Source: Nitrososphaerota archaeon (GTDB taxonomy: Archaea > Thermoproteota > Nitrososphaeria > Nitrososphaerales > Nitrosopumilaceae). From it: 33,142 nucleotides of DNA. Under the pieces are notes generated by a model, which saw only the letters and a list, made by a program, of their open reading frames with translations, had not been told where the DNA came from and ran no database searches. The DNA lies in contig JACRJT010000025.1 in the NCBI GenBank assembly GCA_016215465.1, positions 1 to 33,142 of the forward strand. Direction: 5' to 3'. The stretch's first letter is position 1, and each line of letters begins with the position of its first letter. A program made the translations under genes and the position numbers. Shown here in pieces: positions 1 to 33,142 of this stretch.

Positions 1-1
1 A

Positions 2-790
2 AATTATGTAGTAAAACCAACCCCTCCAGAAAAACCAAAAATTATTCTCAAGTCGAAGATATCTGATAGTGCACAACAACTGATTGATTCAGGACAGGAA
101 AAGATCAAAATAGAGATAACCGGTAATGGTACAATTCCTGATTTCCGTCCAAAAAAGCCCTCTGGCGAGTATTATGCAGTAGTGGATCTTACACAAGAGC
201 AAATAAACGAATATTCTGCAAAGAGCAAGGCATATGTCAAAAAACTACAAAAGATTCTAACCAAATTCATAGAAAACAATGGTAGTAAAGTAACATATCA
301 ATCCGATTTGTCAAACACATTATATGCCGAAATTCCTGTCGGATTTGTCAAGGAATTGGTAAAACGAAAAGATGTCATGTATATCAGTGCAATACCAAAA
401 TACACCACAGCAGACTGTAGACCGGATAAACCATGTAGTGGACTACCAAGAACTTTGCCTACTGAAATGACGCCTCAAGACACAAACACTCCAACCACAG
501 TGTATGGCACAATATTTGAGAGTGGATGCTCTACCATAAACGGTAAAATTGTACAAGGCAGTGCTAGAAAAGGTGTTCTAGTTGGGAATTTATGTAAATT
601 CAATGATGAGTATTATGTAATAAACAAAGATACTTTTTGCCCCGAAGTACTAGGTTTCATGAAATACGTCAAAACGGGGAAGATCTTTGCATTTGGGTAT
701 TCTTGTTGGCAGCCCAACGTACAAAATAATTCTTGGATAGAATCGTCTTATCCAGAATATCAAAATTACCAACAGAAGAACTACCGATAG
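2..790 (+). CDS. Partial secreted-type protein with subtilase-propeptide-like segment (5' end outside window)
   Basis: The reading frame is open from base 2 with no stop, so the true start lies upstream of the window; the GTG at 182 is only an internal codon. About 262 C-terminal residues are visible. The first part is Pro/Lys-rich. The middle (roughly bases 240-410) has the spacing of an inhibitor-I9/subtilisin-propeptide fold: a helix, then a 'GSKVTY...LYAEIP...VKELVKRKDVMYI' pattern resembling the segment that packs on a subtilase. The last third is Cys-containing (CRPDKPCSG and other Cys) and fits an extracellular protein. No catalytic domain is visible, so it could be a free-standing inhibitor-like domain or the tail of a larger surface protein. 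That it is a gene is well supported; the fold is inference. Confidence 0.72.
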   Translation, partial: NYVVKPTPPEKPKIILKSKISDSAQQLIDSGQEKIKIEITGNGTIPDFRPKKPSGEYYAVVDLTQEQINEYSAKSKAYVKKLQKILTKFIENNGSKVTYQSDLSNTLYAEIPVGFVKELVKRKDVMYISAIPKYTTADCRPDKPCSGLPRTLPTEMTPQDTNTPTTVYGTIFESGCSTINGKIVQGSARKGVLVGNLCKFNDEYYVINKDTFCPEVLGFMKYVKTGKIFAFGYSCWQPNVQNNSWIESSYPEYQNYQQKNYR

Positions 791-866
791 AATGTGTTTA
801 CTCTTCTACAATAAAGTAGAAAATTCAAACCAAGTGCATGTTTTGAAGAGTGCATAACCGTATGTA

Positions 867-959
867 TGCCGGGGGTGGGTTTTGAACCCACGACCTCCAG
901 ATTATGAGTAATGCCCTTTGCTGGAGACTGGCACTCTAACCAGGCTGAGCTACCCCGGC
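867..959 (-). tRNA. tRNA-Met (elongator, CAT) with an intron in the anticodon stem
   Basis: On the minus strand the acceptor stem GCCGGGG (959-953) pairs with CCCCGGC (874-868) and the discriminator A is at 867. The D stem is GCTC/GAGT, the T stem GTGGG/CCCAC with loop TTCAAAA, and the variable loop AGGTC. The anticodon loop CTCATAA (908-902) gives anticodon CAT at 906-904. The 3' anticodon stem TCTGG needs CCAGA on the 5' side, but CCAG and the last A are separated by 18 nt. This is an intron between positions 30 and 31, not the usual 37/38. The acceptor and anticodon stems suit elongator Met; initiator features are absent. CCA is not encoded. A mis-called tRNA-Ile(CAT) is the only real alternative. 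Confidence 0.93.
910..927 (-). other. tRNA intron (18 nt) with bulge-helix-bulge motif, position 30/31
   Basis: Removing these 18 nt restores a perfect 5-bp anticodon stem (CCAGA/TCTGG). The unspliced RNA can form a bulge-helix-bulge. UGCC (tRNA 25-28) pairs with GGCA near the intron 3' end. It is flanked by 3-nt bulges AG|U and UU|A, and closed by GAG (22-24) with CUC (32-34). Cutting after the second base of each bulge gives exactly this intron. The inner helix is weak (2 bp), a relaxed motif of the kind that needs a heteromeric crenarchaeal-type splicing endonuclease. Confidence 0.85.
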
Positions 960-983
960 ACAAAAACGCCTAATTTCATGGCG

Positions 984-992
984 CAATTAAAT
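984..992 (-). promoter_or_regulatory. TATA box of tRNA-Met
   Basis: The minus-strand sequence ATTTAATTG lies 25-33 bp upstream of the tRNA 5' end, the expected position for an archaeal TATA box. Confidence 0.5.
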
Positions 993-1059
993 GATTCTAA
1001 AACTATTTTGGTTCAGGCGGGTTTTGGAAAAATTTGAAAACGTGATTCGGCCCAAAAAA

Positions 1060-2625
1060 TTACTGAGACATTATTTCTTTCCAGCTGGTGTTTACGTTTT
1101 TGACCCAGAGGAATTTTCTCTGAAGTGATGTGGTGTACAGTTTTTCCCACTCTGCCTTTACCTCGTCTGTCCATGCCTTAAACACGCGCGGGTCGATGTA
1201 GTTGCGAAGCGACGTCCCCAAGTTGTAGTCCTTTGTTTGCTCTGTAAGCGTAATTGCAAGCTCGAGTTTTTGTGCCCTTTCCTTTAGGCGCTCTTTTTGC
1301 TTGTCAGTTTTTACCTTTACCTTTTCAAGATTTTTCAGAGTCTCTCTTTTCTTTTGTAGCGTTTCTTCAAAGTTCTTTGGAATGGTCCTCTTGTGGTTAC
1401 ACATCATTGCGGCCTGTAGATTTGCCATTTTTGCGATGTAGAGTTTTTCAGTCTCACTTTTCCCCTTTACGTCAAGCTTGTCCTTGAGATAGTTTTTCAC
1501 CTGCGTTGTAGCAAGATATGTTCTGAAGACCTTTGCAGTCAGGCCCTTGACTATTCCGCTCAAAAACGCATTTACGTGCCTTGATGTGATGTCGTGAAAG
1601 ATTTCATCTTTTGAGTTCTTGTTTGCCGTGAGTTTTTTGAGGTTCTCGTATAATGCCTTGTCGTTTCCTTGTGCAACTATGGTCTCCTCCCACCTGACGC
1701 TGTCCTTGCCCAAAAAGTCAAAGTGTATTTTATTATCTTCTAGCTTTACATGCTCCTTTCGAAGGGTGGTAGCACCAACAGTGTCTGCCTCGTCTGGATC
1801 CTTTTCGTCTCCGACCCTCATCGATGTTCTGTAAATGATATAGCAAACAGTTGCAATGCGGCTGACCTTTGGATCTTTACTGTTCATTCCCTTGGTGATG
1901 GCATCCTCTATCTTTTTGATCTCTTTTCCAAGCTTTGCAGCCTTGTCGTATTTTGCCATGTCTCTGTCCTGCTTTAGTCCTGCCGTGTCTGCAAGCCACA
2001 CGTACTTTATCTTCTCAGAAAGAACATCAGTCCAGCATGCAAGCCACATGGAATCGTGCTCATGGACTATTTTCTTCCAGTTTCCAGGAGGCACCTTTGC
2101 TTCCTTGCCGAGATTAAGAATTACATCGCTTTGTGTGATTTTTGGTTTCCACTTTCCCCTCATCGGGTGATCTCCCCTTCCTATGAAAATTCCAGGGGGC
2201 TCTGCCATGTAGTTTGCAACCTCGACTTCGTGCCCATCAAGTATTGCCTTTCCATAGACTCCTTTCATCTTTTCTCGCAGCTCCTTTCTTTTTTGTGCAA
2301 TTGATTTTTTTTCCTCCTTTGTCATCAGCTCCCGAGATGACTTTTCCTTGTCCACAAGCTTAAATGCCTCAGAAAAATCAATATCAGAAATGCTCAATCC
2401 TTTGAACTTGCCGCCAAATGTGGCAGCAAAATCCGCAACAAAGTTCTTTTGAAAAACCGTATCCTTCACATATGGCGTGTCCTTTTTCTTTGCCCATTGG
2501 TATGCCATTTCCTCTTGGGCTACATCCAGCTTTACTGGCTGGCCCTTTATCTTGACTGTAAACCCCTTTGGCTCATAATCTGGCGGAAATATTATTCCAT
2601 TGTGTTGTAGTGTTTTCCATTTCAT
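1060..2625 (-). CDS. DNA topoisomerase IB (eukaryote-type)
   Basis: This enzyme relaxes supercoils by a transient 3'-phosphotyrosine nick without ATP. In archaea it is a hallmark of Nitrososphaerota. The 521 residues correspond to the core plus linker and C-terminal domain of eukaryotic Top1, without the long charged N-terminal tail. All five catalytic positions can be placed by motif: Arg270 (SMRVGDEK), Lys307 (FLGKDSVRW), Arg368 (TAKVFRTY), His411 (MCNHKRTIPK) and Tyr476 (GTSLRNYIDPR). The N-terminal core shows the Top1 patterns HNGIIFPPDYEP (8-19) and IGRGDHPMRGKW (148-159). Residues about 415-460 are a charged coiled-coil linker. The ATG at 2625 starts right at the conserved core, and a minus-strand TATA-like TTTTTATC lies about 28 bp upstream, suggesting a leaderless, single-gene transcript. 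Confidence 0.97.
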   Translation of the reverse strand: MKWKTLQHNGIIFPPDYEPKGFTVKIKGQPVKLDVAQEEMAYQWAKKKDTPYVKDTVFQKNFVADFAATFGGKFKGLSISDIDFSEAFKLVDKEKSSRELMTKEEKKSIAQKRKELREKMKGVYGKAILDGHEVEVANYMAEPPGIFIGRGDHPMRGKWKPKITQSDVILNLGKEAKVPPGNWKKIVHEHDSMWLACWTDVLSEKIKYVWLADTAGLKQDRDMAKYDKAAKLGKEIKKIEDAITKGMNSKDPKVSRIATVCYIIYRTSMRVGDEKDPDEADTVGATTLRKEHVKLEDNKIHFDFLGKDSVRWEETIVAQGNDKALYENLKKLTANKNSKDEIFHDITSRHVNAFLSGIVKGLTAKVFRTYLATTQVKNYLKDKLDVKGKSETEKLYIAKMANLQAAMMCNHKRTIPKNFEETLQKKRETLKNLEKVKVKTDKQKERLKERAQKLELAITLTEQTKDYNLGTSLRNYIDPRVFKAWTDEVKAEWEKLYTTSLQRKFLWVKNVNTSWKEIMSQ

Positions 2626-2765
2626 AATTCATCATGCCTAAATTGCAGACTTTGATAAAAACTCGTTATTTAGCATATATCAATTTAACCACTGGTAACT
2701 TTTAGATCTAATTTCTGTCGATTTGTCTGCCTGGTGTTTGTGTTATTCTAAGGTATGGTGGGATG

Positions 2766-3644
2766 CTATGTCGAGCGTATTTTTTTATTTTTTGTGACAT
2801 AGTATGATACAAACCATTTTAGAAAAATCAATTCGTCAAGGCCGACCTGCGCTCTTTCTAGGGCTGAATAATAATGTGCCCTGTCTGAAAATTTGATATT
2901 TAGCATTGGATAACCGTGCTGGTTCAATATGCCGTTCATCATCAGCCTTGAAATTCTCCCGTTTCCGTCGCCAAAAGGACGAATAGATACAAACCTAAAG
3001 TGAGATATACCTGCCAATTCAAGAGGGTTTTGTGTTTTTCTGGCTTTATCGTACCATTTGAAGAATTGCTTTAGCAATAACGGTACAAAATTCGGATGAG
3101 GAAAGGTAGACTTGCTTCCTGTGACGATTATTCTTTCTTTTCTAACTAGTCCTGCAAATTGTGGCTTTGTGCTTTTGAAAATTCTGTAATGCCATTCAAG
3201 TGTATTCTTACTGGAAACGTCTGCCTTCGATCTGATTGTATCTAAAAACACCTCGTGATGGCTTTGTGTTTCTATCATGTCATGTTCTGGCTTGTTTGTA
3301 GGAGTTAGTTTGAACCGCAGTAGCCTGTATGTTTCCTTTTTGGTTAAAGAAGAACCTTCAATTTTATTTGAATCGTGCGTGAAATCATAAGAAAAAATCT
3401 CCTGGTGGTTTTTTATTTCTGATTTTGTTGCAGCTTTCAGAAACAAAGAATAGTTTTTTTTAATTTGAATCAGGGGGGATTTCCATTTCTCTCTCTGCAT
3501 CTCTAGCTCAAAATTACGCGATAACTCTTGGATGTTTTCTGGAATTTTCTTTCCCAGGTAGATCTCTCGATATGTCTTACCTGCATGATGTCTTAGGTAA
3601 TAGTATGTTTTTCCGTTTTTTACTTTCTTTTTGATAGATGCCAC
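2766..3644 (-). CDS. Fic-domain protein with substituted catalytic histidine
   Basis: Fic enzymes usually transfer AMP from ATP to a protein hydroxyl. The 292-residue protein has a short basic N-terminal region (1-35), a helical region with the inhibitory motif SxxxEG (S92, E96, G97), and the Fic loop at about 222-233. The loop reads RPFGDGNGRISR where the family motif is HxFx(D/E)GNGRxxR. The catalytic His, which deprotonates the target hydroxyl, is Arg222 (CGT; CAT would be His, one base away). The phosphate-binding GNGR part is intact and the frame is undamaged, so this is probably an expressed protein with altered or no AMP-transferase activity. The GTG start at 3644 is used because the N-terminal basic segment continues to it and a GGAGGGT lies about 9 nt upstream. 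No toxin-antitoxin partner gene is adjacent. Confidence 0.9.
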   Translation of the reverse strand: MASIKKKVKNGKTYYYLRHHAGKTYREIYLGKKIPENIQELSRNFELEMQREKWKSPLIQIKKNYSLFLKAATKSEIKNHQEIFSYDFTHDSNKIEGSSLTKKETYRLLRFKLTPTNKPEHDMIETQSHHEVFLDTIRSKADVSSKNTLEWHYRIFKSTKPQFAGLVRKERIIVTGSKSTFPHPNFVPLLLKQFFKWYDKARKTQNPLELAGISHFRFVSIRPFGDGNGRISRLMMNGILNQHGYPMLNIKFSDRAHYYSALERAQVGLDELIFLKWFVSYYVTKNKKIRST

Positions 3645-3653
3645 AAATATGGT

Positions 3654-3703
3654 TACCCTCCCTTTCTATTAAAATTTATGAAATTATAGAATTTAGGAGG
3701 GTA
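3654..3703. promoter_or_regulatory. 8-bp inverted repeat flanking the Fic gene promoter
   Basis: TACCCTCC (3654-3661) and GGAGGGTA (3696-3703) are a perfect inverted repeat with a 34-bp AT-rich centre. The centre holds a TATA-like minus-strand element (ATAAATTTTA, about 3669-3678) 25-30 bp from the Fic GTG. The arms sit just before the start codon and upstream of the TATA box. They could be two half-sites of a looping or dimeric repressor. Alternatively, if transcription starts further upstream, they could form an RNA stem that hides the ribosome-binding GGAGGG. Confidence 0.4.
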
Positions 3704-3772
3704 CTATGTCTTTACAAAAAATACATCTGATACGCACGTTTTTTATTTTTGGATCAATGCCTGAAATCTAAT

Positions 3773-4600
3773 CTAGAAGAGTTCTTTTTTGAGATAGTTC
3801 TCAAACTCGATGTCTGTTTTCATCTTTTTTGCCTCAAGGAACATTGCTGCATCGTTTCCTACCGGGTATCTTGGTAGTGGATTTTTTTCCTTTAGCACCT
3901 GAACTATTGTGTCTGCCACCTCTTTTGGATGCGTTCCCATCTGTGCCATCATCTTGATTCCTCCAACCACCTTGTCTGTCAGCTCCTTGTATGGCGAGTC
4001 AGGCCTTGGGTTCTTTGGCATTCTCATCGAGTTTAGAAAGTTCGTCTTTATGACGCCTGGCTCTATGATTATGGTGTTTACGCCAAACGGTGCCATCTCG
4101 TACCTCATGCACTCACTTAGCCCCTCTAGTGCAAACTTTGAACTGATGTATGCCGGCGAGCCAGGAAAGCCAATTCTTCCTGCAACGGAGCTCACGTTCA
4201 CTATTGATCCTGCCTTTTGTTTTCTCATGATTGGCGCAACCTCGTGAATCAGTCTTACCACTCCAAAAAAGTTTGTCTCAAACTGCTCCTTTAATTCCTC
4301 GACTGAAACGTCCTCAAGGCACCCGAAAATCCCGTACCCTGCGTTGTTTACCAAAACATCCAGTCTGTTTTTTTCCCTGACTATCTGCGATACGGCGTTT
4401 TTTATTGAATCCTTGTCATCTACATCTAGCTGAATTACCTTTAGAGGGAGATTTTCTTTTTTTGCGGCTTCCTCGATTTTAGATGCCTTGGATGTGTTGC
4501 GCATTGATGCATATGTGAAATAACCGTCGCGTGCAAGTCCGAGCGCCGTCTCCAGTCCTATCCCACTTGAGCATCCTGTAACTAGGGCAACTTTTTCCAT
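3773..4600 (-). CDS. Short-chain dehydrogenase/reductase (SDR)
   Basis: A classical SDR, 275 residues: an NAD(P)-dependent oxidoreductase of unknown substrate, cytosolic. It has the cofactor glycine motif TGCSSGIG (8-15), the NNAG motif (85-88), and the catalytic triad Ser138, Tyr151 and Lys155 (YISSK). A PG pair (residues about 181-182) follows, as usual for the family. The size and C-terminal region resemble the group annotated as retinol/steroid-type or 3-oxoacyl-reductase-like SDRs, but the substrate cannot be told from sequence. The ATG at 4600 sits directly before the Rossmann strand. It is a monocistronic minus-strand gene, with 64 bp to the helicase end upstream. Confidence 0.93.
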   Translation of the reverse strand: MEKVALVTGCSSGIGLETALGLARDGYFTYASMRNTSKASKIEEAAKKENLPLKVIQLDVDDKDSIKNAVSQIVREKNRLDVLVNNAGYGIFGCLEDVSVEELKEQFETNFFGVVRLIHEVAPIMRKQKAGSIVNVSSVAGRIGFPGSPAYISSKFALEGLSECMRYEMAPFGVNTIIIEPGVIKTNFLNSMRMPKNPRPDSPYKELTDKVVGGIKMMAQMGTHPKEVADTIVQVLKEKNPLPRYPVGNDAAMFLEAKKMKTDIEFENYLKKELF

Positions 4601-4664
4601 GTGTAGTGTTTGTTTGTGCTTCTTAATTAATTATAAAATAATATGATTCTTGTCATGGCGCAAA

Positions 4665-7172
4665 TCATACTAGTGGTCTGTCTCCCTCTGTTGGCTTTAC
4701 AATGTCTGTGATTTCACCGTCATTGATTCTTTGCAGTATTTCGCTTGATGCTTTTTTGTGCAAAAACTCGTTGTTGTTTCCACATCTGTATGAGAATGTG
4801 CAACGCGGGCATCCTGCCTCATTTGTGCACGGGCACTCCTTTACGATGTGGAGGCTGCGCTCTAGTGCCTTTTCCAGCCTGTCGTATAGAGCCTTGCTTG
4901 CACCATTTCCTCCAATTGCCCCGTCGTAAATGAAGATGAGTCCAGACGTTCCAAGTGATATCCCGCCCAGATCCTGCGACACCCCGCCTGTCACCATGTT
5001 GCTTCCCTCAATTATGATGTGCTCTGTCGCATGGTATCCGCTTGCCTCTGTGTATTCAGAGTTTTCTGCCTTTTTCATTTCCTCTGCAGGCCTTGGCGCA
5101 TGTATCACGATTCCCTTTGTCACAAAGTCATATTCCAAAGGATTCTCAAGGAGGATCTTTTGTCCTTGGGTGACCTCCTGCCCAAGCTCGATGTTGACAT
5201 AGCCGTACACCTTTTTTTGGATGTGCATCTTGCAAAAACAGACCTCTGCCCCAAAAGCCCTTCTTTTCTCATATGTGGTCTCAATTGTCGGCCATTCCTC
5301 AGTCAGGGCCCTTGTATAGTACGGATAGTTCCTTGGGATGGAAACAATCTTTGCAAACTGTTTTTTCGGATAGTCAAACTCCTTTACCTTGTAGCGCATT
5401 CCCGCAAGAAAATAGATTGCAGACTCGTGCAGCTCCTCTAGTGCCATCGGGAGGACCCTGTCACCCACCTTTTTTTCGTTTAGGAAAATGTCAATTGACT
5501 TTCCTATTCCGCGTATGCTGTATTCACTTTGTATGTCCTTTATGGCAGAATAGTTGGGGGCGTACCTGTTTTCCTGCAAAACCAAATTGCCTGCCTCTAC
5601 ATGCTTTTTTATCATCTCTGAATGCTCTGTCATCTCGTGCATCGCAATTGGCTTGTCACATGCCATTGCAAGCACCTGGAACTCCTCGACAAACGGATTT
5701 TTCGGATCGATGTATGTCTGCTCTATGTCCTCAAAATAATTGTCCGGGTGGTTCTTGTAGTATTGCGAAATCGGGTCGTTACCAAGCGCCAAAAAAGCAA
5801 ACCCGCGCTGACCCTTTCTTGCCGCCCTTCCTATTCTCTGGAGCAGTCGATTGATTGGGATTGTAGATGATATTACACCGTCCACGTTCCCGACGTCTAT
5901 TCCAAGCTCAAGTGTAGGCGTGCACGATATTGCGGACAGCTTGTCTTCTTTGAATGATTTCTCAACAAAGTTCCTATAGTTTGCCATGAGTCCTGCGCGG
6001 TGCACCTTGATGTTGATTTTCTTTTTTCTTGCCTGCATTGCTATTAGCTCAGAGTTTAGGTGGGAATTTGAAAACACCATCGTCTTGTGTTTCTTTGATG
6101 TCAGTTTTTCAAGCAGGTCTATCATGAGTGCCCTCTGGGTCCTAAGTGACGGAAACGCCATGACAAAGTCCGTCTCGCCCTTTTTCCCAGAGCCCTGTAT
6201 GAGATCCATCTTTGCGCCAAAAAGATTCTCACAAAACTCTTTTGCGTTGTCAAGCGTTGCAGACGATGCGACAAACTGGATCTTCTTGCAGATTCTTTTG
6301 AGGCGTTTTATGATGTAGTGCACATTTGAGCCAAATATCCCAGAGTACACATGCGCCTCATCCACAACTAGGAATTTCGCAGTGCTGCATGCTGATGCAA
6401 ATTTTGTCCTATGCATCATATGATAGTGCAAAACGTCAAAATTTGTAACTATTATTTGCGGAAGAGAATCTAGGATTTTTGCCCGCTCCAACTCCTTTGT
6501 GTCGCCGTCAAAGACGTCTGCTGCAACCCCGACGCTTTGTGCAAATTCCACAATCTTTGGGAGCTGGTCTCGCGCAAGCGCCTTTGTTGGGTACACAAAT
6601 ATGGCAAATATTCCGCCTTTGTTCTTCTCGCTTGCAATTTTTTGTATCACTGGAATGGCAAATGCCTCCGTTTTTCCAGATGCCGTAGGTGCAGTAATTA
6701 CCACGTTTTGGCCAAAAACTATCTCCCGTATTGCCTCTTCCTGGAACTTGTAAAACTGGGTGATTCCCTTTTTGTGCAGATATCTTACCAGTGTGTCATC
6801 TAGTCCTAAATCCTCAACCTGACTTCCCATTTCCGGCGGCGGGCTTGTTATTGCCTTGTAGTACGAGATGTAATCCTTTTTTGAATACAGTACTTCTTTT
6901 GTGATGGAATCTGGGATGGCATCTCCAATCATTTTCTTTATCTCAGACTCATCCCTGACTATTCCTGACTCTTTGAGCTCGGCCTTTAGCTGCTTTTTGT
7001 TTGGGGTGGACCCATCATCATACCTTGCCAAAAACTCCAAATACACCTCGTCTAGGTTTTTTGTAAATTCGACTAGATCCTCAATGCCGCACTTGCATGA
7101 TATCATGTATTTTTTATTGAACGTCTTTTGGATTTCAAGTGCAGATCTGCACTTTGGGCAGGAATACTTCAT
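4665..7172 (-). CDS. DEAD/DEAH-box helicase with C-terminal DUF1998 zinc module (MrfA/Hrq1/YprA-like)
   Basis: A superfamily 2 DNA helicase, probably in DNA repair, since related MrfA and Hrq1 proteins act in mitomycin or cross-link repair. Numbered from the ATG at 7172 (835 aa), it has an N-terminal zinc-ribbon-like Cys set (C5, C8, C26, C28) and Walker A TASGKT (K167). Then come DEAH (271-274), SAT (304-306) and motif VI QRIGRAAR (445-452). The C-terminal Cys cluster (about 780, 782, 788, 791, 797; CPC...CPRC...C) is typical of the DUF1998 metal site. The start is chosen because GAGGGTGG lies 5 nt before this ATG; an in-frame GTG at 7181 would add three residues. The N-terminal ribbon is an addition relative to minimal family members. 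No nuclease partner (MrfB) gene is next to it. Confidence 0.93.
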   Translation of the reverse strand: MKYSCPKCRSALEIQKTFNKKYMISCKCGIEDLVEFTKNLDEVYLEFLARYDDGSTPNKKQLKAELKESGIVRDESEIKKMIGDAIPDSITKEVLYSKKDYISYYKAITSPPPEMGSQVEDLGLDDTLVRYLHKKGITQFYKFQEEAIREIVFGQNVVITAPTASGKTEAFAIPVIQKIASEKNKGGIFAIFVYPTKALARDQLPKIVEFAQSVGVAADVFDGDTKELERAKILDSLPQIIVTNFDVLHYHMMHRTKFASACSTAKFLVVDEAHVYSGIFGSNVHYIIKRLKRICKKIQFVASSATLDNAKEFCENLFGAKMDLIQGSGKKGETDFVMAFPSLRTQRALMIDLLEKLTSKKHKTMVFSNSHLNSELIAMQARKKKINIKVHRAGLMANYRNFVEKSFKEDKLSAISCTPTLELGIDVGNVDGVISSTIPINRLLQRIGRAARKGQRGFAFLALGNDPISQYYKNHPDNYFEDIEQTYIDPKNPFVEEFQVLAMACDKPIAMHEMTEHSEMIKKHVEAGNLVLQENRYAPNYSAIKDIQSEYSIRGIGKSIDIFLNEKKVGDRVLPMALEELHESAIYFLAGMRYKVKEFDYPKKQFAKIVSIPRNYPYYTRALTEEWPTIETTYEKRRAFGAEVCFCKMHIQKKVYGYVNIELGQEVTQGQKILLENPLEYDFVTKGIVIHAPRPAEEMKKAENSEYTEASGYHATEHIIIEGSNMVTGGVSQDLGGISLGTSGLIFIYDGAIGGNGASKALYDRLEKALERSLHIVKECPCTNEAGCPRCTFSYRCGNNNEFLHKKASSEILQRINDGEITDIVKPTEGDRPLV

Positions 7173-7300
7173 GTCTTCCACCCTCTTAGGTGGGGTATGG
7201 ATTTATGGTTTGGTAGTATGGTGGTGCTAGTTTGGGGTTATGCATTGGTCGTCTTGGGGAATAACATCACTGTTTGATCTAGTCAACCTTAACTCAGTAA

Positions 7301-7312
7301 ATATGATAATAT
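7301..7312 (+). promoter_or_regulatory. TATA-like element of the small 7331 gene
   Basis: ATATGATAATAT lies 19-30 bp before the ATG at 7331, fitting a leaderless archaeal transcript. Confidence 0.4.
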
Positions 7313-7330
7313 GATAAACTTTGCCTAGTT

Positions 7331-7564
7331 ATGTATAATGATCATCCCTTACGTCTCATGGGAAGTAGCGCAGGAAGCTATGCAAGAGGCGTAGCCGCAA
7401 TTCACAGAAAATACCAGTCTGCCATAAAACATGCAAAGACGAGGCAAGCAGTTCTTAATGCCTATTGGAAGCACAAGAAGGAATCTGAAAACTTGCTAGC
7501 AAAACATCTCAAAGACGAGATGGGCGAAGTCAAACGCATAAAGGCAAAAATGGAATATAGATAA
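7331..7564 (+). CDS. Small basic helical protein of unknown function
   Basis: 77 residues, rich in Lys, Ala and Glu. After a short N-terminal loop the chain (about residues 17-77) is predicted by eye to be almost entirely helical, with regularly spaced Lys/Glu, a possible coiled coil. There is no Cys, signal peptide or membrane segment. An alternative start is the ATG at 7358 (MGSSAGSY...), but the first ATG sits at leaderless distance from a TATA-like element, so it is preferred. It is convergent with the methyltransferase gene, with a T-rich stretch between them. I do not recognise the family; a nucleic-acid-binding or chaperone-like role would be a guess. Confidence 0.65.
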   Translation: MYNDHPLRLMGSSAGSYARGVAAIHRKYQSAIKHAKTRQAVLNAYWKHKKESENLLAKHLKDEMGEVKRIKAKMEYR

Positions 7565-7613
7565 ACGGAGACCGAAAGGACATCTAGTCCAAAATCTCCC
7601 TACTCTTTTTGTA

Positions 7614-8384
7614 TCATGCTTTCAATCTGTACTGGTTTCTATCGAGCCTGTTTTTGGCAAAATCATAGTATTCTGGAACGATTTCAAAGCCGACGTACTT
7701 GCGCTTTAGCATCTTGCTTATCACTGCCACCTGGCCTGAGCCAAGAAATGGATCAAAGACAACGTCTCCAGTCTTGGAAGAATACTGGAGGATCTTCTTT
7801 ATGATTTCTGCAGGTAGCTTGGTCGGGGTCTTTTTATCGCCAGTCCAGTATTCGCGCTTTATCTCCCAGACGTCCTCTTTGTCCTTGTAGTGGAGGCTGT
7901 GTCCGTCCTGTGTCCTGTCTGTCTTTTTGAATCTCACAAACGGGTAGAACTTTCTTTTTTTCTCGTCCTTGCAAACATAAACGCAGTGATAGTGCGATGT
8001 GACGTATTTTCTTGACGTGACTACGCCAAACTGGTATTTCCAAATTATGTGATTTACGGTGGTAAATCCAACACTATCTAGCGCATTTAGGATGTCCTTG
8101 AGATTATTCCATCCGGAAAAAACATACATGCTTCCAGACTTTTTTAGAATTCTAAACGCCTCAGACATCCACTGGAGTGTAAAATCATAATAGTCTTTTT
8201 GCTTAATCTCATTGTACCCCTGCATCACCCTTGACGCCGTCCTGTTGTAGTTTTGCCTGGTTGCCTTAAAGTCAATTGCAAACGGAGGGTCTGTCACTAT
8301 GAGATCTATTTTGTTTGGTAAAATGGATTTCATTCCGTCGACGCAGTCCACGTTGTAAATCTTGTTAAATGAAATGTCAGTCAA
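7614..8384 (-). CDS. Site-specific DNA methyltransferase (N6-adenine or N4-cytosine), orphan
   Basis: An S-adenosylmethionine-dependent amino-methyltransferase acting on DNA bases. Motif IV DPPF is at residues 32-35 near the N-terminus. The SAM-binding motif FDPFLGSG is at 210-217 near the C-terminus, followed by YVGFEI. This order (IV first, then I) is the beta-class arrangement. The DPP(F/Y) motif separates these enzymes from C5-cytosine methylases but does not decide adenine versus N4-cytosine. At 256 residues it is a complete compact enzyme. The TTG start at 8384 is only 2 nt after the tatA stop, so the two genes look co-transcribed and translationally coupled. No restriction endonuclease gene is visible nearby, so it is probably a solitary, epigenetic or housekeeping methylase. 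Confidence 0.93.
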   Translation of the reverse strand: MTDISFNKIYNVDCVDGMKSILPNKIDLIVTDPPFAIDFKATRQNYNRTASRVMQGYNEIKQKDYYDFTLQWMSEAFRILKKSGSMYVFSGWNNLKDILNALDSVGFTTVNHIIWKYQFGVVTSRKYVTSHYHCVYVCKDEKKRKFYPFVRFKKTDRTQDGHSLHYKDKEDVWEIKREYWTGDKKTPTKLPAEIIKKILQYSSKTGDVVFDPFLGSGQVAVISKMLKRKYVGFEIVPEYYDFAKNRLDRNQYRLKA

Positions 8385-8386
8385 GG

Positions 8387-8734
8387 TTATTTTTTGTCCT
8401 TTTGATCAGAATCGTTATTTCCTGGCATTTTTTCCGATATTGCCTTTTTTATCTCATCGTCTGTCTTTGCGGCAAAGTCAATGCCGAGTGATTTTGCCAT
8501 GAACTCTAGTTTCTGCCTTTCGTTTTGCACCGGGTTGGTTATGTTGAGATTTGCGTTTGTGATTCCTGAGATTTGATTTTGGATTTCTGACTTTGTCCTG
8601 TTATATTCTCCGACTGTCCGTCCAAGCTTTTTTGCCACGTCTGGGAGCTTGTTTGTGCCAAAAAGCACGATTAGTGCCACAAGTATTATGATTATCCACT
8701 CGCTTCCCAGGATGTTAAGGACGTAATTCTGCAT
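8387..8734 (-). CDS. tatA: Sec-independent translocase subunit TatA
   Basis: The pore-forming subunit of the twin-arginine pathway, which exports folded proteins across the cell membrane. 115 residues: a short extracellular N-terminus, a single membrane helix (about 12-25), the hinge LFGTNKLPDVAKKLGR with the conserved FG and P, an amphipathic helix, and a polar Lys/Asp-rich tail ending in DKK. TatA and TatE cannot be separated on sequence alone. It is the upstream gene of a two-gene transcript with the methyltransferase. A TATA-like CTTTATTTTT on the minus strand lies about 25 bp before the ATG. TatC is not in the window. Confidence 0.93.
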   Translation of the reverse strand: MQNYVLNILGSEWIIIILVALIVLFGTNKLPDVAKKLGRTVGEYNRTKSEIQNQISGITNANLNITNPVQNERQKLEFMAKSLGIDFAAKTDDEIKKAISEKMPGNNDSDQKDKK

Positions 8735-8854
8735 AGTTGATTTTTCACTTGTCGAAAAATAAAGTTTGGCACTAGTCTAGATCTGTCTAGTAGTCGCTAT
8801 ACAATTATGCACAATCTAGTTAAAGATCATAATACCTGATCACGTCTCATAGGG

Positions 8855-10195
8855 TTGAAAACACTCGCACTAATCTTGTCATTGTTGGTTGTAAGCATGG
8901 CAATTGCGCCTGCATTTGCCGTGATTCAGACGTTTCAAACCGACAAGACCTCCTACAAAAAGGGAGACCTGATTACCTTTAGCGGGACAACTGATTCTGC
9001 CCATGCAAATAAAATGGTCTCAATTAAGATTTATGGTCCTGATGGCAAGTTTATCACATTACTTGGCGGTCCCTCTGATTCAGACGGAATAATAAAAATT
9101 AATCCTATAGACACATCCAAGGAAAAATACTACACCAAATTTGCACAAAAGGGAGTTTACAACGCAACTGCATTTTATGACATGGAGCCAAACTACAAAG
9201 GCAAATTCACACTGTTTGATTATTCTGCAGATGGCTCACCTGTCAGCCCGTCTGCTGCTGATCTGATGAAAGGACAATCTTCTACACCCACAACTACCTC
9301 CACGACACCGACAACCTCCACTACAACACCAACTACGCAACCGCCGTTACAGCCGCCAACAACTGAAACGCCGAAGACGGAACAACCAAAAACCGAAGAG
9401 CCAAAAACAGAGTCTCCGCCGGAAGAAAAATCAGTGGAAAAACCAAAAACAGTCATCCCTGGATTTCCAGACCCAACCAAGGACCCGCAGACATATGTTG
9501 ACAGATACAACAACGATTTAGCATTTAAGGAATGGTTTGACAAGTATTTCCCAGGTGAGTCAATCTATGATGTGGTGGGATTGCCTGATCCTGCAAAAAC
9601 GCCGTCCACAGTTCCGGGATTTCCAGACCCAACCAAGGATCCGCAGACATATGTTGACAGATACAACAACGATTTAGCATTTAAGGAATGGTTTGACAAA
9701 TATTTCCCAGGAAAAACAATCTATGAGGTAGTTGGACTACCAGAGCCCCAGCCAATTGTTGGAGTCTGCGGTGAGGGAACAGTTCTTCAAAACGGAGTCT
9801 GTGTAGTTGAGCAAAAAAGCGGAGGCGGATGCCTTGTAGCTACTGCTGCATACGGGACAGAGCTTGCCCCCCAAGTGCAAAATCTGAGGGAGTTGCGTGA
9901 CGGTGTGTTGCTTAGGACTGATTCCGGCTCTGCGTTTATGAGCGGGTTTAACGCATTTTATTATTCATTTAGCCCCACAATAGCTGACTGGGAAAGGCAA
10001 AGCCCGTTGTTCAAGGAAACAACAAAGACTGTACTGACGCCACTACTCTCATCACTAACCATACTGAATTACGTAAACGTTGATTCGGAGCAGGAACTGC
10101 TCGGGTACGGATCTGGAATAATTCTGCTAAACATTGGAATGTATTTTGTGCTCCCTGCACTTGTGGTACTGCAGATTAGAAAGCGATTTGTGTAA
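8855..10195 (+). CDS. Secreted surface protein with internal tandem repeat and CFI-box C-terminal domain
   Basis: 446 residues. Order: signal peptide (1-22, ending AFA), an Ig-like beta domain (about 24-130), a long Thr/Pro/Glu linker (about 145-200) likely to be glycosylated, and two 52-residue repeats starting GFPDPTKDPQ (203 and 255). A short CGEGTVLQNGVCV motif then leads to the CFI-box domain. The box GGGCLVATAAYGTE (Cys326) is followed by a conserved region of about 120 residues with two hydrophobic stretches, the last one ending in basic RKRFV like a membrane stop. The box resembles domains annotated CFI-box-CTERM; its exact role (anchoring or sorting) is not established to my knowledge. 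The TTG start at 8855 is chosen because it gives the signal peptide directly and no ATG is available upstream. A paralogous C-terminal domain occurs at 26.4-27.9 kb. Confidence 0.9.
   Translation: MKTLALILSLLVVSMAIAPAFAVIQTFQTDKTSYKKGDLITFSGTTDSAHANKMVSIKIYGPDGKFITLLGGPSDSDGIIKINPIDTSKEKYYTKFAQKGVYNATAFYDMEPNYKGKFTLFDYSADGSPVSPSAADLMKGQSSTPTTTSTTPTTSTTTPTTQPPLQPPTTETPKTEQPKTEEPKTESPPEEKSVEKPKTVIPGFPDPTKDPQTYVDRYNNDLAFKEWFDKYFPGESIYDVVGLPDPAKTPSTVPGFPDPTKDPQTYVDRYNNDLAFKEWFDKYFPGKTIYEVVGLPEPQPIVGVCGEGTVLQNGVCVVEQKSGGGCLVATAAYGTELAPQVQNLRELRDGVLLRTDSGSAFMSGFNAFYYSFSPTIADWERQSPLFKETTKTVLTPLLSSLTILNYVNVDSEQELLGYGSGIILLNIGMYFVLPALVVLQIRKRFV
9461..9760 (+). repeat. Tandem duplication (156-bp period) inside the CFI-box surface gene
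   Basis: Copy 1 starts at 9461 and copy 2 at 9617. The first 95 bp or so of each copy differ at only two third-codon positions, while the rest of the unit (about 60 bp) has diverged. The unit encodes GFPDPTKDPQ...AFKEWFDKYFPG plus a variable end. Near-identity with only synonymous changes points to recent duplication or gene conversion. Confidence 0.95.
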
Positions 10196-10196
10196 A

Positions 10197-11345
10197 CTAG
10201 GAATTTACCGACTCTAACGATTTCTTTTTTATAACACTCATTGCGGAAATTCCAATCCCTACTACAAAGAACACCAAGTACGGAGTCGCGTTACCTGAGA
10301 ACTCTGATATCAGACCAGATATTATTGGGCCAATTGCCCACCCAAGCCCAAACGTGGTCTCGTATGCCCCTATTATCACTCCGGACGTTTCCTTTCTGAC
10401 CCTTCTTAGAATTATTTCAAGTGTGAGCGGGAAAATCACACTAAACCCAAATCCCATGATTGCCATCGCTATCCCAAACTGTATGATTGACTCTGAAAAA
10501 AACGACAGCAAAAGCCCTGCTGAAATGCAAAAAGTTGAGGCAAGCAGGGTTTTTGCCGTATGCCTTGCAAGCCTTTCTGCCAGTGCAAGTGTTATGACAC
10601 GCGAGACCCCAAACACAAAATACAGTATTTCTATTGCAGTTGCTGACATGTTGCGGTCGTTTAGAAATGCAGGGTGTATTGCCAGGATCATTCCAAACGA
10701 AGAAGCGCAATAAATCAAAATCACAATCACGTGCGGAAACTTGGTAATCTCCCTAATTCCTGAAAATGAAAACTTGGAGTGAGGCAGGGGCGTGTGCTTT
10801 TTTGCAACCTGGATTGCAAATATTATGGATGATGCAAGGACAAAGGTTGCAATCTGGAATAAGAGCCGGTACGACGCATCCATCCCCTCCAAGAGAAACG
10901 TCCCGATTAGCGGGCCTATCATAAAGCCGCTGACAAAAAACCCGGTAAACCTTGCAATGTTCTTTATACGGGATTCAGGAGTGCTTGCGTTTGATATGAT
11001 GGCTTCTGCAGGGGGCCAAAAAAATGCGTGCGCCACCCCTGTCATTGCCCTAAATGCCATCACCTCTGGAACTGACTTTGCAAGCGAAAGCAAATACACT
11101 GACGATGAGTTTATGATGATTCCCAGGGATAGGATTCTGCCGTTGTTGATTCTGCCTAGTAAAGCTCCTACAAAAACTGGGATGAATATGTACGGGATAA
11201 AATTTGCAAGGCCGATTAGCCCCAAATCTGCATATGATGCACCAAGCTCGTTTTTTGCAAATATTGGAACGAGCGGATTGTGCATCCCATATGACGTGCC
11301 GATCAAAAGGGCCGTGATGTTTACTAAAACGAGTGTTCTGTTCAT
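10197..11345 (-). CDS. MFS transporter
   Basis: 382 residues of regularly spaced hydrophobic helices, consistent with the 12-helix major facilitator fold: a proton-coupled membrane carrier, probably an exporter. The N-terminal half has the typical first-helix pattern with GTSYGMHNPLVP and a basic loop after helix 2 (GRINNGR). The substrate cannot be deduced. Its ATG overlaps the stop of the upstream methyltransferase as ATGA (11345-11342), so the two are one operon and probably translationally coupled. The 3' end abuts the convergent surface-protein gene with 1 bp between stop codons. Confidence 0.9.
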   Translation of the reverse strand: MNRTLVLVNITALLIGTSYGMHNPLVPIFAKNELGASYADLGLIGLANFIPYIFIPVFVGALLGRINNGRILSLGIIINSSSVYLLSLAKSVPEVMAFRAMTGVAHAFFWPPAEAIISNASTPESRIKNIARFTGFFVSGFMIGPLIGTFLLEGMDASYRLLFQIATFVLASSIIFAIQVAKKHTPLPHSKFSFSGIREITKFPHVIVILIYCASSFGMILAIHPAFLNDRNMSATAIEILYFVFGVSRVITLALAERLARHTAKTLLASTFCISAGLLLSFFSESIIQFGIAMAIMGFGFSVIFPLTLEIILRRVRKETSGVIIGAYETTFGLGWAIGPIISGLISEFSGNATPYLVFFVVGIGISAMSVIKKKSLESVNS

Positions 11346-12031
11346 TTGTAAGCTGCAACCATTATTGCGCCGCCCATGAGGTCTGTATCAAATTCAACGC
11401 GGGAGAATTTCTCAAGAATCAGCAATTCCAGCTTTTTGTTTTGTGGCCATCGCTTAAACGTTCCATACAACGTTCCGAATTTTAATCCAAGCCTGCCCCC
11501 TACTGCAAATGCAACGATTGGCAAAATCGTCCTGAGATAGAATGAAACACCTGCGCGAATTACTGCGTTGTCGGGCTTTCCCAAGTCTACTATGACAAAG
11601 CGGCCGCCATTTTTTAAAACTCGGTGAATTTCTGAAATTGCGATTCTGAGATTTATTGCATCTCGAAGCGAGTATCCGCACAGAACTGCGTCAAACTGTC
11701 CGTCCTTGAACGGTATGTGCTCAAAGACTCCGCACGACAAGTCGGGAACTTTTTGAAAATACGTGCTTGTGTTTTTCAGCATTGGGACAAGCGGGTCATA
11801 AAGTGTAATGGTCAGATTGCCGTCGCAGATTTTTTCTGCAGTCTTTGACATGTTTCCAAAGCCAGATCCTGCATCCAAGATTGAATCGCCTGGATTTACC
11901 CTTCCCTTTATCCCCCTGTTCCTGTGCTCTGTGTCCTTTCCAAGCGAGATGTACTTGTTTACCTTGTCATAAATTGGGATTATCTGCCGTAATACCTCGA
12001 TTACCTCTCCCCAATAGCTTCCAAGACCCAT
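11342..12031 (-). CDS. UbiE/MenG-like class I SAM methyltransferase
   Basis: 229 residues with a Rossmann-type methyltransferase core: motif I SILDAGSGFGNMS, motif II around CGVFEHIPF, and LKNGGRFVIVDL (motif III). The N-terminal YDKVNKYISLGKDTEHR and the later hydrophobic segment (VSFYLRTILPIV...) match the UbiE/COQ5/MenG group, which methylates quinone precursors. Ammonia-oxidising archaea use menaquinone-type quinones, so demethylmenaquinone methylation is plausible but not proven. It is the first gene of the operon with the MFS carrier (4-bp overlap). A minus-strand AAATTATAGC at about 12050-12059 is a reasonable TATA box. Confidence 0.82.
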   Translation of the reverse strand: MGLGSYWGEVIEVLRQIIPIYDKVNKYISLGKDTEHRNRGIKGRVNPGDSILDAGSGFGNMSKTAEKICDGNLTITLYDPLVPMLKNTSTYFQKVPDLSCGVFEHIPFKDGQFDAVLCGYSLRDAINLRIAISEIHRVLKNGGRFVIVDLGKPDNAVIRAGVSFYLRTILPIVAFAVGGRLGLKFGTLYGTFKRWPQNKKLELLILEKFSRVEFDTDLMGGAIMVAAYK

Positions 12032-12126
12032 TAGTACTGGATACTAATCAGCTATAATTTGTACTAACCCGAGCTTTTTGCAACGTCAACCTTCTGCGTT
12101 TTTGTAAGATGTAATGTTTTTCACTC

Positions 12127-12282
12127 ATGAACAATGCCGGTCAGAATATAGAAATCCCGTTTTTTGGGATTGGGAATCCTGTGGCTGATCTCGTCGTTGT
12201 TATTATGTCGGATGTTGAACATTTTGATAAATTCTTGACGAAAAAATTCAAAGCAAAAAATATGGTGATGAGATACTTTTAA
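12127..12282 (+). CDS. Possible 51-residue microprotein
   Basis: Reads ATG to TAA with a protein-like composition: FFGIGNPVADLVVVIMSD, then a Lys/Phe-rich helix ending MRYF. The alternation VADLVVVIMSD followed by an amphipathic helix recalls half of an Lrp/AsnC-type ligand-binding (RAM) domain, so it may be a remnant rather than a complete gene. No clear ribosome site or TATA is seen. The surrounding intergenic stretch 12032-12346 holds nothing else I can support. A 100-residue minus-strand frame over the same DNA looks less protein-like. Confidence 0.35.
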   Translation: MNNAGQNIEIPFFGIGNPVADLVVVIMSDVEHFDKFLTKKFKAKNMVMRYF

Positions 12283-12346
12283 AATGCGCAGATCATGCGT
12301 GAAAAGTCCGTAACTCCCATTGAATTTTATGCTGGGAATGACGACG

Positions 12347-12913
12347 TTATTGCTTTTTGTCTTGTTTAATTTTGCTTGATTTGATATTTTTGGTAGATTT
12401 GGAGTCAGTTTTAGTCTTGACACTTTTGTCAGACTTTATTTTTTTGTCCTGTGTAGTTTCTGATGATTTTAAATTAGGTGAATGTTCTTGTTTTTCCCCG
12501 ATTTTTATGATGAACGTGGTTGTTTCATGCGGTATGACTTGAAATAAAATCCCTTCAACAGATACTATCACCTTGTACTCGCCGTTTTCTTTGAATTCAA
12601 CTGGAATTGTGACCGCACCGCTATGAACATGGGTAAGCGGTATTGGTCCAAATACTAGTTTTCCATCCTTTGTTATCGTCACAGTGTAGTCGATATGTTG
12701 TTGAACTGTGCCTGATCGTGGATTTAGAAAATCAATTTTTAATTTTGCCGTACTTCCAGGGGATGGTTTTTCTGGAATTGCGGAAATTCCCACCTTGAGT
12801 GATCCTTTGTCCGTAAACAATACCTGTTGATAGTTATCAGCAGATGCACTAAGCTGCGAGGACATGAGAACACCGCAAACAAGCACCATGATACAAAATG
12901 ATGCTTTTAACAA
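12347..12913 (-). CDS. Secreted Ig-like protein with Lys/Ser-rich C-terminal tail
   Basis: 188 residues. A signal peptide (1-26, ending SASA) precedes a beta-sandwich-like domain (about 30-137) with FDFLNPRSGT-type spacing: 'KLKIDFLNP...DYTVTITKDGKLVFG...GEYKVIVSVEG'. Such domains are common in thaumarchaeal envelope proteins. The last 50 residues are almost all Lys, Ser, Thr, Asp and Gln, a flexible basic tail that might contact DNA, nucleic-acid-coated surfaces or glycans; this is a guess. The TTG start directly abuts the stop of the upstream gene (TAG then TTG), implying coupling. An internal ATG at 12889 would shorten the signal peptide but still leave a hydrophobic leader. Confidence 0.75.
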   Translation of the reverse strand: MLKASFCIMVLVCGVLMSSQLSASADNYQQVLFTDKGSLKVGISAIPEKPSPGSTAKLKIDFLNPRSGTVQQHIDYTVTITKDGKLVFGPIPLTHVHSGAVTIPVEFKENGEYKVIVSVEGILFQVIPHETTTFIIKIGEKQEHSPNLKSSETTQDKKIKSDKSVKTKTDSKSTKNIKSSKIKQDKKQ

Positions 12914-13150
12914 CTATGTCCCTAGCCCAACCTCTGCTCTTAAAACTTTTTCAAGAATTTGAATTTTTAACATCATGAGCCTGAAATATAATTTTCCTGC
13001 CCTTGGGTTAGTACTGACCAATTCATCAATTTTTTCCAAAATAAATAAAATCTCATAATGAGGTATTTTTGACAGTATTTCTTCTTCTGATGTTCGTTTT
13101 GCTAATTGTATTATCTCACTATCAGTCATGTGTCTAAATTCTAATGCCAT
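12914..13150 (-). CDS. Small helical protein of unknown function
   Basis: 78 residues from the ATG at 13150 (a TTG six bases upstream at 13156 is possible). The chain is Leu/Ile/Glu-rich with no breaks, compatible with three or four helices. There is no Cys, signal or membrane segment. The phrase MTDSEIIQLAKRTSEEEILSK resembles the start of a small regulatory helical domain, but I do not recognise the family. It is directly followed by the secreted Ig-like gene with no gap, so the two are an operon. An AT-rich TATA candidate (GATATATGATAAATCC, minus strand, about 13164-13180) precedes it. Confidence 0.65.
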   Translation of the reverse strand: MALEFRHMTDSEIIQLAKRTSEEEILSKIPHYEILFILEKIDELVSTNPRAGKLYFRLMMLKIQILEKVLRAEVGLGT

Positions 13151-13254
13151 TACCAATTATGCGGATTTATCATATATCAAGTGTGTTAATCAATTATTAT
13201 GTATTTGTTTAATTAAATATCAAAAAATTAAATGTTTGTCTCATAATTGCGGTT

Positions 13255-13428
13255 CTATTGTGATTTCTGATTAATCTTGAACAGTCGCCGCATATGGGTT
13301 TCGTGCAAATATTGAGATTTGCTGTGATTGCCGTAGGTGGCTCTGATGACCTTTCTAGTACACACAACAATGTGCAAGCCTAAATTCTGGCTCTGACTTG
13401 TGACCTCTTCCCGTAATGTATCGAACAT
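13255..13428 (-). CDS. Possible 57-residue basic microprotein
   Basis: An open frame with ATG at 13428 and TAG at 13255-13257, composition protein-like (LHIVVCTRKVIRATYG, then a His/Arg/Lys-rich C-terminus). It follows the MEDS gene on the same strand, about 70 nt downstream and past a hairpin, so it could be a third operon member. The frame is open for 13 further codons upstream without another ATG. No ribosome site is clear. The rest of 13151-13496 is AT-rich promoter-like DNA for the small helical gene. Confidence 0.3.
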   Translation of the reverse strand: MFDTLREEVTSQSQNLGLHIVVCTRKVIRATYGNHSKSQYLHETHMRRLFKINQKSQ

Positions 13429-13446
13429 AATTTGTATTAATCCTCT

Positions 13447-13466
13447 AGACTCGTAAAGCCGAGTCT
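13447..13466. terminator. Perfect 7-bp hairpin downstream of the MEDS gene
   Basis: AGACTCG, a 6-nt loop TAAAGC, then CGAGTCT. It lies 31-50 bp past the MEDS stop on the minus strand. No T-run follows in that direction, so it may be an RNA-stability or processing hairpin rather than a classic terminator, or an operator. Confidence 0.4.
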
Positions 13467-13496
13467 GCTAAAGGCAATGAAAAAATTTCCCAAGTG

Positions 13497-14051
13497 TCAT
13501 TTCGTTTTGATTACGATCCCTTTTCCAAAATCTGGAGCAAAAATTGTGTACTCGTGTATGCTGATTATTTGCTGCATGAATTTGGCATCGTCCATAAATT
13601 CCGTGTTGTATATGTTCAGGACAGAAACATCGTGTCTCTCAAACAGTGTCTGGATGAATTCTTCAATTAATAATAGATCATGTTGCTGCGCTCTGGTGAA
13701 TCTGTCGTGCTGTACTATGATTCTCGATGTGTGATTTTTTGCATTTTTCACAAACTCCTCAATTAGCTTGGTGATCTGATCTTTTCTATGATTAGTTACG
13801 TTGTAGGTTTTCAGACTGTTATTTTCCTTGGAGGACGACACGTCGATTCCAGCAGAAGCCATGTCTGCTTCCACGTCCTGTGTGGCTTCACACGAAAGAT
13901 AAAGGCACACATGGCTGTTCTTTAGCCCCATGTCCAAGAAAAGAAACCCAAGCGACTTGGCGTATCTTTGGTCCTCATAGAATACAAGAATACTTGATTT
14001 GTCTTTTAGTTCTCGTATGAACTTTGTAGGCTCGCCTTCGTTTTGCGTCAA
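13497..14051 (-). CDS. MEDS (DcmR-like) sensory domain protein
   Basis: 184 residues making up one alpha/beta domain. The opening pattern SSILVFYEDQRYAKSLGFLF, then GLKNSHVCLYLSCE, matches the MEDS domain: a RecA/KaiC-related fold without a working Walker A, known from DcmR-type sensors of methylotrophs and methanogens. Late segments RIIVQHDRF and HDVSVLNIYNTEF keep the family strand order. There is no membrane segment, so it is a cytosolic sensor; the ligand is unknown. It starts with TTG at 14051, 7 bp after a winged-helix gene, so sensor and DNA-binding parts are split over two co-transcribed genes. An N-terminal ATG is not available. Confidence 0.82.
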   Translation of the reverse strand: MTQNEGEPTKFIRELKDKSSILVFYEDQRYAKSLGFLFLDMGLKNSHVCLYLSCEATQDVEADMASAGIDVSSSKENNSLKTYNVTNHRKDQITKLIEEFVKNAKNHTSRIIVQHDRFTRAQQHDLLLIEEFIQTLFERHDVSVLNIYNTEFMDDAKFMQQIISIHEYTIFAPDFGKGIVIKTK

Positions 14052-14058
14052 AAGTTTC

Positions 14059-14349
14059 TCAATACCTAATATTCATTGATTTCATCACATCGGTAAACCT
14101 GCGCAACTGTTCAAGGAAAATGACTCCTTTCTCTGTTATGAAAAAAGTGCATCCCCTGCCGTCTTTAATTGACTTTACAAGATTTGCGTCAACAATTTTT
14201 TTGCATTTTTCATTTATCGAATTATACGAGACGTTTGCCATTCTGGATACTGTCGATATTGTGACCCCGTTTCTCCCAGAGTCTGCAATTACGCTCAAAA
14301 TATCGCTTAGTATGCCTATCTCTGAGCGGTATTGCTGCTTTACCATCAT
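14059..14349 (-). CDS. Winged-helix DNA-binding protein partnered with the MEDS gene
   Basis: 96 residues from ATG 14349, preceded by GGTGGGATT; a GTG at 14367 would add six. The fold is a single winged helix: YRSEIGILSDILSVI (helix 1), the recognition helix around VSYNSINEKCKKIVDANLV, a wing KDGRGCTFFITEKG and a C-terminal helix for dimerisation. This is the archaeal one-domain regulator type (HTH_45-like). It is first in an operon with the MEDS sensor. Target genes are unknown; autoregulation would be usual. The DNA upstream (14350-14553) contains a 10-bp palindrome ACGAATTCGT (14412-14421), which may or may not be relevant. Confidence 0.85.
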   Translation of the reverse strand: MMVKQQYRSEIGILSDILSVIADSGRNGVTISTVSRMANVSYNSINEKCKKIVDANLVKSIKDGRGCTFFITEKGVIFLEQLRRFTDVMKSMNIRY

Positions 14350-14553
14350 AATCCCACCATAACCCACGTATCTGAAATGTCAATCACCATTAACTTGAAT
14401 TTCAATTCACGACGAATTCGTTTCATAATGCTATAAGATTTTTGGTGAAATGTAAATTTATTTATCTCATAAAGGCAATCCCTGAGCAGCGTCATTTACC
14501 CATATGTTACTAGTTGACTGGTTTATCTTGTTAATTAGGTAGGAAGTGATTAC

Positions 14554-14685
14554 TTGACACGATATGATTTTAAGAAAGTCTTATCAGTAATCTACTGTCG
14601 TGGTGTGATCATTAAACGAGTAGCCGGACGTCCCACATTTTATTTTAGGAATCTAGAGCCAAAATTTACCGCACCAAAAACATGA
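14554..14685 (+). CDS. Predicted 43-residue basic microprotein
   Basis: TTG start at 14554 and TGA at 14683-14685. The composition is strongly protein-like (DFKKVLSVIYCRGVIIKRVA, then GRPTFYFRNLEPKF), with a single Cys and net positive charge. A near-consensus archaeal Shine-Dalgarno AGGAAGTGA sits at 14541-14549, four bases before the start. That is the best evidence, since most genes here are leaderless. An ATTTATTTAT at about 14455-14464 could be its TATA box, giving a leader of roughly 70 nt. It converges on the proteasome gene. I do not recognise a family; nucleic-acid binding is possible from charge only. Confidence 0.5.
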   Translation: MTRYDFKKVLSVIYCRGVIIKRVAGRPTFYFRNLEPKFTAPKT

Positions 14686-14732
14686 TCTGGGAAAACAACC
14701 TCATTATCTGATATTACGAACTAGGATTCTGA

Positions 14733-15464
14733 CTATGATGATTTTGGATACTTTTCTTTTGCAACCTTGGCGTATCTTTCCACGTCTGCATCTGGGATTT
14801 TCTCAAGCGCTTTTTTGCTGTCGGTGATTTTAGCCATCTTGATGTGCTTTGATTCTTCCTTTTGCTCGCCTTTCATGTCTATTGCCGCAATTGCAAGTGC
14901 TGCTGCCTCCTCAATTGACATGTCATCTTTGTAGTTTTTCTCCAAAAACGAGTTTACATCTTCAGAACCTGCACCGATTGCAACTGCTGCGTATGAAAGA
15001 AACGTTCCACTGGGATCTGTAACGTAAATGATGTTCCCTCGCTGATCAACTCCTGCAACAATGAGTGCGACCCCAAACGGTCTGACTCCAGAATACTGCG
15101 TGTATTGATGGCACTTGTCTGCTAGGTGCCTTGCCACGGTTTCTACGTCTACCTGCTCATCGTAAATGAGCTTGTGGCTTTGTGAAAAAGTGCGCGCGTC
15201 ATCCACCTGGGTTCTTGCGTCTGGAATATAGCCTGCTGCTGCAACTCCTATGTGATCATCTACTTGGAATATCTTTTGTGTGATTCCTGCTGCCTGGAGC
15301 TTTCGCGGGATCTCTTCTACTGCCATGATTACACCGTCTTTTGCCTTGATACCAATTGCTAGCGTTCCCCGCTTTACTGTCTCGATGGCATACTCTACTT
15401 GGTATATTCTTCCGTCTGGCGAATACATTGTAGGCGTCATGTCGTAGCCACGTGCTGGCATCAT
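14733..15464 (-). CDS. psmA: 20S proteasome alpha subunit
   Basis: 243 residues. Alpha subunits form the outer heptameric rings that gate substrate entry to the proteolytic chamber in the cytosol. The N-terminal alpha signature is clear: GYDMTPTMYSPDGRIYQVEYA (residues about 6-26; PDGR..Q.EYA). There is no N-terminal catalytic Thr, as expected for alpha. The C-terminus EKYPKSS lacks the HbYX motif, which belongs to the ATPase and activators. It starts at ATG 15464, with a second ATG immediately after. It is divergent from a winged-helix gene; beta subunits are not in the window. Confidence 0.96.
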   Translation of the reverse strand: MMPARGYDMTPTMYSPDGRIYQVEYAIETVKRGTLAIGIKAKDGVIMAVEEIPRKLQAAGITQKIFQVDDHIGVAAAGYIPDARTQVDDARTFSQSHKLIYDEQVDVETVARHLADKCHQYTQYSGVRPFGVALIVAGVDQRGNIIYVTDPSGTFLSYAAVAIGAGSEDVNSFLEKNYKDDMSIEEAAALAIAAIDMKGEQKEESKHIKMAKITDSKKALEKIPDADVERYAKVAKEKYPKSS

Positions 15465-15589
15465 AATGACTCAGCTAGTCCCGTTGTCAATTTAAGCGTT
15501 AGTTGCTTTCCAGCCTCGATTATTTTGGGTGAAATTTGGAGCGGATTTGGAAATAGTGTTTTATGCAATTGTGTTACTTTGTACATTGC

Positions 15590-15967
15590 ATGGAACTAGT
15601 TGAGATACGAGAACTGGTAAGGACAAGATCGGCCGCCATTTCGCACAAGCCTGATCGGGACGCAAGGCGTCTTTTACTGTATGTATTCACGGGAACAAGA
15701 GGTGGCTACACCAGATTGAAAATCATATCTCTGTTATCTGGCAGACCGTTTAACACAAACCAGATTGCATCTGAAATGAATCTTGACTACAAGGCAATTC
15801 AACACCACCTTGACGTGCTGATGAAAAACAACCTAGTCGCCAAACTGGGGGAAAAATACGGCGCAATGTTCTATCTCTCAAACTATCTTGAGGCAAACAT
15901 TCTGGCACTTGACGACGTGGCAACAAAACTGGAGCGACAACTGAACGCAAAAAAGGTCTACCTATAG
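15590..15967 (+). CDS. Winged-helix (ArsR-like) transcription regulator
   Basis: 125 residues from ATG 15590. A longer frame from 15563 would start inside the TATA-like GTGTTTTATG (15556-15565), so that start is rejected and a leaderless mRNA is inferred. Helix 1 is RLKIISLLS, followed by NTNQIASEMNLDYKAIQHHLDVLMKNNLV as the typical helix-turn-helix, then a wing (KLGEKYGAMFYLS) and a C-terminal helix for dimerisation. A basic N-terminal arm (RTRSAAISHKPDRDARR) may contact DNA. No metal-binding Cys is seen. It shares the intergenic region with psmA, which it could regulate. Confidence 0.86.
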   Translation: MELVEIRELVRTRSAAISHKPDRDARRLLLYVFTGTRGGYTRLKIISLLSGRPFNTNQIASEMNLDYKAIQHHLDVLMKNNLVAKLGEKYGAMFYLSNYLEANILALDDVATKLERQLNAKKVYL

Positions 15968-15968
15968 T

Positions 15969-16442
15969 CTAAAAGTTCCAGAATGACATTGCCTTGCCGT
16001 ACATATCTGTCCACCATTGAAAATAGTTGTTTCCTATTTTCATGTAATCAATAACCAAGTCTGATTGGAGTTTTTTGTAATTTGCATATGTATCCATCCA
16101 TCCCATGATGTTATCCGTGCCTTTTTCACATAATCCGCCATACGCATTGATGACTCTTTGATCAATTCCCATTCTGTCAAAATACCGCTTTTGCCAAATA
16201 TAGCATGTGCCAAACAAATTATCAATGGAATGCAGAAATTCCGAATGCATCAAACTGTACGCTTGAAGATAAATTGGTGTCTGGTATTCCGTTTTTATAA
16301 TTATCTTGTGGACGCTATCTTTCCAAATGTCGCAAACAGAAGAATACACTACTGGCTGAATCTCACCGTTATCTGAAATAGAGTCTAGGCTCTCCCACTC
16401 TGATTTCTTTGAGTCACTGGCCTTGGCGTCGCTTATCTGCAC
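15969..16442 (-). CDS. Conserved-looking helical protein of unknown function
   Basis: 157 residues, GTG start at 16442. The polar N-terminus (1-25) is followed by helices rich in Trp, Tyr and Met; the end reads GNNYFQWWTDMYGKAMSFWNF. There is no signal peptide or membrane helix. The Trp/Tyr amphipathic C-terminal helix and size vaguely recall phasin or PhaE-like helper proteins of polyhydroxyalkanoate granules, but no synthase is in the window and I would not assign it. It converges with the winged-helix gene, one base between the ends. Confidence 0.7.
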   Translation of the reverse strand: MQISDAKASDSKKSEWESLDSISDNGEIQPVVYSSVCDIWKDSVHKIIIKTEYQTPIYLQAYSLMHSEFLHSIDNLFGTCYIWQKRYFDRMGIDQRVINAYGGLCEKGTDNIMGWMDTYANYKKLQSDLVIDYMKIGNNYFQWWTDMYGKAMSFWNF

Positions 16443-16497
16443 GCTTTAGTATGATCTGGAAACTAGATAATGAGCAGTTTGTGTTTTTTGAACAAAA

Positions 16498-17703
16498 TTA
16501 TCTATTCCAGTTTTTTGGCATCGTTCCTCTGGATTTTTCATAGACGCTTTCTGTCTGATTGTATGGGTGTTCGTCAGCAAGCTGGGATTCGCCTCGATTG
16601 GTGTGATAGCTGCCAGATGCCCTGCTTGTGCTAATCCCTCTTAGGTGCTTTGGGTCTATTCCTGTTTGGCCGGAACTGATTTCTTTTTTTGCCTTTCTGC
16701 TACTCCACCAGAAAAATCCAATTGCGCCTATTGCTCCAATTATTGCCATTCCATACATGACAAGTATGGGAAACTGCCCCTGAACATTGTCGTTGGTCCC
16801 GTCTGAGGACGCCTTTGGGCTCGCCCCAATCAATTCGTATTGACTGAGAATCGTAGGTGCCGCGTATCCTGGAATGAACAAGTTTGCATTGTCTGCCGAT
16901 TCAAGTGTTCTTACTGTATATTTTTCGTCTGCTATGAATTCTATCTCAGATATCTTTTCTTTTGTAGGTGTGAAAATGGTGCTCTCCCCCATTGATAGTG
17001 TGGTGACCACATTTCCTTTGAATCCATACCTTGAGGCATCTACAATCACTGCAGTCGGATCAGTCAGAGTGTGCCATCTGGCAAGAGGCAATAGCAAGCC
17101 GGATGCATCAATCAGACTTGTTTTTAGTATCTTTTCTGCTCCCGTGCCGACCATTTTTTCATGTGCTGATGGGAATTTTTTCTGTAAAAACGCATCTGGG
17201 GAGTTGACGTTGATCTGTTCTACTCCGTCAGATAGGATTACCTGACCGCCAATTTTGATTCCTCTCCAAGCTACATCAAATAGTGCCACACTGTTCTCAC
17301 TGTATTCGCGAATCAGAAACCCATCTATTGTCGGAATCATTGTTATCTTGTAGTCGATTGCAGCATCATGTTCGCGCCCTGTTAATTCTGCAGAATACTC
17401 AACATAGACATCAGAAACCCTGACCTGACTGCCTGCCTTTGCTAGCTGGTCGTTTATTTTTTCAACCGTTTCAAAATCCGCTATTGCACCAAGTTGCATG
17501 CTGTCCTGTTTTCCTCGGAAACTATCTGCAATTACCCCTCCGTCCGGATATTCAATTGATACTGTTCTTTGAAATGTGAATTTCGGGGAATCTGGATTTT
17601 TTACTGCATCCCAGTTTAGCTGGGCTGCAAATGCCGATGCGGCACCTGCTTGTAGGATTAACGGTATGAGTGCTGCAACTGCCAACACGTGCATGTATTT
17701 CAT
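16498..17703 (-). CDS. Membrane-anchored extracellular protein of unknown function
   Basis: 401 residues: signal peptide (1-27), a large beta-rich extracellular domain (about 28-305), one membrane helix (about 313-336, ending FFWWSSRKAKK) and a polar cytosolic tail of some 65 residues, so type I topology. Its tail, with many Ser/Gly/His, is unlike the rest. No catalytic motif is recognised. It is divergent from a winged-helix gene over a 55-bp region carrying two copies of GATATATCCA, so the neighbour may regulate it. Confidence 0.85.
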   Translation of the reverse strand: MKYMHVLAVAALIPLILQAGAASAFAAQLNWDAVKNPDSPKFTFQRTVSIEYPDGGVIADSFRGKQDSMQLGAIADFETVEKINDQLAKAGSQVRVSDVYVEYSAELTGREHDAAIDYKITMIPTIDGFLIREYSENSVALFDVAWRGIKIGGQVILSDGVEQINVNSPDAFLQKKFPSAHEKMVGTGAEKILKTSLIDASGLLLPLARWHTLTDPTAVIVDASRYGFKGNVVTTLSMGESTIFTPTKEKISEIEFIADEKYTVRTLESADNANLFIPGYAAPTILSQYELIGASPKASSDGTNDNVQGQFPILVMYGMAIIGAIGAIGFFWWSSRKAKKEISSGQTGIDPKHLRGISTSRASGSYHTNRGESQLADEHPYNQTESVYEKSRGTMPKNWNR

Positions 17704-17706
17704 GAT

Positions 17707-17734
17707 GATATATCCACCAAAATAGATATATCCA
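17707..17734. promoter_or_regulatory. Paired GATATATCCA elements in a divergent promoter
   Basis: Identical 10-mers at 17707-17716 and 17725-17734, 18 bp apart. The second lies 25-34 bp before the ATG at 17759 and can act as its TATA box. The first lies just upstream of the other gene's start (17703), where a regulator would block transcription. Confidence 0.5.
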
Positions 17735-17758
17735 TTATTATCATAAGCATGGTCAAAT

Positions 17759-18385
17759 ATGGATAGGTCTACGCACGAAAAAACACAGCTGAGACTATTT
17801 AGGCTGATTCTTGATCAAGGGCCGCTTACTCTTTACGCCGCTAATGCGAATCTGGATGTTCCAATTGGAACGATACACCGACACATGAAGGAATTAATGG
17901 GCAGCAAAAAAATCAAGGTCTATAGGAATTTCGAGTCTGGGAGGAAAAAAATCCCATACGGCCCTACCCTTGTAGGGATAATACACTTTTACAGATTTGA
18001 TAAAACAATCCAAGACCGGCTAGAAAATCATTTTCTAAGGTGGTCAGAGTTTGGCGATTTTATGTCTGAACTAAAAGAGGAGGGGTTCACGGAGCAAAAC
18101 CTTGCAAAACCAAAGGAAACAAAAACGCTTTTCAAAAAATACGTCCATTATTTTGCAGGAGTGGAAGACCAAATCGATTCGCTAAGAAACCCAAATGTGA
18201 TTCCAAGAAACGTTCTGTTGTATATTGGCGAGTTTTTACTGGCACTAAAGCCTGAATACATGAAAATCTGGGAGGACCTCTACGGAAAAATGCCAGTAAT
18301 TAGAAAAAATGCAGACGAATACATGGAGTCTACAATCGAGTTCTATAAACTTCTAAAAAAGAAGACAAGATTCAAAGTCACATAA
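17759..18385 (+). CDS. Winged-helix regulator with long helical C-terminal domain
   Basis: 208 residues. The N-terminal winged helix (about 8-75) has LRLFRLILDQGPLTLYAAN, the recognition segment VPIGTIHRHMKELMGSKKI, and a wing GRKKIPYGPTLVG. The remaining 130 residues are helical with many Phe/Lys/Glu, probably for dimerisation or ligand binding; no known ligand domain is recognised. Archaeal regulators of this shape are common and mostly uncharacterised. The ATG at 17759 is fixed by a stop in the preceding in-frame codons. The divergent membrane-protein gene is the obvious candidate target. It overlaps the convergent CPBP gene by 8 bp. Confidence 0.85.
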   Translation: MDRSTHEKTQLRLFRLILDQGPLTLYAANANLDVPIGTIHRHMKELMGSKKIKVYRNFESGRKKIPYGPTLVGIIHFYRFDKTIQDRLENHFLRWSEFGDFMSELKEEGFTEQNLAKPKETKTLFKKYVHYFAGVEDQIDSLRNPNVIPRNVLLYIGEFLLALKPEYMKIWEDLYGKMPVIRKNADEYMESTIEFYKLLKKKTRFKVT

Positions 18386-19088
18386 AGAACGGTTGCACGT
18401 ATTTTGCAGTCATAATTATTTGCGAAATTGCAAAAACAGACACTGATAAAATCATGATTAATTGAAATCTTGCTGCAGAAATCTGCGTTTTCTTGTGCAA
18501 AATATACACGATTGATGTGACTGAACAAGCTGATACAACTGCAAGAATCTCTGTGATGAGTTGATCTCCTGAGCCAAGCATGGCGCATCTCAGAATTCCC
18601 GTACTGCAATATGACAAAACAAATGCCACATTCCATGCTGAGTGGAACAAAATGGCAAACCAGCCTTTTCCTGAAACCCACGTCCTGAGGCTAAAGAAAA
18701 GATGCGGAATCGTGGCCAAAAAATTGGCATATGCCAGACTGTTTAACGCAAATGTCTGCGTGCCAAACACGTGCGCAACAGACCAGATTATCCCGCCAAC
18801 CAGAATAGAGTATGCGGTTCCTCCCAAATAGTATGGAATTCCAAAGAAGAGGCTCTCCTCCAAGGGGCCAGACATAATGGCAAGCGAAAGCGAAACAGGA
18901 AATGACGGTGCCTCATATTCTGGAATGATCTCTGTTACAAGTGCAGATCCGCCGTACATCAGCCCGATGCTTATCAAATGATAAAAAAATGCCATTACCA
19001 AAATCCACAAAATAGAATTTTTGTGGTATTTTCTAAGCCACGTGTGGGGGCTCAGGTCAAAAAGATAATCTGGCATCTTAGATGGCAA
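18378..19088 (-). CDS. CPBP/CAAX-type intramembrane protease homologue
   Basis: 236 residues, polytopic membrane protein of the Rce1/CPBP fold. Motif 1 is GPLEESLFFG (Glu77, Glu78) and motif 2 IWSVAHVFG (His106), the Glu and His expected to activate water in the membrane. Motif 1 normally reads EExxxR; here the Arg position is Gly, so activity is uncertain. Family members process prenylated or bacteriocin-type peptides, or act as adaptors; the substrate here is unknown. The TTG at 19088 fits leaderless distance from CTTAAAGAG (minus strand, about 19110-19118); the ATG at 19076 is an equally acceptable start. Confidence 0.8.
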   Translation of the reverse strand: MPSKMPDYLFDLSPHTWLRKYHKNSILWILVMAFFYHLISIGLMYGGSALVTEIIPEYEAPSFPVSLSLAIMSGPLEESLFFGIPYYLGGTAYSILVGGIIWSVAHVFGTQTFALNSLAYANFLATIPHLFFSLRTWVSGKGWFAILFHSAWNVAFVLSYCSTGILRCAMLGSGDQLITEILAVVSACSVTSIVYILHKKTQISAARFQLIMILSVSVFAISQIIMTAKYVQPFFM

Positions 19089-19206
19089 TGACTCAAAAGA
19101 AATTACAACCTCTTTAAGAGTATCTGGCCTGTGTCATAAAAAATAGAAATGACGAAGACCAGTTTGTTACAAAACAATTTCTCTACAATCGTCCAGATGT
19201 GATTGC

Positions 19207-19575
19207 TCAAATCGAAATCGCGATTGCTACTGGCTTGCCCTTTCTTGCAACAAGTGCGCCTACTAGCCTTGCCTGTAGCCCGTACTTTTTCTTTCGAAGC
19301 TTTAGCGCCGCTTCTGTCTCGTCCTTTTCTGCAAACCTTGCAGTTCCTAAAATCCACTCTCCCTTTAGCTCGCCCCTAAACCCACACGGCGCAATTCTTA
19401 CGTTTTTGTTGTTTTGGAGTCGCTTTACTTTGCCAGTATCCTTTGTGGTGATGACATAGATGGTGTTATTGTCCACTACAAACCACACTGGGGTGCAGAC
19501 TGGTTTTCCGCTTTTTCGGTATGTCTCCAAGTTGATGTATTTCTGATCTAGAATCTGCGATGCCTTGTCATTCAT
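19207..19575 (-). CDS. PPOX-class flavin/F420-dependent oxidoreductase family protein
   Basis: 122 residues, the split-barrel FMN-binding fold of pyridoxamine-phosphate-oxidase-like proteins. Family landmarks: GKPVCTPVWFVVDNNTIYVIT, then DTGKVKRLQNNKNVRIAPCGFRGELKGEW, then GTARFAE. This pattern matches the F420-dependent PPOX group (Rv2074/Rv1155-like). Archaea of this lineage make F420, so reduction of a small molecule with F420H2 is plausible; the substrate is unknown. The ATG at 19575 begins the conserved domain. It is divergent from glutamate dehydrogenase with 117 bp between them. Confidence 0.85.
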   Translation of the reverse strand: MNDKASQILDQKYINLETYRKSGKPVCTPVWFVVDNNTIYVITTKDTGKVKRLQNNKNVRIAPCGFRGELKGEWILGTARFAEKDETEAALKLRKKKYGLQARLVGALVARKGKPVAIAISI

Positions 19576-19656
19576 TGTAATTTACAACCAGTTACGGTAT
19601 ATCGATTTTGTGAATGAAATTTCTGATCGGTGATCCGCGTAAATTTGCCTCTAAAA

Positions 19657-19665
19657 CTTAAATAG
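19657..19665 (+). promoter_or_regulatory. TATA box of glutamate dehydrogenase
   Basis: CTTAAATAG, 28-36 bp before the TTG start at 19693, consistent with a leaderless mRNA. Confidence 0.5.
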
Positions 19666-19692
19666 AATCTGACTTCAGAATACACGATAAAT

Positions 19693-20964
19693 TTGATTTC
19701 AGCAGATCCATGGAAGAATGCATTAAAGCAACTTGACGATGCTTGCTCAATTCTGAAAATTGACAAAAGTCTAAGGGATTACTTGGCAGAGCCAAACAAG
19801 GTTCTAAGAGTAAAGATCCCAGTCAAGATGGATAACGGAAAAATTAGAACATTCGTTGGATTTAGAAGTCAGCACAACAACGACAGGGGCCCATACAAAG
19901 GCGGCATCAGGTACTTTGATCCTGAGGGCGGAATCGAGTACATGGAAAAGGAGGTCAAGGCGCTATCGTCTTGGATGACTTGGAAGTGTGCAGTAGTTGA
20001 CGTTCCGCTCGGAGGGGGAAAGGGAGGAATATACCTCAACGCCAAAAAAGAAAAGATCAGCCCTGCAGAGCTTGAGCGAATCACAAGACGATACGCCTAT
20101 GCAATATCTGAGATAATCGGACCAAAGAAAGACATCCCAGCACCAGACGTCTACACGACTGGAACTGAAATGGCGCAAATCATGGACGTTTACAGCAAAC
20201 TACATGGAAGCGAATCTGATCCTGGTGTCATTACGGGTAAGCCACTCTCTATTGGAGGGTCACTTGCAAGAAACGTCGCAACCGGCCTTGGATGTGCGTA
20301 CTGTATCAGAGATGCAGCAAAGACAATCAGACTCAATCTGAGAGGTGCCAAAGTTGTACTGCAAGGGTTCGGAAACGCGGCAACCTATGCTGCAGAATAT
20401 CTTGAAAAGATGGGTGCAAAGGTAATCGCAGTATCTGACTCCAAGGGTGCAATCATAAATCCAAAAGGAATGGACTCTAAAAAAATCCTGGAATTCAAAA
20501 AGAAGACCGGCTCTGTTGTCGGATTCCCTGGTAGCAAAAAAATCAGCACAGAGGAACTACTCACAACAAAGTGCGACATCTTGGTTCCAGCAGCACTTGA
20601 AAACCAAATCACTGCAAGCATTGCAAAGAAAATAAACTGCAAAATAATTGCAGAGGCGGCAAACGGCCCCACGATGCCCGATGCAGATCCAATTCTGTAC
20701 GACAAAAAAATAATCATGATTCCAGACATTCTGGCAAACTCTGGCGGTGTCTGTATCTCGTACCTTGAATGGGTGCAAAACAACATGGGATACTATTGGA
20801 CATTTGACGAGGTTGCAAAGAAAATGGAAGACCACATCACACGGGGATTTCGGGACACACTTGCTTTGTCAAAGAAGCACAAAGTGGACATGAGACGCGC
20901 AGCAATGGTTCTGGCAGTAAGTCGAGTTGTTGAAGCATTCAAAGCAAAGGGCCTCTGGCCATAA
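19693..20964 (+). CDS. gdhA: Glutamate dehydrogenase
   Basis: Interconverts 2-oxoglutarate plus ammonia with glutamate using NAD(P)H, the main point of ammonia assimilation or glutamate catabolism. 423 residues, the usual size of the hexameric archaeal enzymes. The substrate-site pattern is RGPYKGGIRY (Lys69), with KCAVVDVPLGGGKGG carrying Lys98 and the catalytic Lys110. A Rossmann domain has QGFGNAATYAA and a following AVSDS. The start is TTG: no ATG in frame precedes the domain, and the TATA box is at leaderless distance. A T5 run at 20972-20976 lies just past the stop. Confidence 0.96.
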   Translation: MISADPWKNALKQLDDACSILKIDKSLRDYLAEPNKVLRVKIPVKMDNGKIRTFVGFRSQHNNDRGPYKGGIRYFDPEGGIEYMEKEVKALSSWMTWKCAVVDVPLGGGKGGIYLNAKKEKISPAELERITRRYAYAISEIIGPKKDIPAPDVYTTGTEMAQIMDVYSKLHGSESDPGVITGKPLSIGGSLARNVATGLGCAYCIRDAAKTIRLNLRGAKVVLQGFGNAATYAAEYLEKMGAKVIAVSDSKGAIINPKGMDSKKILEFKKKTGSVVGFPGSKKISTEELLTTKCDILVPAALENQITASIAKKINCKIIAEAANGPTMPDADPILYDKKIIMIPDILANSGGVCISYLEWVQNNMGYYWTFDEVAKKMEDHITRGFRDTLALSKKHKVDMRRAAMVLAVSRVVEAFKAKGLWP

Positions 20965-21020
20965 AACCCTCTTTTTCATTTTATAATACCTAAAATTACG
21001 CCTAGGTTACTCCATGATTC

Positions 21021-21530
21021 GTGGCAAACAAGCACACCATAGTTGTGATAGTCTCGATAATCATAATTGCGTCATCTCTTGGCTATTCGTCTCTGAATCT
21101 TGTCTCTGCAAGTAATTTGCAGTTCAAGTGGACAACTGACTTTGACTTTTTATCTGTACTGTATGGCAAAAATATGCTAGTGTGCAATGATTCTGACTAT
21201 CCTGCAAGCTTTTCAAAATACGAGTTTACCATATTTTACGACTCTGATCAGATTGGGAAATTTGCTACCTCTGGGATTGCAGTGCAGCCCCATTCTGAGG
21301 CAAACATAAGCGGCAAGTTTGCAGCAGACGACAAACAGGTCTCGCAAATCTTTTTCTCATTCCTTGACACCGAAATACGGGGAACAGACGTTACCCGCAT
21401 TGACGCAGACAAAATGAAAGTAGTTGCAACACTTGACTATTCCCTGTTTTGGGTGATTCCACTTTCTACCACACATGAATATTCCGGCCAGGAATTCCTT
21501 GATCTGATGAACAAGGACACGAATTGCTAA
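21021..21530 (+). CDS. Membrane-anchored LEA14/WHy-like protein
   Basis: 169 residues, GTG start. The N-terminal hydrophobic segment (about 6-30) is a signal or anchor. It is followed by a single beta-sandwich with the pattern 'FDFLSVLYGKNMLVCNDSDYPASFSKYEF', FYDSDQIGKFATSGIAVQP and ANISGKFAADD. That pattern resembles the LEA-14/water-stress (WHy) domain found on many archaeal surfaces. The role is unknown; stress protection is a family association only. Its stop is 2 bp before the next ATG, so it is co-transcribed with the amidotransferase. Confidence 0.75.
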   Translation: MANKHTIVVIVSIIIIASSLGYSSLNLVSASNLQFKWTTDFDFLSVLYGKNMLVCNDSDYPASFSKYEFTIFYDSDQIGKFATSGIAVQPHSEANISGKFAADDKQVSQIFFSFLDTEIRGTDVTRIDADKMKVVATLDYSLFWVIPLSTTHEYSGQEFLDLMNKDTNC

Positions 21531-21532
21531 AA

Positions 21533-22213
21533 ATGTCAGACATACTTGTTGTACAAAACGCAAGGCTCGAGGGGCCTGGGGAACTGGGCAAGTTATTCCA
21601 GTCTGACGGGTTCGATCTGGATGTCGTCTTTGCAAAAAAGGAAAAACTTCCAAGCCTTGATCATGCCATGGTGATGATACTTGGAGCACCGGAAAGCGCA
21701 AACGACGACTTGGAATACCTGAAAAACGAAATGAGCCTTATCAGGGAGGCATCTGGGAAAAACATCCCCGTATTGGGGATTTGCTTGGGCTCACAGTTAA
21801 TAGCAAAGGCCTTTGGCGCAAACGTGTTCCAAGGCCCGCTAAAGGAAATAGGCTTTTACGACGACATCCTGGTGGACTCGGCGTCAAATCTATTCCAGGG
21901 GATGCCAAGCCCGTTTACCGTGTTTCACTGGCACGGTGACACCTTTGACATTCCAAAAAACGCGACAAGGCTTGCATATTCTGGATTGTACAACCAGGCG
22001 TTTCAGGTGGGCAGCGCAGTAGGAGTGCAGTTTCATTTGGAAGTCGATAAAGAAACAATTCTGTCCTGGCTTGAGAATGCTGCTAAGGATCTGGCAAAAA
22101 TCCCATACGTCGATCCCAAAATGATCCAAAACCAAATGCAACAAAACCTGCCCCAAGTCCAAAACAACATGAAAATCTTTTACAGGAATTTCAAGTCGGC
22201 ATTTAATCTTTGA
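21533..22213 (+). CDS. Class I glutamine amidotransferase-like protein
   Basis: 227 residues from ATG 21533, two bases after the preceding stop; a TTG at 21524 would overlap it. The triad is complete: Cys84 (LGICLGSQ), His168 and Glu170 (QFHLEVD). It hydrolyses glutamine or a gamma-glutamyl compound. The whole chain is one GATase domain similar to stand-alone GMP-synthase-like proteins (YLR126C/PuuD-type); no synthetase partner is fused. The C-terminal extension (about 190-227) is rich in Gln/Asn and Met. It lies between glutamate dehydrogenase and the acyl-CoA synthetase. Confidence 0.88.
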   Translation: MSDILVVQNARLEGPGELGKLFQSDGFDLDVVFAKKEKLPSLDHAMVMILGAPESANDDLEYLKNEMSLIREASGKNIPVLGICLGSQLIAKAFGANVFQGPLKEIGFYDDILVDSASNLFQGMPSPFTVFHWHGDTFDIPKNATRLAYSGLYNQAFQVGSAVGVQFHLEVDKETILSWLENAAKDLAKIPYVDPKMIQNQMQQNLPQVQNNMKIFYRNFKSAFNL

Positions 22214-22218
22214 CCAAA

Positions 22219-22230
22219 GTTTAATATATT
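22219..22230 (+). promoter_or_regulatory. TATA box of the acyl-CoA synthetase gene
   Basis: GTTTAATATATT lies 26-37 bp before the ATG at 22256, correct for a leaderless transcript. The TTG at 22229 is inside it, which excludes that codon as the start. Confidence 0.6.
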
Positions 22231-22255
22231 GAATCTGGAGGGATTCGATCACATT

Positions 22256-24367
22256 ATGAGTTCAACTCTGAAAATTTTTGAAGAAACCATAAAAACAGAT
22301 CACAAAGTAATCACCGAAGAAGCCTCAAAATCAATTCTTAAGACATACGGAGTAAAGGTGCCACCATATGCACTGGTGACATCTGCAGACGAGGCAGTAA
22401 AGGCTGCAAAGAAAATCGGCTATCCGCTGGTGATGAAAATAGTTTCCCCACAAATACTCCACAAGACAGACGTTGGAGGGGTGAAGGTTGGAATTGACAA
22501 TGACAAGGATGTAAGAAAGACATTTACCGACATGTATGGGCGACTCTCAAAGAAAAAGGGAGTCCATGTCAAGGGCGTGCTTTTGGAAAAAATGGTTCCA
22601 AAGGGAATCGAGCTTATAGTAGGCCTTCAAAACGACCCGCAATTTGGCCCAGTAATGATGGTAGGGCTTGGCGGCGTGATGACTGAAATATTCAAGGATG
22701 TGGCATTTAGGATGCTACCCATCACCGCATCGGACGCAAAATCAATGCTGACTGAACTAAAGTCATCTAAGGTATTCAAAGGATTCCGCGGAAGCGAGCC
22801 AATCGATTTGAACATGCTTGCAAAGGCACTAGTCCAAATTGGGAAAATTGGAGTCGACAATGCCCGATTTGTCAACAGCATCGACTTTAACCCAGTGGTG
22901 GTGTACCCAAAATCATACTATGTGGTTGACGCAAAAATCATACTATCAAAGGAAGTAAACAAAAACGCAATATCCAAGGCAAAGCCAAACGACACTTTCA
23001 TGGAAAAATTCTTCACTCCCCAGTCTGTTGCACTAGTAGGCGCATCTGCCACGCCTGGGAAGGTCGGAAATTCGGTTCTTGATAGTCTTGCAAAGCATGA
23101 CTACAAGGGAAAGGTCTACCCGATTAACCCAAAGGCAGAAGAAATCCTCGGAATCAAGTGCTATCCTTCTGTTGACGCAATACCAGAGCCAGTTGATCTA
23201 GTTGTCGTGTGCGTTGACCTGTCAGTTACTCCGCCAGTCCTGGAATCATGCGCAAAGAAAGGAATCCACAATGTTGTGATTGTGTCTGGCGGCGGAAAGG
23301 AGCTTGGAGGGGAAAGAGCTGACTACGAAGCACAAATCAAAGAATTGTCAGAAAAACACAAAATCAGAATTATCGGTCCAAACTGCATCGGAATGTTCAA
23401 TGCTGCAAACAGGCTAGACTGCGCATTCCAGGGACAGGAAAGAATGGTTCGCGCAAAATTAGGACCAGTTGCATTACTGTCACAAAGCGGAACAATGGGA
23501 ATCAGCTTTTTGGAGACTGCAGATTCTTTCGGATTATCAAAAATGATAAGCTACGGAAACCGCTCTGACGTAGACGAGGCAGACATGATCTGGTACCTGG
23601 CAGGGGACGACCAAACAAAAGTAATTGCATTATACGTGGAAGGATTTGGCGACGGACGCAAGTTCATCGAGACTGCAAAAAGGGTAATGAAAGAAAAGAA
23701 AAAACCAGTCGTGATATGGAAGAGCGGAAGAACAGAAGCTGGCGCAAAACAAGCTGCATCACACACTGGTTCACTTGGTGGTTCTAACGCTATAATCATG
23801 GGTGCATTCAAGCAGGCAGGAATCATCTCAGTTGACAGCTATCAGGAACTTGCGGCAGTCACAAAGGCACTTGCATGGCAGCCTGCAGCAAAAGGTAACA
23901 AAGCTGCAATGTGCAGCAACGGTGCAGGTCCGATGATTGGCGGCATAGACCACTTTGAAAGACTAGGGCTGGAGCTAGCAAAAGTAACGCCAAAGACATT
24001 ACAAGAAATGAAGGCACACTTTCCACCAACATATGTGATTGGCAAGGGAAACCCAGCTGATGTGACAGGCGGCGCAAACGCAGAGGACTACCGATATACC
24101 ATTCAAAAGTTCATGGAGGATCCAAATGTCGACATCGTGATGCCGTGGTTCGTGTTCCAAGATGACCCACTAGAGGAAACCATCATACAGCATCTGGCAG
24201 AATTCTCAAAACAGAAGAAAAAACCGCTACTTGTTGGAGGAAACGGAGGTCCGTACACCCAAAAGATTTCAAAGCTGATAGAAAACGAGGGAGTCCCAGT
24301 ATATGGTGACCTCAGGGACTGGGTCGCAGCTGCCGCAGCACTTGCACAATGGGGCAAGCACCTGTAA
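22256..24367 (+). CDS. ADP-forming acyl-CoA synthetase (3-hydroxypropionate/4-hydroxybutyrate-CoA ligase type)
   Basis: Makes an acyl-CoA from acid, CoA and ATP, releasing ADP and phosphate. In ammonia-oxidising archaea enzymes of this type activate 3-hydroxypropionate or 4-hydroxybutyrate in the energy-saving carbon-fixation cycle. 703 residues from ATG 22256. Order: ATP-grasp (about 1-220, with [10 protein letters not shown] and GVKVG), then CoA-binding Rossmann (about 255-370, [18 protein letters not shown]), then the ligase domain with the phosphorylated His503 ([10 protein letters not shown]). This is the inverted fused arrangement. Which of the two acids is used cannot be told here. The TATA box and the GGAGGG at 22237-22242 support the chosen start. 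Confidence 0.92.
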
Positions 24368-24510
24368 TCTTTTTGGTGCAATCTCAATTATGCTTGAATC
24401 TGGACTTTACACATCAAAAACTAGCCTGATATTTCTAGCATCCAAACTGGCAAAGATCGATTTTGCAAACTGAAAAAATATCGTTTGTAGTTCTCGCGAC
24501 TCTATCATAA

Positions 24511-24520
24511 AATATTTAAC
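24511..24520 (+). promoter_or_regulatory. TATA box of the ferredoxin-NADP reductase-like gene
   Basis: AATATTTAAC lies 25-34 bp before the GTG start, consistent with a leaderless mRNA. Confidence 0.5.
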
Positions 24521-24544
24521 TATTGAGTATTGAATTAATCCAAC

Positions 24545-25390
24545 GTGGTCGTAGAAAATAAGGCAACTATCATCTATGTTCAGCTACTCAAAGAAGATCT
24601 CGTAGTTTTACGTATAGCGCCAAATGACGGCATCATTCCAGATTATCAGGCAGGTCAGTTCATCACACTTGGCATTCCGGTAACGGCTGAAAACTACAAG
24701 ACTGTCCGCAGGGCGTATTCTCTTGCGTCGCACCCTGAAAACAAAAAGTATTACGAGTTTGTAATCAGGTGGGTTCGTAAGCCTCTGCCGGGTCGTGTTA
24801 CAACCCAGCTGTTCTATTCAAGCGAGGGCGACGAAGTATACCTGGGCAAGCCGACTGGAAACGCCCTGACAATTAACCAAAGACTACCTGACGGCCGCAA
24901 GGATGACCGAAGAATAGTCTGCATTGGGGGCGGTACTGGAATCGCGCCTTTTGTAAGTTTTGCAAAGCATCTTCACGCAGTAGGCGACAAAAGGGAGATT
25001 GTCGTTTTGCACGGTGCAAGCTACATTGATGAGCTAAGCTACAAGGAGACCTTTACCAAACTAGAATACGAAAGTCTTGATGGGGGACGTGACAAGTGGA
25101 ATTTCAGATATCGCGCAGCAATCAGCAGACCGCATGAATGGTTCAACAGGGCATGGAAGGGACCAACAGGCAGAGTAGAAAACTTCCTAAGGGCTCGCGA
25201 CAGCGGCAAGTCGCCACTGGAAGAACTCGTTGGCGAAAAAATCACAAAGGATAACACTATGTTCTATATTTGCGGCTGGCAGGGAACAATCGACGGCGTG
25301 ATGGACTTTTTGTCCCCGCAGGGCTTTGTCACTTTCCACGACAAGCGCGACGACGGAAGCTTTGAAGTGAAATACGAGTCATACGGATAA
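24545..25390 (+). CDS. Ferredoxin--NADP+ reductase-like flavoprotein
   Basis: 281 residues with FAD and NAD(P) domains: RRAYSLAS (FAD-binding, about 59-66), then GGGTGIAPFVSF (pyridine-nucleotide motif, about 127-138), and a C-terminal CGWQGTIDGVM. It transfers electrons between NAD(P)H and ferredoxin or another one-electron carrier. There is no iron-sulfur cluster motif or fused oxygenase domain, so it is a stand-alone reductase of the bacterial FNR type. The GTG start at 24545 (GTGGTCGTAGAA) follows the TATA box. A T7 run follows the stop. Confidence 0.9.
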   Translation: MVVENKATIIYVQLLKEDLVVLRIAPNDGIIPDYQAGQFITLGIPVTAENYKTVRRAYSLASHPENKKYYEFVIRWVRKPLPGRVTTQLFYSSEGDEVYLGKPTGNALTINQRLPDGRKDDRRIVCIGGGTGIAPFVSFAKHLHAVGDKREIVVLHGASYIDELSYKETFTKLEYESLDGGRDKWNFRYRAAISRPHEWFNRAWKGPTGRVENFLRARDSGKSPLEELVGEKITKDNTMFYICGWQGTIDGVMDFLSPQGFVTFHDKRDDGSFEVKYESYG

Positions 25391-25392
25391 TC

Positions 25393-25399
25393 TTTTTTT
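25393..25399 (+). terminator. Oligo-T termination signal
   Basis: A run of seven T starts two bases after the TAA of the reductase gene, the usual archaeal intrinsic terminator. Confidence 0.6.
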
Positions 25400-25479
25400 C
25401 CAAAGAAATTATCATGTATGTTTTATGTGGACTCGTATTTTTTTACGTGAATTTTGTTAGAATTTGTCTCTGATGATTT

Positions 25480-25644
25480 TTAGCCTTTTCTTATTATGAA
25501 CTGCATGAGTGCTTCTTTGGAATATTCGATTCCATGTTCATCCAACGAATGCTTGCTGTATTCCTCAATTACCTTTGCAATATTGTCTCCTTTGGCAACA
25601 AAATCACACTCAAAACCATAATCCCTACAGGTAAACGTCGGCAC
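25480..25644 (-). CDS. DUF1059-type small protein
   Basis: 54 residues, GTG start at 25644. The pattern PTFTCRDYGFECDFVAKGDN, then a helix with conserved EEYSKHSLDEHGIE, matches the DUF1059 family of small proteins with two Cys near the N-terminus. The function of the family is unknown. An upstream minus-strand ATAAATATT (about 25665-25680) suits a TATA box for a leaderless GTG start. It is a separate transcript from the plus-strand genes around it. Confidence 0.8.
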   Translation of the reverse strand: MPTFTCRDYGFECDFVAKGDNIAKVIEEYSKHSLDEHGIEYSKEALMQFIIRKG

Positions 25645-25756
25645 CGTTCTTGATAAAAAACTGATAATATTTATCTCATTTCATTGGGTTTGCGAACGAT
25701 CAGCCTTCTACGTAATTTTTATTTAGAATTTGGATGGATGTGGTGTAAGATAAACA

Positions 25757-25858
25757 ATGACCAACGAATTTAAAACTAAATTAAAATTTGATTTTGATCT
25801 TATGATAGGAGCCACTGAAAAATACAATGGTCTTTTTTTACAACTAGCCGAAACTTAA
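25757..25858 (+). CDS. Possible 33-residue microprotein
   Basis: ATG at 25757 to TAA at 25858. The chain MTNEFKTKLKFDFDLMIGAT continues into a short Leu-rich helix. It might be a real microprotein or the decayed start of a longer gene; no ribosome site is clear. The DNA between it and the RHH gene (25859-25999) is AT-rich and holds nothing else I can support. Confidence 0.25.
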   Translation: MTNEFKTKLKFDFDLMIGATEKYNGLFLQLAET

Positions 25859-25999
25859 AAATTGATTTCAATTTTCGTGATGGAATCCTAGGAAATCCCG
25901 TAAATTACACAGAACCTTAATTTGATGTGCATAAATGCCAATAATGTGATTGACAAGTAAAATCACGAGCACATTTAGCATTTCAATTAAAAAGTAGCC

Positions 26000-26146
26000 T
26001 CATTCTGATCTTTCCATCATTAATTGAACCCCGTATTCAAAAGCGTGAGATCTATTTGCAAACCTTCTTTTCTTTATTTGGGCATCAATCCACTTTAGCA
26101 AGTCATCAGAAACTGCAATGCTTACCTTTTCTTTTGCTTTGGTCAT
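26000..26146 (-). CDS. Ribbon-helix-helix (CopG/MetJ-type) regulator
   Basis: 48 residues. A short basic start leads to the beta strand KVSIAVS, then helix 1 DDLLKWIDAQIKKRR, a turn FANRS and helix 2 HAFEYGVQLMMERS, the standard RHH plan in which a dimer's paired strands enter the major groove. The ATG at 26146 is followed upstream by a divergent region carrying two palindromes that suit such a dimer. RHH proteins commonly repress their own gene and a neighbour. No toxin with the usual features is adjacent. Confidence 0.85.
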   Translation of the reverse strand: MTKAKEKVSIAVSDDLLKWIDAQIKKRRFANRSHAFEYGVQLMMERSE

Positions 26147-26197
26147 GTTGTTTTATCTCGTTTTTTTGATTAATTCTTGGCCTTCCATATCTGGAAT

Positions 26198-26212
26198 TAC
26201 TACTTGGTAGTA
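26198..26212. promoter_or_regulatory. Palindromic operator, copy 1
   Basis: TACTAC, 3-bp spacer TTG, GTAGTA: perfect 6-bp arms. It lies between the divergent RHH gene and the Cys-rich microprotein gene, upstream of the latter's TATA candidate (about 26218-26228). Confidence 0.55.
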
Positions 26213-26243
26213 CTCAGTAAGATTTAACTAGGCGTGAGAACCA

Positions 26244-26260
26244 TTACTACTAGGTCGTAA
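26244..26260. promoter_or_regulatory. Palindromic operator, copy 2
   Basis: TTACTAC TAG GTCGTAA, 7-bp arms with one mismatch, ending on the A of the ATG at 26260. It aligns with copy 1 over 17 bp with two differences. It covers the predicted transcription start of the plus-strand gene, a repressor position. Confidence 0.55.
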
Positions 26261-26406
26261 TGAGTAGCAATCAAAGCGAATATCTAACCGAAGAAGAGGT
26301 AGAAAAACTTGAAGTAACATGCAGGTTTTGTGATAGCGAGATCAGAATTAAAGGTCTTGCAGAACATATCGGAAATGAATATCCCAAGGATCTGACTCAA
26401 AATTGA
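26260..26406 (+). CDS. Small Cys-rich (CxxC) protein
   Basis: 48 residues. The acidic start (EYLTEEEVEKLE) is followed by VTCRFCDSEI (Cys21, Cys24) and a helix with His36, a minimal CxxC...H pattern that could bind zinc. The ATG at 26260 lies at leaderless distance from the TATA candidate TAACTA (about 26224-26229). The stop is 19 bp before the TTG of the CFI-box gene, whose ribosome site GGAGGT (26410-26415) lies just past it, so the two form an operon. Function unknown; a DNA-binding or adaptor role is possible. Confidence 0.7.
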   Translation: MSSNQSEYLTEEEVEKLEVTCRFCDSEIRIKGLAEHIGNEYPKDLTQN

Positions 26407-26409
26407 AGC

Positions 26410-26415
26410 GGAGGT
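26410..26415 (+). promoter_or_regulatory. Shine-Dalgarno of the second CFI-box gene
   Basis: GGAGGT, 10 nt before the TTG at 26426. Strong ribosome sites are rare in this window, so it supports the downstream gene being translated from a polycistronic mRNA. Confidence 0.5.
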
Positions 26416-26425
26416 TATTCGGGAT

Positions 26426-27913
26426 TTGACTAGATCCTATAAGCGAGTTAGATTGGTAATGTCATTACAAACCCTATTTGCAATATTTCTGATTTTTCTA
26501 GTTTTCAATGCCGGCTCTGCCTTTGCACAGACAGACGAGATTCGATACCAAATAATCACGGACGTGAACTGTCAATCCAGAACCACATCTGCCATTGCAG
26601 ACGATGTTGTAGAAGAGTATTTTGCCCTCAGCAAAATAAAACACATCGCCTCGCCATTAGAATGCGGTGCAAGAGATGTCAAAATCGATGAGAATTTGCA
26701 ATCTAATGACCTTATAATTCTCATAATGGAAGATCCAACATTTGTATTGTCTTCCGATGATCTTTCGCTGATAGACAATCATGGAAATACCAAATATTAT
26801 GAAAAAGGCAAAAAGCACATCCTATTTGTCAGATCAAACCCGCTTGATGACCATTCAACCTTTTTTGACCTCAGTCATGCGTTATCGCATTTTGTTTCAA
26901 AGATAAACAACCAGCCGGACTCCATATCAATTGATATGGCAAACAGAATTTTTCATGAGCTGAACAGCTGCAAAAAAGATCTTTATCCATTTTACAACCA
27001 ATTCAAGGACTGCCCGCAAGACATGTACTCTATTTTGCAAATCATGTCCATATCATATGGGGATAACATGTATGTGGCAGAGACTCCACATCCAGAATCA
27101 GCCAAGATCAATAATGATACTGAATCAATTATGCAAACAAGTAGCAATGAATTGGAGAGATATCTGCCAGATGTAAATAATATCAAAATTACAAAAAACA
27201 TGGACGATATCATTGAATTCTCATACGAGTCCGGAATTTCCCATATCGGCGGCAGCATAACAAAATACGAAACCATAGAGCAGGAAAACAGCAATTTTGC
27301 AGCAGCCGTTGTCCTGTCTGACTTGAAAGTTGACTATAACAGGTATGATAAAGTGGACTGCGCAAGCGGAAAAATTCTTTCAAAGAATGTCCTTGTTTGT
27401 AAAAAGGACAGATACCACATCGTGATGAGGACAGATGAAGATATCGACCTAGAGCAGCCAATGGTGCAGATGCTTGGAAAACTAGGCGCAAATCACCGAA
27501 ATACTGGGGCATATGACAAAACCCCAACTATAAGTAAAGGAGGATGCCTGATTGCAACTGCCGCATACGGGACCGAAATGTCCTCGCAGGTGCAGCTGCT
27601 GCGGGAAATAAGGGACAATGTCTTGTTTGGGACCGATTCCGGGACCACATTCATGGTATCATTTGACCAATTTTACTATACATTCAGTCCTGGAGTGGCA
27701 GACTTGGAGAGGCAGAGTCCCATATTCAAGGAAATTGTAAAAATTGCAATCACGCCGATGCTGTCAACTCTGTCAATACTCAACTATGTGAATATTGACT
27801 CTGAATATGAAATGCTAGGGTTTGGAATTGGGATTATCATTCTAAACGCAGGAATTTATCTTGTCATTCCGGCAATAATTATTGTAAAATTAAGGCAAAA
27901 ATTATGCAGGTGA
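26426..27913 (+). CDS. Secreted protein with CFI-box C-terminal domain (second copy)
   Basis: 495 residues from TTG 26426 (ATG at 26459 is the alternative). The signal peptide ends AFA at about 34. The large middle part (35-365) has several Cys (CQSRTT, LECGAR, NSCKKD, KDCPQD, VDCASG, LVCKKD) likely in disulfides; it matches no family I recognise. The CFI-box domain begins KGGCLIATAAYGTE (Cys374). It continues as in the 8855-10195 protein: SFDQFYYTFSPGVADLERQS, LSILNYVNIDSE, and a final hydrophobic segment with basic end LRQKLCR. The two domains are clearly homologous, whereas the N-terminal parts are unrelated. A histidine kinase gene follows 94 bp downstream. Confidence 0.88.
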   Translation: MTRSYKRVRLVMSLQTLFAIFLIFLVFNAGSAFAQTDEIRYQIITDVNCQSRTTSAIADDVVEEYFALSKIKHIASPLECGARDVKIDENLQSNDLIILIMEDPTFVLSSDDLSLIDNHGNTKYYEKGKKHILFVRSNPLDDHSTFFDLSHALSHFVSKINNQPDSISIDMANRIFHELNSCKKDLYPFYNQFKDCPQDMYSILQIMSISYGDNMYVAETPHPESAKINNDTESIMQTSSNELERYLPDVNNIKITKNMDDIIEFSYESGISHIGGSITKYETIEQENSNFAAAVVLSDLKVDYNRYDKVDCASGKILSKNVLVCKKDRYHIVMRTDEDIDLEQPMVQMLGKLGANHRNTGAYDKTPTISKGGCLIATAAYGTEMSSQVQLLREIRDNVLFGTDSGTTFMVSFDQFYYTFSPGVADLERQSPIFKEIVKIAITPMLSTLSILNYVNIDSEYEMLGFGIGIIILNAGIYLVIPAIIIVKLRQKLCR

Positions 27914-28007
27914 ATCTGGCAAAGATCTTAAAAGACGATTCTCTGCCAAGTTTGGCCTTCGGGTCTCACATCGAACTCTTTTTAAGATCATCCTATGTTA
28001 GGAAGTT

Positions 28008-28871
28008 ATGACAGATAGCCCGCATTTTTTTATGCGGGAGTTTTCCAATGAAGAACTATCGCGCCTGCTTTCTGACAAGGTCAAGGAACTGCAAGTATCA
28101 AAAACCCAGGTCGAAGACATGAACGCAAAATTGCAGGATACCGTCTCAAGGCTTGAAGAGACCCAGCAGGAGCTGAATTTGCAAAAAGAACAGCTGCAAG
28201 AACAGGTAAGGATCAAATCACAGGAACTGCTCAAGGCGGAAAAATTAACTGTAATAGGGGAATTTTCAGCAAGAATTTCCCATGATCTTAGAAACCCACT
28301 CTCCGTAATCAGCAACATTTGTGATATCATAACACTGCAATATTCAAAAACGGATCCAAAACTTGCAGATTATGTGGGAAAAATCGAAAAGTCTGCCCAG
28401 CGCATACACAATCAAATAAACGATATTCTTGATTTTGTAAGGATGACCCCGCTTGACAAAGAGGTGAACTCGTTAAAAGAAATACTTGCAAAGTCTGTTA
28501 GCGAGGCACAAATCCCAAAAGACATCACAATAAACCTTCCAGACAATGATCATTCCATCATGTGCGTTGGAGAAAAAATACAGACAGTCTTTACAAATAT
28601 CATACTAAACAGCATCCAGGCCATGGATGAAAAGGGAGCCGTTTCAATTGAAATCATTCCGCACGAAAAATCTGTGGATATAAAATTCACGGATTCTGGG
28701 CCTGGCATACCGGAACACGCATTGCCGCAAATCTTTGAGCCGCTTTTCACTACGAAATCGACAGGCACGGGACTTGGTCTTTCAAGCTGCAAGAATATAG
28801 TAGAATCCCACGGAGGTACCATTTCGGTCAGGAATAACCCTACTACGTTTCTTGTAGAACTTCCAAAATAA
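28008..28871 (+). CDS. Soluble sensor histidine kinase
   Basis: 287 residues. A coiled-coil N-terminal segment (about 12-80) leads to the HisKA dimerisation helix with the H-box ARISHDLRNPLSV (His92). The ATPase domain follows: N-box NIILNSIQAM, G1 DSGPGIP, the FEPLF box, and G2 GTGLGLSSC. There is no membrane helix and no clear PAS or other sensor, so the signal must be internal or arrive by a partner. No response regulator is in the window, so the kinase is an orphan here. Its ATG follows a TATA-like TTTTTAAG at about 27979-27986. Confidence 0.93.
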   Translation: MTDSPHFFMREFSNEELSRLLSDKVKELQVSKTQVEDMNAKLQDTVSRLEETQQELNLQKEQLQEQVRIKSQELLKAEKLTVIGEFSARISHDLRNPLSVISNICDIITLQYSKTDPKLADYVGKIEKSAQRIHNQINDILDFVRMTPLDKEVNSLKEILAKSVSEAQIPKDITINLPDNDHSIMCVGEKIQTVFTNIILNSIQAMDEKGAVSIEIIPHEKSVDIKFTDSGPGIPEHALPQIFEPLFTTKSTGTGLGLSSCKNIVESHGGTISVRNNPTTFLVELPK

Positions 28872-29020
28872 TTCCCAATTCAAATTCTATTTGGAATTAT
28901 GGGAAAACCTGTTTAATTCACTTTTAGACTGACTTTCTGGCAAGTTTGATGAAGATAAGAAAAAAGAAAGATGATGAAGACTAGATAGATTGTCTGAGAT
29001 GACATTCTATCCCAGTTTCA

Positions 29021-29215
29021 TCATTTTTCCAATTTCTTGTACAGAATGCCTCCGGAAACTAGTTTACAGACAAGATTGTCTCCTTTCTGTAATTCTAGCT
29101 TCACTATTACTCTAGATGGTATTGCAACCCATGATCTATACACGTCGACTCCTTTGTACGTATAGGCCTTGATTCGCTGCACCTTGAGCGGTTTGTTTGG
29201 TGTGGATTTTCTCAT
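29021..29215 (-). CDS. AbrB/SpoVT-type swapped-hairpin DNA-binding protein
   Basis: 64 residues. The pattern YRSWVAIPSRVIVKLELQKGDNLVC, then a short GGILYKKLE strand, is the looped-hinge AbrB fold, with a basic N-terminal arm (KSTPNKPLKVQRIK). Such proteins dimerise to bind AT-rich DNA and often regulate or act as antitoxins. No toxin gene adjoins it. The ATG at 29215 is followed by the complete fold. Confidence 0.8.
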   Translation of the reverse strand: MRKSTPNKPLKVQRIKAYTYKGVDVYRSWVAIPSRVIVKLELQKGDNLVCKLVSGGILYKKLEK

Positions 29216-29512
29216 ACAAACAAAGTTTGCAATCTATTTAAGGGCATAAAATCATGATCAGGAATTTAAAATTAGATATCTGAGCCATGGGCATAATTCG
29301 AATAAAAAAATTACCGGTCAGTGCTCTTTAAACCAATTTAATAGTATGACCAAGTGCTAGTTGTTCTGTGAAATCCAAAGTCTTTTTGTTGACCATTAGT
29401 TCCAACGACTGAAGTTCCGTGATACACAAACAATCGTGTACTTCTAGACTAAACTTTTGCAAAGAATTTTGATGTGGATAGAGATATCTAAGAAACAAAC
29501 TCTATGTGTAAT

Positions 29513-30151
29513 TCAATTACAAACTCTTGGTAAATATTCAACTTTTGAGATAGAATTCATTTTTTCCAATGCTTTGATAATTGATGAATTCTCATCTGCT
29601 TGAAAAGATCCATGTAATGAGATGAATAAAATATTTTCATCAGAATAAGATATGATAATTGGCTGCCACAATATCAATTCAGAAAATTTCTTTATTTCAT
29701 TTCTCATGATCTTAATAATTGTGGAATTGTTGGGCTTTGTATTATCGTATTTTATTGACCATGCATTTCCACAACTAAAATCTGGTCCATGTGACAACTC
29801 TTTGTTCTTTACTATTCCCCAATACCTGTCCATTAGCTTTTCAGCAGTTTTGGGCTTTACACATGCGACAGTGTTTTCTGACAGTTTTAGAAGAGGAATT
29901 GTTTCATTAAAACAAACTATGTCAAACATTCGTATTCCAACCTCCAGTTGTTTTCTGGGCGAAATTTTTTCATTTATGGCTTGTTCTAGTTTTACTTTAT
30001 ATTTTTGGATCTCTAATTCATCGTATTTCGGTACTGCATTGATCAAGGGCCCAAATTGGATAATTACTGATATACACAATATGATTAGAATTGTGACCAT
30101 ACATCTCATTTTAATAAAAGATAGTTTTTCTTTATTCATCATATTATTCAT
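29513..30151 (-). CDS. Secreted/membrane-anchored protein with a thaumarchaeal Cys motif
   Basis: 212 residues from ATG 30151. An ATG at 30181 lies too close to the TATA-like GTTTATTT (about 30193-30199) to be in the mRNA. Residues about 16-40 form a membrane anchor. Residues about 75-110 read IVCFNETIPLLKLSENTVAC, then VKPKTAEKLMDRYWG. I remember this as a motif repeated in many thaumarchaeal exported proteins (C...K.s...aCVKP.TAekL..RgW), role unknown. Further Cys and a Lys/Asn-rich domain follow. AT content is higher than in the neighbours. Confidence 0.7.
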   Translation of the reverse strand: MNNMMNKEKLSFIKMRCMVTILIILCISVIIQFGPLINAVPKYDELEIQKYKVKLEQAINEKISPRKQLEVGIRMFDIVCFNETIPLLKLSENTVACVKPKTAEKLMDRYWGIVKNKELSHGPDFSCGNAWSIKYDNTKPNNSTIIKIMRNEIKKFSELILWQPIIISYSDENILFISLHGSFQADENSSIIKALEKMNSISKVEYLPRVCN

Positions 30152-30241
30152 ATATTGTACCTGATTTTTAAAATTAAACATTTAGTACTCTGAAATAAAC
30201 AGCAAAAAGATTCTAAGATCTCACAAAAAAAGAGGAGGGGT

Positions 30242-31168
30242 TTAATACCAGCTTCTTCTGGTTTCTAGCGTATCGTCGTGTGCAGGTCTCCAGTTTTTAA
30301 TGAAGTTTGAGCATAACAGATTGTTTGGAGTGAGCATTATGCTTGGTTCGAAGTTACATGAGGAGTCATGATTGAATCCATAGGTATGGGTTATTTCGTG
30401 CATGATTACTCGGGTTAGATCACCTGAAGACGGAGCATCTTGCACAACAATGGCAGGATGAGTGCCTCCACTTCCTGGAACATTTGCGCATCCATCAGCA
30501 TCTGAAATTGATTGCCTAGTAAATGCGATCAGAATGTCAGCACCGTTGTACGTACCGCTATTCCATCCTGATTCAGATCTCACTTCCGGATGCAGATAAT
30601 TTGTTGGATCGGGCGGGTTAGGACCACCACAGCCAAGAGCGTTGTTATTTGAACTCCACGCGTAGAAGTTGGTTGCAGAAATTACTACAAAATCTATTCC
30701 ATGTTCGGTTAAAAACCACGGTTCTGCCATATTCAGTTTGTTAATGGCAGTACTCTGCCAACTGGTTCCATACTGAGTTCTGAACTCTTCATCGGCCGCG
30801 ATTTTGAAAACTACATCTGGAAGAGGGGTCGGTCTGCTAACAAGGTTATGGTTTACACCAGATTGCCCATTACCATTCACATTGCTAACTCTGCCGTGGG
30901 TTGCAGTTGATTTCATGCCATCTACAGAGTATGTTTGGCCATTAGTTACCGTCATAGACCAAGTTCCTCCCGTTCCACTAGTGGTAACTTGATAACCGAT
31001 TGCAGGATCAGTATTCACAGATTCTGCGGTAATCTTGACAGCGCTTGTTCCAACACCGTCTATTTTGGCTGTTCCTGATATAGTACCTGCTTCAGCTGCT
31101 TTGATGTTATCACTCAAAACAACAGATGTAACGATTAACGCAAAGATACAAAGGATTAGTTTTTGCAT
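30242..31168 (-). CDS. Secreted metzincin-like zinc metalloprotease
   Basis: 308 residues from ATG 31168. The start is supported by a GGTGGT upstream and by position 1 bp after the preceding stop; a longer frame to 31204 overlaps that gene. After the signal peptide (about 1-26) comes a beta domain like the carboxypeptidase-regulatory or Big type (ISGTAKIDGVGTSAVKITAE). The catalytic half has HEITHTYGFNH (257-267), the extended zinc motif HExxHxxGxxH, and a downstream PSIMLT that fits the metzincin Met-turn. Several Cys suggest disulfides. It is the second gene of an operon with the anchored protein upstream. Confidence 0.9.
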   Translation of the reverse strand: MQKLILCIFALIVTSVVLSDNIKAAEAGTISGTAKIDGVGTSAVKITAESVNTDPAIGYQVTTSGTGGTWSMTVTNGQTYSVDGMKSTATHGRVSNVNGNGQSGVNHNLVSRPTPLPDVVFKIAADEEFRTQYGTSWQSTAINKLNMAEPWFLTEHGIDFVVISATNFYAWSSNNNALGCGGPNPPDPTNYLHPEVRSESGWNSGTYNGADILIAFTRQSISDADGCANVPGSGGTHPAIVVQDAPSSGDLTRVIMHEITHTYGFNHDSSCNFEPSIMLTPNNLLCSNFIKNWRPAHDDTLETRRSWY

Positions 31169-31169
31169 T

Positions 31170-31868
31170 TTATTTACCACCCGCGGATTCAAAATATGGT
31201 CCAAAGTATCTGATGTCGTATTTTGCTACTTCGCCGTTGTCTTTATCTACATCAAAATTGTGCTTTCCGCCTTTCATCAATTGTTTTAGATCATTCGCAG
31301 TTTCTTCGTCTACTTCGGTCCATCTAAACTCCTCATCAAATACTTTCTTTAGCTTGGGTTTTGATTTCACATCAACTTTCTCAAATGGATCATCGATGTC
31401 AAATAACCTGTATGCTTTAACGTATGATGATGTAGGAGAAGTAACTGGGTTTTCATAGAATTCTATCTGGAAATATTTTGTGATTCCATTCACTTCAAGT
31501 CCAAAATCATAGATTCCGTCTTTTGTGATGTCAAAATACTCTTTCAGATATTTCTCGTCTATCGGCATTTCTCTTTTTTCAATCACCTCTACAATCCAAG
31601 ATTGCTTTACACTATCAATCACATGGTATTTTTCTGGCTGTATTGCCAATGGATATGATACAAGAAACGCCATTCCTTGTCTTGGAAGGTCTCTTGGATG
31701 GATTGCGTTTTTTGGCGATAGTTCTTCGACTGGTCCAGAATCAGCACTCTTTGCGGTGTTGACTGTTGGAGTCAACGCGGTGAATGCAAAAAATCCTGCC
31801 GTGCCAACTACTGCCAAAACAGCTACTGTGCACAAGATGTTTTTTGTACTTAATGTTCTCAATGTCAT
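31170..31868 (-). CDS. Membrane-anchored extracellular protein, operon partner of the metzincin
   Basis: 232 residues. One N-terminal membrane helix (about 10-32), an outer domain that is mixed and Asp/Lys-rich, and a C-terminal GPYFESAGGK. No known catalytic motif. It is the first gene of the operon and has the strongest ribosome site in the window (GGAGGT, 31873-31878, four bases before the ATG), so the mRNA has a leader. It might be the anchor, inhibitor or substrate partner of the protease; that is inference from gene order only. Confidence 0.8.
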   Translation of the reverse strand: MTLRTLSTKNILCTVAVLAVVGTAGFFAFTALTPTVNTAKSADSGPVEELSPKNAIHPRDLPRQGMAFLVSYPLAIQPEKYHVIDSVKQSWIVEVIEKREMPIDEKYLKEYFDITKDGIYDFGLEVNGITKYFQIEFYENPVTSPTSSYVKAYRLFDIDDPFEKVDVKSKPKLKKVFDEEFRWTEVDEETANDLKQLMKGGKHNFDVDKDNGEVAKYDIRYFGPYFESAGGK

Positions 31869-31872
31869 TGTT

Positions 31873-31878
31873 ACCTCC
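31873..31878 (-). promoter_or_regulatory. Shine-Dalgarno of the protease operon
   Basis: GGAGGT on the minus strand, four bases before the ATG at 31868. It implies a leadered mRNA, unlike most genes here. Confidence 0.7.
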
Positions 31879-31915
31879 TACCTTCCCACTAACTAATAAG
31901 GCGAACTTATACCGC

Positions 31916-31936
31916 ATAGCTATTCAAAATAGCTAT
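31916..31936. promoter_or_regulatory. Perfect palindromic operator over the protease-operon start site
   Basis: ATAGCTATT, spacer CAA, AATAGCTAT: 9-bp perfect arms. A minus-strand TATA box CTATTTAAG (about 31951-31960) puts the start of transcription near 31929, inside the palindrome. A bound dimer would block initiation. Confidence 0.6.
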
Positions 31937-31950
31937 TTGGAGTGAGTAAT

Positions 31951-31960
31951 TCTTAAATAG
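31951..31960 (-). promoter_or_regulatory. TATA box of the protease operon
   Basis: CTATTTAAGA on the minus strand, about 26 bp from the inferred start of transcription in the palindrome. The resulting leader is about 60 nt. Confidence 0.5.
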
Positions 31961-32016
31961 GCATTACTTTTTGCCAAACAAATCAATAAATTTACAAAAG
32001 ATTTCACTCGTGTTTT

Positions 32017-32361
32017 CTAAATCAAGGCCAACGGTTTGCCTTTTTTGAAATCAATGCGGTCGTAAAGCAGTGATATCTGTCTAAACAATCTCCATCCAGT
32101 TTCGGTTGGATAGTATGATTTGTCGCCTTTATCGTATTGCAGATACCCATCCTTTTCTAGCCAATCCAGATATTTTTTAAGTGAGGGCCAAGTGGTTCTT
32201 GAGAAAAAGTGAATCTGTGTTATTTTTAGATAAGATTTTTCATAAAATGCATTTGCGATACGTACAAGAACCTTTGGATCAGGCTGGAAATTACCATTTA
32301 CGCTAACCACATTATCTGAAAAATGGGATTTTTTTTCTGGCTTTTCCAAAATCGGTAACAT
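32017..32361 (-). CDS. Winged-helix regulator upstream of the protease operon
   Basis: 114 residues: a polar start (1-24), then the helices DPKVLVRIANAF, KITQIHFFSRTTWPSLKKYLDWLEKDGYL (helix-turn-helix) and a wing YDKGDKSYYPTETGWRLF, with a short C-terminal helix. This is an archaeal one-domain winged-helix regulator. It is on the same strand as the protease operon, with the palindromic operator between them, so it is the nearest candidate regulator. A TATA-like TTTATGG lies 20-27 bp before the ATG. Confidence 0.83.
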   Translation of the reverse strand: MLPILEKPEKKSHFSDNVVSVNGNFQPDPKVLVRIANAFYEKSYLKITQIHFFSRTTWPSLKKYLDWLEKDGYLQYDKGDKSYYPTETGWRLFRQISLLYDRIDFKKGKPLALI

Positions 32362-32424
32362 GGATACAGAAAATCAACCCATAAAACGATTGTGTATGAT
32401 TCTTCTATCTACATACGATATACT

Positions 32425-32442
32425 AGGACTAACAGGACTAAC
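32425..32442 (+). repeat. Tandem 9-bp direct repeat
   Basis: AGGACTAAC occurs twice in tandem. It lies 64-81 bp upstream of the winged-helix ATG (32361, minus strand). It may be a regulatory site or a remnant of element insertion. Confidence 0.5.
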
Positions 32443-32595
32443 TCCGTAAGGTACGAATCTCCTGTAAAATCACTCGTCAGATTAGTACATGCTTTTAAGT
32501 TTTGATTCAATTTGAATTGTACCTATGGTTGACTCTAGATATGGAGTGATCCATAATCCAAAAAAACTTAATTTGTTGCATGTCATAACTGGTAC

Positions 32596-32694
32596 ATGGC
32601 AGGAAAGTCATTAGGGTCAATGCCATCATGGTTGGTCCCTGCCAGGCTAATTTGGCCGTTATTTGCCAATCATGGTGTAGACCTTTTAGATTAA
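32596..32694 (+). CDS. Possible 32-residue microprotein before the transposase
   Basis: ATG at 32596, TAA at 32692. The chain GKSLGSMPSWLVPARLIWPL looks protein-like, with a second half ANHGVDLLD. An overlapping 29-residue frame (32525-32614: NPKKLNLLHVITGTWQES) in another phase also looks coding, so the pair may be one frameshifted gene remnant. A 7-bp inverted repeat (TGGCAGG 32597-32603, CCTGCCA 32638-32644) lies inside. The rest of 32362-32757 shows only promoter-like AT-rich DNA and the tandem repeat above. Confidence 0.3.
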   Translation: MAGKSLGSMPSWLVPARLIWPLFANHGVDLLD

Positions 32695-32757
32695 CCGATT
32701 TTGTTCACACCATAAAATCAATTTAATGAAAAATGTTTAGGATCACCTAATACGAGT

Positions 32758-33142
32758 ATGTCAATGGACAGCAAGAAAATCCTCGCTAGGATACACTCAG
32801 AATCATTCCTTTTCGGTATTTTGTATCTGATTGGCTTGTTTTCTTTGTATAATGACGACATCTCAAAACGAGGTAGGCCGTACGTCTATCCTACAACGGT
32901 AATTCTTCGTTGTTTTGTGGTACGAATATGGCTGAGAATACCATCAAACAATGCTCTACACTATTACTTTTCAGTCAACACAAAACACGGCAAGACGATG
33001 AGTGCATGCGGCCTGCACTGTATCCCAGACAGGAGAACATTTGACAGGCGATTCAAGATCATTCCAGTACAAAACATCATAACATCGATGGGATTGCTAT
33101 TCATTAAACAGGGATTTGTAGAAGACGGTGTTGCAGCTGTTG
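32758..33142 (+). CDS. Transposase (3' end outside window)
   Basis: The frame runs from ATG 32758 to the window end without a stop: 128 residues. The start SKKILARIHSESFLF leads to DDISKRGRPYVYPTTVILR and CFVVRIWLRIPSNNALHYY, then IPDRRTFDRRFK and GLLFIKQGFVEDGVAAV. This is the N-terminal helix-turn-helix part of archaeal DDE transposases of the IS4/IS5-related type, with the first catalytic Asp expected just past the edge. The gene is likely inside an insertion sequence whose left end lies in 32400-32757; I cannot identify the terminal repeats with only one side visible. Confidence 0.82.
   Translation, partial: MSMDSKKILARIHSESFLFGILYLIGLFSLYNDDISKRGRPYVYPTTVILRCFVVRIWLRIPSNNALHYYFSVNTKHGKTMSACGLHCIPDRRTFDRRFKIIPVQNIITSMGLLFIKQGFVEDGVAAV

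Follow-up and report, generated by a model that had tools for sequence, protein, structure and literature searches.

A palindrome upstream of a secreted-protease operon as putative private operator in a small family of regulator-cargo cassettes

Introduction

Local gene regulation in ammonia-oxidizing archaea is still poorly understood. In the window, i.e., the whole stretch of 33,142 nucleotides from one such archaeon analysed here, a palindrome lies between a gene for a small winged-helix protein and an operon for an anchored protein and a secreted metzincin, and the question raised by this locus is whether the palindrome is a control site, and if so, which protein it serves and with what effect on the operon. 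An earlier note on this DNA had viewed it as the site of dedicated repression, probably by the neighbouring protein, with a TATA box placing the start of transcription inside the palindrome and a ribosome site showing that the mRNA has a leader.

Results

The palindrome and its gene neighbourhood

The palindrome reads exactly as given in the earlier note, and the genes around it, namely the winged-helix gene next upstream and the two ORFs of the anchored-protein/metzincin operon, are likewise as described there (Table 1). On the minus strand, the conserved block at 32500-32445 is followed by the winged-helix gene, the dyad, the core block, the anchored protein and the metzincin. The last of these is reprolysin-like, with a Reprolysin_5 match above cut-off and, within the ORF, the HExxHxxGxxH motif, which we take to be that of metzincins.

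Table 1. Features of the cassette in the window (coordinates within the window; a dot marks features without strand)
Feature	Position	Strand	Basis or remark
Locus-specific dyad, putative operator	31916..31936	.	ATAGCTATT-CAA-AATAGCTAT, perfect 9+3+9
Wider imperfect inverted repeat (43 bp) around the perfect dyad	31905..31947	.	20-nt arms, 75% complementary
Conserved core block, model R1, six loci	31856..31906	-	GTTCGCCTTATTA-N8-GAAGGTAGGAG...ATGAC
TATA-like box, favoured core promoter	31893..31900	-	CTTATTAG, position conserved in cassettes; first base 32 nt before ATG
TTTAAG, TATA box of the earlier note	31952..31957	-	would set the start inside the dyad
TATAAG, third TATA-like box	31906..31911	-	window locus; lacking at this position in the five further loci
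AGGAGGT, Shine-Dalgarno-like	31873..31879	-	AGGA alone common to the six loci
Small winged-helix protein, 114 aa, putative regulator at the dyad	32017..32361	-	HTH_45 23.0 bits; paralogs; low-confidence model
First cargo gene, 232-aa protein, N-terminal signal/anchor stretch	31170..31868	-	ORF; no Pfam family
Second cargo gene, secreted metzincin	30242..31204	-	Reprolysin_5 40.5 bits (cut-off 27); HEITHTYGFNH
Conserved block 5' of the winged-helix gene	32445..32500	-	ACTTAAAAG ... CGTACCTTACG (CGTA-N3-TACG)

The window palindrome, which can alternatively be resolved into two ATAGCTAT octamers with a centre-to-centre distance of 13 bp, is real and improbable by chance. As the best dyad in the 68-nt promoter stretch, it scores 9 points (p = 0.007, 3000 dinucleotide shuffles), a score reached by 31 of 2000 shuffles when the wider 113-nt gap is considered, and none of 88 control promoters from the same genome has a dyad of at least 9 points (90 were taken, two of which were removed as cassette promoters). 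At up to three mismatches, the dyad is matched once in the window (mean in shuffles, 0.01) and at one place in the whole genome to which the window belongs (G000, 1.7 Mb), and a regulon built on this one palindrome was rejected. In relatives, matches with two or three mismatches are about as frequent as those to the reversed control pattern; viral contigs hold no match to the dyad, and scans of genome contigs, a set from which the window's own genome may be absent, gave no match.

The earlier note had also suggested a search for the palindrome at other metzincin operons. The operon is rare: in a search of 61 genomes, matches to either of its two proteins, the anchored one and the metzincin, were confined to the window's own genome and a distant relative (G053), and the metzincin operon of the latter, the only related one found, adjoins neither a winged-helix gene nor such a palindrome. 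Since sister cassettes, moreover, carry other secreted proteins, a particular link with metzincins was discarded as looking incidental. Elsewhere in the window, two secreted proteins (8855-10195 and 26426-27913) have in common a C-terminal region (GGCL/IATAAYGTE...LRE-RD...) that ends in a hydrophobic stretch and may be a domain for sorting or anchoring at the cell surface, and secreted proteins near several cassettes show, by eye, a common short motif (SP-L-Q-GI...C...ACV....L type) (window 29513-30181; L050 8859-9572; L055 2781-6201).

A repeated cassette design

The window palindrome belongs to a small family of regulator-cargo cassettes, of which six loci were recognised, four in the window's own genome (C11, i.e., the window locus, C14, C17 and C5) and two in a genome of the same genus (G005a and G005b in G005). 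The order in common comprises (i) a conserved upstream block, (ii) a small winged-helix gene, (iii) a stretch with a locus-specific dyad, (iv) a core-promoter block, and (v) a signal-peptide gene starting with ATGAC. The winged-helix gene is directly 5' of the cargo at all six loci, with a broken frame in G005, and the C14, C17 and C5 regulators directly precede genes with signal-peptide-like N-termini. Alignment of the pre-cargo sequences gives the core block as GTTCGCCTTATTA-N8-GAAGGTAGGA-...-AATGAC (CTTATTA...GAAGGTAGGA); among 400 genomes of the order, its model (R1) matches the four and the two loci above at E<=1e-4 and no locus in the other 398 genomes at that threshold. The second conserved block (CGTA-N3-TACG) lies 5' of the regulator gene at 6/6 loci, and the stretch between the two conserved parts varies from locus to locus. 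A similarity between the upstream and core blocks was considered and dropped (p from 0.01 to 0.86 over the six loci). Viral contigs hold no match to the core pattern and no relative of the window regulator, and none of their 17 matches to the upstream pattern fits the core model. Searches of open papers listed no description of this cassette family. The window site is a genuine candidate for a control site.

Strong dyads, i.e., reaching 9 points, occur at four of the six loci, namely C11, C5 (17+3+17, one mismatch; p =.0003), G005b (12+1+12, one mismatch; p =.0037) and G005a (28+1+28, five mismatches; p =.0023). C17 and C14 each present two adjacent 13-bp dyads (p =.066 and p =.30, respectively), poorer in C14, which are weak and not above controls, their scores being equalled by 17/88 and 39/88 control promoters. 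Fisher's combined p is 7.6e-8 for the six loci and 1.5e-6 without the window and C17. By eye, the dyads of C14 and C17 differ at 4 of 26 positions, three of which are among the six spacer positions; the corresponding regulators are 89% identical. Between regulator and cargo, C14 further holds a perfect 11+5+11 dyad (GATAGAACAAT...ATTGTTCTATC, L044 about 1862-1893), stronger and farther upstream than its cassette dyad and absent from C17.

Related arrangements occur in two further genomes, G008 and G010, where the 10 winged-helix genes examined are all of C5 type. Most are accompanied by a CTTAC...GTAAG-like site located 5 nt upstream of a CTTAATAG-type box; after the site comes GCGYGKCTTAATAG, with the ATG of the next gene about 25-27 nt farther on, and these downstream genes include secreted proteins (e.g., Ice_binding, 187.9 bits). 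A perfect 16-bp palindrome without spacer is present at G008d and G010d, the other sites being imperfect; C5 (TGTAAGCGCGCCTTATATG) and G008d (TGTAAGCGCGTCTTAATAG) have the right arm and the box in common. The dyads of G008a, G008c, G010c and G010e are not above control promoters by dyad score, no dyad was found at G010a, and no cargo box was found downstream at G008b and G010b. In both genomes, similar winged-helix genes and ice-binding-like cargo form clusters (L107 2900-8300 in G008; L109 in G010), with TTGTC-type repeats farther upstream of the CTTAC/GTAAG site and, in G008, one broken cargo copy.

The regulators and their sites

The window protein falls short of the HTH_45 family (PF14947), scoring 23.0 bits for a curated cut-off of 25.5, which is passed by its paralogs in C5 (30.0 bits) and G006 (28.7) and missed by those in C14 (21.7), C17 (18.1) and G005a (14.4). 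A single-sequence structure model of low confidence (mean pLDDT 63.9) suggests the H-H-H-E-E-long H order of elements of a winged helix-turn-helix (wHTH). Paralogs are found in the same genome on contigs C14, C17 and C5, and the regulator profile has matches in 7 of 17 congeneric genomes (E<=1e-5), those of G010 C19, G016 and G007 being left out of the cassette analysis. Both winged-helix frames of G005 look shifted (L060 5880-6186 and 9953-10240), one near an A run, in cassettes with intact dyads and core blocks, which may reflect sequencing error, decay or slippage; the frames were taken as they stand, unmended.

Across loci, operator similarity tracks regulator similarity, with a Mantel r of 0.81 (p = 0.0026) for 8 loci and of 0.88 (p = 0.0002) for 12, a correlation confounded by the shared ancestry of whole cassettes, which accounts for part of it, and by the cluster of G008 paralogs. 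For the same 8 loci, the TATA-to-ATG stretch gives an r of 0.07 with the regulators. Omitted from the test were G008b and G010b, which have no cargo box, G010a, and also G005b, whose regulator frame is broken. Together with the paralogs found at the same place at three further loci of the own genome and two of G005, most of these sister loci having a dyad of their own, this correlation supports the earlier proposal of a site dedicated to the neighbouring winged-helix protein.

Core promoter and start site

To define a promoter norm, positions of words were counted upstream of 90 genes from about 0.2 Mb of the own genome. The frequency of TATA-like words is highest 21-30 nt upstream of the start codon (8 and 14 matches in the two 5-nt bins, against about 3.4 per bin farther upstream), and Shine-Dalgarno (SD)-like words are rare, with 10 matches within 20 nt of the start; expectation maximisation on the 90 promoters yielded no usable TATA motif. 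For Nitrososphaeria, a share of 11% of mRNAs with a functional SD has been given (PMC10783764). The conserved CTTATTAG box is favoured because it matches the leaderless spacing that is the norm in this genome, and a leaderless or nearly leaderless mRNA from this box seems most likely; the start site is not fixed, since two other TATA-like boxes and AGGAGGT also precede the ATG.

The window dyad is 15 nt upstream of the CTTATTAG box. Archaeal activators are described as binding upstream of BRE/TATA, and repressors as binding on it or farther downstream (PMC4158304, PMC5512572). If CTTATTAG is the TATA box, the dyad would therefore occupy the usual place of an activator site; if TTTAAG is, it would cover the start, hence repression. 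On these grounds, activation appears slightly likelier. Much of the earlier account of this promoter is thus qualified: the TTTAAG box exists, AGGAGGT is present at 31879-31873 and the site looks dedicated, but neither a start inside the palindrome, nor a leader, nor repression is established, as CTTATTAG fits the genome norm better, leaderless spacing is that norm, and the dyad would be upstream of BRE/TATA with CTTATTAG in use.

Discussion

The reading considered probable is that the window palindrome serves a regulator-cargo cassette as its private operator, bound by the adjacent winged-helix protein. The 32017-32361 protein, probably as a dimer, would bind the 21-bp dyad, perhaps the wider 43-bp repeat, and control the promoter of the adjacent secreted-protein operon (31868-30242), with CTTATTAG at 31900-31893 as putative core promoter and an mRNA leaderless or nearly so. 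The sister cassettes would follow the same order of parts with diverged regulators and mostly differently spelled dyads, so that each regulator would address its own cargo. Regulator binding, the dimer, the start site and the sign of control are what we infer from sequence comparison.

It is possible, if on the unlikely side, that the dyad is instead a repressor operator over the start: with TTTAAG as TATA box, transcription would begin inside the dyad, near 31928, RNA polymerase would be blocked by the winged-helix protein bound there, and the mRNA would have a 60-nt leader with an SD site. TTTAAG-like boxes, chosen by eye, are indeed present 27-39 nt before the dyad centre at 6/6 loci and the AGGAGGT of the window is well placed, but these boxes are less conserved than CTTATTA, leaderless spacing is usual in the genome, and nothing SD-like lies between box and ATG at the G008/G010 sites. 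Were the cargo read from the regulator promoter or another upstream start, the dyads could also be mRNA hairpins setting stability or translation, which we hold unlikely. The dyad would remain untranscribed with CTTATTAG as TATA box, and the perfect 16-bp palindrome of G008d and G010d leaves no spacer. Predicted folding is better than in shuffles for C5 (z -3.6), G005b (-3.4) and G005a (-2.2), but no better for the window (-0.66), C14 (-0.06) and C17 (-0.76); three G.U pairs and no other mismatch in the arms of G005b hint at a hairpin, although the 10 mismatches in the arms overall, about 5 G.U and 2 A.C by eye, are not decisive.

Binding of the dyad by a different factor, common to the cell, in place of the adjacent protein seems decidedly unlikely. 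Such a factor may exist, given the common CGTA-N3-TACG block upstream of 6/6 regulator genes, but a single factor would not explain dyads that differ between loci, nor one that, as in the window, occurs at a single place in the genome. We regard it as very improbable that the dyad marks the cargo boundary as a site of recombination or attachment, or that it is a functionless repeat arisen by chance. C14 does have a tyrosine recombinase adjoining a tRNA-Leu (Phage_integrase, E 1e-31), and the sequences of C14 and C17 change directly after the cargo start codon; the dyads, however, recur beside the promoter box and not at element ends, and a search of the C14 stretch gave no second copy of the tRNA-Leu end.

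Among known systems, the TrmB-type archaeal wHTH proteins resemble the private-operator reading in combining a winged-helix dimer, here a putative one, with a short odd-centred dyad (TACT-N3-AGTA), the position of which relative to BRE/TATA decides between activation and repression; they differ by their effector-binding domain, the cassette regulators being bare winged helices of about 92-114 aa, and in that each cassette copy spells its own site (PMC4158304). Stf76 (pSSVx), F93, Sso10a and AspA are of the same size and fold class, some in a mobile-element setting, but Stf76 is reported to bind its own promoter, unlike the cassette reading (PMC4027180), and AspA to be a centromere-binding protein, unlike the cassette regulators; with the low-confidence model, matches to such small archaeal wHTH structures are weak, AF_1382 giving the best profile E (0.0029). 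EarA of Methanococcus maripaludis has, like the cassettes, repeated sites immediately upstream of BRE, but the account cited presents a chromosomal activator of the archaellum operon and no cassette set with private sites (PMC5512572). The closest described element is NitUzo-E2, a thaumarchaeal cryptic integrated element with an integrase, a wHTH and two hypothetical proteins, comparable to the recombinase, wHTH and secreted cargo of C14; it differs in that the part of the account cited here includes neither operators nor secreted cargo, and the window cassette has no adjoining recombinase (PMC6563490).

With no recombinase ORF nearby, the window cassette does not class as a cryptic integrated element; beside it, the contig end (32758-33141) holds the first part of a transposase-like ORF, with a weak DDE_Tnp_1_5 match under the cut-off. 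In G005, 14 nt of the tRNA-Val end recur 8.9 kb away (L060 628 and 9517) around cassette G005a, and a 517-aa ORF looks recombinase-like by eye, without Pfam support. In the immunity groups of lambdoid phages, related elements carry private repressor-operator pairs; the cassettes have the same layout and differ in their target, a secreted-protein operon. It is a tentative and rather doubtful extension that they form a mobile family of this kind, with core and upstream blocks shared and regulator-operator pairs private. If true, several cassettes could coexist in a cell without cross-talk and be switched on singly, by which the cell would vary what it secretes or displays at its surface.

The paralogous cassettes of this genome amount to a natural experiment, in which shared and private parts can be read by comparison. 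The two candidate start sites lead to opposite predictions, i.e., activator or repressor, and from the paired sequences of regulators and operators, recognition could be decoded.
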